Source: Oscillospiraceae bacterium (lineage in GTDB: Bacteria; Bacillota; Clostridia; Oscillospirales; Oscillospiraceae). Taken from it: a stretch of 53,063 bases of DNA. Location: positions 80,188 to 133,250 of the forward strand of contig JAGBEA010000048.1 in the NCBI GenBank assembly GCA_017937195.1. The letters run 5' to 3'. How positions within the stretch are numbered: the first letter of the stretch is position 1; each line of letters starts with the position of its first letter. This document shows, in pieces, positions 1 through 53,063 of the stretch. The translations under genes were made by a program, and so were the position numbers. Under the pieces are notes generated by a model that was not told where the DNA came from, made no database searches, and saw only the letters and a list, made by a program, of their open reading frames with translations.

Positions 1-703
1 GACCCTTGATCTCGGTGCCTTCCGCGGCGTCGTTCTCGTTCAGCGCACGCACATCCTGCAGGATGTCGGCCATCTTGTAGATGGCGTTGTCGCCGCGCTC
101 GGGAGCGCTGCCGTGGCAGCTGACGCCCTTGACGTCCACGCGGATCTCCATACGTCCGCGGTGACCGCGGTAGATGCCGCCGTCGGTGGGCTCGGTAGAG
201 ATGACGAACTCCGGCACGATCTTGCTGACATTGTAGATGTACTGCCAGCACATACCGTCGCAGTCCTCTTCCTGCACCGTGCCGACCACCATAATTTTGT
301 AGCCCTCGGGGATCAGCCCCAGATCCTTCATAATGCGTCCGCCGTAGGCGGCGGCAGCCATACCGCCCTCCTGATCGGAGGCGCCGCGACCGTAGATGAT
401 GCTGTCGGTCTCGTAGCCCTCATAGGGATCGTGGGTCCAGTTGTCCAGATTGCCCACGCCCACGGTATCGATGTGGGAGTCGATGGCGATGATCTTGTCA
501 CCCTCGCCGATCCAGCCGATCACGTTGCCCAGACCGTCGATCTCCACCTTGTCATAGCCCAGAGCTTCCAGCTCCTGCGCAATGCGGCGAACCACGCCTT
601 CCTCCTCACAGCTCTCCGAGGGGATGGCGATCATATCCCGCAAAAAGCGGCTCATTGCGTCTTTGTAACCTTCCGCGGCAAGTTTGATGGCTTCAAAATC
701 CAT
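1..703 (-). CDS. ygeY: YgeY family M20-type metallohydrolase (3' end cut by window edge)
   Basis: The reverse strand reads from ATG at 703 to the left edge without a stop, giving 234 codons, so the C-terminus is missing. The protein has M20/ArgE-DapE-like metal motifs: DSHIDT (first metal His/Asp), [10 protein letters not shown] (bridging Asp), a QEEDCDG segment with the catalytic Glu pair, and STEPTDG. YgeY-type hydrolases are encoded beside ygeX, ygfK and ssnA in bacterial urate/purine degradation clusters, and ssnA, ygfK and a hydantoinase follow here. The expected role is cytosolic hydrolysis of an open-chain ureido or carbamoyl intermediate; the exact substrate is inference. A GGAGGTG ribosome site lies 6-7 nt before the ATG, and a consensus promoter lies at 773-800. 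The gene is divergent from the regulator at 896. Confidence 0.9.
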
Positions 704-772
704 AATGCACCTCCGAAAATCATATAAGTTGAAAGTTTACCAATGATCCATACACGGTGTTGTATTGTCTAT

Positions 773-800
773 ATCATACCACACACAAATGAGATGTCAA
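773..800 (-). promoter_or_regulatory. Promoter of ygeY
   Basis: On the minus strand, TTGACA (795-800) is followed by a 16-bp spacer and TATGAT (773-778). The segment TATGATATAGACA (766-778, minus) is nearly repeated at the ssnA promoter (10901-10913), so it may include a shared operator. Confidence 0.75.
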
Positions 801-840
801 ACAAAAATTGTTCAGTCCTAAAAATTTTTTCAAAAAAGCA

Positions 841-868
841 TTGATTTTGGATTTAGATATGGTATGAT
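841..868 (+). promoter_or_regulatory. Promoter of the YheO-like regulator operon
   Basis: TTGATT (841-846) is followed by 16 bp and TATGAT (863-868). It faces the ygeY promoter across a 192-bp intergenic region. The first start codon follows at 896 behind a GGAGGTGG site. Confidence 0.7.
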
Positions 869-895
869 AGTATCAGTAAAAAATGGAGGTGGAAA

Positions 896-1546
896 ATGGA
901 AAGCAGAAAACTGGAATTATTAAAGCAGATGGCAGCCGGTGTTGCGGCGCAGTTCGGCAGCAAGTGTGAGGTCGTGATCCATGAGGTGAACAGCAACCGG
1001 ATGGATCAGTCCATCGTCCATATTGAGAACGGACACGTGTCCGGCCGCAAGGTGGGTGATGGCGCATCCCGCATCGTGCTGGAGCAGCTGGAGAATCAGG
1101 AGCGTCAGCCTCAGGACCATCTGTGCTATCTCACCCGCACCCCCGACGGAAAGATTCTGAAATCCTCGTCACTGTATATCCGTAACCGCAAGGGTGTGGT
1201 CACGGGCATCTTTTCCATTAATTATGATGTTACTTCCATTTTAATGCTGCAGCAAAACGTCAACGAGATGCTCTCTACCCGCGACGATGACGAGGGCGAG
1301 CCGGAGAAGATCATCAACATCAACGATGTGCTCAACGAGCTGATCGAGCAGTCGGTGGCGCTGGTGGGCAAGCCGGTGGCGCTGATGAATAAGGATGATA
1401 AGGTCCGCGCCATCCAGTTCCTGAACGAGAGCGGCGCCTTCCTTGTGACCAAGTCCGGTGACAAAGTTGCCAAATATTTTGGCATCTCCAAGTATACACT
1501 TTATTCGTACATTGATTCTACAAAGCAGGAGGACAAGAAAAAATGA
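896..1546 (+). CDS. YheO/DauR-type PAS and helix-turn-helix transcriptional regulator
   Basis: This 216-residue protein has the YheO-like PAS domain in its N-terminal half (about residues 8-115; CEVVIHEV, then SSSLYIRN and GIFSINYDVT) and a C-terminal DauR-type helix-turn-helix (about 165-210; GAFLVTKSGDKVAKYFGISKYTLYSYI). Such proteins are DNA-binding regulators, often next to the catabolic genes they control; DauR regulates D-arginine use. It is first in an operon with two PLP enzymes and overlaps the next gene by 4 nt (ATGA). It is divergent from ygeY, so it is the natural candidate for regulating the purine-type cluster. The effector sensed by the PAS domain is unknown. Confidence 0.88.
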   Translation: MESRKLELLKQMAAGVAAQFGSKCEVVIHEVNSNRMDQSIVHIENGHVSGRKVGDGASRIVLEQLENQERQPQDHLCYLTRTPDGKILKSSSLYIRNRKGVVTGIFSINYDVTSILMLQQNVNEMLSTRDDDEGEPEKIININDVLNELIEQSVALVGKPVALMNKDDKVRAIQFLNESGAFLVTKSGDKVAKYFGISKYTLYSYIDSTKQEDKKK

Positions 1547-3018
1547 TCGATCTGTCTATCAACAAAGCGGGCCTTGCCCACAACATCGAAATCGCGAAAA
1601 AGAACAAGATCATCATCCCCACCATCGCCCAGATGCAGGATCCCTCTCTCATTCCGGAGAAGATCCTTGCCAAGCTGAGCACCACCGGTCTGTGGGATGT
1701 AGACCCTGTCAACCTGTTCCGCATTTCCTGGCACAATGAGGCCAAGGACAGCGGGGGTCTGTTCCAGGCTGTGCCCAACTATGTGGAGATCCCCAGTGAG
1801 CTGTCCGGCGTACCCTGCCGCATCATCGCCATGGCAGGTAAATGGTTCCCCACCGGCTGCCACAAGGTGGGCGCCTCCTTCGGGTGTCTTGCACCCCGTC
1901 TGGTGACCGGTCAGTTCGACGCTACGTATCACCACGCCGTGTGGCCCTCCACCGGTAACTACTGCCGCGGCGGCGCATTCAACTCCAAGCTCCTGGCCTG
2001 CGACAGCGTGGCCATCCTGCCGCAGGATATGTCCCGCGAGCGCTTTGAGTGGCTGCAGAGCATCGCCGGTCAGATCATTGCCACCCCCGGCTGTGAGTCC
2101 AACGTCAAGGAGATCTTTGATAAGACTTGGGAACTGAAGCAGGATCCCACCATGATGATCTTCAACCAGTTTGCCGAGATGGGCAACCCGCTGTGGCACT
2201 ATAATGTCACCGGCGTGGCTCTGGCGGATCTGTTCGAGGCCATCAAGAAGCCCGGCCAGAACTTTGCCGGCGCCTGCTTCACCTCCGGCTCTGCCGGCAC
2301 CATGTCCGCCGGCGACCTGCTGAAGGAGCGCTATCCCCGTTTGAAGCTGGCAGTGGGCGAGGCGCTGCAGTGCCCCACCATTCTGGATAACGGCTTCGGC
2401 GGTCACCGCATCGAGGGTATCGGCGATAAGCACATCCCTTGGGTGCATAATGTGAAGAACACCGATATGGCCATCGCCATCGACGATGAGGACAGCCAGC
2501 GCCTGCTGCGTCTGTTCAACACCGCTGACGGTCAGAAGTATCTGCGTGAGGAGCTGAAGCTGTCCGAGGAGCTGATCGAGAAGCTGACGTGGATGGGCAT
2601 CTCCGGTATCGCCAATGTGCTGTGCTGCATCAAGATGGCAAAGTACTATGAGCTGACCGAGAACGATGTGGTGGCAACGGTGCTGACCGACTCCGCCGCT
2701 ATGTACGGCTCCCGTGTCACCGAGCTCAACGAGATGCACGGCGCTTACAGCGTGGTGGAAGCCGCCAAGGATCACGCGCTGCATATGCTGGGGCTCAAGA
2801 CCGACAGTATGATCGAGCTGACCTACGCCGAGCGTAAGCGTGTCCATAACCTGAAGTACTACACTTGGGTGGAGCAGCAGGGTATGACCGCCGAGGATCT
2901 CAATGCCCAGTGGTACGATACCGCCGGCACTTGGGACGCCGTCCACGCGCAGGCCAAGGAACTGGATGAGCTGATCTGCCAGTTCAACGAGGAGACCGGC
3001 CTTTTGAAGGCACTGTAA
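1543..3018 (+). CDS. PLP-dependent enzyme, tryptophan-synthase-beta/cysteine-synthase fold (fold type II)
   Basis: This 491-residue protein has a TrpB-like PLP-lysine segment, PTGCHKVGAS, with Lys108 as the likely Schiff-base residue. A glycine-rich phosphate loop TSGSAGTMSAGD follows near residue 256. Such enzymes run beta-elimination or beta-replacement on amino acids. I do not recognise an exact characterised homologue. It is longer than cysteine synthase (about 310 residues) and lacks a TrpB neighbour set. The start ATG overlaps the regulator's stop (ATGA) behind AGGAGG at 1527-1532. Its place in a ygeY/ygfK/ssnA island suggests it acts on a diaminopropionate-like or other beta-substituted amino acid made in purine breakdown, where other bacteria carry ygeX; this is inference. 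Confidence 0.8.
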   Translation: MIDLSINKAGLAHNIEIAKKNKIIIPTIAQMQDPSLIPEKILAKLSTTGLWDVDPVNLFRISWHNEAKDSGGLFQAVPNYVEIPSELSGVPCRIIAMAGKWFPTGCHKVGASFGCLAPRLVTGQFDATYHHAVWPSTGNYCRGGAFNSKLLACDSVAILPQDMSRERFEWLQSIAGQIIATPGCESNVKEIFDKTWELKQDPTMMIFNQFAEMGNPLWHYNVTGVALADLFEAIKKPGQNFAGACFTSGSAGTMSAGDLLKERYPRLKLAVGEALQCPTILDNGFGGHRIEGIGDKHIPWVHNVKNTDMAIAIDDEDSQRLLRLFNTADGQKYLREELKLSEELIEKLTWMGISGIANVLCCIKMAKYYELTENDVVATVLTDSAAMYGSRVTELNEMHGAYSVVEAAKDHALHMLGLKTDSMIELTYAERKRVHNLKYYTWVEQQGMTAEDLNAQWYDTAGTWDAVHAQAKELDELICQFNEETGLLKAL

Positions 3019-3032
3019 AAGCAAAACCGATA

Positions 3033-3057
3033 GGGGGCAGGGTGGATCCCTGCCCCC
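3033..3057 (+). terminator. Strong intergenic hairpin, possible attenuator
   Basis: A perfect 10-bp stem GGGGGCAGGG/CCCTGCCCCC with loop TGGAT lies between the two PLP genes. It is followed only by GTTAT, so it is a poor intrinsic terminator. It more likely stabilises the upstream mRNA or lowers read-through into the next gene. Confidence 0.5.
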
Positions 3058-3082
3058 GTTATCCGAAAAGGGAGATACCAAT

Positions 3083-4324
3083 ATGAAAAATGTAAAATAC
3101 GGCAAGTGTGTCCGCTGCGGCAAGACCTACGATGCCGTGCCCGACCTGACCAACTGCGAATGCGGCGGCATTCTGGAGATCGTCTACGACTATGAGTACA
3201 TCAAGACCGTGCTGACTAAGGAAAAGCTGGCGGCGCGTGAGAATCGCTCTATGTGGCGCTACCGCGAGCTGCTGCCCGTGGAGGAGGATACCCCCGATAC
3301 GCCTCTGCGTGTGGGCTGGAGTCCTCTTTATGAAGAACCGCGTCTGGCGGAAATGCTGGGCATCCGTAAGCTGTGGGTCAAGGACGACGGACAGAACCCC
3401 ACCGCCTCGCTGAAGGATCGTGCCAGCGCAATGGCCGTTGCCAAGGCGCTGGAGGCAGGCGCCAAGACCATCGCCTGCTCCTCCACCGGCAATGCCGCCT
3501 CCTCCTTGGCAGGCAACGCCGCTGCTGCGGGGCTCAAGACCTATATCTTCGTGCCTGAGCGCGCCCCCAAGGGCAAGGTGGCACAGCTGATGATCTTCGG
3601 CGCCAATGTGATCAGTGTCAAGGGCAACTATGAGGAGACCTTCAAGATGTCCGCCGCTGCCATCGACAAGTACGGCTGGTATAACCGCAATGCCGCCATC
3701 AACCCCTATTTGTCCGAGGGTAAGAAGACGGTCGCGCTGGAGATCGCCGAGCAGCTCAACTGGGAGATGCCGGATTATCTGGCCATCTCCGTGGGTGACG
3801 GCTGCACCATCGCCGGTGTGTGGAAGGGCTTGAAGGATCTCTATGCCATCGGCTTTATCGATAAGCTGCCCCGCCTCATCTCCGGTCAGTCCACCGGCTG
3901 CTGCCCCCTCAACCGCGCCATCCAGACCGGTGAGGATTGGTATCCCATGGAGGAGAACACCTTGGCCGACTCCATCGCCGTGGGCGTGCCCCGCAACGCC
4001 GATAAGGCGCTGATGGCGATTCGTGAATCCAATGGCATCGCCGTCAATGTCACCGACGAGGAGATCCTCGCCGCCCAGCGCCTGCTGGGTAAGACCTGCG
4101 GTGTGTTCGGTGAGCCTGCCGGCGTCACCGGCGCGGCAGCGCTGAAAAAGGCCTGCGAGCTGGGTCTCATCGAAAAGGATGCCACCGTGGTGTCTGTGGT
4201 CACCGGCAACGGGTTGAAGGATGTGGCCAACGCCATCGCGGCGGCAGGTGAGCCGCTGCATATCGAGCCGGATCTGGATGTGATGGTAAAAGGCTTTGCT
4301 GAGCGCGGCGTGACCGTGGAATGA
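3083..4324 (+). CDS. Threonine synthase-like PLP enzyme with N-terminal zinc ribbon
   Basis: This 413-residue protein starts with a zinc ribbon (Cys9, Cys12, Cys25, Cys27) followed by the threonine-synthase family linker CGGILEIVYDYE. The PLP lysine motif NPTASLKDR places Lys111 as the Schiff-base residue, and STGNAASSLAGN and SVGDGCTIAGV contact the cofactor. By sequence it would be called threonine synthase (O-phosphohomoserine to threonine). However, it sits as the third gene of the regulator operon inside a purine-degradation island, with no hom or thrB nearby. A lyase role on a diaminopropionate-type substrate, as for YgeX of the same fold, is therefore possible (inference). An AAAAGGGAG site precedes ATG 3083. 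Confidence 0.82.
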   Translation: MKNVKYGKCVRCGKTYDAVPDLTNCECGGILEIVYDYEYIKTVLTKEKLAARENRSMWRYRELLPVEEDTPDTPLRVGWSPLYEEPRLAEMLGIRKLWVKDDGQNPTASLKDRASAMAVAKALEAGAKTIACSSTGNAASSLAGNAAAAGLKTYIFVPERAPKGKVAQLMIFGANVISVKGNYEETFKMSAAAIDKYGWYNRNAAINPYLSEGKKTVALEIAEQLNWEMPDYLAISVGDGCTIAGVWKGLKDLYAIGFIDKLPRLISGQSTGCCPLNRAIQTGEDWYPMEENTLADSIAVGVPRNADKALMAIRESNGIAVNVTDEEILAAQRLLGKTCGVFGEPAGVTGAAALKKACELGLIEKDATVVSVVTGNGLKDVANAIAAAGEPLHIEPDLDVMVKGFAERGVTVE

Positions 4325-4340
4325 TTTAAGCGTAAAGTGA

Positions 4341-4376
4341 AACGGCTGTACAGCAATTGCTGTACAGCCGTTTTTT
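4341..4376. terminator. Bidirectional terminator between convergent operons
   Basis: A 14-bp perfect stem (4341-4354 / 4359-4372) with AATT loop is followed by a T run. On the opposite strand it can also end the hydantoinase-membrane protein transcript. Confidence 0.85.
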
Positions 4377-4406
4377 GTTTGCTTATTTGGTTTAAGCCCG
4401 TTCTTT

Positions 4407-4913
4407 CTACGCGTCCACGGCGGGGGCTTCTTCAGCCGGTGCTTCTGCCTCAGGCGCAGGTTCTTCCGCAGCGGCAGCCACGGTGTCCACCACCTTCTCC
4501 GCGGCGATGGCGTCGGCCTTGCCGGCCTCATAAGCGGCATTCTTGGCATCCTCCAGCTCCTTGGCGTGGTCGGATTCCTTCTTGGCGGCCAGCTTTTCGG
4601 CGCGGCGCTTGCGGATCAGCTTTACTGCGGAGCGATAGCTCAGCACCACCACGATGGCGGCCGCGATGCCCAAGCCGATCCAGCCGGGCAGGCGGATCTT
4701 CCAGAAATCGTGGATGGTGAAATGCTCATACAGCATACCGAAATAGTACAGCGCGATGCCGCCGCCCAGGCAGATGATGGTCAGCAGCAGATCCAGCGCG
4801 GCGCGGATCTTGTGGCGCTTGCGCATCACAAAATAGCACACAAGGAAGGTCAGCGCAAGGAAAAACAGAGCCGGGGACTGGTTGAGCAGGATCGATTCAA
4901 GCGTTGCTTTCAT
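4407..4913 (-). CDS. Small membrane protein of unknown function, cotranscribed with hydantoinase
   Basis: This 168-residue protein is not recognised as a named family. It has three hydrophobic stretches (about residues 14-30, 40-58 and 76-92) separated by basic loops. These are followed by a charged, Ala/Glu/Lys-rich cytoplasmic tail (from about residue 100) ending in a low-complexity Ala-Glu-Pro repeat. It starts 36 nt after the hydantoinase stop with an AGAGGAAA ribosome site, so the two are probably one transcript. Three segments are few for a permease. A role in membrane anchoring or as a transporter accessory is speculation. Confidence 0.7.
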   Translation of the reverse strand: MKATLESILLNQSPALFFLALTFLVCYFVMRKRHKIRAALDLLLTIICLGGGIALYYFGMLYEHFTIHDFWKIRLPGWIGLGIAAAIVVVLSYRSAVKLIRKRRAEKLAAKKESDHAKELEDAKNAAYEAGKADAIAAEKVVDTVAAAAEEPAPEAEAPAEEAPAVDA

Positions 4914-4949
4914 AGTGATTTCCTCTTTCTCTCATATGTGATGGCGGCG

Positions 4950-6323
4950 TTACAGATTGCACTTGCCGCGTGGGATATACTTGCCGTTTGCGTGCGCCAG
5001 CACCGTGCCGTCGTCCACAGCCAGTTCGCCCCGCAGCCACACCTGTGCGATGCTGCCGCGGGTGATGAAGCCCTCATAGGGGGTGTAGCCTGCCCGCCCC
5101 ACCATCTCCTCGGCGCGCAGCATATGGTCAGCTTGCGGATCGTAGACCACGATGTCGGCGTCGCTGCCTGCGCGGATCGTACCCTTGCGCGGATACATTC
5201 CGTACAGCTTGGCAGGATTTTCGGACAGTACCTTGCACATCGTGCCAAGGGAGATGCGCCGCGTGGCAACACCTGCGGAGTAGAGCAGCTCACCGCGGGT
5301 CTCCACACCGGGCAGACCGCCGGGGATGGCGGTGAAATCGCCGCGCCCCCGCTCCTTCTGTTCCGTGGTGAAGCTGCAGTGATCGGTGGAAACGGTCTGG
5401 ATCTCGCCGCGCCGCAGCGCCGCCCACAGCACACGCTGGTCGGAGGGGGTGCGCAGGGGAGGGGCGCATACGTGCCGCGCCGCGTGGATCCAATCATCGC
5501 TGTCATAGGCGCTCTGCTCCAGCAGCAGATACTGCGGGCAGGTTTCCACATATACCTTCTGTCCCCGCCGGCGTGCATTCTCCACCTCGCGCAGGGCTGC
5601 GGTGCATGTCAGATGCACGATCACCACCGGTACATCCACCGCCTGCGCGATGCGCAGCAGCCGCGCCACTGCCTCCGCCTCCAGATAGTCGGGGCGCGTG
5701 CGGTAGTGGGAGCCTACGCCCATCGCACCGGCAGACTTTGCCTCTGCCGTCAACGCGTTGATCACGCCGCTGTTCTCGCAGTGCACGCCGCAGATGCCGC
5801 CCTTTTCCTTCAGCTTCTTCAGCGCGCGGTAGATGGTCTCGTCATCCAGCATCATCGCAGGATAGGTCATATACATCTTGAACGAGGAGATACCGGCGGC
5901 GTACATCTCGTCGATCTGCCGCTCAATGGTGTCGTTCCAGTCGTCGATGGTCATATGGAAGCCGTAGTCGCAGCAGCATTTGCCCTCGGCCTTCTGCCGC
6001 CACAGCGCAAGACCCTGCTGCAGCGTTTCGCCCTTGTTGGGGCAGGCGAAATCGATCACCGTGGTGGTGCCGCCCCGCAGCGCCGCCATAGAGCCGGAGG
6101 CGAAATCGTCGGCAGTGGTGGTGCCGGCAACATCCAGATCAAAATGGGTGTGTGCATCGATAAAACCAGGCATCAGCAGCATTCCGCTCACATCGATCAC
6201 CTGGGCATCTGCATCGTTGATGCAGCGCGCCACGGCGATGATCTTCTCGCCCTCCACCAGCACATCGGCGCGCTTGGTGCCGCGGCCGGATACTACCGTG
6301 CCGCCCTTGAACAGCCGTTTCAT
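4950..6323 (-). CDS. hydA: Dihydropyrimidinase / hydantoinase family amidohydrolase
   Basis: This 457-residue amidohydrolase (the usual size is about 460) has the cyclic-amidase metal set: His58 and His60 in DAHTHFD, the carboxylated Lys149 in SSFKMYM, His181 in GVHCEN, a His in VHLTC, and Asp in STDHCSF. The family opens hydantoin or dihydropyrimidine rings. In urate clusters the equivalent HyuA-type enzyme is thought to open a cyclic ureide intermediate. The start is ATG 6323: a GGGAGG site lies 7 nt upstream, whereas an in-frame TTG at 6329 would leave almost no spacer. It is followed by the membrane protein at 4913. Cytosolic zinc enzyme. Confidence 0.92.
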   Translation of the reverse strand: MKRLFKGGTVVSGRGTKRADVLVEGEKIIAVARCINDADAQVIDVSGMLLMPGFIDAHTHFDLDVAGTTTADDFASGSMAALRGGTTTVIDFACPNKGETLQQGLALWRQKAEGKCCCDYGFHMTIDDWNDTIERQIDEMYAAGISSFKMYMTYPAMMLDDETIYRALKKLKEKGGICGVHCENSGVINALTAEAKSAGAMGVGSHYRTRPDYLEAEAVARLLRIAQAVDVPVVIVHLTCTAALREVENARRRGQKVYVETCPQYLLLEQSAYDSDDWIHAARHVCAPPLRTPSDQRVLWAALRRGEIQTVSTDHCSFTTEQKERGRGDFTAIPGGLPGVETRGELLYSAGVATRRISLGTMCKVLSENPAKLYGMYPRKGTIRAGSDADIVVYDPQADHMLRAEEMVGRAGYTPYEGFITRGSIAQVWLRGELAVDDGTVLAHANGKYIPRGKCNL

Positions 6324-6357
6324 AGACAAACCTCCCTTTTTGTGGGATCGTTACTTT

Positions 6358-6363
6358 ATTATA
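6358..6363 (-). promoter_or_regulatory. Possible -10 element of the hydantoinase promoter
   Basis: TATAAT is read on the minus strand within ATTATGATATAAT, with no good -35. It lies between the ygfK terminator and the hydantoinase start. The TATGATAT core resembles the ygeY promoter. Confidence 0.4.
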
Positions 6364-6401
6364 TCATAATGAAAGAGAAAATCCACTAAAAGTACGCATT
6401 T

Positions 6402-6438
6402 TTTCAAAAGAAAGGGGGGACGGCAGTGCCGTCCCCCC
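6402..6438 (-). terminator. Terminator after ygfK
   Basis: A perfect GC-rich stem GGGGGGACGG/CCGTCCCCCC (6414-6438) is followed on the minus strand by a TTTCTTTTG tract. It separates ssnA-ygfK from the hydantoinase unit. Confidence 0.7.
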
Positions 6439-6451
6439 TTGCAGGTAAGTT

Positions 6452-9403
6452 TTATAGATACAGATAGCTGTACTTGTCGCGGATGGTGACGATCAGCTTC
6501 TCCAGCTCCGCGGGCAGATCGTTGCTGCCGGCAAGATCGTACTCCTTCGGCTCGCCGAAGAGGCGCACGCGGACACGGTCGTGATCGAGGAACAGCACGC
6601 CTGCGTTGTTGGAGTCCACCATATCCTCTGCCGTCTGGAAGACGGTGAACTTATCGTGGCAGGGCTCGGAATCGTAGGGGCAGAACTGGGTGCAGTTGCC
6701 GCACTCGTTGCACATCTTATCCACGTGGATGATCTGATGTCTGCCATCTGCCATCACGATGGAGATGTTGGAGCGGTTGGGGCAGGAGTCCACACAGTTC
6801 TCACACACGGTGGAGCACTGCAGGCAGCGCTCACCCTCGCAGGTGATGCAGCTGCTGGTGGAGAGGATACCCTTCTTCTCGCAGGCGTCGGGCTTGGTGA
6901 TGTATGCCTGCTCGGGGATCTCATAGGTGTGCTTCTTGCCGATGACCGCCTCGGCAAAGCGTGCGGCATCCGCGATACCCTCCACCACCGTGGCAGGACC
7001 GCGGCGGGCATCGCCTGCGGCATAGACGCCTGCAATGTTGGTCTCAAAGGCGGGGCGACCCTTGCCGTCCAGCTCGATGCCGTTGGCGGCGAAGAGGGCG
7101 TCATCCACCTGCTCGCCCACGGCGGAGATCACCAGATCGCAGGGCAGCTCAAACAGCTCGCCGGTGGCTACGGGGCTGCGGCGACCGGAGGCATCCGCCT
7201 CGCCCAGCTTCATCTTCTCGCATACCAGCATACCGTTCTCCTGCCGCACGGGTGCGGAGAGCTCGGCAAACGCAACACCGTCAGCGATGGCCAGTGCCAG
7301 CTCGTGCTCGTCGGCGGGCATATACTTCTTGGTGCGGCGGTATACGATGGTCACATTCTCCGCGCCGCTGCGCTTGGCAAGGCGCGCAGCATCCATAGCG
7401 GTGTTGCCTGCGCCCACAACAGCCACATTGCCGCTCACGCGGATGCTGCCGTCCTTCACGCCCTTCATCCAGCCGATGGCACCGGCGATGTTGCCCTCGA
7501 TGCCCAGCTTGCCGGCCTTCCACGCGCCCACAGCGAAGAGGATGTGGGTGTAACCCATCTCCTTCAGTTCGGCAACGGAGGGGGCAGGTGCGCCGCACTT
7601 GACCTCCACGCCGTAGCGCTCCATCAGTGCGATGTCCTTAGCGATGGCCTCGTTGGTGATGCGGAAAGCGGGAATCACGTGGCGCGGCACGCCGCCGAGG
7701 CAGGATTCGCGCTCGAAAACGGTGGTCTCGATACCGGCGCGGCCAAGGAAGGTGGCGGCTGCGATGCCGGTAGGACCGCCGCCGATGATGGCGGCCTTCT
7801 TGCCCGCCACCTTTTCAGGCAGCTTGATGGATGCCATCAGCGCGCCGAAGCCGTTTTCAGCGGCCACCAGCTTGCTGTCGCGGATGCGGACAGATTCGTC
7901 GTAGAAATTACGGGAGCACTTGGTCTGGCAGCGATGTGCGCAGATGGTGCCGGTAATGAAGGGCAGAGGATTCTTCTCGGTGATGACCTGCAGCGCCGGA
8001 CCGTACAGACCCTTGCGCACCAGCTCCATATACTCGGGGATATCCTGGTCGATGGGGCAGCCGCCGCGGCAGGGTGCGATGAAGCAATCCATCCACGGCA
8101 CGCCGTCCTTATTTTTGCGGCTGGGCAGCGGCTTGATGGGCTTGAGGTGATGCACATCGCTGTGGCTGGCGGTGGACAGCTCGCAGATGGCCTGGGTGTC
8201 CGTGCCGTCAAAGGCGCGGAAGGGCAGGGCTTCCACCTTCTTTGCCATCTGGTGCAGGCGGTTGTAGCCGCCGGACTTGAGGATGGTGGTGGCCACGGTG
8301 ATGGGCCAGATACCGGCGGCAAACAGCTTGTCGCAGTTGAAATACTCGGCGCCGCCGGCAAAGGAGATACGCATCTTGCCGCCGAACTCGCGGGAGATGC
8401 GGTGGCACATTTCGATGGTCAGGGGGAAGAGGCTGCGTCCGGACATATACATCTCGTTGCCGGGCAGCTCGCCCCGGGTGGTGTCCACGGGGAAGGTGTT
8501 AGAGAGCTTCAGGCCGAACTCCACGCCCTTGCTGTCCGCCAGCGCCTGCAGGCGGTGGAACATAGGCACGGCATCCTTCCACTGGAGGTCTGCCTTGAAG
8601 TGGTGGTCATCAAAGACGATGTAGTCATAGCCCATAGAATCCAGCGTGCGCCGCGCCGTTTCATAGCCGAGGATGGTGGGATTGCACTTGACAAAGGTGT
8701 GCAGCCCCTTTTCGGTGATGAGGTAGGCGGCGATGCGCTCGATTTCATCGGGGGGACAGCCGTGGAGGGTGGACACAGTGACGCTGCGGGACACGCGGGG
8801 GCTGATAGAGTCGATGTAGTCGCGCTCGGCGGGGAACAGCTCCTTCAGCACGGCGATGCACTCGCCCCAAACAGCGGTGGTGGAGGCATCCATCATACCG
8901 CGCAGATAGGTGTCCACCTTCTCGCCCTTGATGCCCTCCAAATCGTAGCCCACGGACATATTGAACACGAAGCCATCGGGGTCGCCCAGACCGTAGACCT
9001 TGCTGATGACCTTCAGCGCGCACCACGCCTTGATGTACTCATCCAGCGCCTGCGGCACGGTCAGCTCAGTGGACCACTCCTGATTGTAGCCCTCATCATT
9101 GGCGAGGATGCAGGGGCGGGGCACGCAGGCGGCCAGCTCTGCGCCGTCCATCTTCTGCACGGTCTTTACCTCGAAGAAGCGTCCGCCTGCCACATAGGCG
9201 GCGATGATATTCTGTGCCAGCTGGCTGTTGGGACCTGCGGCAGGACCGAAGGGTGTCTCGATGCGCTCACCGAAGATGGGCAGGCTCTTGCCGCTGGGGC
9301 GATACACCTTGTGGATGCCGAAAATCTTGCCGTCACGGGCATATTCGGTGACCACCCAGTTCATCAAAGAGCGGAAGGGAATGGGATACATTTTCTCAGA
9401 CAT
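6452..9403 (-). CDS. ygfK: YgfK, putative iron-sulfur flavin oxidoreductase ('selenate reductase' subunit family)
   Basis: This 983-residue protein (E. coli YgfK is about 1030) has three parts. Residues 1-430 are a dihydroorotate/dihydropyrimidine-dehydrogenase-like barrel. Residues about 440-860 are a glutamate-synthase-small-subunit-like part with a Cys-rich entry (APCRGGCPIDQDIPEY), a FAD motif IIGGGPTGIAAA and an NAD(P) motif VVGAGNTAMDAA. The C-terminus has two ferredoxin-like Cys clusters (CITCEGERCLQCSTVC and CNECGNCTQFCPYD). The family is named for selenate reduction in E. coli, but it co-occurs with ssnA and ygeY, and in gut bacteria it is linked to anaerobic urate catabolism. Here it most likely reduces a purine-ring intermediate with electrons passed through FeS and flavin. 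Start ATG 9403 has an AAAGGAGC site and follows ssnA by 18 nt. Confidence 0.94.
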   Translation of the reverse strand: MSEKMYPIPFRSLMNWVVTEYARDGKIFGIHKVYRPSGKSLPIFGERIETPFGPAAGPNSQLAQNIIAAYVAGGRFFEVKTVQKMDGAELAACVPRPCILANDEGYNQEWSTELTVPQALDEYIKAWCALKVISKVYGLGDPDGFVFNMSVGYDLEGIKGEKVDTYLRGMMDASTTAVWGECIAVLKELFPAERDYIDSISPRVSRSVTVSTLHGCPPDEIERIAAYLITEKGLHTFVKCNPTILGYETARRTLDSMGYDYIVFDDHHFKADLQWKDAVPMFHRLQALADSKGVEFGLKLSNTFPVDTTRGELPGNEMYMSGRSLFPLTIEMCHRISREFGGKMRISFAGGAEYFNCDKLFAAGIWPITVATTILKSGGYNRLHQMAKKVEALPFRAFDGTDTQAICELSTASHSDVHHLKPIKPLPSRKNKDGVPWMDCFIAPCRGGCPIDQDIPEYMELVRKGLYGPALQVITEKNPLPFITGTICAHRCQTKCSRNFYDESVRIRDSKLVAAENGFGALMASIKLPEKVAGKKAAIIGGGPTGIAAATFLGRAGIETTVFERESCLGGVPRHVIPAFRITNEAIAKDIALMERYGVEVKCGAPAPSVAELKEMGYTHILFAVGAWKAGKLGIEGNIAGAIGWMKGVKDGSIRVSGNVAVVGAGNTAMDAARLAKRSGAENVTIVYRRTKKYMPADEHELALAIADGVAFAELSAPVRQENGMLVCEKMKLGEADASGRRSPVATGELFELPCDLVISAVGEQVDDALFAANGIELDGKGRPAFETNIAGVYAAGDARRGPATVVEGIADAARFAEAVIGKKHTYEIPEQAYITKPDACEKKGILSTSSCITCEGERCLQCSTVCENCVDSCPNRSNISIVMADGRHQIIHVDKMCNECGNCTQFCPYDSEPCHDKFTVFQTAEDMVDSNNAGVLFLDHDRVRVRLFGEPKEYDLAGSNDLPAELEKLIVTIRDKYSYLYL

Positions 9404-9421
9404 AGCAAACGCTCCTTTCGG

Positions 9422-10768
9422 TTAATATACGCGGTTGTTGAGGCTGCCCCACAGCTTCTTGGAGGCCTCCAGAATGTGTGCGTTTTCGGCTTCCTCGTCG
9501 ATGCCCACCAGCTGACGGTCCAGCATCAAAAGCTTGCCGTTGGCGATGGTGGTCTGGCACTGGCGGCCCGTCATACCGAAAATCATATGACCGTCGATGT
9601 TCTCATCGGAGAAGGGGGTGAAGGGCTTGTAGTCCATCACGATGATGTCCGCCGCCGCGCCTGCCTTCAGCACACCCAGCTGGTGGGGGAAGTGGCGCGC
9701 GCCGATTTTGGCGTTGTTGCGGAACAGCATATCGGTGACCTCGCCCCAAGCCACGTTGGGCAGGCAGTTCTGGCTGCGCTGGGAGCACAGTGCCACCTTG
9801 AGGGACTCCAGCATATCGTTGGTGTAGGCGTCGGTGCCCATGCCCAGCAGGATGCCCCGCTTGTGCAGCTGCAGCACGGGGCAGATGCCGATGGCGTTGC
9901 CCATATTGGACTCGGGATTGTTGACCACCATAGTGTTGGTGTCGCGGATGATGTCCATCTCGGCGCTGTTGACGTGGATGCAGTGGCCGAGGATGGTCTT
10001 TTCACCCAAGATGCCGTGGTCCTGCAGGCGCTGCACGGGGCGGCGACCGTAGTTCTGCAGGCTGTCGTACACGTCGTTCATGCCCTCGGATACATGGATG
10101 TGATAGCCGGTGCGCCCGTTGTTGGCAGCCACCATCCGCTCAAAGGTCTTGTCGGAGATGGTGAAGAGGGCGTGACCGCCGAACATCGCCGCCAGCATGG
10201 GGTCGTTCTCCTTTTGGCAGTGGGTGATGAAGTCGGCGTTCTCCTGAATGCCCTGCAGGCACTTCTCCTCGCCGTCGCGGTCGGACACCTCATAGCACAG
10301 ACACGAGCGGATGCCGAAGCGCTTGGCACTCTCGGCAATGGTGAAGAGGGAGCCGGGGATCTCGCCGTAGGATGCGTGGTGGTCGAAGATGGTGGTGACG
10401 CCCTGCTTGATGCAGTCGATGTACAGCGCATCGGCGCTGGCGCGTGTGCCGTCCATCATCAGCTTGCGGTCGATGGCCCACCACGTGCCGTCCAGCACCT
10501 CATAGAAATTGGTGGGGTTGTTGCCCACGATGGAAAGACCCCGGGCAAGAGCGGAATAGATGTGGGTGTGGGCATTGATGAGTGCCGGCATGATCACGCC
10601 GCCCTTGGCATCGATGATCTCGGCATCGGGATATTTGGCGCGCAGCGCAGCTTCCTCGCCTACTTCCGTGATAAGGCTGCCCTCAAAGGCCACAGCGCCG
10701 CGCTCATAGTAGCCGCGACCGCCTTCGTCACGGGTGATAAGTTTACCGTTGGTGATCAGATACATCAT
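9422..10768 (-). CDS. ssnA: SsnA family putative aminohydrolase
   Basis: This 448-residue amidohydrolase has metal ligands in NAHTHIYS (His67, His69), HIHVSE, LGHCIHVN and GTDAYTND, the layout of the guanine deaminase/ATZ-TRZ group. SsnA is a conserved member of ygfK clusters and is implicated in anaerobic urate breakdown; the exact reaction is unproven. Two start codons are adjacent, ATG 10768 and ATG 10765. The AAAGGAGG site lies 4 nt before the first and 7 nt before the second, so the second may be used. It leads an operon with ygfK behind a promoter (10908-10936) and a structured, terminator-containing leader, which makes premature termination a likely control point. Confidence 0.93.
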   Translation of the reverse strand: MMYLITNGKLITRDEGGRGYYERGAVAFEGSLITEVGEEAALRAKYPDAEIIDAKGGVIMPALINAHTHIYSALARGLSIVGNNPTNFYEVLDGTWWAIDRKLMMDGTRASADALYIDCIKQGVTTIFDHHASYGEIPGSLFTIAESAKRFGIRSCLCYEVSDRDGEEKCLQGIQENADFITHCQKENDPMLAAMFGGHALFTISDKTFERMVAANNGRTGYHIHVSEGMNDVYDSLQNYGRRPVQRLQDHGILGEKTILGHCIHVNSAEMDIIRDTNTMVVNNPESNMGNAIGICPVLQLHKRGILLGMGTDAYTNDMLESLKVALCSQRSQNCLPNVAWGEVTDMLFRNNAKIGARHFPHQLGVLKAGAAADIIVMDYKPFTPFSDENIDGHMIFGMTGRQCQTTIANGKLLMLDRQLVGIDEEAENAHILEASKKLWGSLNNRVY

Positions 10769-10901
10769 TCATCCTCCTTTACCAGATAACAAAAAATGTT
10801 TCAAACCCCCATATGGGATTTGAAACACTCAAGCGCAAGCCGGAGTGATAGTTGCAGCCCGTGCGCGCAGCACTTCCTTACAGCTACCATTCTTGGATTG
10901 T
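10769..10901 (-). ncRNA. Structured 5' leader of ssnA-ygfK, candidate riboswitch/attenuator
   Basis: From the predicted start near 10901 the minus-strand leader folds into helix GTAGC/GCTGC enclosing a GTGC-TGCGC-GCAC hairpin, then CACTC/GAGTG, then an intrinsic terminator just before the ribosome site. The GAGTG strand shares one base with the terminator's 5' arm, the arrangement expected of a ligand-switched terminator. It lacks the purine, guanidine, TPP and T-box signatures I know. I recall a candidate RNA named after ssnA from comparative surveys but cannot verify identity. Confidence 0.6.
10791..10826 (-). terminator. Leader terminator upstream of ssnA
   Basis: Minus-strand arms GTTTCAAA/TTTGAAAC, extended by CCC/GGG around an ATAT loop, are followed by A and six T residues. 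It lies between promoter and start codon, so it can only act as an attenuator. Confidence 0.75.
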
Positions 10902-10907
10902 GTCTAT

Positions 10908-10936
10908 ATTGTACAGTAAAACGGCGCGGATTGCAA
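10908..10936 (-). promoter_or_regulatory. Promoter of ssnA-ygfK
   Basis: TTGCAA (10931-10936) is followed by an exact 17-bp spacer and TACAAT (10908-10913) on the minus strand. TACAATATAGACA at 10901-10913 matches the ygeY promoter segment in 11 of 13 positions. Confidence 0.75.
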
Positions 10937-10958
10937 CAGAAAATTATGGTGAACTTAC

Positions 10959-10990
10959 AAAAAATAAGGCGGCACCGCGTGCCGCCTTAT
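10959..10990 (-). terminator. Terminator of upp
   Basis: A 12-bp perfect stem (10964-10975 / 10979-10990) with a 3-nt loop is followed by a T run on the minus strand. Confidence 0.85.
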
Positions 10991-11007
10991 GGGAAAGTTC
11001 AAATCGC

Positions 11008-11643
11008 TTACTTGGTGCCGAAGATACGGTCGCCGGCATCGCCCAGACCGGGCACGATGTAGCCGCGCTCATTGAGGTGGCTGTCCACTGCGCCGCAGTA
11101 GATATCCACGTCGGGATGCTCGTCCTGCACCGCCTTGACGCCTTCGGGGGCTGCTACCAGCACCATCAGCTTGATGTGCTTGCAGCCACGGTTCTTCATC
11201 TCGGTGACAGCTGCCACAGCGCTGCCGCCGGTGGCCAGCATGGGGTCGACGATGATGATGTCGCGCTCGGCGATATCCTTGGGCATCTTGGAGAAGTACA
11301 CATGGGGCTCCAGCGTCTCCTCATCGCGGTACATACCGATGTGACCCACGCGGGCGGAGGGCACCATACGCAGCACGCCGTCCACCAGACCCAGACCTGC
11401 GCGCAGGATGGGCACAACGGCGAACTTCTTACCTGCCAGCGTAGGCATCTCGGCCTTGCACAGAGGGGTCTCGATCTCCTTGGTGGTCAGGGGCAGATCG
11501 CGGGTCGCCTCATAGGTGATCAGCATACCGATCTCGCTGACCAGCTCGCGGAAATCCTTGACGCTGGTGTTCTTGTCGCGCATAATGGTCAGCTTGTGGG
11601 CCACCAGAGGATGATCCATAACGTGTACTTTTTCGTTAAACAT
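11008..11643 (-). CDS. upp: Uracil phosphoribosyltransferase
   Basis: This 211-residue protein matches the usual UPRT size (about 209). It makes UMP from uracil and PRPP in the cytosol. Visible motifs are HPLVAHKLT at the N-terminus, [12 protein letters not shown], the PRPP-binding loop [14 protein letters not shown], and the uracil-binding [13 protein letters not shown] at the C-terminus. The start is ATG 11643 with AAAAGGAG upstream; an upstream in-frame ATG at 11682 would add residues not typical of the family. It is probably the last gene of a tsaE-tsaB-upp transcript and is followed by a strong terminator. Pyrimidine salvage fits next to the nucleobase island, but upp is also a common housekeeping gene. 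Confidence 0.96.
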
Positions 11644-11674
11644 AGCGATTCTCCTTTTATCGTTTGTATTGAAA

Positions 11675-12388
11675 TCAATCAACTGTGATTTTCAGACCCT
11701 TGGCAAGGCGCTCACGCTCGGCCTGCGAAAGCCGCAGATATACGCACGCAAGCTCCTGCGAGGACACGGTTTTGCCCTCACTTGCCAGCTCCTCGGCAGC
11801 CAGTGCCACGCCGGTGGCATTCTGCATCATCAGCGCGGCAGGGGCAAGGCGGCAGGGGATGCCCTGCTCCAGTAAATAATTATAGCACAGCTTAGCGCCG
11901 TCTCCAACCACAAATTTCACCGTTTCGTCATTTTGCAGCTCCTCCGCCAGCTGGGCAAGGGAGATGGCGCGGTCCTCCGTCAGCCGCGTCAGCTGTCCGT
12001 TTTCGGCGCGGAACACGGCGTTATATACCTGATTGCGCCGCGCGTCCATGGCGCACACGATGGTGGCGTCGGTGTGGCGCAGATTCTGTGCCATAGCCAG
12101 CAGCGTGGATACGCCGCAGCAGGGCAGCTCCTTCGCCCACGCAAGACCCTTGGCGGCGCTGACGCCGATGCGCAGACCGGTGAAGGAGCCGGGGCCGTTT
12201 GCCACGGCGATCAGCCCCATCTCATCAAGGGACAGCTCCGCCGCCTTCAGCATTCCATCCACCAAGGGCATCAGCGTGCGGCTGTGGGTCAGACCGGTGT
12301 GCTGATAGGCGCTTGCCAGCACGCTGCCGTTTTCCACCACGGCGGCGGATACGCTTTTTGCCGAGGTTTCCAGTGCAAGGATCTTCAT
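11675..12388 (-). CDS. tsaB: tRNA threonylcarbamoyladenosine biosynthesis protein TsaB
   Basis: This 237-residue protein has the ASKHA-fold start [17 protein letters not shown] and the TsaB signature [22 protein letters not shown]. TsaB is the scaffold partner of TsaD in making t6A37 on ANN-decoding tRNAs. The start ATG 12388 overlaps the tsaE stop by 4 nt and has AGGAGG upstream. The tsaE-tsaB pairing is standard; tsaD is not in this window, while the TsaC function is supplied by the fusion gene at 20825. Confidence 0.94.
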
Positions 12389-12819
12389 ATGCCGCCTCCT
12401 TCGATGGTGATACGCCGCCAGTTTTCGTTGTCCTCGTGGCGCGCGATGGTCACATAGACCGTATCCTCGCCCAGCGCGTCTGCCACATTCTCGCTCCATT
12501 CCACGGCGCAGACACCGCCGCGCTCCAGATAGTCGTCCCAGCCGATGTCAAAGAGTGCATCGGCATCATCCAGACGGTATACATCAAAGTGGAACAGAGG
12601 GGTAGCGCCGCTGTATTCATTGACGATGGTAAAGGTAGGGCTGGTCACCCGACCGCGGCAGCCAAGCCCCCGCGCCAAGCCACGGGTAAAGGCGGTCTTG
12701 CCCATCCCCAGGCCTCCGCGATAGGCCACCACGCTGCCTGCGCGCAGGCGGCGCGCCAGTTCTTCACCGATAGCTTCCGTTTCCGCCACATCGTGGGACA
12801 GATACTCCACACCGCCCAC
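12385..12819 (-). CDS. tsaE: tRNA threonylcarbamoyladenosine biosynthesis ATPase TsaE
   Basis: This 144-residue P-loop protein has Walker A GGLGMGKTAF, the family motif VTSPTFTIVNEY, the metal segment FHFDVYRL and VCAVEWSEN. TsaE energises the TsaBD complex during t6A synthesis. The start is GTG 12819 (GAGG 8-9 nt upstream); GTG 12810 is also possible. It is followed by tsaB with an ATGA overlap. Confidence 0.93.
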   Translation of the reverse strand: MGGVEYLSHDVAETEAIGEELARRLRAGSVVAYRGGLGMGKTAFTRGLARGLGCRGRVTSPTFTIVNEYSGATPLFHFDVYRLDDADALFDIGWDDYLERGGVCAVEWSENVADALGEDTVYVTIARHEDNENWRRITIEGGGI

Positions 12820-12843
12820 CTCGCTTTCCTCAAAACTCGCAAT

Positions 12844-12849
12844 ATTATA
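12844..12849 (-). promoter_or_regulatory. Possible -10 of the tsaE-tsaB-upp promoter
   Basis: TATAAT on the minus strand lies about 25 nt before the tsaE start. The -35 is weak (T-rich), so support is limited. Confidence 0.35.
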
Positions 12850-12886
12850 ACATAGAAAAAATCAAAAGAAAAGGGGAGAAGCCTTG

Positions 12887-12915
12887 TTTACACGGAAAAC
12901 TTCCTGTGGTAAACT
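12887..12915 (+). promoter_or_regulatory. Promoter of rodA
   Basis: TTTACA (12887-12892), a 17-bp spacer and TAAACT (12910-12915) lie 32 bp before the rodA start. Confidence 0.6.
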
Positions 12916-12947
12916 ATATAGCGATCCCAAAGGGAAAAGGAGACCGT

Positions 12948-14102
12948 ATGTTCCGACGCACCATTGATTTTATCACCGATATCGTACAGCAGGCTGATCT
13001 GGTGCTGCTGTCGCTTTGCTGCGCCGCTACGGCCTTCGGGTTGGTGATGATCTCCAGCGCTACCAACTATCTTGGTACAATGCGCCATGTGCTGGTGCAG
13101 GGTGTGGCAGCGCTGCTGGGCATCGTGCTGTATTTCTTGGTGGCGCAGATCGACTTGGCGGAAGTGGTGAAGAAGTGGAAATGGCTTTTCGGCTTCAACA
13201 TCGTCTTCTTTTTGCTGCTGAAGACCCCCTTGGGCTTTGAAAGTAACGGTAATCTGGCGTGGCTGCACATCCCCGGCTTTCCGGTGAATATCCAGCCGGC
13301 GGAGATCGTAAAGCTGACGTTCATCCTGCTTTTGGCACAGCAGCTGGTGTGGCTGAAGGAGAACCGCGACCTCAAATCCATTCCGTCCATCGCGTTTCTG
13401 GGCGGACACCTGCTGCTGATCGTGGGACTTTACTATGTGATCTCCTCGGATATGGGCAGCGCGCTGGTGTATGTGTTCGCCTTTGCGTGTATGGCATTTG
13501 CCGCAGGCGTTGCGCTGCGCTGGTTCATTCTGGCCATCAGCGGCGGCGCGTTTGCTTTCTATGTGCTGTGGGAGCTGGATAAGATCCCGCCCCATATGAT
13601 GGATCGCTTCCGCGTGCTGTTTGACCACGGCTACGACCCGCAGGGCGTGGGCTGGCATCAGACCCGCAGCCTGCTGGCGCTGGGCGGCGGACAGCTGTTC
13701 GGTCAGGGACTTTATAACGGCGCGCAGACCCAGAGCGAGTTCAGCTGGAGCCTGCCGTTCCGCCATACGGACTTCATCTTCTCCGCCATCGGCGAGGAGC
13801 TGGGTATGGTGGGCTGCGTCGCGGTGCTGGGTCTGCTGACGGCCATCATCCTGCGCTGCCTGCTGACCGCCACCAAGGCCAAAAGCCGGATGGAGGCCTA
13901 TGTCTGCGTGGGTATGGCGGCGATGCTGATCTTCCAGACGGTGTGTAACGTGGGTATGTGCCTTTTCGTGATGCCCGTCATCGGTCTGACGCTGCCGTTC
14001 TTCAGCTACGGCGGCACGTCGATCCTCACACTTTTTATGGCCATGGGCGTTGTCAGCGGCATCCGCGGACGGTCTCTCCCCGAATGGCTGCGCAAAACTT
14101 AA
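12948..14102 (+). CDS. rodA: SEDS family peptidoglycan glycosyltransferase (RodA/FtsW type)
   Basis: This 384-residue polytopic membrane protein has about ten hydrophobic segments. SEDS landmarks are present: the ISSATNY region, PAEIVKL, DMGSALVY, a long extracellular loop with GWHQTRSLLALGGGQLFGQG, DFIFSAIGEELG and the C-terminal GLTLPFFSYGGTS. SEDS proteins polymerise lipid II with a partner class B PBP for elongation (RodA) or division (FtsW). The RodA call rests on overall resemblance and is less certain than the family. The start is ATG 12948 behind AAAAGGAGA. It has its own promoter and terminator, and the next genes (ddl, murF) make the precursor it uses. Confidence 0.9.
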   Translation: MFRRTIDFITDIVQQADLVLLSLCCAATAFGLVMISSATNYLGTMRHVLVQGVAALLGIVLYFLVAQIDLAEVVKKWKWLFGFNIVFFLLLKTPLGFESNGNLAWLHIPGFPVNIQPAEIVKLTFILLLAQQLVWLKENRDLKSIPSIAFLGGHLLLIVGLYYVISSDMGSALVYVFAFACMAFAAGVALRWFILAISGGAFAFYVLWELDKIPPHMMDRFRVLFDHGYDPQGVGWHQTRSLLALGGGQLFGQGLYNGAQTQSEFSWSLPFRHTDFIFSAIGEELGMVGCVAVLGLLTAIILRCLLTATKAKSRMEAYVCVGMAAMLIFQTVCNVGMCLFVMPVIGLTLPFFSYGGTSILTLFMAMGVVSGIRGRSLPEWLRKT

Positions 14103-14110
14103 GACATTCA

Positions 14111-14138
14111 CCTCCCGTACAAGTTACGGGAGGTTTTT
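14111..14138 (+). terminator. Terminator of rodA
   Basis: Stem CCTCCCGTA/TACGGGAGG with a 5-nt loop is followed by TTTTTCTTTT. Confidence 0.88.
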
Positions 14139-14150
14139 CTTTTGATTTAG

Positions 14151-14179
14151 TTGTAATTATAGGTAAGGTGTGCTATAAT
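14151..14179 (+). promoter_or_regulatory. Promoter of the ddl-murF operon
   Basis: TTGTAA (14151-14156), 17 bp, TATAAT (14174-14179). A short hairpin (14211-14233, ATCTCCGCA paired with TGCGGGGAGAT) precedes the GTGAGGTG ribosome site and may influence translation of ddl. Confidence 0.75.
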
Positions 14180-14246
14180 GCCATACTGATAAAATAGGTA
14201 AATTATTGGTATCTCCGCATTTTGCGGGGAGATCGTGAGGTGTAAT

Positions 14247-15308
14247 ATGAAAATTGTTGTATTGGCAGGCGGTTTGAGCACGGAGCGCAACGTGGCGCTG
14301 GTCACCGGTACGGGTGTGTGCCGCGCATTGCGGGAAAAGGGACATCAGGCGATCCTTGTGGATATGTTCCTGGGTCTGGAGAATTATACGGGCGCACTGG
14401 CGGACGTGTTTGACGCGCCCGACGGGCTGTGCAGCGATGTGCGGGTAGAGAGCGTGGAGCCGGATCTGGAAGCCGTGCGCCGCAGCCGCCGCGACCAGAG
14501 CCCCTCTATGCTGGGCAAGGATGTGCTGACCGTGTGCACCATGGCAGACGTGGTGTTTTTGGCGCTCCACGGCTCCTGCGGTGAGGACGGACGCATTCAG
14601 GCAACCTTTGACCTGCTGGGCGTGCCCTATACCGGCGCAGGGTATCTCAGCAGCGGTATGGCCATGGATAAGGCCATCACCAAGCGCTTTCTGGATGCCG
14701 AGCAGATCCGCAGCGCACCTTGGCGCGATGTGATCTATACCGAAGCTGATATCCCGCAGCTGGTGCAGGAGCTGGAAGTGCCCTGCGCCGTGAAGATCGT
14801 CAACGGCGGCAGCTCCATCGGCGTGGAACTGCCCGATACCAAGGAGCAGCTGGAGCAGGCGCTGCACAATATGCTCTCCTACGGCAATCACGTCATCGTG
14901 GAGAAGAAGATCTGCGGCCGTGAGCTGACGGTGGGCGTGCTGGGCGACCGGTATCTGCCCGCCGTGGAGATCATCCCCAAGAACGCCTATTTTGACTACG
15001 AGGCCAAGTATCAGTCCGAGTTCGTTACAGAAGTCTGTCCTGCCCCTATCACCGATGAGCAGTGGCACGAGATGGGCGCAATGGCGCTGAAGCTGCACCG
15101 CGCACTGGGTCTGAGCGTCTATTCCCGCACCGACTTTTTGCTGGATGCAGAGGGCAAGGCGTGGTGCCTTGAGGTCAATACCCTGCCCGGTATGACCCCC
15201 ACCAGCCTCTTCCCGCAGGAGGCGAAGGCCGCCGGCATCTCCTACGGTGATCTGTGCGAGCTGCTGGTGCTGGAATCCATCAAGGCGAGAGGAGCGGAGC
15301 GGAAATGA
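14247..15308 (+). CDS. ddl: D-alanine--D-alanine ligase
   Basis: This 353-residue ATP-grasp enzyme makes the D-Ala-D-Ala dipeptide for peptidoglycan. Motifs visible are the N-terminal MKIVVLAGGLSTER, LHGSCGEDGRIQ, PYTGAGYLSSGMAMDK, the ATP-grasp loop VKIVNGGSSIGVE, and the metal-binding LEVNTLPGMTPTSLFP. It is first in the operon ddl-murF-ABC-F, with ATGA overlaps at both downstream junctions. The start is ATG 14247; an in-frame ATG at 14235 lies within the ribosome site and is unlikely. Confidence 0.96.
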   Translation: MKIVVLAGGLSTERNVALVTGTGVCRALREKGHQAILVDMFLGLENYTGALADVFDAPDGLCSDVRVESVEPDLEAVRRSRRDQSPSMLGKDVLTVCTMADVVFLALHGSCGEDGRIQATFDLLGVPYTGAGYLSSGMAMDKAITKRFLDAEQIRSAPWRDVIYTEADIPQLVQELEVPCAVKIVNGGSSIGVELPDTKEQLEQALHNMLSYGNHVIVEKKICGRELTVGVLGDRYLPAVEIIPKNAYFDYEAKYQSEFVTEVCPAPITDEQWHEMGAMALKLHRALGLSVYSRTDFLLDAEGKAWCLEVNTLPGMTPTSLFPQEAKAAGISYGDLCELLVLESIKARGAERK

Positions 15309-16666
15309 TCCCCTGCAAGGTTACGGATATCTGCCGCGCCGTAGGCGGCACGCTGGTGCAAAGCGGCGCGGACGCCATCACCGGCGTCACCACCGACAGC
15401 CGCAATGTCACCGCCGGCGATCTGTTTGTTCCGCTGGTGGGTGAGCGGTTTGACGGTCATACCTACCTCAATTCCGCGCTGGAAAAGGGCGCGGAGGGCT
15501 GCTTGTGCGCCAAATTGCCGGAAACGCTGGTGGAGGGCAAGTTCTATATTCAGGTGGAAGATACGCTGACCGCCCTGCGTGATCTGGCGGGACTGTACCG
15601 CGGTCAGTTCGCCATCCCCGTCATTCAGGTCACCGGCAGCGCCGGCAAGACCACCACCAAGGAGATGCTCTGGGCGGTGCTGAGCCGCCACGGCGATACC
15701 TTGAAGACGCTGGCAAACTATAATAACCAGATCGGCACGCCCCAGACGCTGCTGCGCCTTGAAAAGGAGCATTGGGCGGCGGTGGTGGAGACCGGTATGG
15801 ATCACTTCGGTGATCTGAGCTGGCTTGCGCCGATGGTGCGCCCCACGGTTGCGGTGATCACCAATATCGGCGATGCCCATATCGAAAATATGGGCGGCAC
15901 ACGCCTTGGCACGCTGCGCAGCAAGAGCGAGATCTTCGAGGGTCTCGCCGCAGACGGTCTTGCCGTGCTCAACGGCGATGACGAGCTGCTGAATACGCTG
16001 CAGCTGCCCTTTAATGTGGTGCGCTGCGGCAAGAGCGAGGGCTGCGATGTCCGCGTTACGGAAATCGTTGACCGCGGCATCGACGGCATTGACTGCACCG
16101 TCACCACGAAAAACGATACCTACCGCCTGGCGATCCCGTCCCCCGGCGGCTATATGATCTACCCCGCCTCTATGGCGGTTGCCATTGGCGAGCATCTGGG
16201 GCTTTCCCACGGTGAGATCGTGGCAGGCGTGGCGGACTATGTGTCCACCGGCTCCCGTATGCGCCGCATCCGTCTGCGCGAGGAGCGGCTGGTGGTGGAC
16301 GATTGCTATAACGCTAACCCTCAGGCCATGCGTGAGGCGCTGCAGATCCTTGCCAACAGTGCTGCTGCGAAGAAGCTGGCGGTGCTGGGCGATATGGGCG
16401 AGCTGGGCGAGCTGACGGCGGAGGCACACCGCGCCGTGGGTAAGCTGACTGGCGAGCTGGGGCTGGACGCCGTTGTGGCCATCGGTCCCAAGTCGGCGGA
16501 CATTGCCGCCACCGCATCCGGTGAGGTGTATCACTTCCTCACCATCGAAGAGGCGATGCCCACGGTGCATCGGCTGTTTACTGCCGGCACGGCGGTGCTG
16601 GTCAAGGCATCCCATGCCATGGAATTCCCCAAAATTGTAAAGGAACTGGAAGAAACCTATCCATGA
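15305..16666 (+). CDS. murF: UDP-N-acetylmuramoyl-tripeptide--D-alanyl-D-alanine ligase
   Basis: This 453-residue Mur ligase adds D-Ala-D-Ala to the UDP-MurNAc-tripeptide, directly using the ddl product. The N-terminal uridine-binding part has GVTTDSRNVTAGDLFV, the P-loop is TGSAGKTTTK (Lys115), and NYNNQIGTPQTLL, ETGMDHFGD, NIGDAHIE and the MurF C-terminal DDCYNANPQAMREAL all fit. The start ATG 15305 overlaps the ddl stop by 4 nt; the longer upstream frame has no ribosome site. Confidence 0.96.
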   Translation: MIPCKVTDICRAVGGTLVQSGADAITGVTTDSRNVTAGDLFVPLVGERFDGHTYLNSALEKGAEGCLCAKLPETLVEGKFYIQVEDTLTALRDLAGLYRGQFAIPVIQVTGSAGKTTTKEMLWAVLSRHGDTLKTLANYNNQIGTPQTLLRLEKEHWAAVVETGMDHFGDLSWLAPMVRPTVAVITNIGDAHIENMGGTRLGTLRSKSEIFEGLAADGLAVLNGDDELLNTLQLPFNVVRCGKSEGCDVRVTEIVDRGIDGIDCTVTTKNDTYRLAIPSPGGYMIYPASMAVAIGEHLGLSHGEIVAGVADYVSTGSRMRRIRLREERLVVDDCYNANPQAMREALQILANSAAAKKLAVLGDMGELGELTAEAHRAVGKLTGELGLDAVVAIGPKSADIAATASGEVYHFLTIEEAMPTVHRLFTAGTAVLVKASHAMEFPKIVKELEETYP

Positions 16667-18558
16667 TCGACATCAGCGTAACGGGACTGACCAAGTCCTT
16701 TGATCTGGAAAAGAAAATATTGGACGGTCTGACCTTTCAGATCGACACCGGTGAGCGGGTAGGTCTGTTGGGCAAGAACGGTGCCGGTAAGACCACGCTG
16801 TTCCGCATCCTCACCGGCGAGCTGGACTATGACAGCGGCGACGTGGTCATCGCATCCGGTCGCCGCGTGGGACTCATCTCCCAGATCCCCGTGTATCCGG
16901 CAGGCTACACGGTGGAGGATGTGCTGCAATCCGCATTCAGCCGTATGTTTGCGCTGAAGGACGAGATGGATGCGCTGACCGAGCGAATGGCGCAGGGCGA
17001 GAGCGATGAGACTATCCTCAAGCGCTACGGCGAGCTGACGGCGCGGTTTGAGGGCTTGGGCGGCTACGATACCGATACAGCGGTGAATAAAGTGGCCAAC
17101 GGCCTGAGCATCGACGCGGATATGCGCTCGCGGCTTTTCGATCAGCTCTCCGGCGGCGAGAAGACCCGTGTGAATCTGGGCCGCCTCATTCTGGAGGATA
17201 CGGATATCCTGCTGCTGGATGAGCCCACCAACCATCTGGATCTGCAGGCCACGGAATGGCTGGAGGAGTACCTCAACAAGTTCCGCGGCACCGTGGTCAC
17301 CATCTCCCATGACCGCTATTTCCTCGACCGCACCGTCACAAGAGTTATCGAGATACTGGACGGTCACGCCGAGTTCTACAACGGCAACTACAGCTTCTAC
17401 GCCATCGAGAAGGAGCGGCGCTATCAGGAGCAGATGAAGCAGTATCTCAAGGAACAGGCCAAGATCGAGCAACTGGAAAAGGCTGCCGAGCAGCTGCGAA
17501 TGTTTGCCTTCAAGGGGCTTGACAAGACCTACCGCCGCGCCATCTCTATGGAGCGCCGCATCGAGCGGATGCGCACCACGGCAAAGCCCACCCGCGCCAA
17601 GAAGATGGACGCCCGCTTTGCCAGCCGTGAGTTCAAGGGCGATGAGGTGCTGCAGCTCAAGGGCGTGTCCAAAGCCTTTGGCGAGCGCAAGCTCTTCGAT
17701 GAGATCTACCTGCGGGTGACGGGCGGCGAGCGGATCGCCTTCATCGGCGAGAACGGCACCGGCAAGACAACACTGCTGAATATGATCATGCAGCAGGAGA
17801 GGGCGGATACCGGCGTGATCCGCACGGGACCTGCCATCCGCAGCGCGTACCTTCCCCAGATCATCCACTTTGACCACCCCGAGCGCAATCTGGTGGATAC
17901 CATGCTCTATGCCAAGAAGAATCTCTCGGCGCAGAGCGCACGCAACCGCTTGGCGGCGTATCAGTTTCAGGGCGAGGATGTGTTCAAAAGCGTGTCGGTG
18001 CTGTCCGGCGGCGAGCTGAGCCGTCTGCGCCTTTGTATGCTGATGGACGAGGAGATCAACTTCCTCGTGCTGGACGAACCCACCAACCATCTGGATATCG
18101 CCTCCCGCGAGTGGATCGAGGAAGCGGTGGAGGCCTTTGACGGCACGCTGCTGTTCGTGTCCCACGACCGCTATTTCATCAACCGCTTCGCCACCCGCAT
18201 CTGGGAGCTGGCGGACGGAACGATTACCGACTATCCCATGGGCTTTGCCGAGTATCGCTCGGTGAAGGCGGAGGAGAAGCGCAGCGCACCTGCCGCTGTG
18301 AAGCAGGAGAAGAAGGGCGACACCCGCGCCCCCCGCGGCAACCGCGAAAAGCAGGCGCTGCGCCGTCAGCTGACCATCTGCGAAACCGCCATTTCCAAGC
18401 TGGAGGCGGAATGTGAGCGGCTGGATGGGGAGATGGAGCAGGTTGCCTGCGATGCAGGGAAGCTGAACGAAGTATATCGCCAGAAGCAGGAGACAGAGCA
18501 GCGCCTCGCCGCAGAGATGAGCCGCTGGGAGGAGCTGAGCCTGCAGCTGGAAGAATAA
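16663..18558 (+). CDS. ABC-F type ATPase (Uup-like)
   Basis: This 631-residue protein has two ABC domains and no membrane segments. Walker A is LLGKNGAGKTT (Lys43) and FIGENGTGKTT (about residue 365). The signatures are QLSGGEKTRVNLG and VLSGGELSRLRLC, with Walker B LLLDEPTNHLDL and LVLDEPTNHLDI. A linker rich in basic and coiled residues (about 240-320) and a C-terminal coiled coil (about 560-630) are typical of the Uup/YdiF branch. ABC-F proteins act on the ribosome or nucleic-acid junctions rather than in transport. Antibiotic resistance activity cannot be judged from sequence. Overlaps murF by ATGA. Confidence 0.92.
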   Translation: MIDISVTGLTKSFDLEKKILDGLTFQIDTGERVGLLGKNGAGKTTLFRILTGELDYDSGDVVIASGRRVGLISQIPVYPAGYTVEDVLQSAFSRMFALKDEMDALTERMAQGESDETILKRYGELTARFEGLGGYDTDTAVNKVANGLSIDADMRSRLFDQLSGGEKTRVNLGRLILEDTDILLLDEPTNHLDLQATEWLEEYLNKFRGTVVTISHDRYFLDRTVTRVIEILDGHAEFYNGNYSFYAIEKERRYQEQMKQYLKEQAKIEQLEKAAEQLRMFAFKGLDKTYRRAISMERRIERMRTTAKPTRAKKMDARFASREFKGDEVLQLKGVSKAFGERKLFDEIYLRVTGGERIAFIGENGTGKTTLLNMIMQQERADTGVIRTGPAIRSAYLPQIIHFDHPERNLVDTMLYAKKNLSAQSARNRLAAYQFQGEDVFKSVSVLSGGELSRLRLCMLMDEEINFLVLDEPTNHLDIASREWIEEAVEAFDGTLLFVSHDRYFINRFATRIWELADGTITDYPMGFAEYRSVKAEEKRSAPAAVKQEKKGDTRAPRGNREKQALRRQLTICETAISKLEAECERLDGEMEQVACDAGKLNEVYRQKQETEQRLAAEMSRWEELSLQLEE

Positions 18559-18569
18559 GGAGAAGTATT

Positions 18570-19058
18570 ATGAGTGACGTTTTGTGTATTTACTATTCCC
18601 GCAGCGGAAAGACCAAGAAGGCGATGGAGGAAGTGGCGGCTGCGCTGAATGCCGAGCTGGTGGAGATCACCGACGGTGTGGATCGCAGCGGCTGGAAGGG
18701 CTGGCTGCGCAGCGGTATGGATGCCATGCGCCGCACCACCCATCCCCTTGCACCCTACACCACCGAGAAGCCGCTGGAGGACTACCGCATCGTGGTCATT
18801 GGCACCCCCGTGTGGGCAGGTCGCTGCAGCAGCGTGATCCGCGGCTTTTTGAAGCGCCGCGGTCTGGAGCCCAAGCGCGTTGCCTATATCATCACCCGTG
18901 AAAGTGATGAGCGCCGCTATGAGGAGGTCTACGACCAGATGGATCAGTATACCGCCAAGCCCCATCTGTGCGCCAATTCTCTGCGCGTGGGCTATGTGGG
19001 CTACGAGTTCTGGCGCGACAAGTTCGTGGCCGATGTGAAAGCATTTTTGGAGCAGTGA
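18570..19058 (+). CDS. Flavodoxin-like protein
   Basis: This 162-residue protein has an FMN phosphate-binding loop at the N-terminus (YYSRSGKTKKA) and a GTPVWAGRCSS segment around residue 80, as in flavodoxin/NAD(P)H-oxidoreductase-type small flavoproteins. It probably carries electrons in the cytosol; its partner is unknown. It lies 11 nt after the ABC-F stop with AAGGAGA upstream and 9 nt before prfA, so it belongs to the same operon. Confidence 0.85.
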   Translation: MSDVLCIYYSRSGKTKKAMEEVAAALNAELVEITDGVDRSGWKGWLRSGMDAMRRTTHPLAPYTTEKPLEDYRIVVIGTPVWAGRCSSVIRGFLKRRGLEPKRVAYIITRESDERRYEEVYDQMDQYTAKPHLCANSLRVGYVGYEFWRDKFVADVKAFLEQ

Positions 19059-19067
19059 GGATCGCTT

Positions 19068-20150
19068 ATGCTGGATAAGCTCAAGCAAATCGAACAGCGC
19101 CTTGCGGAGGTGGAGCGGCTGCTGGGTGACAGTGCCGTCTATACCGACCGCGACCGTCTGCGGGCCCTGAGCCGCGAGCAGAAGGAGCTGACCCCCGTGG
19201 TGGCGGCGTACCGCGCTTATTGCGACGCCAAAGGGCGTGAAACGGACGCGCTGGAGCTGCTGGGCGATGCGGAGCTGCGCGCGCTGGCGCAGGAGGAGCT
19301 GCAGCAGGCGAAGGCCGATCAGGAGCGTCTGCAGGAGGAGCTGAAGATCCTGCTTTTGCCCCGCGATCCCAACGACGATAAGGGCGTGGTGCTGGAGATC
19401 CGCAGCGGCGTAGGCGGCGAGGAGGGCGCACTGTTTGCAGCCGACCTGCTGCGTATGTATACCATGTACGCCGAGCGCCGCGGCTGGCAGCTGGAGATCG
19501 CCAGCTGCAACGAAACGGAGCTGGGCGGCATCAAGGAGGTCAGCCTCACCGTCGAGGGCGAGGGTGCCTACTCGAGATTGAAGTTCGAGGCCGGTACCCA
19601 CCGCGTGCAGCGCGTGCCGGAAACGGAGTCCTCCGGCCGCATCCAGACCTCGGCCGCCACTGTGGCGGTGATGCCCGAGGCGGAGGAGGTGGAGTTCTCC
19701 ATCGACCCCAAGGATCTGCAGATCGATACCTTCCGCTCGTCGGGCGCCGGCGGTCAGCACGTCAATAAAACGGAGTCCGCCATCCGCATCACCCATCTGC
19801 CCACCGGCACGGTGGTGGAGTGTCAGGACGAGCGCAGCCAGCATAAAAACCGCGACCGCGCCATGAAGATCCTGCGCACCAAGCTGTATGAGGCGGAGCA
19901 GGAGAAGCAGAACGCCGCTATCGCCCAGACCCGCCGCACGCAGGTGGGTACCGGTGACCGCAGCGGCAAGATCCGCACCTATAACTTCCCGCAAAACCGT
20001 GTCACCGACCATCGGCTGACCGGCGATAATAAAAATTTCAACATTGCTGCCGTCATCAACGGCGATCTGGATGCTCTCGTGGATGCGCTGACCGTGGCCG
20101 ATCAGGCGCGGCGGCTGCAGGAGGGCTCGGAAATCGGAAAGGAGAATTGA
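19068..20150 (+). CDS. prfA: Peptide chain release factor 1
   Basis: This 360-residue class I release factor recognises UAA/UAG. The catalytic GGQ is in SSGAGGQHVNKTES (Gln230). The codon-recognition tripeptide region reads VPETESSGRIQTS, so it is PET where E. coli RF1 has PAT, a normal variation. The N-terminal helical domain (1-100) and C-terminal domain are complete. prmC, which methylates the GGQ and often follows prfA, is not next to it; a LUD protein is. Confidence 0.97.
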   Translation: MLDKLKQIEQRLAEVERLLGDSAVYTDRDRLRALSREQKELTPVVAAYRAYCDAKGRETDALELLGDAELRALAQEELQQAKADQERLQEELKILLLPRDPNDDKGVVLEIRSGVGGEEGALFAADLLRMYTMYAERRGWQLEIASCNETELGGIKEVSLTVEGEGAYSRLKFEAGTHRVQRVPETESSGRIQTSAATVAVMPEAEEVEFSIDPKDLQIDTFRSSGAGGQHVNKTESAIRITHLPTGTVVECQDERSQHKNRDRAMKILRTKLYEAEQEKQNAAIAQTRRTQVGTGDRSGKIRTYNFPQNRVTDHRLTGDNKNFNIAAVINGDLDALVDALTVADQARRLQEGSEIGKEN

Positions 20151-20152
20151 CT

Positions 20153-20794
20153 ATGCTGCAGCCAAGAAAAATGAGATACGACAAGGCCGGTCCTGCCGTG
20201 GCCGCGAATTTGAATAAGCGCCACTTTGACGCCTATTACTGCTCTACCCGCGAAGAAGCTGTGGCCAAGGTGCTGGAACTGATCCCTATGGAGGATGTTG
20301 TGTCCTGGGGCGGCACACTGACGGTGGATGAGCTGGGCATCAAGCAGCTGCTGGCTGAGCGCGGTCAGAAGGTGCTGGACCGTGATACTGCCAAGGATAT
20401 TCCCGAGCGTATGGAAATTATGCGCGCAGCCCTGACCTGCGACACCTTCCTTACCAGCTCCAATGCCATCACCCAGCAGGGTGAGCTGTTCAACATTGAC
20501 GGCAACGGCAACCGCGTGGCAGCTATGTGCTTTGGCCCCAAGAGCGTGGTCATCGTGGCCGGTATGAACAAGGTGGTCAAGGACATGGACGAGGCCTATT
20601 CCCGTGTCCGCAACTATACATCCCCCGCTGTGGTGCAGCGCTTCCCCGATGCCAAGACCCCCTGCAACGCAAACGGTCTGTGTGCCGATTGCAAGGGCAC
20701 CGACAGCTGCTGCTGCTATATGGTGGAGACGCGGCTGTGCCGCCCCGCCGGCAAGATCAAGGTGGTCCTGGTGGGCGAGGATCTGGGACTTTAA
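20153..20794 (+). CDS. LUD domain protein (LutC/YkgG-like)
   Basis: This 213-residue protein matches the LUD fold of lactate-utilisation proteins: WGGTLTVDELGI, TCDTFLTSSNAITQQGELFNIDG, VVIVAGMNKVV. It has a Cys-rich stretch near the C-terminus (CNANGLCADCKGTDSCCC) that could bind a metal or FeS cluster. No lutA/lutB partners are nearby, so a lactate role is not supported. Stand-alone LUD proteins of this type are common in Clostridia and uncharacterised. The start is ATG 20153, 8 nt after AAAGGAG; the in-frame TTG at 20147 is too close to that site. Confidence 0.8.
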   Translation: MLQPRKMRYDKAGPAVAANLNKRHFDAYYCSTREEAVAKVLELIPMEDVVSWGGTLTVDELGIKQLLAERGQKVLDRDTAKDIPERMEIMRAALTCDTFLTSSNAITQQGELFNIDGNGNRVAAMCFGPKSVVIVAGMNKVVKDMDEAYSRVRNYTSPAVVQRFPDAKTPCNANGLCADCKGTDSCCCYMVETRLCRPAGKIKVVLVGEDLGL

Positions 20795-20824
20795 TGATGA
20801 ATCTACGAAAGAAGACCGTAAACC

Positions 20825-22444
20825 GTGGAAACAAGGATATTTCAAGCAAAAACTGAACATAATGCCATTGAAGAGGCGGCGGCGATTTTGCGCCGCGGCG
20901 GCTTGGTGGGAATCCCCACGGAAACGGTCTACGGCCTCGGCGCGGACGGTTTGAACGCCGATGCGGTGCGCCGCATCTTCGAGGCGAAGGGTCGCCCGCA
21001 GGATAATCCGCTGATTCTGCACGTGCCGTCGGCAGATTGGCTGGAGCGGTACTGCGAGAATGTGCCCGAGAGCGCCTACGCGCTGGCGCAGCGGTTCTGG
21101 CCGGGTCCTCTTACGATGATCCTGCAGCGCAAGAGTATCGTGCCGCTGCGCACCACCGGCGGATTGGAAACGGTGGGTGTCCGCTGCCCCGACCATCCGG
21201 TGACGCTGGCCATCATCGAGGCGGCAGGCGTCCCCATCGCCGCACCCAGCGGCAACACCTCCGGACGCCCCAGCCCCACCGCCGCCAGACATATGATCGA
21301 GGATATGTCCGGCAAGATCGATGCCATCGTGGACGGCGGCGAGTGTACGGTGGGTGTGGAATCCACCATCATTGACCTGACGGTCACCCCACCGCGCCTG
21401 CTGCGCCCCGGCGGACTGCCGCTGGAAGCACTGCAGGAGGTGCTGGGCGAGGTGGCTGTGGATAAGGCGGTGCAGCAGAAGCTGGCGGAAGGGGAGAAGC
21501 CCCGCGCCCCCGGTATGAAGTACCGCCATTACGCCCCCAAAGCGCCGGTCACCGTGGTTACCGGCGATGCCCGCCGCAGCGCCGCCTATATTCTGGGCAG
21601 CCTGCGCGAAGGCGAGGGTGTCATCTGTTTTGATGAGTTTGCACCGCTTTTCGGTGATTTCACCGTCCATACGCTGGGCGCTGCCGCCGATAAGGCGGAG
21701 CAGGCGCGGCGAGTGTTCGATGCCCTGCGCGCCTTTGACGGCACGGAGGTCACCGCCATCTACGCCCAATGTCCCGATGACGCCGGCTTGGGTCTTGCCA
21801 TCGGCAACCGGCTGAAGAAGGCCGCCGGCTTCCATACGGTGGATGCAGGAAACGGTTTGATTTTCGGGCTTACCGGCGGCACCGGCGCAGGCAAGACCAG
21901 CGCCCTGCGTGCGCTGGAAAAGCTGGGCGGCTACATTCTGGATTGCGATGCGCTGTATCACGAGATGCTGCGCACGGACAGCGCAATGCGAGGTGCTATC
22001 ACCGATGCTTTCGGCGATGTGTTCGCACCCGATGGCGCGCTGGACCGTCAGAAGCTGGGCAGCATCGTCTTTTCCGATGCCGCCGCGCTGGAGCGGCTCA
22101 ATGCCATCGTCTACCGCCATCTGCTGCCGGAGGCGGCGCGGAGAGCGCAGGGACACGCCATCGTTGGCTTGGACGCCATCAATCTTATTGAAAGCGGCTT
22201 GAGCCGTCTGTGCTGCCGCACGGTGGGCGTTACCGCCCCTGCCGAGCTGCGGGTTGCCCGCATTATGGCGCGCGACGGGATCAGCGAGGAGTACGCTCGT
22301 CTGCGCATCGCCGCGCAGAAGCCGGATACATATTACCGTCAGCATTGCACCGATGTGCTGGTCAATACAGCCGCCGCGCCGGAGGAATTTGAGGCGCAGG
22401 CGCAATCATTTTTTGCAAGGCTGATCGAGGAGGAACAAGTATGA
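20825..22444 (+). CDS. Fusion: Sua5/TsaC threonylcarbamoyl-AMP synthase and dephospho-CoA kinase
   Basis: This 539-residue protein joins two housekeeping enzymes. Residues 1-340 form a full Sua5: YrdC part with GGLVGIPTETVYGLGADG, KGRPQDNPL, PSGNTSGRPSPT, VESTIIDL, then the linker RAPGMKYRHYAPKAPV and the Sua5 domain ending GLGLAIGNRLKKAA. Residues 345-539 are CoaE-like, with P-loop GLTGGTGAGKTSAL (Lys357), DCDALYHEML and the lid region VARIMARDGISEE. One part makes threonylcarbamoyl-AMP for t6A, the other finishes coenzyme A. The start is GTG 20825 with only a weak GAAAGAAG site. ATGA overlap with the next gene. Confidence 0.9.
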   Translation: METRIFQAKTEHNAIEEAAAILRRGGLVGIPTETVYGLGADGLNADAVRRIFEAKGRPQDNPLILHVPSADWLERYCENVPESAYALAQRFWPGPLTMILQRKSIVPLRTTGGLETVGVRCPDHPVTLAIIEAAGVPIAAPSGNTSGRPSPTAARHMIEDMSGKIDAIVDGGECTVGVESTIIDLTVTPPRLLRPGGLPLEALQEVLGEVAVDKAVQQKLAEGEKPRAPGMKYRHYAPKAPVTVVTGDARRSAAYILGSLREGEGVICFDEFAPLFGDFTVHTLGAAADKAEQARRVFDALRAFDGTEVTAIYAQCPDDAGLGLAIGNRLKKAAGFHTVDAGNGLIFGLTGGTGAGKTSALRALEKLGGYILDCDALYHEMLRTDSAMRGAITDAFGDVFAPDGALDRQKLGSIVFSDAAALERLNAIVYRHLLPEAARRAQGHAIVGLDAINLIESGLSRLCCRTVGVTAPAELRVARIMARDGISEEYARLRIAAQKPDTYYRQHCTDVLVNTAAAPEEFEAQAQSFFARLIEEEQV

Positions 22445-23832
22445 GTGAAGAGATGAAGCTGCGGAAGGAAAAGCTGTTTGCCAAGGCGGAAAACGGCTAT
22501 GACCGCATCAATGAGCAGGATCTGGCAGCAATGGAGGCCTATTGCTGCCTCTACCGCGACTATCTGGATCGCGGCAAGACGGAGCGTGAGTGCGCGCTGC
22601 GCACCGTGCAGCTGGCGGAGGAGCGTGGTTTCCGCCCCTATCGCCGCGGTATGGCGCTGCAGGCGGGCGACAAGGTCTATACCGTCAACCGCGGCAAGAG
22701 CGTGATGCTGGCGGTGATCGGCAGCAAGAGCCTTGCCGAGGGCGCTCACATCGTGGCAGCCCATATCGATGCACCCCGTTTGGATATGAAGCCCACGCCC
22801 CTCTATGAGGACAGTGAGCTTGCCTATTTCAAGACCCATTATTACGGCGGCATCCGCAAGTATCAGTGGGTCACCATCCCGCTGGAGCTGCGGGGCGCCG
22901 TGGCGCTGAAGGACGGCACGGTGGTGCACGTGGTGCTGGGCGAGGGCGATGAGCCCAAGTTCGTCATCAACGATCTGCTGCCCCATCTGGGCGCGGAGCA
23001 GAGCAAGAAGCCGCTGGGCGAGGCTATCCCCGGCGAGACGCTGAATATCCTGCTGGGCAGCCGTCCGGTAGGGGAGAGCGGCGAGAGCGACCGCGTTAAG
23101 CTGCACATTCTGGAAAAGCTGAACGAGAAGTACGGCATCGTGGAGGCGGATTTCACTTCTGCCGAGCTGGAGGCTGTGCCTGCCGCTATGTCCTGCGACA
23201 TCGGTCTGGACGGCAGTATGATCGGCGCCTACGGTCACGATGACCGCGTGTGCGGCTACGCTGGTCTGCAGGCCATCTTCGATATCGCAGCGCCCCAGCA
23301 CACCGCTGTGTGTATGCTGGCAGATAAGGAGGAGATCGGCTCCATGGGCGTGACGGGTATGCAGTCCGCGGCCTTTGACACCTTTATGCACGATCTGTGC
23401 GACAGTCAGGGCGTGCTGCTGCGCGAGTGCTATGAGAATTCCTTCTGTCTCTCCGCCGATGTGACGGCGGCCTACGACCCCAACTTTGCCGAGGTCTATG
23501 AAAAGCGCAATTCCGCCCGTATCAACTATGGTATCGGTCTTTGCAAGTATACCGGTGCCCGGGGCAAGAGCGGCGCATCCGATGCCGGTGCCGAAACGGT
23601 GGCATTTGTCCGCCGCGTGCTGGACGATGCGGAAGTGATCTGGCAGATTGCGGAGCTGGGCAAGGTGGATGCCGGCGGCGGCGGTACGGTGGCTATGTAT
23701 ATGGCCAACCGCAATATCGCCACGCTGGATGCCGGCGTGCCGGTTTTGAGTATGCACGCTCCCTTCGAAACGGTCAGTAAGCTGGATTGCTATATGACCT
23801 ATAAGGGCTGCAAAGCCATCTACGAAGCGTAA
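22441..23832 (+). CDS. M18 family aspartyl-type aminopeptidase
   Basis: This 463-residue metallopeptidase of the M18 family (DAP/ApeB/LAP4 type) has zinc ligands in AAHIDAPRLD, the catalytic Glu pair in ADKEEIGSMG, GAYGHDDRVCGYAGL, and the C-terminal MHAPFETVSKLD. It removes N-terminal residues from peptides in the cytosol; the preferred residue cannot be set from sequence. It is the last gene of the operon from ddl, overlaps the fusion gene by ATGA, and is followed by a strong terminator. Confidence 0.92.
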   Translation: MSEEMKLRKEKLFAKAENGYDRINEQDLAAMEAYCCLYRDYLDRGKTERECALRTVQLAEERGFRPYRRGMALQAGDKVYTVNRGKSVMLAVIGSKSLAEGAHIVAAHIDAPRLDMKPTPLYEDSELAYFKTHYYGGIRKYQWVTIPLELRGAVALKDGTVVHVVLGEGDEPKFVINDLLPHLGAEQSKKPLGEAIPGETLNILLGSRPVGESGESDRVKLHILEKLNEKYGIVEADFTSAELEAVPAAMSCDIGLDGSMIGAYGHDDRVCGYAGLQAIFDIAAPQHTAVCMLADKEEIGSMGVTGMQSAAFDTFMHDLCDSQGVLLRECYENSFCLSADVTAAYDPNFAEVYEKRNSARINYGIGLCKYTGARGKSGASDAGAETVAFVRRVLDDAEVIWQIAELGKVDAGGGGTVAMYMANRNIATLDAGVPVLSMHAPFETVSKLDCYMTYKGCKAIYEA

Positions 23833-23839
23833 AATAAGA

Positions 23840-23869
23840 AAATCCCGACCGAAGAGGTCGGGATTTTTT
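23840..23869. terminator. Bidirectional terminator
   Basis: Stem AAATCCCGACC/GGTCGGGATTT with GAAGA loop and flanking A/T runs serves both the M18 gene and the convergent gene at 23873. Confidence 0.88.
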
Positions 23870-23872
23870 ATC

Positions 23873-24178
23873 TCAAAAGCGGGATGCACAGTGTTGGGGC
23901 TGCTCCGGGTCATAATAAACGGTCACAGCGGATCCCTCCAAAGGATGCGCGGCGCGGGGGCTGCTCCACAGCTTGGCTGTATAGGTTATATCCTTTACAC
24001 GATACTGCACCGTAACGATGGCGGGGAATGTGGCGCCGTCAAGGGCGGATCGGCGCACAGACTTTGTGTTGACCTTCAGCCAATACTGTTTTTTGACGGA
24101 AACAACGGTTCCTGCGGTGGCTGTGCCGCCATTCAAAAGCGCCTCGCGCCCAATGCCAAGAAGATTTTTCAGCTTCAT
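23873..24178 (-). CDS. Small DUF3592-like protein
   Basis: This 101-residue protein shows the DUF3592-like beta pattern: GTVVSVKKQYWLKVN, then FPAIVTVQYRVKDITYTAKLW, then GSAVTVYYDPEQPQHC. The hydrophobic membrane helices seen in many DUF3592 proteins are missing. Function unknown. Start ATG 24178 has GAAAGG 5 nt upstream; an adjacent GTG at 24181 is possible. Its own promoter is at 24220-24248. Confidence 0.7.
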   Translation of the reverse strand: MKLKNLLGIGREALLNGGTATAGTVVSVKKQYWLKVNTKSVRRSALDGATFPAIVTVQYRVKDITYTAKLWSSPRAAHPLEGSAVTVYYDPEQPQHCASRF

Positions 24179-24219
24179 CACGACCTTTCACGAGTGTTTT
24201 TTCGTATATGTTCAAGGTG

Positions 24220-24248
24220 ATTATACACAATTTAACTGATGAATACAA
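24220..24248 (-). promoter_or_regulatory. Promoter of the DUF3592-like gene
   Basis: Minus strand TTGTAT (24243-24248), 17 bp, TATAAT (24220-24225). Confidence 0.7.
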
Positions 24249-24295
24249 CTCCTTTTTCTGCGCACCCTATGACAAAGGAAAAGGAGGTATCGCTG

Positions 24296-25006
24296 ATGAA
24301 ACACAAGAACCAAACGGAAACCGACGAGGTTTTGGAGGAGCAGGACACCCCGCGCCAACAGCTGGTGGAGATGGGCTCGTCCGTGGTGCGCAACAGCCAC
24401 GGCACCATCCACTGCCTGACCATCATCGGCCAGATCGAGGGTCACACGCTGGCCTCACAGAACACGAAAACCACAAAATATGAGCACGTTTTGCCCCTCC
24501 TCGCCGCCATTGAGGAGTCGGAGGAGGTGGACGGTCTTTTATTGCTGCTCAATACCATGGGCGGCGATATTGAGGCAGGCCTCAGCATCGCCGAGATGAT
24601 CGCCGGAATGACCAAGCCCACCGTCACGCTGGTGCTGGGCGGCGGACACTCCATCGGCATCCCGCTGGCGGTGTCGGGTAAGGTGACGCTGATCGCGCCG
24701 TCGGCGTCGATGACCATCCATCCGGTGCGGATGTCAGGCACCATGATCGCTGCGCCCCAGACCTACGGCTACTTTGAGCGCATTCAGGAGCGGATCATCC
24801 GCTTTGTTGCCGCCAATTCCCGCATCAGCGGCGAGAAGTTCAAGGAGCTGATGCTGCAAAACGGGGATATGTCCAACGATGTGGGCAGCATCATCTATGG
24901 CGAAGAAGCGGTGGCGCTGGGGCTGATGGATCGGGTGGGCACGCTGTGCGATGCCCTCAAATGCCTCTATACCATGATCGACGAGAAGAAGTACGAGCAG
25001 CAATAG
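24296..25006 (+). CDS. tepA: ClpP-like serine protease, TepA (YmfB) type
   Basis: This 236-residue crotonase/ClpP-fold protein has Ser119 in LGGGHSIGIPLA and His142 in MTIHPVRM as the likely catalytic pair, with LLNTMGGDIEAGLSIAEMI before them. In Bacillus the homologue TepA was named for an effect on protein export. It lacks a signal peptide and is cytosolic. The start is ATG 24296, 8 nt behind AAGGAGG; an in-frame ATG at 24239 has no ribosome site. The usual neighbour ftsK is not here. It ends at a terminator shared with the convergent M14 gene. Confidence 0.9.
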   Translation: MKHKNQTETDEVLEEQDTPRQQLVEMGSSVVRNSHGTIHCLTIIGQIEGHTLASQNTKTTKYEHVLPLLAAIEESEEVDGLLLLLNTMGGDIEAGLSIAEMIAGMTKPTVTLVLGGGHSIGIPLAVSGKVTLIAPSASMTIHPVRMSGTMIAAPQTYGYFERIQERIIRFVAANSRISGEKFKELMLQNGDMSNDVGSIIYGEEAVALGLMDRVGTLCDALKCLYTMIDEKKYEQQ

Positions 25007-25039
25007 AAAAGGCGGACACCCGATGGGTGTCCGCCTTTT
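25007..25039. terminator. Bidirectional terminator
   Basis: A 15-bp stem AAAAGGCGGACACCC/GGGTGTCCGCCTTTT with GAT loop lies between convergent tepA and the M14 gene. Confidence 0.9.
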
Positions 25040-25085
25040 CGCACGCCGCTTAAGTGAGGAGGTAAGCGGGGTAATTACAGGGGGG

Positions 25086-28000
25086 TTAAGCGATGGTGGC
25101 CTTCTTCTTCAGCACCACAACGGCTGCGCCGGAAATGATGGCGGTGCAAGTCCACAGCACCAGCTGGAAGGAGTCGCCGGTGGGAGGAGCGATCTTGGTA
25201 GCCACATACTCATCGCCCAGCAGGTTGGAGAAGACGAAGTTGCTGATGTAGGCATACTCATCTCTCTGGTGTACCTTGTGGGTCAGGGAGTTGGCGAACA
25301 GTGCCACGGTGATGTCGCTCTCGCCGTCAGCAGCCTTGCCCTCGTAGGAGAAGCCCAGCACGCCGCCGTCAAAGAAGGTATCGACATTGGCAGCGTTTCT
25401 GTTGGTGATGGGCAGGAAGCCTTCGGTAGGAGCCTTGCTGCCGTCCACCTTGACAAGGATCTCGGCACCATCGGGGATGGCGGCGAAGAAGCCGTTGCCG
25501 TAGCCGTACATAATATCGTCTTCATCCATGATGTAGCTGCCGTTGATCAGGTTCTTCTCGCCGTAGATAACATAGGGCATACAGTCCATACCGCCCAGAC
25601 CGGTGCGGGAAACACCGGACAACAGGTTGCCCAGACTTCTGGAGATGCCGGAGCCATAGCCGATATAAGGCGTGCCGGACAGAACCTCTTCCAGAGCGGC
25701 GCCGCCCAGAGAGGAGGCACCGATGATGGCGTCGGCCTCAGCTGCGTCGGTAGTGGTGTTAAAGTTCAGCAGCTCCATAGCGATGCGGTCATAGTTCCAG
25801 TTGGCGTTACCCACCTGAGAGGTGTAGATAAAGCCGGAGGAGTTCTGCTTGGATGCACCGTTGATGAACACGGTGGGAGCCTTGGTGATGACCTTGGCAG
25901 TGGGGAAGTTGTCGTCATAAGAGGTGATGCCGACAGCACTCAGGGTGTAGTCATCGGCAACCGTCAGGTAATCTGCGTAGCTGCAGATGAAATCGCCGTA
26001 GAACTCGCTGTCTTCATCGGTGACCATACCGACCACCTTGCCTGCCTGCAGCAGAGCGTTGACGGCGGCGGTGGAGGCCTCGGAAGCGTTGGAGATGATC
26101 ACATCGGCGTTCTTGGTGCCGGAGAACTGGCTGACCTTGTTGTCAGCGATGTAGTCCATACAATCTGCATAGTCCATCAGACCGCCGCAGGCTGCGCTGA
26201 CCTTTGCCCACTCACCGGTCTTGGCCACGGTGACCATATCAAAGCCACGGGTCTCGTTGAAGGTGGTGATGCCCTCGGAATACAGATCGGACCACTGGGT
26301 GATAAAGGTGCCGTCATACAGAGCACCGTTGGCCACGCTGCGCTTGGCCTGATACATAGTGACGATCATGGTGCCGGCGGGGTAGGTGACGCCGTTATAG
26401 GAATACTCGCTGTCGGTTACCAGAATCTTGACATCGTTGCGGCTCAGCCAAGCCATCATATCGTAAGCGGCATCCAGATTGGTCTGGTTTTCAGCATCCA
26501 GAGGAATGATGTAGAACTCGGGATAGAAGTTGCCGTTCTCACCCTCGCCCTTGAACTCGGGACGCCACAGATCCATCTCGGCGCCCTCGGTGTCATACTG
26601 GTCGCCCAGCCACTGACCTACCATCTCGTAGGCATCGGAGTTGGCGTTGGTCACACCACGTTCAAAGATCTTGGTCTGAGAGGTCAGCACGCTCAGCTTG
26701 CTCTTGGCCAGATAGTCGCTCAGACCCAGGCAGCCATAGCAGACAGCAGCCACGGTGTCATCGTTGTAAGCGGGCAGCTCCACGGTGTAGGCCAGAGAGC
26801 CGTGCAGCATAGCGAACTGGGGAGTGTAGGAGGTGGACATATCGTCCCAGGGGTACCAGCTGGCGGTGCCGTCGCCGTTGTCGTACAGATAGTCACGCAT
26901 GGGGGTGGTGTAGCTGTTGTAGCTATCGTTGCTTGCCACAGCGGCAGTACCAAATGCCTCGCCGGCGTACATCATATGCTCGCTCAGCAGGTCATACTCA
27001 AAGTTGGGCTCGTGGGGAGGGGAGCAGGGTTCGATCTGGAAGCCCTTCACTCTGCCGTGGAACTCCATCAGGGACACGGGGTTAAAGGTGCCGATCAGCT
27101 TCTGCATATTCTGGGTCTCAGCGGTGGTCTGGAAGGAGTTGTCGCGGTTCAGATCGTAGCCGCTGGAAGCGGTACGGGTGATGTATTCGCGGCCTTCCAC
27201 GTTTTCCTCGGGAACCAGGATGAAGAACACGTCCTCCAGCATCTCATCGATATCCACTTCAATGCTGTCGACTTCGTAGTACTTCTCCAGATCCACGACG
27301 CCGGAGTTGCGGTTACCGGCTTTCAGATAGCCCAGATAGGTGGCGGTGTCCTTCACCAGATCGGGGATCACAACGCCGTCATTGGCCAGCTCGGCAGCCA
27401 GCTGTGCTTCGCCCTCGGCGGTGAAATCAGTCAGGTCTTCGTAGACCATCTTGCCGTCGTCGGCAGCGCTGTTGAGCAGCAGCCAGGTGAAAGCCATAAC
27501 GCCGTCAGCGGCAGCCACCTCGTTGGCGTGGACATTGGAGTACATAACGGGGACCTTGATGTCGTCATACTTGCCACCGGCGATGTCAGCCAGCACGGCA
27601 GTGGGATCGGACTCTGCCTTCTCGGTGAATGCCAGCCAATCGGAAACGACAGCCTTGTCCTTGGCTACGATCAGGTAGGGCATATCCATTGCGGCATAGA
27701 TGTCACCGGAGGACTTGCCCATAGAGAACTTTTCCACATACAGATCGGTGTTCTCTGCGGCGAAGTCCACCATCTCGTCCAGCTCGGCATAAATCTCTGC
27801 CATGGTGTTGAAGTCATCATAGGGGACGATCTTCACAGCCACGCTGCCAAGATTCGTACCGTTCAGGCTGGCGTTCAGGTTGAAGTAGCCGCACACATCC
27901 AGATAAGAACCGCCGGAGCTGTGGGGGGCGCTGGGATCGGTGCCCCAGTAGCAGGTGTTGTTAAAGGTCACAACCAGATAAGTGACGCCGGATTCCGTGA

Positions 28001-28478
28001 CCTGCGAGGTGACGATATCGGTGAACATATCAGCGTTCTTACCGGTCTTCCAGGTGCTCAATTCGCCGCCGTCCTTGTGGTTGGGATACTTGTCAAAGTC
28101 CAGATACAAAGAACCGGTCAGGTCCTTGTTGCAGTCCATAGACCATACCACATTGGCCAGATCCGCATCAGCCAAAGCAGCGGTCAGAGGGATCTTGGCG
28201 GTAAAGGCTTTTTCATCAGCCAGAGAGATCATGTCATAATCGGCAGGATCGTCGCTGATGAAGGATGCGGTGGCCTCGCCGGCCAGCATCACGGGAGCCT
28301 CGGATTCCTCCTCGGTCAGCTCCACCTCGGGAGCTTCTTCGACCTGCAGAGCGATCTCATCGGTCAGCTCCTCGGCTGCGATGTCTGCTTCCTCGGCAAA
28401 GGTGGCGGGAACCGTCAGGCTCAGCACCATTGCCAGTGTCAGCAATACGGAGAATAACTTTGTTGTGATCTTCTTCAT
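25086..28478 (-). CDS. Large secreted M14-type zinc carboxypeptidase with wall-sorting-like tail
   Basis: This 1130-residue protein has a signal peptide (1-28, basic start then LFSVLLTLAMVLSLTVPATFA) and an acidic linker to about residue 65. An N-terminal beta region follows, then the M14 domain with zinc ligands His317 and Glu320 (NVHANE) and His474 (EFHGR), substrate residues Asn444-Arg445 (YDLNRDNS) and catalytic Glu567 (YTVELPAY). The long C-terminal half is unassigned. The C-terminus reads APPTGD, then a hydrophobic helix, then KKK, a sortase-signal-like layout with an atypical motif. It probably trims peptides or cell-wall stem peptides outside the cell. The start is ATG 28478 with GAGGAGG upstream; the in-frame region before it is 5' leader. 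Confidence 0.87.
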   Translation of the reverse strand: MKKITTKLFSVLLTLAMVLSLTVPATFAEEADIAAEELTDEIALQVEEAPEVELTEEESEAPVMLAGEATASFISDDPADYDMISLADEKAFTAKIPLTAALADADLANVVWSMDCNKDLTGSLYLDFDKYPNHKDGGELSTWKTGKNADMFTDIVTSQVTESGVTYLVVTFNNTCYWGTDPSAPHSSGGSYLDVCGYFNLNASLNGTNLGSVAVKIVPYDDFNTMAEIYAELDEMVDFAAENTDLYVEKFSMGKSSGDIYAAMDMPYLIVAKDKAVVSDWLAFTEKAESDPTAVLADIAGGKYDDIKVPVMYSNVHANEVAAADGVMAFTWLLLNSAADDGKMVYEDLTDFTAEGEAQLAAELANDGVVIPDLVKDTATYLGYLKAGNRNSGVVDLEKYYEVDSIEVDIDEMLEDVFFILVPEENVEGREYITRTASSGYDLNRDNSFQTTAETQNMQKLIGTFNPVSLMEFHGRVKGFQIEPCSPPHEPNFEYDLLSEHMMYAGEAFGTAAVASNDSYNSYTTPMRDYLYDNGDGTASWYPWDDMSTSYTPQFAMLHGSLAYTVELPAYNDDTVAAVCYGCLGLSDYLAKSKLSVLTSQTKIFERGVTNANSDAYEMVGQWLGDQYDTEGAEMDLWRPEFKGEGENGNFYPEFYIIPLDAENQTNLDAAYDMMAWLSRNDVKILVTDSEYSYNGVTYPAGTMIVTMYQAKRSVANGALYDGTFITQWSDLYSEGITTFNETRGFDMVTVAKTGEWAKVSAACGGLMDYADCMDYIADNKVSQFSGTKNADVIISNASEASTAAVNALLQAGKVVGMVTDEDSEFYGDFICSYADYLTVADDYTLSAVGITSYDDNFPTAKVITKAPTVFINGASKQNSSGFIYTSQVGNANWNYDRIAMELLNFNTTTDAAEADAIIGASSLGGAALEEVLSGTPYIGYGSGISRSLGNLLSGVSRTGLGGMDCMPYVIYGEKNLINGSYIMDEDDIMYGYGNGFFAAIPDGAEILVKVDGSKAPTEGFLPITNRNAANVDTFFDGGVLGFSYEGKAADGESDITVALFANSLTHKVHQRDEYAYISNFVFSNLLGDEYVATKIAPPTGDSFQLVLWTCTAIISGAAVVVLKKKATIA

Positions 28479-28510
28479 CTCATATACCTCCTCAGATATC
28501 AAGACGGATA

Positions 28511-28550
28511 GAATATTCAGCGAAAAACGAATATACAAGAATGAATATTC
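28511..28550. repeat. Inverted repeat GAATATTCA...TGAATATTC in the M14 leader
   Basis: Perfect 9-bp arms (28511-28519 and 28542-28550) are separated by 22 bp. They lie just downstream of the predicted M14 transcription start. Either an operator for a dimeric repressor or an mRNA stem. Confidence 0.6.
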
Positions 28551-28574
28551 AAAATTTTGCTGTTTGATGGGATA

Positions 28575-28603
28575 ATTATACAGCGGAGGTTGCGGTTTGT
28601 CCA
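28575..28603 (-). promoter_or_regulatory. Promoter of the M14 gene
   Basis: Minus strand TGGACA (28598-28603), 17 bp, TATAAT (28575-28580). The 28479-28834 gap holds this promoter, the M14 leader with an inverted repeat, and the divergent smc promoter. Confidence 0.75.
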
Positions 28604-28764
28604 CGCTGATTCTACATAACAATTCCTAATTTGTGTCAGGTGTCTTTGTGCAGATTTAACAAAACGGGCAGGGGAGCGCGCTGCAGGCGGCGCGGCAAGG
28701 CTGAATGGCGGGATGCATAATCTGTGAATATTGCTTTTTTTGATTGCCCCCGCACCTTTTTTTC

Positions 28765-28793
28765 TTGAAAAAACGCCGCTTGGCTGATATACT
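28765..28793 (+). promoter_or_regulatory. Promoter of the smc operon
   Basis: TTGAAA (28765-28770), 17 bp, TATACT (28788-28793). Confidence 0.75.
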
Positions 28794-28834
28794 AAATTAG
28801 TTATAGTATGCAATAGCAAAATGAGGTGAAGTAC

Positions 28835-31800
28835 GTGTACTTAAAAGCACTGGAAATTCAGGGCTTCAAGTCCTTTCCTGAAAAGACGGTTTTGAACTTC
28901 GGTGAGGATATCACCGCCATCGTCGGTCCCAACGGCAGCGGCAAGTCCAATATCTCCGACGCCATCCGCTGGGTTATGGGCGAGCAGAACAGCCGCCAGC
29001 TCCGCGGTGCCAAGATGGAGGATGTGATCTTCGGCGGTACGGAGAAGCGCAGCCAGATGGGTTTTGCGCAGGTCACGCTGGTGATCGATAATACCGAGCA
29101 TATTTTCAACCGCGACGAGGCAGAGGTGGCGGTGACCCGCCGCTACTACCGCAGCGGTGAATCGGAATACTATATTAATAAGCAGTCCGTGCGTCTGAAG
29201 GATGTCAACGAGCTGTTTATGGATACGGGTATGGGCCGCGAGGGCTACTCCATCATCGGTCAGGGCAAGATCGACGAGATCCTCTCCGTCAAGAGCGGTG
29301 AGCGCCGCGAGATCTTTGAGGAGGCGGCAGGTATCTCCAAGTTCCGCCACCGCAAGGAGGAGTCCGAGCGCAAGCTGGCGCGCACTGAGGAGAATCTGGT
29401 GCGCATCAACGATAAGATCGCCGAGCTGGAGCTGCAGGTGGAGCCGCTGCGCAAGCAGGCGGAGGTGGCCAAGAAATACCTCATTCTGCGCGACGAGCTG
29501 CGTGTACTGGAGATCAGCGTGTGGCTGGAGCAGCTGCAGGCGCTGAAAACCGCGTCGTTCAAGCTGCAAAGCGACTTCAAGACGGCGCAGGAGGATCAGC
29601 AGCGCGCCAAAGAGGCACTGGACGCCGTCTATGCTGAGGCGGAGCGCTGCGCTGAGCAGGTGCGGCAGAACGATGTGGATGCCGAAGCGCTGCGTGGCGA
29701 GATGAGCGCGCTGGAAGCCGAGGCGTCGGAGCTGGAAGCCTCCATCGCTGTGCTGAAAACGGGGATGGAGCACAATGCCGAGTCCATTTCCCGCCTTGAC
29801 CGCGAGATGACGGAGAGCAATCACCGCACCGAAACGCTGCAGGGTCAGGTGGACGCCATCGACAGCCGTATCGTTGAGATCGACGATGAGAGCGCCCGAC
29901 TGGAGCAGGCGCTGACGGAGCTGATGGACAGCGTGCGCCGCGTGGCGGAGTCTGCAGGCAGCGCCGCCAAGGAGTCCGAGGCTCTGCGGGCCAAGGAAAC
30001 GCTGGAGCGCAGCGCCGCCGCGGATGAGCGCGCCGCCCTTTCCGCTATGAAGGCCTCCGTCCACGAGATCGCCGAGCGCCGCACCGCACTGGAGGCGGAG
30101 CTGGCAGCCGCGCAGGAGAAGCTGGAGAACGGACGCAAAGAGTCCCGCGAGAATCGCAAGGCACTGAATGCCGCCCGTGAAGAGGCGCAGGCAGTTACCA
30201 ATATTATCGAAGGTCACAGTCTGAAGATGGAGGGTCGCCGCCGCCGCGCGGAGGAGGCCGCCCAGAAGAAGCTGCAGCTGACGATGGAGGAGAACAATCT
30301 GCGCTCCCGCGTCCATCTGCTGGGCGAGATGGAGAAGGAATATGAGGGCTTCTCCAAGGCGGTCAAGACGGTGATGCAGGCGTCGCAGAAGAACGCCCTG
30401 CGCGGTGTCCACGGCCCCGTGGCCAGCTTGATGACCACCGAGAACCGCTATACTGTGGCCATCGAGATCGCGCTGGGCGCAGGTATGCAGAACATCGTGG
30501 TGGATCGGGAAGAGGATGCCAAGAGCGCCATCGGCTATCTGAAGCAGCGCGACGCAGGCCGCGCCACCTTCCTGCCCATGACCGCCATCCGCGGCAGTGA
30601 GCTGCGTGAGAAGCAGGTGGCGGAGGAATACGGCTTTGTGGGCATCGCCTCGCAGCTGATCCGTTACGACAAGAAATATGATGGCATCTTTGCCGATTTG
30701 CTGGGCCGCACCGTGGTGGTGGAGGATCTGGACTGCGGCATTGCCATCTCCCGTAAATATCATAACAGCTTCCGCATCGTCACGCTGGACGGTCAGGTCA
30801 TCAACCGCGGCGGCAGTATGACGGGCGGCAGCGTCAGCCGCAGCGCAGGCGTGCTGTCCCGCGCCAACGAGCTGAAAGCACTGCTGGCCAAGCAGGGCGA
30901 TCTGGAGAAGGCGCTGCAGGAGGCAACCGTCCGCGCCGAGGAGCTGGAGCGCGAGGTGCAGAAGGCGCAGTATGAGCTGGATGTGGCCCGTGAGCAGCAG
31001 CGCAAGGCGGAGGACGATGTGCTGATGCTGGAGGGTAAGCAGAACCACTACGATATCCTCACCGATAATCTGGAGCTGAGCTGCGAGACCATGGAGCAGG
31101 AGCTGGAAAATCTGGATGTGCGCACCAAGAGCGATGAAAAGCGTATGGAAGAGGTGGAGCGCCAGATCGCCGTCCACGAAGCCAACGCCGAGGAGCTGCG
31201 CCGTCAGGCGGAGGAGAATCTGTCCGGACAGAGTGATCTGCAGGCCGAGACGGACCGCCTTGCCCAGAGCATCAGCGAAAATAAGGAGGCCAAGGCCGCC
31301 CTTTCGGCGGAGCGCGAGGCTTCCGTGAAGAACCGTGACGATCTCAAGGCGCTGCAGGCAGATCTGCTGAACGACCGCAGCAGCCGTGAGGAGCTGGCGG
31401 AGCAGTTCCGCCGCGATAACGACGCCGCCAAGGCACAGATGGAGCAGCAGGAGAGCGCTTTGCAGCAGCTGCGCGCAAAGGGCGAGGAACTGCGCGGCGA
31501 GCTGCAGAAGCTGGGCGAGGAAAAGATGGCGCTGGAGGCACGGCGCACGGGTCAGAATCAGCAGATTCAGGATTGCAACGACCATCTGCTGGATACCGAG
31601 CGCGAGGTTGCCCGTCTGGATCAGAAGCTGAACGCCGGCGCTATGGAGGAAAAGACCATCCTCGACAAGCTGTGGGAGCGCTACGAGCTGAGTCACAGCG
31701 AGGCCATGGAGCAGCGGATGGAGCTGGAGAGCGTGCCCAAGGCAACCCGCCGCATTGCGGAGCTGAACCGTGAGATCAAGAGCCTCGGCACGCCCAACAT

Positions 31801-32404
31801 CGGCGCCATCGAGGAGTTCGACCGCGTCAACACCCGCTATACCTATCTGTCCGAGCAGCGCACCGATGTGGAGAAGGCCAAGGAGGAGCTGGGCGGCATC
31901 ATCGATGAGATCACCCGCCAGATGACGGAGATCTTTGCCGTGCAGTTCAAGCTGCTGAACGAGAGTTTCCAGGAGACGTTTTTGGAGCTGTTCGGCGGCG
32001 GTCAGGCCCGCTTGGAGCTGGAGGACGAGAACGATATTCTGGGCTGCGGCATCGAGATTAAGGTGCAGCCCCCCGGAAAGCAGCTCAAGACAATCACGCT
32101 GCTGTCCGGCGGCGAGAAGGCGTTCGTTGCCATCGCGCTGTACTTCTCCATTTTGAAGGTACATCCCACGCCCTTCTGCGTGATGGATGAGATCGAGGCG
32201 GCACTGGACGAGGCCAACGTGGTGCGCTATGCCCGCTATATGCGCCGCATCGCCGGTAAGACCCAGTTTATCGTCATTACCCACCGCCGCGGCACGATGG
32301 AAGAGGCGGATGTGCTCTATGGCGTGACTATGCAGGAGCGCGGCGTGTCCCGCATCCTGACCGCCAACCTCAACGAGCTGTCCAAGGAACTGAAGATCAA
32401 GTAA
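28835..32404 (+). CDS. smc: Chromosome segregation ATPase SMC
   Basis: This 1189-residue protein is full length for bacterial SMC (about 1190). The head halves are at the two ends: Walker A GPNGSGKSN (Lys37) near the N-terminus, and signature LLSGGEKAFVAIAL with Walker B FCVMDEIEAALDEANV near the C-terminus. Two long coiled coils (about 165-500 and 660-1010) flank the hinge, which contains RGVHGPVASLM and INRGGSMTGGS. It condenses and segregates the chromosome with ScpAB. The start is GTG 28835, giving the family-typical MYLKALEIQGFKSF behind GAGGTGA; the upstream GTG 28826 overlaps that site. First gene of the operon to rsfS. Confidence 0.97.
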   Translation: MYLKALEIQGFKSFPEKTVLNFGEDITAIVGPNGSGKSNISDAIRWVMGEQNSRQLRGAKMEDVIFGGTEKRSQMGFAQVTLVIDNTEHIFNRDEAEVAVTRRYYRSGESEYYINKQSVRLKDVNELFMDTGMGREGYSIIGQGKIDEILSVKSGERREIFEEAAGISKFRHRKEESERKLARTEENLVRINDKIAELELQVEPLRKQAEVAKKYLILRDELRVLEISVWLEQLQALKTASFKLQSDFKTAQEDQQRAKEALDAVYAEAERCAEQVRQNDVDAEALRGEMSALEAEASELEASIAVLKTGMEHNAESISRLDREMTESNHRTETLQGQVDAIDSRIVEIDDESARLEQALTELMDSVRRVAESAGSAAKESEALRAKETLERSAAADERAALSAMKASVHEIAERRTALEAELAAAQEKLENGRKESRENRKALNAAREEAQAVTNIIEGHSLKMEGRRRRAEEAAQKKLQLTMEENNLRSRVHLLGEMEKEYEGFSKAVKTVMQASQKNALRGVHGPVASLMTTENRYTVAIEIALGAGMQNIVVDREEDAKSAIGYLKQRDAGRATFLPMTAIRGSELREKQVAEEYGFVGIASQLIRYDKKYDGIFADLLGRTVVVEDLDCGIAISRKYHNSFRIVTLDGQVINRGGSMTGGSVSRSAGVLSRANELKALLAKQGDLEKALQEATVRAEELEREVQKAQYELDVAREQQRKAEDDVLMLEGKQNHYDILTDNLELSCETMEQELENLDVRTKSDEKRMEEVERQIAVHEANAEELRRQAEENLSGQSDLQAETDRLAQSISENKEAKAALSAEREASVKNRDDLKALQADLLNDRSSREELAEQFRRDNDAAKAQMEQQESALQQLRAKGEELRGELQKLGEEKMALEARRTGQNQQIQDCNDHLLDTEREVARLDQKLNAGAMEEKTILDKLWERYELSHSEAMEQRMELESVPKATRRIAELNREIKSLGTPNIGAIEEFDRVNTRYTYLSEQRTDVEKAKEELGGIIDEITRQMTEIFAVQFKLLNESFQETFLELFGGGQARLELEDENDILGCGIEIKVQPPGKQLKTITLLSGGEKAFVAIALYFSILKVHPTPFCVMDEIEAALDEANVVRYARYMRRIAGKTQFIVITHRRGTMEEADVLYGVTMQERGVSRILTANLNELSKELKIK

Positions 32405-32420
32405 GCAGGGAGGGACCGAT

Positions 32421-33290
32421 ATGGGACTCTTTAGTAAATTCAAAAAAGCGTGGTTTGCCCCCATGTCCTTTGAGGAGCTGGGCGAGGAGTTTTACGAGGA
32501 ACTGGAAGAGAACCTCATTCTCGCCGATGTGGGTATGAACATTGCCGTGGACGCGGTGGAACAGCTGCGCAAGCGCGCTTACAAGGAAAACCTGATGGGT
32601 GCAGAAAAGGTGAAAGCTGCGCTGCGCGAGATCCTCGCTGAAAAGCTGAATGTGGGCGATACGGCGCTGCAGCTGCATACCAAGCCCTCCATCGCGCTGA
32701 TCATCGGCGTCAACGGCGTGGGCAAGACCACCTCTATCGGCAAGCTGGCACACCGTATGAAGCAGGAGGGCAAGAAGGTGCTGCTGTGCGCCGGTGATAC
32801 CTTCCGTGCCGCCGCAGCCGATCAGCTGGAGATCTGGGCGAACCGCGCAGATGTGGACATCGTCCGCCAGCACGAGGGCGCCGACCCCGGCGCTGTGCTG
32901 TTTGACGGTCTGCAGGCCGCCAAGGCACGCGGCACCGATGTGGTGCTGTGCGATACGGCGGGACGCCTGCACAATAAGCAGAATCTGATGAATGAGCTTG
33001 CCAAAATGCGCAAGATCATCGAGCGTGAGACCCCCGATGCCGATAAGGAGACGCTGCTGGTGCTGGATGCCACCACCGGACAGAACGGACTCATTCAGGC
33101 CCGCCAGTTTAAGGAGACCGCCGGTCTTACCGGTATCATCCTTACCAAGCTGGACGGCACTGCCAAGGGCGGTATCGTCATCGCCATTGCGCAGGAGCTG
33201 CAGGTGCCTGTGAAGTTCGTGGGTCTGGGCGAGGGCATCGACGATCTGCAGCCCTTTGACGCGATGGAATTCCTCGAGGCAATGATTTAA
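32421..33290 (+). CDS. ftsY: Signal recognition particle receptor FtsY
   Basis: This 289-residue SRP GTPase targets nascent membrane proteins to the translocon. The NG domain has P-loop GVNGVGKTT (Lys102), [22 protein letters not shown] and [11 protein letters not shown]. The acidic A domain is almost absent, as in many Firmicutes, and [11 protein letters not shown] may serve as a membrane-binding amphipathic helix. It is 16 nt after smc, a classic smc-ftsY pair. Confidence 0.97.
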
Positions 33291-33304
33291 TAGGAGTAAT
33301 GGAT

Positions 33305-34024
33305 ATGAAACGTGCTGACGGTAGAAAATTCAATGAGCTGCGTCCGGTGAAAATCACCCCCCATTTTGTCAAGTTCGCTGAGGGCAGCGTGCTGATCGAG
33401 TGCGGCGACACCATGGTGCTGTGCTGCGCCTCGGTGGAGGATCGTGTTCCGCCCCATGTGAAGCCCGGCTGCGGCTGGGTCACGGCGGAGTACTCCATGC
33501 TGCCCCGCGCCAACCGCCAGCGCAGCCGCCGCGATGTGGACAAGCTGAAGCTGTCTGGCAGAAGCGCCGAGATCCAGCGTCTCATCGGCCGCAGCCTGCG
33601 CGCCGCCATCGATCTGGAGCTGCTGGGCGAGCGTACCATTACCATCGACTGCGATGTAATTCAGGGCGACGGCGGTACCCGTACCGCATCGGTCACCGGC
33701 GGCTTTATCGCCATGGCTCTGGCTTGCCAGTATCTGGTGGACGAGGGCTGGCTGGGCCGCAGCCCCATCAAGCACTATGTGTCCGGTATCAGCGCCGGTA
33801 TCGTGGATGACACTGCGCTGCTGGATCTGCAGTACAGCGAGGACAGCCGCGCGCAGGTGGATCTCAACTGCGTGATGAATGAGCTGGGCGAGATCATCGA
33901 GCTGCAGGGCACCGGCGAAGGCCGCGCCTTTACCCCCCGTGAGCAGCAGGAACTGGTGGAGCTGTGTACCAAGGGCAACCGCGAGCTGATCCGTATGCAG
34001 AAGGAGATTCTGGGAGCGATCTGA
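33305..34024 (+). CDS. rph: Ribonuclease PH
   Basis: This 239-residue phosphorolytic 3' exoribonuclease trims tRNA 3' ends. Motifs visible: MKRADGRKFNELRPVKI at the start, PRANRQRSRRD, EIQRLIGRSLRA, ERTITIDCDVIQGDGGTRTASVTGG. Two in-frame ATGs compete: ATG 33299 is 2 nt from AGGAG, ATG 33305 is 8 nt away, so 33305 is chosen. Confidence 0.97.
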   Translation: MKRADGRKFNELRPVKITPHFVKFAEGSVLIECGDTMVLCCASVEDRVPPHVKPGCGWVTAEYSMLPRANRQRSRRDVDKLKLSGRSAEIQRLIGRSLRAAIDLELLGERTITIDCDVIQGDGGTRTASVTGGFIAMALACQYLVDEGWLGRSPIKHYVSGISAGIVDDTALLDLQYSEDSRAQVDLNCVMNELGEIIELQGTGEGRAFTPREQQELVELCTKGNRELIRMQKEILGAI

Positions 34025-34040
34025 CAGAAAGGAGACCGCT

Positions 34041-34409
34041 ATGGATTGTCCGTATTGTAAGAAAGAGATGGCGCAAGGTGCGATTCTTAACGACCATCAC
34101 ATCCGCTGGTATCCCAAAGAGGTCACCTTTATTCCGTTGACTCCGGAAGAGGAAGGAGCGGTTCGCTTAAACGATGCAGGCGGCTGGCTGGACTGTGCCC
34201 GCGCCGAAAGCTGGTATTGCGCCGATTGCCGCATCGTCATCACCCCCGTTCCCGAAATTGAGTCTTCGATGGATAAATGGAAGAAAAAATGGGATTCCTT
34301 TACGCAGCGAGTCGGCGAGGAGAGCGAAAAGCGCCAGATTGCGCGCGAAGAAGAAAAGCAGGAGCGGGAAAAGGAAAAGAAACGCAAGAAAGACCCGTGG
34401 GAGGTTTAA
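34041..34409 (+). CDS. Hypothetical protein with zinc-ribbon-like cysteines (DUF6487-like)
   Basis: This 122-residue protein has paired cysteines: CPYCKKEM at the N-terminus and CADC near residue 62. The layout suggests a small zinc ribbon of the CPYCgkeM type. The C-terminal third is a highly charged Lys/Glu helix (from about residue 75) ending KKDPWEV. Function unknown. AAAGGAGA precedes ATG 34041. It sits between rph and rdgB, so it is cotranscribed with RNA and nucleotide housekeeping genes. Confidence 0.75.
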   Translation: MDCPYCKKEMAQGAILNDHHIRWYPKEVTFIPLTPEEEGAVRLNDAGGWLDCARAESWYCADCRIVITPVPEIESSMDKWKKKWDSFTQRVGEESEKRQIAREEEKQEREKEKKRKKDPWEV

Positions 34410-34415
34410 GACAAA

Positions 34416-35006
34416 ATGAAACTGGTACTGGCATCGAAAAATAAAGGCAAACTGGCAGAGATGCAGGCCATTCTCTCTGAACTGGGTGTGGAAGTGGTGC
34501 TGCAGTCGGAGCTGGGCATCGATGTGGATGTGGAGGAGACCGGCACCACCTTCACCGAGAACGCGGAGCTGAAAGCGCGTGCGGTGATGGAGGCCAGCGG
34601 TCTGCCTGCTATTGCCGATGACTCGGGACTCTGTGTGGATTGGCTGCAGGGCGCACCCGGCATCTATTCCGCTCGCTACGGCGGCGTGGAGACGGATGAG
34701 GATCGCTATCGCCTGCTGCTGAACAATATGCGCGGCGCATTGAACCGGGCGGCACATTTCCACGCATCCATCGTCTGCTGCTTCCCGGGTGGCGACACGG
34801 TCACTGCCGAGGGTGATTGCTTCGGTACGGTGGCGTATGCACCGGCAGGTGAGGGCGGCTTCGGCTATGACCCCATCTTCTTTGTCCCCGAAAAGAGAAA
34901 GACCTTCTCCCAGCTCACCGCCGAGGAGAAGAATGAAATATCCCACCGCGGTGTCGCGCTGCGCGATTTCGCGGCAAAACTGAAAGACTATTTGAAAGAG
35001 AATTGA
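34416..35006 (+). CDS. rdgB: dITP/XTP pyrophosphatase (RdgB/HAM1 family)
   Basis: This 196-residue enzyme cleans non-canonical purine triphosphates (XTP, dITP) from the pool. Family motifs: LASKNKGKLAEM, TFTENAELKARAV, ADDSGLCVDWLQGAPGIYSARYGG, GFGYDPIFF and EISHRGVALRDF. The start ATG 34416 is 6 nt after the previous stop, with its ribosome site inside that gene's end. The rph-rdgB pairing is common in Firmicutes. Confidence 0.96.
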   Translation: MKLVLASKNKGKLAEMQAILSELGVEVVLQSELGIDVDVEETGTTFTENAELKARAVMEASGLPAIADDSGLCVDWLQGAPGIYSARYGGVETDEDRYRLLLNNMRGALNRAAHFHASIVCCFPGGDTVTAEGDCFGTVAYAPAGEGGFGYDPIFFVPEKRKTFSQLTAEEKNEISHRGVALRDFAAKLKDYLKEN

Positions 35007-35010
35007 GATT

Positions 35011-35331
35011 ATGGAACTGACAAGTAAGCAAAGAGCCCAGCTGCGTGGCATTGCCGCAGGCGAGGATACCATTATCCACATCGGTAAGGACGGCATCACC
35101 GACAACCTCATCAAGCAGGTCAACGATGCACTGGAAGCCCGCGAGCTGATCAAGGGTCGCGTGCTGGAGAACTCTATGTACACCGCCCGCGAGGCGGCAG
35201 AGGAGCTGAAGATCCCCACCCGCAGTGAGGTGGTGCAGGTGATCGGCAGCAAGTTTGTGCTGTACCGTATGCAGCACGATAAGAATAAGCGGAAGATCGA
35301 ACTGGTCCGCGACAAGAAAAAGAGCGTCTGA
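35011..35331 (+). CDS. yhbY: YhbY family RNA-binding (CRM domain) protein
   Basis: This 106-residue protein is a single CRM domain: LTSKQRAQLRGIA, then the loop IIHIGKDGITDNLIKQVNDALEARELIKGRV, then VVQVIGSKFVLYR. Members bind pre-50S ribosomal particles. A basic C-terminal tail (KNKRKIELVRDKKKSV) follows the domain. It starts 4 nt after rdgB, with only a weak ribosome site, suggesting translational coupling. Confidence 0.93.
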   Translation: MELTSKQRAQLRGIAAGEDTIIHIGKDGITDNLIKQVNDALEARELIKGRVLENSMYTAREAAEELKIPTRSEVVQVIGSKFVLYRMQHDKNKRKIELVRDKKKSV

Positions 35332-35332
35332 T

Positions 35333-36523
35333 ATGAAGATCGGCATTTACGGCGGCAGCTTTAACCCCATCCATCGGGGACATCTGACGGCAGCCCAGTC
35401 CGCAGCGCAGCAGCTGGGGCTGGACCGTCTGCTGCTCATTCCTGCCAGCGTGCCGCCCCATAAGCAGCTCAGCGCCGACAGTGCCACCGCGCAGCAGCGG
35501 CTGGAGATGACCGTGCTTTCCACGGCAGAGCTGCGCTGTAAGGCGGAAGTGCTTGACATTGAAATTAAGCGCAGCGGCAAGAGCTACACCAGCGATACCC
35601 TGCGCCAGCTCAAGGCGATCTACCCCGATGACGAGCTGTGGCTGCTGATGGGAACGGATATGTTCCTCTCGTTCCACACTTGGCACGAGCCGGAGGTCAT
35701 CACCGCCCTTGCGTCCATCGGCGCCTTCAGCCGCACCGAGGAGGGGGAGGACAAGGCGTTCGCCGCCCAGAAGGCGTTTTTGGAGCGTAAGTACGGCGCC
35801 CGCGTGGTGACTATGACCAACCCCGATGTGATCGAGATCTCCAGCACGCAGGTGCGCGCCGCACTGCCCACGGGCGACGGTGAGGAGTATCTCACGCCGG
35901 CGGTGTACGGCTATATTCTGCGCCATCGGCTTTACGGCACAAAGGCAGATTTGAAGCATCTCACCGCCGATGAGCTGCGCGCCGCGGCGCTGAGCCACCT
36001 CAAGCCCAAGCGGATGCCCCACGTGCTGGGGACGGAGCAGGAGGCGATGCGCCTTGCCAAGCGCTACGGCGCCGATGTCAAGGACGCGCAGACGGCGGCG
36101 CTGCTGCACGACTGCACGAAAAAGCTGTCCATGGAGGAGCAGCTGGCACTGTGTGAGCAGTATGATGTGAAGCTGGATGCGCTGCAGCGCAGCGCACTGA
36201 AGCTGCAGCACGCCATGACCGGCGCAGAGGTGGCGCGCCACGTGTACGGCGTCAATGACGCGGTGTACGAGGCGATCCGCTGGCATACCACCGGCAAGGC
36301 GGATATGTCGCTGCTGGAAAAGGTGATCTATATTGCCGATTATATCGAGCCCACACGGGATTTCCCCGGCGTGGATGAGCTGCGGCGGGTGGTCTGGGAG
36401 GATCTGGACCGCGGCTTGCTGCTGGGCTTGGAGATGACCATTGAAGAAATGGCGCACTGGGGCAATCCCGTGCACGAGGATACCGTCAATGCCAGAAACT
36501 ATCTGGCAGAACAGTTACGATAA
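35333..36523 (+). CDS. nadD: Fusion: nicotinate-nucleotide adenylyltransferase NadD and YqeK HD hydrolase
   Basis: This 396-residue protein has two parts. Residues 1-195 are NadD, with GIYGGSFNPIHRGHL, LIPASVPPHK and SSTQVR, which makes deamido-NAD from NaMN and ATP. Residues about 205-396 are an HD-domain YqeK, with ALLHDCTKKLS, LQHAMTGAEVARHVYG, IRWHTTGKADMSLLEKVIYIADYIEPTRDF, a family that hydrolyses Ap4A-type dinucleotides. In many Firmicutes the two are adjacent separate genes (nadD, yqeK) before rsfS; here the same order has become one reading frame. The start is ATG 35333, 1 nt after yhbY. Confidence 0.94.
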   Translation: MKIGIYGGSFNPIHRGHLTAAQSAAQQLGLDRLLLIPASVPPHKQLSADSATAQQRLEMTVLSTAELRCKAEVLDIEIKRSGKSYTSDTLRQLKAIYPDDELWLLMGTDMFLSFHTWHEPEVITALASIGAFSRTEEGEDKAFAAQKAFLERKYGARVVTMTNPDVIEISSTQVRAALPTGDGEEYLTPAVYGYILRHRLYGTKADLKHLTADELRAAALSHLKPKRMPHVLGTEQEAMRLAKRYGADVKDAQTAALLHDCTKKLSMEEQLALCEQYDVKLDALQRSALKLQHAMTGAEVARHVYGVNDAVYEAIRWHTTGKADMSLLEKVIYIADYIEPTRDFPGVDELRRVVWEDLDRGLLLGLEMTIEEMAHWGNPVHEDTVNARNYLAEQLR

Positions 36524-36534
36524 GGAGAAACAAT

Positions 36535-36897
36535 ATGAAAACTGCAAAGGAACTGGCTCTGCTGGCAGCACGCGCTCTGGCAGATAAGAAGGCAAAGGAA
36601 ATTCAGGCACTGGAGATCACCGACCTGACCACGCTGGCGGACTATTTCGTCATCGCCACCGGCTCGTCCAACACCCAGATCAACGCCTTGGTGGATAATG
36701 TGGAAAAGGTGCTGACCGAGGAGGCAGGCGAGGAGCCTCTGCACCGCGAGGGCTATCGCGGCGGCACTTGGGTGCTGCTGGACTACGGCTGCATCGCCGT
36801 GCACGTGTTCTCCGCCGAGGCCCGCGAGTTCTACGGGCTGGAGCGTCTGTGGCGCGACGGCAAGCCGCTGGATATCAGCGAGGTCATCGGCGAGTAA
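36535..36897 (+). CDS. rsfS: Ribosomal silencing factor RsfS
   Basis: This 120-residue protein of the RsfS/DUF143 family binds L14 and blocks subunit joining during starvation. Motifs: LADYFVIATGSSNTQINALVDNVE, HREGYRGGTWVLLDYGCIAVHVFSAEAREFYGLERLW. TAAGGAGA precedes ATG 36535. It is the last gene of the smc operon, in the usual place after nadD-yqeK and before leuS. Confidence 0.96.
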   Translation: MKTAKELALLAARALADKKAKEIQALEITDLTTLADYFVIATGSSNTQINALVDNVEKVLTEEAGEEPLHREGYRGGTWVLLDYGCIAVHVFSAEAREFYGLERLWRDGKPLDISEVIGE

Positions 36898-36915
36898 GCC
36901 GCAGGGAAATGCCGC

Positions 36916-36944
36916 TTGACAAAACGGGCGGTTATGATTACAAT
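36916..36944 (+). promoter_or_regulatory. Promoter of the T-box-leuS transcript
   Basis: TTGACA (36916-36921), 17 bp, TACAAT (36939-36944), 18 bp after the rsfS stop. Confidence 0.85.
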
Positions 36945-36950
36945 ATTTGC

Positions 36951-37211
36951 GTATGTGAAAAGCGAAGATGGGGAGAAAAGCAGAGATTCCTGCCTGAAGA
37001 GAGCCGGCGTTCGGTGCAAGCCGGTGGAGGAGCTTTGTGATACTGGCCCCGTAGCTTTCTGTCTGAACTTGCAGTAGGGCAGAACGGCGCGCCCCGTTAC
37101 GGCGCAGCCCCACGAGGGCACTGAGGGTCTGCAGGCAACTGCCGGCCGTATCAGGGTGGTACCGCGATCTGATCGCCCCTGACTTCTTTTGGGAAGTCAG
37201 GGGCGTTTTTT
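36951..37211 (+). ncRNA. T-box riboswitch (tRNA-Leu sensing)
   Basis: The antiterminator carries the T-box motif AGGGTGGTACCGCG (37153-37166). Stem I contains the AGAGAG element and the GGTGCAAGCC distal loop partner. Its base pairs GGGG with CCCC (37047-37050), and the internal loop GATACTGG places a CTG (Leu) specifier at 37043-37045. Uncharged tRNA-Leu should favour read-through into leuS. The 36898-37248 gap is fully accounted for by promoter, T-box and terminator. Confidence 0.93.
37174..37211 (+). terminator. T-box terminator
   Basis: Stem CGCCCCTGACTTC/GAAGTCAGGGGCG followed by TTTTTT competes with the T-box antiterminator. Confidence 0.92.
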
Positions 37212-37248
37212 GCGTAAAAAGTACATTTACAAATAAAGGAGAGAAACC

Positions 37249-39759
37249 ATGAAGTACGATTTTGCGGCCATTGAAAAGAAATGGCAGGACAAATGGGAAG
37301 AGTGCAAGCCCTATGCCGCCATCACCGGTGATAAGAGCCGTCCCAAGTTCTATGGTCTGATCGAGTTCCCTTATCCCAGCGCAGCCGGTCTGCACGTGGG
37401 TCATCCCCGTCCCTTTACCGCCATCGACATCGTGTCGCGTAAAAAGCGTATGCAGGGCTACAATGTGCTGTTCCCCATCGGCTTTGATGCCTTCGGTCTG
37501 CCCACCGAGAACTTCGCCATCAAGAACCACATCCATCCCTCCATCGTCACCAAGCAGAATATCGAGAACTTCACCCGTCAGCTGAAGATGCTGGGCTACG
37601 GCTTCGATTGGGACCGCGTGGTGGACACCACTGACCCCAGCTACTATAAGTGGACCCAGTGGATCTTCCTGCAGATGTATAAGAAGGGTCTTGCCTATAA
37701 GACCACCATGCCCATCAACTGGTGCACCAGCTGCAAGGTGGGTCTTGCCAACGAAGAAGTGGTGGAAGGCAAGTGCGAGCGCTGCGGCGGCGAGGTGGTG
37801 CGCAAGGAGAAGAGCCAGTGGATGCTGGCCATCACCAAGTACGCCGATCGCCTCATCGACGATCTGGACGATCTGGATTATATCGAGCGCGTCAAGGTGC
37901 AGCAGAAGAACTGGATCGGCCGCTCCTACGGTACCGAGGCCACCTTCAAGACCAACACCGGTGACGACGTGACCGTCTATACCACCCGTGTGGACACCAT
38001 CTTCGGTGTGACCTATATGGTCATCTCCCCCGAGCATCCCCAGCTGGATCAGTGGAAGGATAAGATCGGCAACTGGGACGAGGTGGAAGCCTATCGCGTG
38101 GCCGCCGGTCGTAAGTCCGACTTTGAGCGCGGCGAGCTGAACAAGGAAAAGACCGGTGTCCGTCTGCAGGGCATCGAGATCTATAACCCCATCAACGGCA
38201 AGGCCATCCCCATGTTCGTTTCCGACTACGTGCTGATGGGCTACGGTACCGGTATCGTTATGGGCGTGCCCGGTCACGACCAGCGCGACTGGGAGTTTGC
38301 CACCAAGTTCGGTCTGCCCATCATTGAGGTGGTCAAGGGCGGCGACATCACCAAGGAAGCCTTCGTGCTGAAGGATGACACCGGCATCATGGTCAACTCC
38401 GAGTTCCTCAACGGTATGACCGTCAAGGATGCCATCCCCGCTATGCGCGATTACGCCATTGAGCACGGCTGGGGCAAGGAGAAGGTCAACTACAAGCTGC
38501 GTGACTGGGTCTTTACCCGTCAGCGCTACTGGGGCGAGCCCATTCCTCTGGTCAACTGCCCCAAGTGCGGCTGGGTACCGCTGGATGAGAGCGAGCTGCC
38601 CCTGCTGCTGCCCAATGTGGAGAGCTACGAGCCTACGGACGACGGTGAGAGCCCCCTGGCCAAGATGACCGATTGGGTCAACACCACCTGCCCCTGCTGC
38701 GGCGCTCCCGCCAAGCGCGAGACCGACACCATGCCCAACTGGGCCGGCTCCTGCTGGTATTACCTGCGCTATATGGATCCCCACAACGACAAGGAGTTCC
38801 TGTCCAAGGAGGCCGAGGAGTACTGGGGCCCCGTGGATTGGTACAACGGCGGTATGGAGCATACCACGCTGCACCTGCTGTACAGCCGCTTCTGGCACAA
38901 GTTCCTCTATGATATCGGCGCTGTCCACACCAAGGAGCCCTATGCCAAGCGCACCAGCCACGGTATGATCCTGGGTAAGAACCCCCACTACGTGGGCAAT
39001 GTGGAGACCGAGGAGGAGAAGCAGGCGCTGATCGAGAAGTACGGCTCTATGGCCACCCGTCCTGCGGTGAAGATGTCCAAGTCCTTGGGCAACGTGGTCA
39101 ACCCCGACGATGTCATCAAGGCCTACGGCGCCGACACCATGCGCCTCTATATTATGTTCATCGGCGACTTTGAAAAGACCGCCGGTTGGTCCGATGACGC
39201 TGTCAAGGGCTCCAAGCGCTTCCTGGATCGCTGCTGGAACCTGATGGATCAGGCTGACGACGATATGACCGTCAGCGCCAAGAACGAGTCCATCATCCAC
39301 AAGACCATCAAGAAGGTCACCGGCGACATCGACGAGCTGAAGCTGAACACCGCCATCGCCGCGCTGATGGCACTGGTCAACGAGTTCTATGCCAACGGCT
39401 GCACCAAGGGCGATCTGGAGCAGCTGCTGCTGATGCTCAGCCCCTTCGCTCCCCATATGGTGGAGGAGATGTGGGAGCTGCTGGGCTTCGCCGAGAAGTA
39501 CGGCAAGATGGCAATGCAGTGCGACTGGCCCGTGTATGATGAGGCCAAGACCGTGGACGCTAATGTGGAGATGGCCATTCAGGTCAACGGCAAGCTGAAG
39601 GGTACCATCGTGATGCCCATCAACAGCGAGGAGGCGGATGTGGTTGCCGCTGCACTGGCTGTGGAGAAGGTGAAGAAGGCCACCGAGGGGATGCAGGTGT
39701 TCAAGACGATCCTTGTCAAGAACAAGCTGGTGAACCTGATCGTGAAGCCCGCCAAGTAA
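37249..39759 (+). CDS. leuS: Leucine--tRNA ligase
   Basis: This 836-residue class I synthetase has HVGH (residues 49-52; followed by PRPFTAID where many LeuRS have PEGYTATD) and KMSKS near residue 608 ([17 protein letters not shown]). The editing domain (about 225-400) contains [19 protein letters not shown] and the [19 protein letters not shown] core. A CxxC/CPCCG pair near 450-480 suggests a zinc site. The protein is complete. AAAGGAGAG precedes ATG 37249. Expression is controlled by the leader T-box. Confidence 0.97.
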
Positions 39760-39765
39760 ATGATG

Positions 39766-39802
39766 AAAATGCACTCTTTGCTGGGCAAAGAGTGCATTTT
39801 TT
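39766..39802 (+). terminator. Terminator of leuS
   Basis: A 15-bp stem (39766-39780 / 39786-39800) with CTGGG loop ends in a T run. Confidence 0.9.
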
Positions 39803-39803
39803 C

Positions 39804-39832
39804 TTGACAAAAAGACGGCCTATATATATATA
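39804..39832 (+). promoter_or_regulatory. Promoter of the lipoprotein gene
   Basis: TTGACA (39804-39809), 17 bp, TATATA (39827-39832) within an alternating TA run. Confidence 0.7.
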
Positions 39833-39881
39833 TTGTAAATATAGATAGACAAAATGGGCTTTGGCAGAAAGGAGCGCGAAA

Positions 39882-40325
39882 ATGAAACGGAACGGGAAGA
39901 TGATAAGTGCGGTTTTGGCGCTGGTGTGCCTGCTGTCCGTGTTGTCGGGCTGTACACAGCGCAATGAGGAAGTGCTGAAATCGGAAGGCAATGGCATTAC
40001 GGTGGAGCTGAAAGACGTAGTATATAAAGATGAGATCCTCTCCGGCAGACTGCACCTGACCTTTACACCGGAGATGGCGGCGGAGATCGCAAAGAGCGAA
40101 GATTACTGGCAATGCCTGCAGGAAAAACTTCTGCCCACCATCGAATATAACAACTATCAGGTGCGATTGCGTGTCGATGGGGGAACATTGGCAAAATCCG
40201 GTGATGAGGTGCTCTATGCAGAAATGAGCTTTGATGAGCCGATGTATCAGCCGAAGGTGACGCAGAACATGGAGGTCCAGATTATTCTGCACAACGTGCC
40301 GCCCCTGCGGATCTATCTAGGTTAA
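39882..40325 (+). CDS. Small predicted lipoprotein, function unknown
   Basis: This 147-residue protein has a lipoprotein signal: basic start (MKRNGK), hydrophobic stretch and lipobox LSGC around residue 24. The mature part (about 124 residues) is beta-rich with no recognised domain. A start at ATG 39882 fits AAAGGAGC. It is a single-gene unit with its own promoter and terminator. It is anchored outside the membrane, and its role is unknown. Confidence 0.8.
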   Translation: MKRNGKMISAVLALVCLLSVLSGCTQRNEEVLKSEGNGITVELKDVVYKDEILSGRLHLTFTPEMAAEIAKSEDYWQCLQEKLLPTIEYNNYQVRLRVDGGTLAKSGDEVLYAEMSFDEPMYQPKVTQNMEVQIILHNVPPLRIYLG

Positions 40326-40339
40326 TGGATTGAGGAACA

Positions 40340-40376
40340 AAATGAGGGGAGATACAACCGATCTCTCCTCATTTTT
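40340..40376 (+). terminator. Terminator of the lipoprotein gene
   Basis: Stem AAATGAGGGGAGAT/ATCTCTCCTCATTT with a 7-nt loop, then TTTC. Confidence 0.82.
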
Positions 40377-40399
40377 CTTTCAAATTTGCAAAAAATAAC

Positions 40400-40428
40400 T
40401 TGACAAGGACAAGCACTATGGTTATAAT
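40400..40428 (+). promoter_or_regulatory. Strong promoter of rpsU
   Basis: Exact consensus: TTGACA (40400-40405), 17 bp, TATAAT (40423-40428). Confidence 0.9.
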
Positions 40429-40436
40429 ACTGTCCG

Positions 40437-40486
40437 TTAAGTCATGTTCGATGACTCTTAAAGAGTATCCTGGATCGAGCCGGATA
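40437..40486 (+). promoter_or_regulatory. Structured leader of rpsU
   Basis: The 5' leader forms a hairpin TTAAGTCAT/ATGACTcTTAA (40437-40461, one bulged C) and a second stem TATCC/GGATA (40466-40486) just before the GGAGGGAGG ribosome site. It could be an autoregulatory r-protein leader; not a family I recognise. Confidence 0.45.
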
Positions 40487-40507
40487 TATCGGAGGGAGGG
40501 AAAATAG

Positions 40508-40693
40508 ATGTCCGAAGTACATGTCAAGGAAGGCGAGTCCCTGGACAGCGCTCTGAAGCGTTTTAAGAGAAGCTGTGCAAAGGCTGGCATCGTGGCAGAG
40601 GTGCGCCGCAGAGAGTGCTATGAGAGCCCCAGCGTCAAGCGCCGCAAGAAGAGCGAGGCCGCCCGCAAGAATAGAAACAAGAGATATTATTAA
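40508..40693 (+). CDS. rpsU: 30S ribosomal protein S21
   Basis: This 61-residue basic protein has the S21 pattern: [27 protein letters not shown], then [30 protein letters not shown]. It acts at the 30S platform near the anti-Shine-Dalgarno end. It is monocistronic here with a consensus promoter, a structured leader and a terminator; in many Clostridia rpsU is next to yqeY. Confidence 0.97.
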
Positions 40694-40707
40694 TCTGTTT
40701 CATCAGG

Positions 40708-40739
40708 AAGCTGAACCGTTTTGGTTCAGCTTCTTTCTT
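40708..40739 (+). terminator. Terminator of rpsU
   Basis: Stem AAGCTGAACC/GGTTCAGCTT with GTTTT loop and T-rich tail. The convergent gene's stop codon lies inside it. Confidence 0.85.
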
Positions 40740-41484
40740 TTTGCTCGGCAGCGAATAGCTGCGGCAGAATGTCCGCCGTCTCCGGAAACATCACAAACCC
40801 CTCGCTGATGCCCAGCTGCTGACCCATCTCCATCTTCCGCCGCAGCGTGTCGGCGTCATCAAACAGCACAAAGTGGGTGGAGCCGCCCTGCCGATGGGTA
40901 AAATAGTGGGCGCACAGCCCATCGCTGAAGTAGACCGCGTGACCGCCCATCAGCTGATGCAGCTGATCGATGGAGAGGGGAGTCCCCATCCCGCCGGGGC
41001 AGGGCAGAGGAAAATCCATAGCAAGGCGCTGCAGATCCAGCGCGATCCGTGCCGCTCCGAACCGCGCTGCCGCCTGCTCCAGCCGCTGCTGCAAGCTGCC
41101 GCCGGAGAGCGCCGTGCAGATGAGGATAGTGGCGCTTTCCGATGCATCGGCATAGGCTTCCGGCACATAGAGCCGCCGCCCGTATTGCCGCGCCAAGCGC
41201 TCCATTTTCCGGATCAGCGCCCCACATTGCGCGTCAAGATCCAGTATAATGCCGGAAAAGCCGTGCTGCAGGCAGCGCCGCATCAGCTCGCGGCACAGCG
41301 TGTCTTCCGGCAACCGCTCCCCACCGCCCGTCACCAGCATCAAACCGCCCCGCAGCGCACTTGGCAGCGGCTTTGCCAGTAATGTGCCGTCCTCGCCGAT
41401 GCGATAGGCGGCGTGTGCAAGCTGGGAGGTATAGCCTTTTGCCTCGTTCAGTTCCTCAGGTGCAGCGGCAAGCCAGATTCGCAT
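40726..41484 (-). CDS. Uncharacterised protein with GH18/TIM-barrel-like features
   Basis: This 252-residue protein is not confidently assigned. HGFSGIILDLDAQ resembles the strand-4 motif of GH18-like barrels, but the catalytic DxxDxDxE is not intact. Alternating hydrophobic strands (GGLMLVTGG, RLYVPEAY, TILICTALSGG, RIALDLQRL, HAVYFSDG, THFVLFDD, EGFVMFPE) suggest a beta/alpha barrel, perhaps non-catalytic. No signal peptide. The start is ATG 41484 with GGGAGG 7 nt upstream. It is convergent with rpsU and divergent from yqeG. Confidence 0.65.
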   Translation of the reverse strand: MRIWLAAAPEELNEAKGYTSQLAHAAYRIGEDGTLLAKPLPSALRGGLMLVTGGGERLPEDTLCRELMRRCLQHGFSGIILDLDAQCGALIRKMERLARQYGRRLYVPEAYADASESATILICTALSGGSLQQRLEQAAARFGAARIALDLQRLAMDFPLPCPGGMGTPLSIDQLHQLMGGHAVYFSDGLCAHYFTHRQGGSTHFVLFDDADTLRRKMEMGQQLGISEGFVMFPETADILPQLFAAEQKERS

Positions 41485-41498
41485 CCCATCACCTCCCC

Positions 41499-41527
41499 TT
41501 GAATTTACGCGCATTTGATGGTAGACT
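41499..41527 (+). promoter_or_regulatory. Promoter of yqeG
   Basis: TTGAAT (41499-41504), 17 bp, TAGACT (41522-41527). Confidence 0.65.
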
Positions 41528-41558
41528 AACAACAGATTATGTGGAAAGGAGATTCCAT

Positions 41559-42062
41559 ATGAGTCTTTCTCTCGTGCCGGATCGTCTGTACGCCGCTTAT
41601 ACGGATATTACCCCCCAGATGCTGCAAAGCTGGGGCATCCGCCTGCTGCTGTGCGATCTGGACTATACGCTGGCGCCCAGAAGTGTCAAGCGCCCCGATG
41701 GGCAGGTGCTCTCTTGGGTCAATGGGATGAAAGCTGCCGGTATTGAGGTGATGATCCTCTCCAATAACCGCAGCAGCGTCCGCGTAGAGACCTTCTGCAA
41801 GGATATGGGCATCACCTATGTGGGTCACGCCGGCAAGCCTGCCAAACGCGGCTATCGCGAGGCGATGGCAAAGGCGGGGGTCAGTGCAAAGGAGACGGCG
41901 ATGCTGGGCGATAAGCTGCTGACGGACGTGCTGGGTGCCAAGCGCAGCGGCGTTCTGGCGCTGATGGTGGAGCCGCTGGGCGGACCGGTGGGTGCGTGGA
42001 ACCACGTGCTGCACGCGCTGCAGGCACCCTTCAAGGCGATGGCAAAGGAGAACTATCTATGA
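41559..42062 (+). CDS. yqeG: YqeG family HAD-type phosphatase
   Basis: This 167-residue HAD superfamily (class IIIA) protein has motif I DLDYTLAP, motif II ILSNN, a Lys in GKPAKRGY and motif IV MLGDKLLTDVLGAKR. The substrate is unknown in most bacteria; homologues resemble phosphatidylglycerophosphate phosphatases. AAAGGAG precedes ATG 41559. The stop overlaps the next start by 4 nt (ATGA). Confidence 0.92.
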   Translation: MSLSLVPDRLYAAYTDITPQMLQSWGIRLLLCDLDYTLAPRSVKRPDGQVLSWVNGMKAAGIEVMILSNNRSSVRVETFCKDMGITYVGHAGKPAKRGYREAMAKAGVSAKETAMLGDKLLTDVLGAKRSGVLALMVEPLGGPVGAWNHVLHALQAPFKAMAKENYL

Positions 42063-43132
42063 ACCGATTTGCTGCGGTAGCTGCCGCATTGGATGAATTT
42101 GAACTGGATGCGATGCTGCTGACCGGCGCAGCCAACCGCTTTTATGCCACCGGTTTTGCCTGCGACAGTGAGGGCGGCGTGGCGCTGGTGACCAAGCAGG
42201 GCAATTTTTTCTTCACCGACTCGCGCTATATTGAGGCGGCGGAGAGGGAGCTGGACGATGCCGCCATCGGCTTGGTGGACAGCAGCAAGGGCTATATCGC
42301 GTGGCTCAACGAGGCGCTGGAGCTGACCGGCGCCCAAGTGGTGGGCTTTGAAGAGGACCAGATGACGGTGGCAGACCATCAGGTCTACGCCGAAAAGCTC
42401 CATTGCCAGTTGAAAGCCGCTGCAAAGCTGATGCAGCAGCTGCGTCAGAGCAAGGATGCAGAGGAGATCGCGTGTATGCGCCGCGCCCAGCAGATCGCCG
42501 AGCAATCCTTTACCCAGCTGCTTACGGAGCTGAAAAGCGGCGTGACGGAGCGCTGGCTGGCGGCGCGGCTGCAGTATCTGGCGCTCTCCCTCGGCGCAGA
42601 GAAGATGAGCTTTGACACCATCGTGGCCAGCGGACCCAACGGCAGTATGCCCCACGCCGTACCTACAGACCGTGCGGTGCAGGAGGGCGATTTCATCGCC
42701 TTTGACTTCGGCTGCGTCTATGGCGGCTACTGCTCGGATATGACCCGCACGGTGGCGCTGGGGCAGGTGACGGAGGAGATGGAGCGGGTCTACCGCATCG
42801 TGCAGCAGGCGCAGCAGGCGGGCTTGGATGCCGCCCGCGCCGGAAAGACCGGCGCGGAAGTGGATGCCGCCGCCCGTGATGTGATCCGCGCAGCAGGTTA
42901 CGGAGCGTATTTCGGTCACGCGCTGGGGCATAGTCTGGGCTTGGAGGTCCACGAGCGCCCCAACGCCACCCCTGCCAACGACCAGCCGCTGCCGGAGGGC
43001 GCTGTCATCAGCGTCGAGCCGGGCATCTATCTGCCGGGTAAGTTTGGCGTGCGCATCGAAGATGTGGTGGTGCTGCGCCGCGACGGCTGCGAGAATCTGA
43101 TGGGCTTTAGCAAGGAACTGCTGCATTTTTAA
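42059..43132 (+). CDS. M24 family Xaa-Pro aminopeptidase
   Basis: This 357-residue enzyme has an N-terminal creatinase-like domain (1-125) and a pita-bread M24 domain. Metal ligands are visible: Asp pair in FDFGCVYGGYCSDMTRT, His in GHALGHSLGLEVHE, Glu in SVEPGIYLPGKFGVRIED. It removes an N-terminal residue before proline. The yqeG-M24 peptidase-efp order is common in Firmicutes, EF-P being needed for polyproline translation. Confidence 0.95.
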   Translation: MNRFAAVAAALDEFELDAMLLTGAANRFYATGFACDSEGGVALVTKQGNFFFTDSRYIEAAERELDDAAIGLVDSSKGYIAWLNEALELTGAQVVGFEEDQMTVADHQVYAEKLHCQLKAAAKLMQQLRQSKDAEEIACMRRAQQIAEQSFTQLLTELKSGVTERWLAARLQYLALSLGAEKMSFDTIVASGPNGSMPHAVPTDRAVQEGDFIAFDFGCVYGGYCSDMTRTVALGQVTEEMERVYRIVQQAQQAGLDAARAGKTGAEVDAAARDVIRAAGYGAYFGHALGHSLGLEVHERPNATPANDQPLPEGAVISVEPGIYLPGKFGVRIEDVVVLRRDGCENLMGFSKELLHF

Positions 43133-43174
43133 GCTGTTTTTCCGGAAAAGGAAAGGAAAAATAGTGTAAAAGGC

Positions 43175-43203
43175 TTGCCAAACTGCGCTATATGTTGTAG
43201 AAT
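43175..43203 (+). promoter_or_regulatory. Promoter of efp
   Basis: TTGCCA (43175-43180), 17 bp, TAGAAT (43198-43203). Confidence 0.72.
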
Positions 43204-43280
43204 ATAAACGCTGTTTTAGCATTATTGTAATTAAGGGGAAATACAAAAGCTATTTTCCTATATAATGGGAGGATTATCAT

Positions 43281-43847
43281 ATGGCAACTATTACCGCTGG
43301 CGATTTCAGAAACGGTAAGACTTTCGAGATGGACGGCAAGGTCATGCAGGTCGTGGAGTTCCAGCATGTTAAGCCCGGCAAGGGCGCTGCATTCGTTCGC
43401 ACCAAGATGCGTAACGTGGTCACCGGTGCTGTGACCGAAACTTCCTTCAACCCCACCGCAAAGTTCGAGGAAGCTTTCGTGGAGCGCAGAGATATGGCTT
43501 ACAGCTATAACGATGGCGATCTGTACTACTTCATGGATCAGGAGACCTTTGATATGGTGCCTCTGGGTACCGATCTGCTGGGCGACGCTTTCAAGTTCGT
43601 CACCGAGAACACCGTGTGCAAGGTGCTGAGCTATAAGGGCAGCGTGTTCGGTCTGGAGTGCCCCAACTTCATGGAGCTGGAAGTCACCGAAACTGAGCCC
43701 GGTCTGGCCGGCAACACCGCTACCAACACCCTGAAGCCCGCTACCGTTGAGACCGGCGCTGAGGTGAAGGTGCCTCTGTTCATCAACATCGGCGACAAGA
43801 TCGTCATCGACACCCGCACCGGCGAATATCTGAGCCGCGCAAAGTAA
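43281..43847 (+). CDS. efp: Elongation factor P
   Basis: This 188-residue three-domain beta-barrel protein relieves ribosome stalling at polyproline. The tip loop is [12 protein letters not shown] with Lys34 as the modifiable residue. The C-terminal signature [16 protein letters not shown] is present. GGGAGG precedes ATG 43281. The gene uses pyrimidine-ending codons more evenly than its neighbours, which fits high expression. Confidence 0.97.
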
Positions 43848-43893
43848 GGAATCCCATTCTTAATCTTTATCTTACAGCGAAAGGAGCATACAC

Positions 43894-44304
43894 ATGGAGA
43901 TGTTTGAAAAGGTGGCTTATCTGAAGGGTCTGGCTGAGGGTCTGGATCTGGATACCGAGACCAAGGAGGGCAAGCTGCTTGCCGCCATTATCGATGTTCT
44001 GGATGATATGTGCGAGGAGATCGCCGATATCGCTGAGGATTTGCACGATATGGAAGAGGGACTGGACGCTGTCAGCGATGACCTGTCCGAGGTAGAGGAG
44101 TTTTTGTACGAAGCATTTGGCGACGAGGAAGAGGACGACGAGTACGAGTTCGAAACCACCTGCCCCAACTGCGAGGAAGAGATTCTGTTCACCGAGGATG
44201 AGCTGGAAGCCGGTGAGATCATCTGCCCCAACTGCGAAGCCAAGCTGGAGTTTGATCTGTCCGATCTGGCTGCCGAGTCCGAGGACGAGGAAGACGAGGA
44301 CTAA
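43894..44304 (+). CDS. CD1247-like acidic protein with zinc ribbon
   Basis: This 136-residue, strongly acidic protein has a helical N-terminal domain (KVAYLKGLAEGLDLDTETKEGKLLAAIIDVLDDM), typical of the CD1247 N-terminal family. It is followed by an acidic linker and a C-terminal zinc ribbon (CPNCEEEILF...CPNCEAKLEF). Function unknown; it is conserved in Clostridia and often near efp. AAAGGAGC precedes ATG 43894, and a strong terminator follows. Confidence 0.9.
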   Translation: MEMFEKVAYLKGLAEGLDLDTETKEGKLLAAIIDVLDDMCEEIADIAEDLHDMEEGLDAVSDDLSEVEEFLYEAFGDEEEDDEYEFETTCPNCEEEILFTEDELEAGEIICPNCEAKLEFDLSDLAAESEDEEDED

Positions 44305-44313
44305 TTTCGTTTC

Positions 44314-44347
44314 AAAAAGCAGCACAGTGCAAACTGTGCTGCTTTTT
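44314..44347 (+). terminator. Terminator after the CD1247-like gene
   Basis: A 15-bp perfect stem AAAAAGCAGCACAGT/ACTGTGCTGCTTTTT with GCAA loop. Confidence 0.9.
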
Positions 44348-44364
44348 CCTTTATAGGAGACTTT

Positions 44365-44865
44365 ATGCGATACTACACCACATACGATTCTCCCATCGGT
44401 CAGCTGACCTTAACCTCCGACGGCAAGAGCCTGACGGGTCTGTGGATGGAAGGGGAGAGTGGCGGCGACAGCGCCCTCCGTACGCATATCTGCGCCGATC
44501 TGCCCGTTTTTGACCAGACAATCGCTTGGCTGAATGCTTATTTTACCGCTGAACCCCTGCCGGAGCTGCCGCCGCTCTCGCCGGAGGGTACCGCTTTTCA
44601 GCACGCGGTGTGGCAGCTGCTGCTGGAGATCCCCTGCGGCGCAACCACCACCTACGGCGCGCTTGCCCAGCGTATCGCCCAGCAGCGCGGCAGCCGGATG
44701 TCCGCGCAGGCGATAGGCGGCGCAGTGGGGCATAACCCCATCTCCATCCTTGTGCCGTGCCACCGCGTCATCGGCGCGGATGGCAGCCTTACCGGCTATG
44801 CAGGCGGTCTGGAGCGCAAAATGTGGCTGCTGGCACACGAACAAAATGTGTCAAGACACCAGTAA
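44365..44865 (+). CDS. ogt: Methylated-DNA--protein-cysteine methyltransferase
   Basis: This 166-residue O6-alkylguanine repair protein has the acceptor Cys132 in ILVPCHRVIGADG, preceded by the DNA-binding FQHAVWQLLLEIPCGATTTYGALAQRIAQ and AQAIGGAVGHNPIS. It is a suicide enzyme that takes the alkyl group onto the cysteine. TAGGAGA precedes ATG 44365. It stands between a terminator and the pncB promoter, and no clear promoter is seen, so it may rely on read-through. Confidence 0.95.
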   Translation: MRYYTTYDSPIGQLTLTSDGKSLTGLWMEGESGGDSALRTHICADLPVFDQTIAWLNAYFTAEPLPELPPLSPEGTAFQHAVWQLLLEIPCGATTTYGALAQRIAQQRGSRMSAQAIGGAVGHNPISILVPCHRVIGADGSLTGYAGGLERKMWLLAHEQNVSRHQ

Positions 44866-44896
44866 ATATAAAATGTCAAGTTTTTGCGGAAATAGA

Positions 44897-44925
44897 TTGC
44901 GTTTGCCGCGCGGGTGTTGTATAAT
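44897..44925 (+). promoter_or_regulatory. Promoter of pncB
   Basis: TTGCGT (44897-44902), 17 bp, TATAAT (44920-44925). Confidence 0.75.
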
Positions 44926-44930
44926 ACAAC
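44916..44930 (+). promoter_or_regulatory. Palindromic operator candidate on the pncB -10
   Basis: A perfect 15-bp palindrome GTTGTATAATACAAC covers the -10 hexamer. A repressor bound here would block transcription of the NAD salvage gene. Confidence 0.55.
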
Positions 44931-44967
44931 TACCGTAACCCAAATTAAAGCATTCGAGGTATAAAGA

Positions 44968-46416
44968 ATGAAAACTGAGGAAAAGCTGAATATGACGATG
45001 CTCTGCGACTTTTATGAGTTGACTATGAGCAATGGTTATTTCAATAACGGCTATAAGGATCGCACCGTCATTTTTGACGTGTTCTTCCGTCGCGTGCCCG
45101 ATGAGGGCGGTTTTGCCATCGCGGCCGGTCTGCAGCAGCTGATCGAGTATATCGAGAATCTGCACTTCTCCGAGGAGGATATCGCCTACCTGCGGGGCAG
45201 AAATCTGTTCTGCGAGGAATTTTTGGAGTATCTCGCCAACTTCCGCTTCACCGGCGATATCTACGCCGTGCCGGAAGGCACCCCTGTGTTCCCCAAGGAG
45301 CCGCTGGTGGTGGTGCGTGCCCCTGCCATTCAGGCACAGCTGATCGAGACCTTCACGCTGCTGACCATCAATCATCAGAGCCTGATCGCCACCAAGGCCA
45401 ACCGCGTGGTGCGCGCTGCGCAGGGTCGCACGGTGCTGGAGTTCGGCTCCCGCCGCGCGCAGGGTGCTGACGCTGCCATCATCGGCGCAAGAGCTGCCTA
45501 TATCGGCGGCTGCCACGGCACTGCCTGCACTATCTCCGACCAGCTCTACGGCGTACCGGCAGGCGGCACGATGGCACACGCTTGGGTGCAGATGTTCGAC
45601 ACTGAGTATGATGCCTTCAAGACCTACTGTGAGATCTATCCCAACAACGCAACGCTGCTGGTGGATACCTATAACACGCTGAAGTCCGGCGTGCCCAATG
45701 CCATCCGCGCCTTCAACGAGGTGCTCAAGCCTCTGGGTATCACCAAGTGCGGCATCCGTCTGGACTCCGGCGATATGACCTACCTGAGCAAGAAGGCACG
45801 CGAGATGCTGGATGAGGCCGGCTGGACGGAGTGCCAGATCTCTGTGTCCAACTCGCTGGATGAGTATCTGATCCGCGATTTGCTGCTGCAGGGCGCACAG
45901 ATCGATATGTTCGGCGTCGGTGAGCGGCTGATCACTGCCCGCAGCGAGCCGGTGTTCGGCGGCGTGTATAAGCTGGTAGCAGTGGAGAACGAGGACGGCG
46001 TTGTCACCCCCAAGATCAAGGTCAGTGAGAATGTGGAGAAGATCACCATTCCCCACTTCAAGAAGCTCTGGCGCTTCTACGGCAATGATACCGGCAAGGC
46101 CATTGCCGACTATATGACCGTCTACGATGAGACCGTGGATGACAGCGGCGATCTGGAGATCTTCGATCCCTACGCCACGTGGAAGAAAAAGGTGGTGTAC
46201 GATTTCACCGCCAAGGAGCTGCTGGTGCCCGTGTTCCTGAACGGTAAGCGCGTGTACGACAGCCCCTCGCTGACAGAGATCCGCGAGTACTGCCGTCAGC
46301 AGGTGGATACGCTGTGGGACGAGGTCAAGCGCTTCGATAACCCCCACAAGTACTATGTCGACCTGTCCGACAAGCTGTGGCAGATCCAGCAGGACCTGCT
46401 GCGCAGCAAAGCATAA
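44968..46416 (+). CDS. pncB: Nicotinate phosphoribosyltransferase
   Basis: This 482-residue enzyme converts nicotinate and PRPP to NaMN in NAD salvage, feeding the NadD reaction encoded at 35333. Family motifs: MLCDFYELTMSNGYF at the start, LEFGSRRAQGADAAIIGARAAYIGGCHGTA (phosphoribosyl pocket), GTMAHAWVQMF, GIRLDSGDM, MFGVGERLITA. The start ATG 44968 has CGAGGT upstream. It has its own promoter with a palindrome over the -10 and a terminator at 46431. Confidence 0.96.
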   Translation: MKTEEKLNMTMLCDFYELTMSNGYFNNGYKDRTVIFDVFFRRVPDEGGFAIAAGLQQLIEYIENLHFSEEDIAYLRGRNLFCEEFLEYLANFRFTGDIYAVPEGTPVFPKEPLVVVRAPAIQAQLIETFTLLTINHQSLIATKANRVVRAAQGRTVLEFGSRRAQGADAAIIGARAAYIGGCHGTACTISDQLYGVPAGGTMAHAWVQMFDTEYDAFKTYCEIYPNNATLLVDTYNTLKSGVPNAIRAFNEVLKPLGITKCGIRLDSGDMTYLSKKAREMLDEAGWTECQISVSNSLDEYLIRDLLLQGAQIDMFGVGERLITARSEPVFGGVYKLVAVENEDGVVTPKIKVSENVEKITIPHFKKLWRFYGNDTGKAIADYMTVYDETVDDSGDLEIFDPYATWKKKVVYDFTAKELLVPVFLNGKRVYDSPSLTEIREYCRQQVDTLWDEVKRFDNPHKYYVDLSDKLWQIQQDLLRSKA

Positions 46417-46430
46417 AGAAAAAGAGAAGG

Positions 46431-46462
46431 AGAGCTGTCCGTTTTCGGGCAGCTCTTTTTTT
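46431..46462 (+). terminator. Terminator of pncB
   Basis: Stem AGAGCTGTCCG/CGGGCAGCTCT with TTTT loop and seven T residues, only 25 nt before the cls ribosome site. Confidence 0.85.
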
Positions 46463-46486
46463 GTTTGTCGCAATTTGTCAAAGGAG

Positions 46487-48022
46487 GTGTGCGCGATCCA
46501 AAACAAACGGGTTACGGCGCTGCTGCGCCTTACGCTGGTGGGCGGTCTGCTGCTGTTGCAGATCGCCTTGGTGGTGCTGGCCAGTTATCTGCTGCGCCAG
46601 CGGATGTTTTATGCCTATGCCGCGCTGGAGACACTGGCGCTGATCTGCGCGCTGCGCATCTATAACCGCCCCGGCGGCAGCAGCTATAAGCACGGCTGGA
46701 TCTTACTGGTGCTGGCGCTGCCCGTGGTGGGTTTGGTGCTGTACTATCTGTGGAGCGGCGACCGCCCCAATAAGCGCTTGGAGCTGCTGCCCATCGCACC
46801 GCCGCAGGAACCGGAAGCGGCGCGGCAGTACTCCCGACAGCGCATTGCGGAGCTGGGCGAAAGAAACCCTGCGTGGAGCAAGCTGGCGGCGTATCTGGAT
46901 CGGCAGGGCTATCTGCTGTGGGGGGATACGCAAGTGACCTATTTCCCCTCGGGTGAGGCATATTTAGAGGATATGCTGCAGCGCTTGGCGCAGGCGGAGC
47001 GCTTCATCTTTCTGGAGTATTACATCGTTGCAGCCGGCGAGATCTGGGATCGGCTCAAGACAATTTTGCTGCAGAAGGCGGCGCAGGGAGTGGAGATCAA
47101 GCTGATCTTCGACGATTTTGGCAGTATGTTCCGCCTGCCGCCGGAGGAATTGGAGCAGCTGCGGCAGCAGGGAGTCGGGGTGACGCTTTTCAATCCGGTG
47201 CATCACTATGTCAACCGCGCCCACTTCAATTATCGCGACCACCGCAAGATCACCTGTATCGACGGCAATATCAGCTATACCGGCGGCGTCAATCTGGCGG
47301 ACGAGTACGCTAACCGTATCGTGCGCTTTGGACATTGGAAGGATTGCGGCGTGCGCTTGGAGGGGAATGGCGCGTGGGGCTTGACGCGGGAGTTTCTCCA
47401 TATGTGGCGCCGTTTGGGCGGAACACTGCGGGATGCGGAGCAGCAGTACCGCCCCCAAAGGGGAGAAGGCGCAGGCTACTGTCAAACGGTTGCCGACGGA
47501 CCGGATAATAACCCGCAGGACACGGCGGAGGATGTATTTCTCCACCTGATCGCCGGCGCGCGGCGCTGGGTGTATATCGCAACGCCTTATCTCACCATCG
47601 ATGACGCCATGCTGAAGGCGCTGTGCATCGCCGCCGACAGCGGCGTGGATGTGCGCCTTTTGATGCCGGGCGTGGCGGATCATAAAACGGCGTACTGGGT
47701 GGGGGAGAGCTACTTTGGCGAGCTGCTGCGCCACGGCGTGAAGATCTACCGCTATACACCGGGGCTGCAGCACGGAAAAGCGGTGGTGGCAGACGGCGAA
47801 GCGGCGTTTGTGGGCACGGTCAATATGGACTACCGCAGCTTTCGTCTGCATTTTGAGTGCGGTGTGGTGCTGTATGAGCTGCCGGCGATCCGGCAAATTT
47901 TGCAGGATATGGAGGCGGTGATGGGGAAGAGCCACCGGGTTTTGCTGCCGGAATGGGAGCGCCGCCCATGGCAGCGTCGTCTGTTGGGTTGGCTGCTGCG
48001 CCCCTTCGCCTCGTGGATGTAA
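46487..48022 (+). CDS. cls: Cardiolipin synthase (phospholipase D family)
   Basis: This protein of about 510 residues has two N-terminal membrane helices (about 12-35 and 60-85) and two HKD motifs: FNYRDHRKITCIDGNISYTGG and LQHGKAVVADGEAAFVGTVNMDYRS. It joins two phosphatidylglycerol molecules into cardiolipin at the membrane. The start is unclear: a strong AAGGAGG lies at 46481-46487, and no ATG follows. The in-frame GTG at 46487 overlaps that site, while an ATC at 46496 sits 8 nt after it and fits family N-termini, so a rare AUC start is possible. No promoter is seen between the pncB terminator and this gene. Confidence 0.92.
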   Translation: MCAIQNKRVTALLRLTLVGGLLLLQIALVVLASYLLRQRMFYAYAALETLALICALRIYNRPGGSSYKHGWILLVLALPVVGLVLYYLWSGDRPNKRLELLPIAPPQEPEAARQYSRQRIAELGERNPAWSKLAAYLDRQGYLLWGDTQVTYFPSGEAYLEDMLQRLAQAERFIFLEYYIVAAGEIWDRLKTILLQKAAQGVEIKLIFDDFGSMFRLPPEELEQLRQQGVGVTLFNPVHHYVNRAHFNYRDHRKITCIDGNISYTGGVNLADEYANRIVRFGHWKDCGVRLEGNGAWGLTREFLHMWRRLGGTLRDAEQQYRPQRGEGAGYCQTVADGPDNNPQDTAEDVFLHLIAGARRWVYIATPYLTIDDAMLKALCIAADSGVDVRLLMPGVADHKTAYWVGESYFGELLRHGVKIYRYTPGLQHGKAVVADGEAAFVGTVNMDYRSFRLHFECGVVLYELPAIRQILQDMEAVMGKSHRVLLPEWERRPWQRRLLGWLLRPFASWM

Positions 48023-48048
48023 AAACACCGCCCGCTGGCGGTGTTTTT
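48021..48048 (+). terminator. Terminator of cls
   Basis: Stem AAAAACACCGCC/GGCGGTGTTTTT with CGCT loop. Confidence 0.9.
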
Positions 48049-48050
48049 GC

Positions 48051-48079
48051 TTGACAGCGGGGAGCAGCGGTGTTATAGT
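48051..48079 (+). promoter_or_regulatory. Promoter of thiT
   Basis: TTGACA (48051-48056), 17 bp, TATAGT (48074-48079). Confidence 0.85.
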
Positions 48080-48090
48080 AAAGCTACAAT

Positions 48091-48183
48091 CCAAGGGGCG
48101 CTGGCGCAAGCTGGCTGAGATGAGACATATCGCTGTCCTGTCCCTCGAACCTGATCCGGGTAATGCCGGCGTAGGAATGCGAT
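48091..48183 (+). ncRNA. TPP riboswitch (THI element)
   Basis: Conserved TPP-sensing blocks occur in order: GGGGCGCTGG, GCTGGCTGAGATGAGA, CCTCGAACCTGATCCGGGTA and ATGCCGGCGTAGGAA. It lies between a consensus promoter and thiT and is followed by a terminator hairpin, so it should switch off thiT when thiamine pyrophosphate is plentiful. Confidence 0.96.
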
Positions 48184-48203
48184 CATATAGTATGTACCTT
48201 CGT

Positions 48204-48247
48204 GTACCGCATTGCGACGCCGCATGGCTCGCCATGTGGTACTTTTT
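48204..48247 (+). terminator. Expression-platform terminator of the TPP riboswitch
   Basis: Arms GTACCGCAT/ATGTGGTAC close an inner GC-rich stem and are followed by TTTTTGTTT, just before the AAGGAGG of thiT. Confidence 0.8.
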
Positions 48248-48266
48248 GTTTAAGGAGGTAAAATCA

Positions 48267-48818
48267 ATGGACCACAAGAAGATCAAAATGTTGTGTGAAG
48301 GCGCGATGCTGTTGGCTTTTGCACAGATTCTGGGGTATTTGCGCGTGTACGAATTCCCCAACGGCGGCAGCGTGGATGCTGCAATGCTGCCCATCATTCT
48401 CTTTGCCGTGCGCTATGGCTGCGGCTGGGGCACGCTGGTGGGCTTTGCTCACGGTATGCTGCAGTATTTCCTGGGCAACGGTATCGCCATCGACTGGACG
48501 ACCATGATCGCCGACTATCTCATCGCCTATGCACTCTTGGGCTTTGGCGCAGGCTTGATGCGCGGTAAGAGCAGCGCTATGATCAAGGGCACGCTCTTGG
48601 GCGGCGCGCTGCGTTTCGTGGCTCACTTTGTGGTGGGCGCTGTGGTGTGGGGTCAGTGGATGCCGGACACCTATTTCGGTATGACCATGACCAACGAGTG
48701 GTTCTATTCCTTCCTCTATAACGCCCCCTATGTGGTGCTGTGCGTGCTGATCTGCCTCGTGCTGATCCTGCTGCTGAACAAGCCGCTGGGCAAGTACTTC
48801 AGAGCAGAAGATCTGTAA
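48267..48818 (+). CDS. thiT: Energy-coupling thiamine transporter S component ThiT
   Basis: This 183-residue membrane protein has six hydrophobic segments. It is the thiamine-binding S component of a group II ECF transporter, sharing EcfA/A'/T encoded elsewhere. Family-like features: EGAMLLAFAQILGYLRVYEFPNGGS, MLPIILFAVRYGCGWG, then the ligand-contact region FAHGMLQYFLG and TMIADYLIAYALLGF. The TPP riboswitch upstream confirms thiamine as the substrate. ATG 48267 follows AAGGAGG. Confidence 0.95.
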   Translation: MDHKKIKMLCEGAMLLAFAQILGYLRVYEFPNGGSVDAAMLPIILFAVRYGCGWGTLVGFAHGMLQYFLGNGIAIDWTTMIADYLIAYALLGFGAGLMRGKSSAMIKGTLLGGALRFVAHFVVGAVVWGQWMPDTYFGMTMTNEWFYSFLYNAPYVVLCVLICLVLILLLNKPLGKYFRAEDL

Positions 48819-48851
48819 CCGTACTTTTTTAACAGTCGTCTGTACATCATG

Positions 48852-48894
48852 GCAGCCCTGCCCAATGGGCCGGGGCAGGGCTGCAAATTTTCTT
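48852..48894 (+). terminator. Terminator of thiT
   Basis: A 12-bp stem GCAGCCCTGCCC/GGGCAGGGCTGC with a 9-nt loop, then AAATTTTCTT. Confidence 0.8.
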
Positions 48895-48915
48895 GAAAAA
48901 ACTTAAAATTAGGTG

Positions 48916-48943
48916 TTGACAAATTAAGTAAAATCTGTATAAT
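48916..48943 (+). promoter_or_regulatory. Promoter of tRNA-Gln
   Basis: TTGACA (48916-48921), 16 bp, TATAAT (48938-48943). Confidence 0.85.
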
Positions 48944-48964
48944 AAGTTTTGTTCGTCAGAACAC

Positions 48965-49038
48965 AGCGGGATTGTGTAATGGTAGCACAGCGGACTCTGA
49001 CTCCGTATGTGAGGGTTCGAATCCTTCTCCCGCTGCCA
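48965..49038 (+). tRNA. tRNA-Gln (anticodon CTG)
   Basis: Complete cloverleaf: acceptor AGCGGGA/TCCCGCT, D arm GTGTAATGGTAGCAC, anticodon stem GCGGA/TCCGT with loop CTCTGAC (anticodon CTG), T arm GAGGG-TTCGAAT-CCTTC, discriminator G and encoded CCA. It has its own promoter and is followed by a terminator at 49045. Confidence 0.95.
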
Positions 49039-49044
49039 AAAAGA

Positions 49045-49077
49045 GAGCTGCACCATTTGGTGCAGCTCCCTTTTTTT
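49045..49077 (+). terminator. Terminator of tRNA-Gln
   Basis: Stem GAGCTGCACC/GGTGCAGCTC with ATTT loop, then seven T residues. Confidence 0.88.
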
Positions 49078-49092
49078 GCTGTGTAGGCTATG

Positions 49093-49196
49093 GGATTCGA
49101 ACCCTCACGATCGCCATCCCCGAGCGGTTGCCGCGTTAGCGGCGAGCGAGGTGGGGCATCAGTTGGTTCGCCGAACGGCGTCAGCCGTTCGAATCC
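49093..49196 (+). repeat. tRNA-T-arm-ended repeat element, copy A
   Basis: This 104-bp element is bounded by inverted GGATTCGAAC and GTTCGAATCC. The left end (49093-49108) is the reverse complement of the tRNA-Gln T-arm segment 49009-49024. The right end runs into a 28-bp exact copy of the tRNA 3' end (49187-49214). Inside are hairpins GCCGC/GCGGC and GAACGGC-GTCA-GCCGTTC. Frames open across it look spurious. Confidence 0.75.
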
Positions 49197-49210
49197 TTCT
49201 CCCGCTGCCA

Positions 49211-49246
49211 AAAAACGACAATCTTCGACAGAAGATTGTCGTTTTT
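49211..49246 (+). terminator. Terminator after element copy A
   Basis: A 16-bp perfect stem AAAAACGACAATCTTC/GAAGATTGTCGTTTTT with GACA loop. Confidence 0.85.
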
Positions 49247-49337
49247 ACTTTTTCACTTTTCACTCTTCACTTTTCACTAAAACCTCTTGCCGTTTTTTGG
49301 CAAGTAATAAGTAATAGTGAATAGTGAAGAAGTAAGG
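49247..49337. repeat. TTTTCAC-type short repeats with inverted partner
   Basis: A run of TTTTCAC/TCTTCAC heptamers (49249-49278) is followed after about 25 bp by the complementary AGTGAATAGTGAAGAAGTAAG (49314-49335). The AT-rich palindromic repeat sits before the foreign-looking gene; no function is assigned. Confidence 0.6.
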
Positions 49338-49374
49338 TAACTTTTCGCTGTGGCGAAAAGCATTTTTATAAAGG

Positions 49375-49403
49375 CTGAAATTTTCCCAGTTTTATGCTAT
49401 ACT
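49375..49403 (+). promoter_or_regulatory. Promoter of the AT-rich gene
   Basis: CTGAAA (49375-49380), 17 bp, TATACT (49398-49403). Confidence 0.6.
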
Positions 49404-49426
49404 AATTCCAGAAAGGCGGTGGAAAT

Positions 49427-49906
49427 ATGGTCTATGGAACGATTATCCAAAAAGGCGAGAAATGTTACACATATCTCAAAAAGCTTTTTGAATCAATTGA
49501 TAATATTCAGTTAAATTACAAGTGGCTAATTTCTTATCCTGAATGCTACCCATCCGATACGGATATTCAAAAAGTTTTGGAAAACGAATACTGTATATTG
49601 ACAGGAAAAGAACTGACGGATTTAGTCAACAAAGAAGATTTCCAATGGATTTGGGGAACTTTTTCTGCATTTGATCCGTCTACATCTAACGAAGATATAA
49701 TAAAGCATAAACTTCCCGAAAATGATATGTATCCCGGATTTTGGAAGAATCCGCTTACAATGCAACACCCATTATCTAAAATTGAGATTGTTGCATTTGA
49801 TTCATCATACACCTTGATTTTCACAAAAGATTTTGCTTTGCCTGAAAAGTTCAAAGAGTATTATCCTAAGGCAGAAGATTTAGAACTGGTCAATCGTTCC
49901 TTGTAA
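49427..49906 (+). CDS. Hypothetical protein in an AT-rich insert
   Basis: This 159-residue protein is not recognised; it has some resemblance to small DUF2691- or immunity-type proteins but not enough to name. Features: many aromatic residues (QWIWGTF, YPGFWKNP), a strand-rich end (IEIVAFDSSYTLIFTKDF), no signal peptide or membrane segment, cytosolic. Codon use is AT-ended, unlike every neighbour, and the gene lies between two long direct repeats, so recent acquisition is likely. AAAGGCGGTGG precedes ATG 49427. No terminator is clear after it: 49907-50028 holds nothing I can assign except a degenerate TGGGATTTCGAAACC resembling the repeat end. Confidence 0.75.
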   Translation: MVYGTIIQKGEKCYTYLKKLFESIDNIQLNYKWLISYPECYPSDTDIQKVLENEYCILTGKELTDLVNKEDFQWIWGTFSAFDPSTSNEDIIKHKLPENDMYPGFWKNPLTMQHPLSKIEIVAFDSSYTLIFTKDFALPEKFKEYYPKAEDLELVNRSL

Positions 49907-50034
49907 ATTATAGATCTGTTAAAAGCATGATCTTGCGCCCCAAAAGATAGCATCACATCAAACGCGCCCCCGTGGGATTTCGAAACCTTATTAAGAACGC
50001 AAAAAATATCTTTTTCGTAGCCTTTATACAAAAA

Positions 50035-50069
50035 GAGAGCTGCACCATTTGGTGCGGCTCTCTTTTTTT
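50035..50069 (+). terminator. Terminator copy in right direct repeat
   Basis: Stem GAGAGCTGCACC/GGTGCGGCTCTC with ATTT loop and seven T residues, a near-copy of the tRNA-Gln terminator. It could end the 49427 transcript. Confidence 0.85.
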
Positions 50070-50084
50070 GCTGTGTAGGCTATG

Positions 50085-50188
50085 GGATTCGAACCCTCAC
50101 GATCGCCATCCCCGAGCGGTTGCCGCTTTAGCGGCGAGCGAGTGGGGACATTTTCGGTTCGCCCGAACGGCGCAAGCCGTTCGAATCC
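50085..50188 (+). repeat. tRNA-T-arm-ended repeat element, copy B
   Basis: 104 bp with the same inverted ends (GGATTCGAACCCTCAC left, GTTCGAATCC right), central GCCGC-TTTA-GCGGC hairpin and GAACGGC-GCAA-GCCGTTC hairpin. Followed by the tRNA-Gln-like 3' tail to 50205. Confidence 0.75.
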
Positions 50189-50201
50189 TTCTCCCGCTGC
50201 C

Positions 50202-50235
50202 AAAAGCTCTCAGCGACCGCTGGGAGCTTTTCTTT
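50202..50235 (+). terminator. Terminator after element copy B
   Basis: Stem AAAAGCTCTCAGC/GCTGGGAGCTTTT (one T-G pair), then TCTTTTTG. Confidence 0.82.
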
Positions 50236-50257
50236 TTGTTTGCAGTATAAGAATCGC

Positions 50258-50362
50258 GGATTCGAACCCTCACAATCGCCATCCCCGAGCGGTTGCCGCT
50301 TTAGCGGCGAGCGAGTGGGGACATCAGTTGGTTCGCCCGAACGGCGCAGGCCGTTCAAATCC
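50258..50362 (+). repeat. tRNA-T-arm-ended repeat element, copy C
   Basis: 105 bp; left end identical (50258-50273), right end GTTCAAATCC with one change. It is followed by the tRNA-like 3' tail (50353-50380) and the same terminator as copy B. Copies B and C are about 70 bp apart. Confidence 0.72.
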
Positions 50363-50376
50363 TTCTCCCGCTGCCA

Positions 50377-50414
50377 AAAAGCTCTCAGCGACCGCTGGGA
50401 GCTTTTCTTTTTTT
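50377..50414 (+). terminator. Terminator after element copy C
   Basis: The same 13-bp stem as after copy B, then a long T-rich tract. Confidence 0.82.
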
Positions 50415-50428
50415 TACGCAAAAAAGCA

Positions 50429-50458
50429 TAGACAACCGCCGTTCACCTATATTACAAT
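50429..50458 (+). promoter_or_regulatory. Promoter of the AIM24-type gene
   Basis: TAGACA (50429-50434), 18 bp, TACAAT (50453-50458). Confidence 0.6.
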
Positions 50459-50488
50459 ACAACCAACAAAACATAGGGAGGTACATAT

Positions 50489-51211
50489 ATGCTGAAATAT
50501 GAAATCGAAGGCGGTCATCTGCCGGTCGTGATCTGCTATCCCGAGGAGGGACAGACGCTGTGCAGCGAAGGCGGCTCTATGAGCTGGATGAGCCCCAATA
50601 TGGTAATGGAAACCACCTCCGGCGGCGGTGCCAAAAAGGTGTTCAGCCGTCTGTTCTCCGGCGAGTCGTTGTTTATCAATGAATTCACCCCCTATGGCGG
50701 GCAGGGTATGATCGCCTTTGCCTCCAGCTTCCCCGGCTCCATCATCCCCTATGAGGTGAAACCCGGGCAGGGTATCATCGTGCAAAAGCGCGGCTTCCTT
50801 GCTATGGAGAAGGGGCTGGATGTGTCTATCTTTTTCCAGAAGAAGATGAGCAAGGGCTTTTTCGGCGGTGAGGGCTTCATTATGCAGCGCATCAGCGGCG
50901 ACGGTCTGGTCTTTATTGAGATCGACGGTCACTGTAAGGAGTATGAGCTGCAGGCAGGCCAGAGCATCGTGGTGGACACCGGCTATCTGGCGGCGATGAG
51001 CGAAACCTGCTCTATGGATATCCAGATGGTCAAGGGCGCCAAGAATATCTTCCTTGGCGGTGAGGGTGTCTTCAACACCGTCATCACCGGTCCGGGTAAG
51101 GTCTATCTGCAGTCTATGCCGCTGTACGCCACGGCACAGGCACTGGCGCCTTATCTGCCCACTGCCTCCAGCGGCGACGGCATCAACATCAAGCTGGGCG
51201 GTAACGATTGA
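50489..51211 (+). CDS. AIM24/TIGR00266 family protein
   Basis: This 240-residue all-beta protein has Gly-rich repeats typical of the TIGR00266/AIM24 family: EGGSMSWMSPNMVMETTSGGG, GSIIPYEVKPGQGIIVQKRGFL, GEGFIMQRISGDGLVFIE, GEGVFNTVITGPGKVYLQSMP. The family folds as a pseudo-trimeric barrel; its biochemical role in bacteria is unclear. No signal peptide. GGGAGG precedes ATG 50489. Monocistronic with promoter and terminator. Confidence 0.92.
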   Translation: MLKYEIEGGHLPVVICYPEEGQTLCSEGGSMSWMSPNMVMETTSGGGAKKVFSRLFSGESLFINEFTPYGGQGMIAFASSFPGSIIPYEVKPGQGIIVQKRGFLAMEKGLDVSIFFQKKMSKGFFGGEGFIMQRISGDGLVFIEIDGHCKEYELQAGQSIVVDTGYLAAMSETCSMDIQMVKGAKNIFLGGEGVFNTVITGPGKVYLQSMPLYATAQALAPYLPTASSGDGINIKLGGND

Positions 51212-51222
51212 TGGATCGAAAG

Positions 51223-51246
51223 ACTCCTGCTTCGGCGGGAGTTTTT
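51223..51246 (+). terminator. Terminator of the AIM24-type gene
   Basis: Stem ACTCCTGC/GCGGGAGT with UUCG tetraloop, then TTTTC. Confidence 0.88.
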
Positions 51247-51252
51247 CTTTGC

Positions 51253-51280
51253 TTGTATTTTTCTGCCATCGCGGTATAAT
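51253..51280 (+). promoter_or_regulatory. Promoter of thiN
   Basis: TTGTAT (51253-51258), 16 bp, TATAAT (51275-51280). Confidence 0.7.
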
Positions 51281-51305
51281 GGGAAAAGAAAGAAGGTGAA
51301 ACGGT

Positions 51306-51920
51306 ATGGCTTGTTATATTTTCGGTGCTGGCGACATCTGTCCGCTGCATAGCCGCCCCACTGCAGGCGATTGTGTGATCGCAGCTGACGGTGGCTGGCT
51401 GTTCTGCCACGCGGCGCAGATCACACCGGATCTGCTGCTGGGTGATTTCGACTCCTTGCACGATGTGCCCAACTTCCCGCGGATCGAGCGTGTACCGGTG
51501 GAGAAGGACGATACGGATATGATGCTTGCGGTCAAGCGCGGCTTGGCGCTGGGGCATACGCAGTTTCATCTCTACGGCGGAATGGGCGGCAGCCGTACCG
51601 ACCATACGATCGCCAATCTGCAGACGCTGCTCTATCTGGCGCACCGCGGCGCGCAGGGCTGGCTCTACGGCAATCGCGAGATCTATACCGCCATCCATAA
51701 TTCTGCCGTGACATTTCCTGCGCGCGACAGCGGCATTCTGTCGGTGTTCTGCATCGGAGGCGATGCGGAGGGGGTCACGATCCAAGGTGCCCAGTATTCG
51801 CTGGAGGACGCTGCGCTGACGGCAGATTTTCCGTTGGGTGTCAGTAACCATTTCGTGGGCGGGGCGATCACCGTTTCGGTGAAAAACGGAAGCTTGCTGA
51901 TCGGGCTTTATGAAGAATAA
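51306..51920 (+). CDS. thiN: Thiamine pyrophosphokinase
   Basis: This 204-residue enzyme makes TPP from thiamine and ATP. Motifs: CVIAADGGWLFC, PDLLLGDFDSL (metal-binding Asp residues near 47-49), PVEKDDTDMMLAVKRGL, YGGMGGSRTDHTIANLQTL and the C-terminal LGVSNHFVGG. With ThiT 3 kb upstream it completes uptake and activation of thiamine; unlike thiT it shows no TPP riboswitch. AGAAGGTG precedes ATG 51306. Confidence 0.95.
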   Translation: MACYIFGAGDICPLHSRPTAGDCVIAADGGWLFCHAAQITPDLLLGDFDSLHDVPNFPRIERVPVEKDDTDMMLAVKRGLALGHTQFHLYGGMGGSRTDHTIANLQTLLYLAHRGAQGWLYGNREIYTAIHNSAVTFPARDSGILSVFCIGGDAEGVTIQGAQYSLEDAALTADFPLGVSNHFVGGAITVSVKNGSLLIGLYEE

Positions 51921-51922
51921 AA

Positions 51923-51957
51923 AATAGCTGCACGTCCAAACGGAGGTGCAGCTATTA
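51923..51957. terminator. Terminator between convergent thiN and membrane protein gene
   Basis: Long stem AATAGCTGCAC/GTGCAGCTATT with an inner GTCC/GGAG extension. The T run is better on the minus strand (TATTTTTTATT), so it mainly serves the membrane protein gene. Confidence 0.75.
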
Positions 51958-51972
51958 CTATTATATAATGTA

Positions 51973-52734
51973 TTACTTCATTAGCTTCAGCTCACGCAGC
52001 TTCTTGTGCAGCTGATGCAGTTGCTTCTTGTGAGCGCACAGCCGCTCCTCGCAGTTGGCGCAGGAGAGGGCATCGTTGGTCTCCTCGTAGAAACGCTCGG
52101 GATGGCGCCGCCATACGATCTCCCAGTTGATGACCAGCGCCAGCCCCAGACCCAACAGACTCCATGTGTAGAAATGGGGGATCAGCGCAAGGGGCGTAAA
52201 CATCATCGCAAAGTCCCAGTTGTAGATGCGGCAGGTACCGCAGCACTTGTTCTTCAAAAACCAGGTTTGGAACGGGCAGAAGAAGAGGATGCAGATCATA
52301 TCGCACACGGAGTACGCCAACGCGATCAGCAGCAGGATGCCCACATCAATGATATCTGTGAAGTACAGCACTGCAATGATGCCGTTCAAGCCAAGCCAAG
52401 CAGCCAGAATCGCCAGCGTTGCCTTGCGGTCATCGCGGCAGGGGCGGGGCTTGGCTGCAGGGATGTAGTTGCGCTTAAAAACCTTTTGGCAGCCCTTGCT
52501 CTCTATATGGGAGGGGAAGAACCGCAGCAGCATCTCCGCGGCGAATACGATCCAGATGAAAGCAAGGAAATAGGGGTGCATCAAAAAGCCGAGGAAATCG
52601 GTCTCCATATGGAAGGCCTGCACGCGGTCGACGATATATACAATGGTAGCGGTCAAAAACAGCCCGCCGCGGAAAAACAGCTTCCAGTAATGCAGTAATG
52701 AAGTTTTCGATAGGCGGATCTTTTTGTGTGACAT
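51973..52734 (-). CDS. Polytopic membrane protein with conserved cysteines, function unknown
   Basis: This 253-residue protein has five or six hydrophobic segments (about 20-38, 55-75, 110-130, 135-155, 175-200). A Cys-rich stretch, KNKCCGTCRIYNWDF, lies near residue 165, and a second cysteine pair (CANCEERLC) is near 235. It ends in a basic coiled tail. I recognise the pattern as a conserved Clostridial membrane protein without known function. The cysteines could bind metal or heme. The start is ATG 52734 with AGGAGA upstream, behind a consensus promoter. Confidence 0.75.
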   Translation of the reverse strand: MSHKKIRLSKTSLLHYWKLFFRGGLFLTATIVYIVDRVQAFHMETDFLGFLMHPYFLAFIWIVFAAEMLLRFFPSHIESKGCQKVFKRNYIPAAKPRPCRDDRKATLAILAAWLGLNGIIAVLYFTDIIDVGILLLIALAYSVCDMICILFFCPFQTWFLKNKCCGTCRIYNWDFAMMFTPLALIPHFYTWSLLGLGLALVINWEIVWRRHPERFYEETNDALSCANCEERLCAHKKQLHQLHKKLRELKLMK

Positions 52735-52795
52735 AAGAATGGTCTCCTGCGTGGGAATTAACAAAGAAAAAACATAGCCTTAACAATTATTAAAT

Positions 52796-52824
52796 AGTAT
52801 AACCGCTAATGAAGATAATGTCAA
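52796..52824 (-). promoter_or_regulatory. Promoter of the membrane protein gene
   Basis: Minus strand TTGACA (52819-52824), 17 bp, TATACT (52796-52801). Confidence 0.85.
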
Positions 52825-52876
52825 AAACAGATGTATTAAGAGCGTATAAAAAAGTTGAAAACCCGTGAAAAAGGTG

Positions 52877-52905
52877 TTGACAACGTGGGTAAGGCGTGGT
52901 ATTCT
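52877..52905 (+). promoter_or_regulatory. rRNA-type promoter P1
   Basis: TTGACA (52877-52882), 17 bp, TATTCT (52900-52905). First of a tandem set pointing off the right edge. Confidence 0.7.
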
Positions 52906-52978
52906 AACAAAGCTGTCCGCGTGAGCGGGGGCTGACAGATGGCTTCTAAAAAAAGTTGACAAAATTTGAAAAAATAAG

Positions 52979-53007
52979 TTGACAAGATAGAAGGCATATG
53001 TTAATAT
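52979..53007 (+). promoter_or_regulatory. rRNA-type promoter P2 and leader
   Basis: TTGACA (52979-52984), 17 bp, TAATAT (53002-53007); another TTGACA lies at 52956-52961. The final bases (GTACCTTGTAAATTAAACAATGAA) resemble the leader before 16S rRNA in Firmicutes. The 52735-53063 gap has no gene: it holds this promoter set and the divergent one at 52796. Confidence 0.7.
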
Positions 53008-53063
53008 AATGACTGTTCCGCGATTGGGACGTGTACCTTGTAAATTAAACAATGAACGAAACG

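Follow-up and report, generated by a model that had tools for sequence, protein, structure and literature searches.

The ssnA gene of an Oscillospiraceae bacterium (GenBank assembly GCA_017937195.1, contig JAGBEA010000048.1) is preceded on the minus strand by a structured leader, which raises the question of whether this RNA is a genetic switch and, if so, what it would respond to. A first-pass annotation of the window (the whole stretch of 53,063 nucleotides analysed here) had proposed a candidate riboswitch controlling ssnA and ygfK, had assigned it to no recognised class, and had recommended an Rfam covariance-model search that included any ssnA-named motif. In that search, positions 10893-10846 (minus strand) matched Rfam family RF03031, named ssnA RNA, from end to end (Table 1), and this was the sole RF03031 match in the genome. 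The match exceeds the gathering score and therefore places the leader in a catalogued cis-regulatory family. Thus, the proposal of a cis-regulatory and probably riboswitch-like element was supported, whereas its description as unclassified was not. Judged by its sequence, the window element is genuine and conserved, and it belongs to a known family of orphan RNAs. When all other Rfam classes were searched at E values up to 5 in 10700-11050, only three chance-like matches below cut-off accompanied RF03031. The founding paper of ssnA RNA is reportedly that of Weinberg et al. in 2017; no paper on the motif was found by listings and titles in the open-access literature searched, nor was a ligand found in that literature.

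Layout of the ssnA leader

The promoter, the leader of approximately 130 nt, the helices and the terminator before the ssnA ribosome-binding site, as described in the first-pass annotation, were all located on the minus strand in 10936-10769 (Table 1). The nested helices given there as GTAGC/GCTGC around GTGC-TGCGC-GCAC are P1 (with one extra pair and one pair short) and P2 of the Rfam model. Both stems can form in the window copy, and the full-length alignment to positions 1-48 contains no non-standard pair. The GAGTG strand, which had been said to touch the 5' arm of the terminator, does contact it, but the wording was too weak, since this strand is the base of that arm. The motif end at 10846 is separated from the ssnA start at 10768 by 77 nt, and folding showed that the window leader was more stable than 200 of 200 dinucleotide shuffles (z = -3.1).

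Judging from the promoter-like sequence, transcription would start near 10901. The promoter match is weak on its own because one match at the 9/12 level was found in the 1 kb searched and 0.7 were expected from shuffling. Among relatives, 57 of 106 distinct upstream regions scored 9 or more as a promoter, compared with 10% of single-base shuffles, and the commonest distance from the -10 element to the motif was 14 nt in upstream regions scoring 8 or more. This promoter-like layout upstream of the motif gives no indication of a transcription start downstream of the terminator, which the annotation had named as an observation that would speak against a switch.

Table 1. Features of the ssnA leader and the genes behind it (all on the minus strand; window coordinates).
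Feature	Coordinates	Parts	Evidence
Promoter, sigma-70-type	10908..10936	TTGCAA 10936-10931, 17 nt spacer, TACAAT 10913-10908	matches 9/12
ssnA RNA core, putative aptamer	10846..10893	RF03031 positions 1-48	cmscan 69.3 bits, gathering 37.3, E 2.4e-17 over window
Alternative helix P1'	10846..10889	UGGUAG 10889-10884 with CUAUCA 10851-10846 (one G-U)	minimum-energy fold
Stem P1	10855..10886	UAGCU 10886-10882 with GGCUG 10859-10855	Rfam structure line
Conserved internal loop	10874..10881	GUAAGGAA, between P1 and P2	Rfam structure line
Stem P2	10861..10873	GUGC 10873-10870 with GCAC 10864-10861	Rfam structure line
Putative antiterminator hairpin	10826..10847	CACUC 10847-10843 with GAGUG 10830-10826	read from sequence; outside Rfam model
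Intrinsic terminator	10791..10830	stem 10830-10794 (16 pairs), six-T run 10796-10791	-20.4 kcal/mol
Ribosome-binding site of ssnA	10773..10780	AAAGGAGG	read from sequence
ssnA, aminohydrolase of reductive urate degradation	9422..10768		NF005540 611.5 bits, TIGR03314 540 bits, both above cut-off
ygfK, flavoenzyme family reducing yanthine	6452..9403		TIGR03315 1272.4 bits, cut-off 835.3; function according to PMC12507026
hyuA-like dihydropyrimidinase/hydantoinase	4950..6329		TIGR02033 561 bits, cut-off 393.25; 39% identity to E. coli HyuA

Occurrence and conservation of the core

A scan of the bacterial family found the motif in 110 of 400 genomes (103 above cut-off), representing 29 of 106 genera, an order scan matched 9 of 295 genomes, all from one bacterial family, and a class scan matched 6 of 391 genomes at E 0.001, only the present genome being above cut-off. 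Scans of more than 40 genomes used stricter filters and lost weak matches; therefore, absence in the large scans is no proof. The five class-scan matches outside the family (5 of 391, 23-26 bits, below cut-off) were set aside as likely chance: they lacked the core pattern, and no homologues of eight window proteins, including those of ssnA, ygfK and hyuA, were found in the 7-8 kb around them. Full SsnA (TIGR03314 above cut-off) was found in 127 of the 400 family genomes, 25 of them without a motif match; 102 genomes had both, 8 the motif only, and 265 neither. Of these 25, two with high-scoring SsnA were inspected (L214, L215), and neither contained a core pattern or an Rfam match at E up to 1. 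Many of the best 80 SsnA loci were labelled Oscillospiraceae or Oscillibacter, and others Clostridia, Clostridiales, Ruminococcaceae or Bacillota only.

By the core pattern, 111 of the 114 family-scan copies (92 distinct) could be aligned; L110, L112 and L114 did not match it and were left out. The consensus was RGCUGNAAnGNAGUGY(3-4)GCRCACGGGCU, and positions 10, 12, 13, 15, 16, 18, 20-23, 28, 29, 31, 32 and 34-36 were invariant in the 92 distinct cores, an invariance that is partly imposed because the alignment pattern itself fixes some positions. The inner four pairs of P1 were standard in 91 to 92 of the 92, the outermost pair 8-39 in 71, and pair 7-40, which the first-pass annotation had counted, in 40. 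Pair 9-38 of P1 was A-U in 61, G-U in 27 and G-C in 3 cores; pair 24-30 of P2 was C-G in 81, U-A in 8 and U-G in 3. A lack of helix conservation in homologous leaders, which had been foreseen as an objection, was not observed: the core was kept in 111 of 114 copies, and its near-invariance leaves only thin covariation.

The minimum-energy fold of the window leader contained P1', which the annotation had overlooked, and not Rfam P1. A CUAYC-like strand was present within 18 nt after GGGCU, at a variable distance, in 63 of the 111 leaders, and in 61 of these 63 (exceptions, L046 and L113) it was fully complementary to positions 5-10 with G-U pairs allowed. The complementary pairs included one UGGUAG/CUACCA in addition to UGAUAG/CUAUCA. 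Because nucleotides 8-10 are common to both helices, P1 and P1' are mutually exclusive.

Terminators, computed coupling and the proposed switching model

Terminators were scored with a second scorer, which replaced a first finder that had missed several. One was scored between the promoter side and the gene in 102 of the 111 leaders, and the earlier finder gave one in 6 of the other 9. We grouped the expression platforms into types A-D, a grouping of our own. In type A, that of the window, GAGUG at the terminator base can pair with an upstream CACUC or with a CAUUU adjoining the T run; a subgroup (L044, L045, L049, L051, L054, L063, L071) carries the upstream strand CACCUAUC against arms of the AGGUG/GGGUG type. 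In type B, the terminator stem uses P1/P2 nucleotides, as observed in 15 of the 102 leaders from nine genera (L007, L008, L066, L068, L075, L084, L085, L093, L099, L102, L105, L106, L107, L109, L111); therefore, aptamer and terminator exclude each other in these 15. Type C leaders (e.g. L003-L006, L009, L073, L076, L079) carry a strand downstream of GGGCU that pairs with the 5' arm of the terminator, and a type C-like duplex was better than 95% of 50 shuffles in 14 of 23 distinct non-A leaders. The terminator of type D, found in nfnAB-type leaders, consists of the P1 5' strand and the 3' flank (L091, L104 and L108 by the terminator finder); in L218 and L220 the P1 5' strand was read by eye in the terminator.

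Coupling was computed as the free energy of six terminator base pairs with versus without P1 and P2 imposed (ViennaRNA constraints). In the window, the modelled probability of the terminator base fell from 0.33 in the free leader to 0.0022 with the aptamer imposed, a coupling of 3.1 kcal/mol, which was reached by 1 of 200 linker shuffles (mean 0.11, SD 0.63); in the model without ligand, the aptamer fold was seldom adopted (P = 0.0007). Of the 87 leaders with non-overlapping terminators, 42 showed antagonism above 0.5 kcal/mol, 42 lay between -0.5 and +0.5, and three (L046, L059, L092) had the opposite sign. Among 81 distinct leaders with linkers of at least 6 nt, the mean coupling was 0.69 versus -0.04 in 972 shuffles; it exceeded 0.5 in 40 leaders versus 7.5% of shuffles and was below -0.5 in three versus 7.3%, although p-values from such related sequences overstate their independence. 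The CACTC (10847-10843) and GAGTG (10830-10826) strands pointed out by the annotation are present, but their hairpin was not stronger than chance in the window (15 of 50 linker shuffles were as good), and in relatives only 9 of 58 type A leaders had a duplex of this kind that was stronger than 95% of shuffles. Alternative exclusive pairings that would link the aptamer to the platform were thus found, solely at the level of sequence and computation.

The overlap of aptamer and terminator in 15 of 102 leaders, together with the coupling computed for the window, points to an ON switch by antitermination. We therefore consider it probable that this ssnA RNA copy is a riboswitch that controls the ssnA-ygfK-hyuA operon for reductive uric acid degradation by ligand-activated transcription antitermination. 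In the unliganded leader, CUAUCA would pair with the 5' strand of P1 as P1', and the GAGUG strand would complete the terminator. With ligand bound, the core would adopt P1 and P2 and free CUAUCAC, and the freed CACUC would then capture GAGUG from the terminator base, so that transcription would enter ssnA. The pairing suggests that the upper terminator stem could form despite the antiterminator. Ligand binding and the direction of switching in vivo are what we infer from this arrangement.

Instead of a ligand aptamer, the core might be a site to which an antiterminator protein binds, with BglG/LicT-type or ANTAR-type logic. It is short (approximately 29 nt) and near-invariant, like a lineage-specific protein target; in the order (295 genomes) and class (391 genomes) scans, its matches above cut-off were confined to one bacterial family; and a protein-bound core would give the same antitermination geometry. 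However, no protein with a CAT_RBD domain (PF03123) was found in the genome, which is 92% complete, whereas 4 of 14 control genomes matched, and the linked regulator is a YheO-like protein with PAS and HTH domains, a DNA-binding type. A search for ANTAR proteins gave no match in the genome, but neither did it in the control genomes, so that it weighs neither for nor against this reading. We regard a protein target as unlikely. An OFF switch, in which ligand binding would favour the terminator in a product feedback, appears quite improbable. The negative computed coupling in three of the 87 leaders and the OFF action of the known xanthine/uric acid NMT1 riboswitch (PMC7373994) would agree with it, but aptamer and terminator stems have nucleotides in common in 15 leaders, 42 of the 87 others are antagonistic, and the regulated genes break purine down rather than synthesise it.

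The leader could also be constitutive, a terminator joined to an RNA element with another function such as processing or stability, as the 42 of 87 non-overlapping leaders without clear computed coupling might suggest. The presence of a terminator in 102 of 111 leaders, the aptamer-overlapping stems in nine genera and a coupling that exceeds the shuffled controls make this very improbable. Hardly credible is a leader-peptide attenuator, for which an ATG at 10890 would open a frame of 29 codons that crosses the core and reaches the terminator. In the window this frame is open, but no ribosome site precedes that ATG in 12 leaders inspected by eye, and only 41 of 94 distinct copies have ATG, GTG or TTG at that place. 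Of the 94 copies, 78 have an apical loop of 3 nt and 16 one of 4 nt, and the linker length varies, so the peptide frame is not kept, and the leader peptide was rejected on this variation.

Operon, candidate ligand and related systems

The reductive urate pathway was published in 2025 (PMC12507026). According to the part of that paper drawn on here, XdhD converts urate to yanthine, YgfK together with SsnA then opens the ring, and the later steps fall to HyuA, YgeW/UacY, YgeY and YgeX; its authors consider the regulation of urate-metabolism genes across gut bacteria poorly understood. A review, in the portion used here, includes ygfK and ssnA among the urate-induced genes of gut bacteria (PMC12990295). 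The genome under study appears to encode a set for this pathway, comprising SsnA, YgfK, HyuA, an XdhD-like protein (40% identity over residues 176-952 of 956) and a YgeY-like protein (64-65% identity) that straddles the window start. A ThrC-like gene (3083-4324) had 25% identity to E. coli YgeX over 206 residues, and in three extra loci (L216, L219, L221) a relative is located before the hyuA copy.

The first pathway gene downstream of the 114 family-scan copies was ssnA in 105, hyuA in 1 and an nfnAB-like pair in 3; the contig ended in 3, and two low-scoring copies (L112, L114) had none. ygfK followed ssnA in many loci, and hyuA, or ygeY and ygeW, in a few, some places being repeated across collections. 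In one genus, the motif was found in 8 of 11 genomes, five of them with two or three copies. There, three genomes (G621, G1042, G1044) carry a copy before hyuA, and five (G647, G556, G621, G1042, G1044; loci L218 1101-3334, L220, L108, L104, L091) carry one before an nfnAB-like pair. The proteins of this pair matched the PRK06222 and GltA models above cut-off; the name NfnAB and a role in reductant supply are our interpretation. Their position behind ssnA RNA in five genomes suggests that urate reduction and reductant supply are regulated together. ssnA and hyuA are genes of reductive urate degradation, and the nfnAB-like pair would fit as reductant supply. The gene after the hyuA copy in L216 had a match below cut-off to a molybdenum cofactor cytidylyltransferase model.

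Several neighbouring features were also recorded. The YheO-like PAS and HTH regulator lies at 896-1546 (+), and in 31 of 114 copies the ssnA leader is flanked by a divergently oriented homologue (1-1.5 kb upstream examined), which makes a second layer of control likely. Between this regulator and the ThrC-like gene in the urate cluster, a PLP-fold protein (1543-3018, +) gave only matches below cut-off, to cysteine synthase and PALP models, and is a candidate diaminopropionate-type lyase. No Pfam or NCBIfam model matched the small protein after hyuA (4407-4913, -), a homologue of which lies behind hyuA in six loci, a count that includes at least one place twice. Elsewhere in the window, a T-box leader (36956-37183, +; 104.4 bits, gathering 93) and a TPP riboswitch (48084-48194, +; 58.2 bits, just above gathering 54.3) were detected.

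A purine-breakdown ligand fits the regulon, and our best guess is that the ligand is most likely urate or yanthine (2,8-dioxopurine). A wider reading, which we advance tentatively as possible rather than probable, is that the anaerobic urate pathway has in ssnA RNA its first riboswitch class: sensing urate or yanthine, the RNA would switch on the ring-opening enzymes, the hydantoinase and the NADPH-supplying NfnAB-like enzyme via four antitermination platforms that differ in build but share a single near-invariant core. The element was already catalogued; its ON geometry, the defined regulon and the short ligand list make this orphan RNA directly testable, and it could yield a urate or yanthine sensor for gut bacteria.

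With RF03031, the window leader shares the core sequence, the two stems and the place before ssnA; the Rfam structure line covers positions 1-48 and these two stems, and P1', the antiterminator and the terminator are absent from it. Guanine/adenine and other purine riboswitches have a three-way-junction architecture, and terminator-based control of purine genes is common among them; the leader had no Rfam match to these classes at E up to 5. The RAT antiterminator hairpins of BglG/LicT systems are alike in being short hairpins with an asymmetric loop that overlap a terminator, and in their ON logic, but they are bound by proteins of the kind that the CAT_RBD search did not find in this genome. 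When 10700-11050 was searched at E up to 5, the NMT1 motif, the xanthine/uric acid riboswitch, gave no covariance-model match. In the part of its description drawn on here, it resembles ssnA RNA in sensing oxidised purines, adjoining purine degradation genes and having a small hairpin aptamer with a conserved bulge, whereas it differs in being an OFF switch of Proteobacteria that likely acts via translation initiation (PMC7373994).
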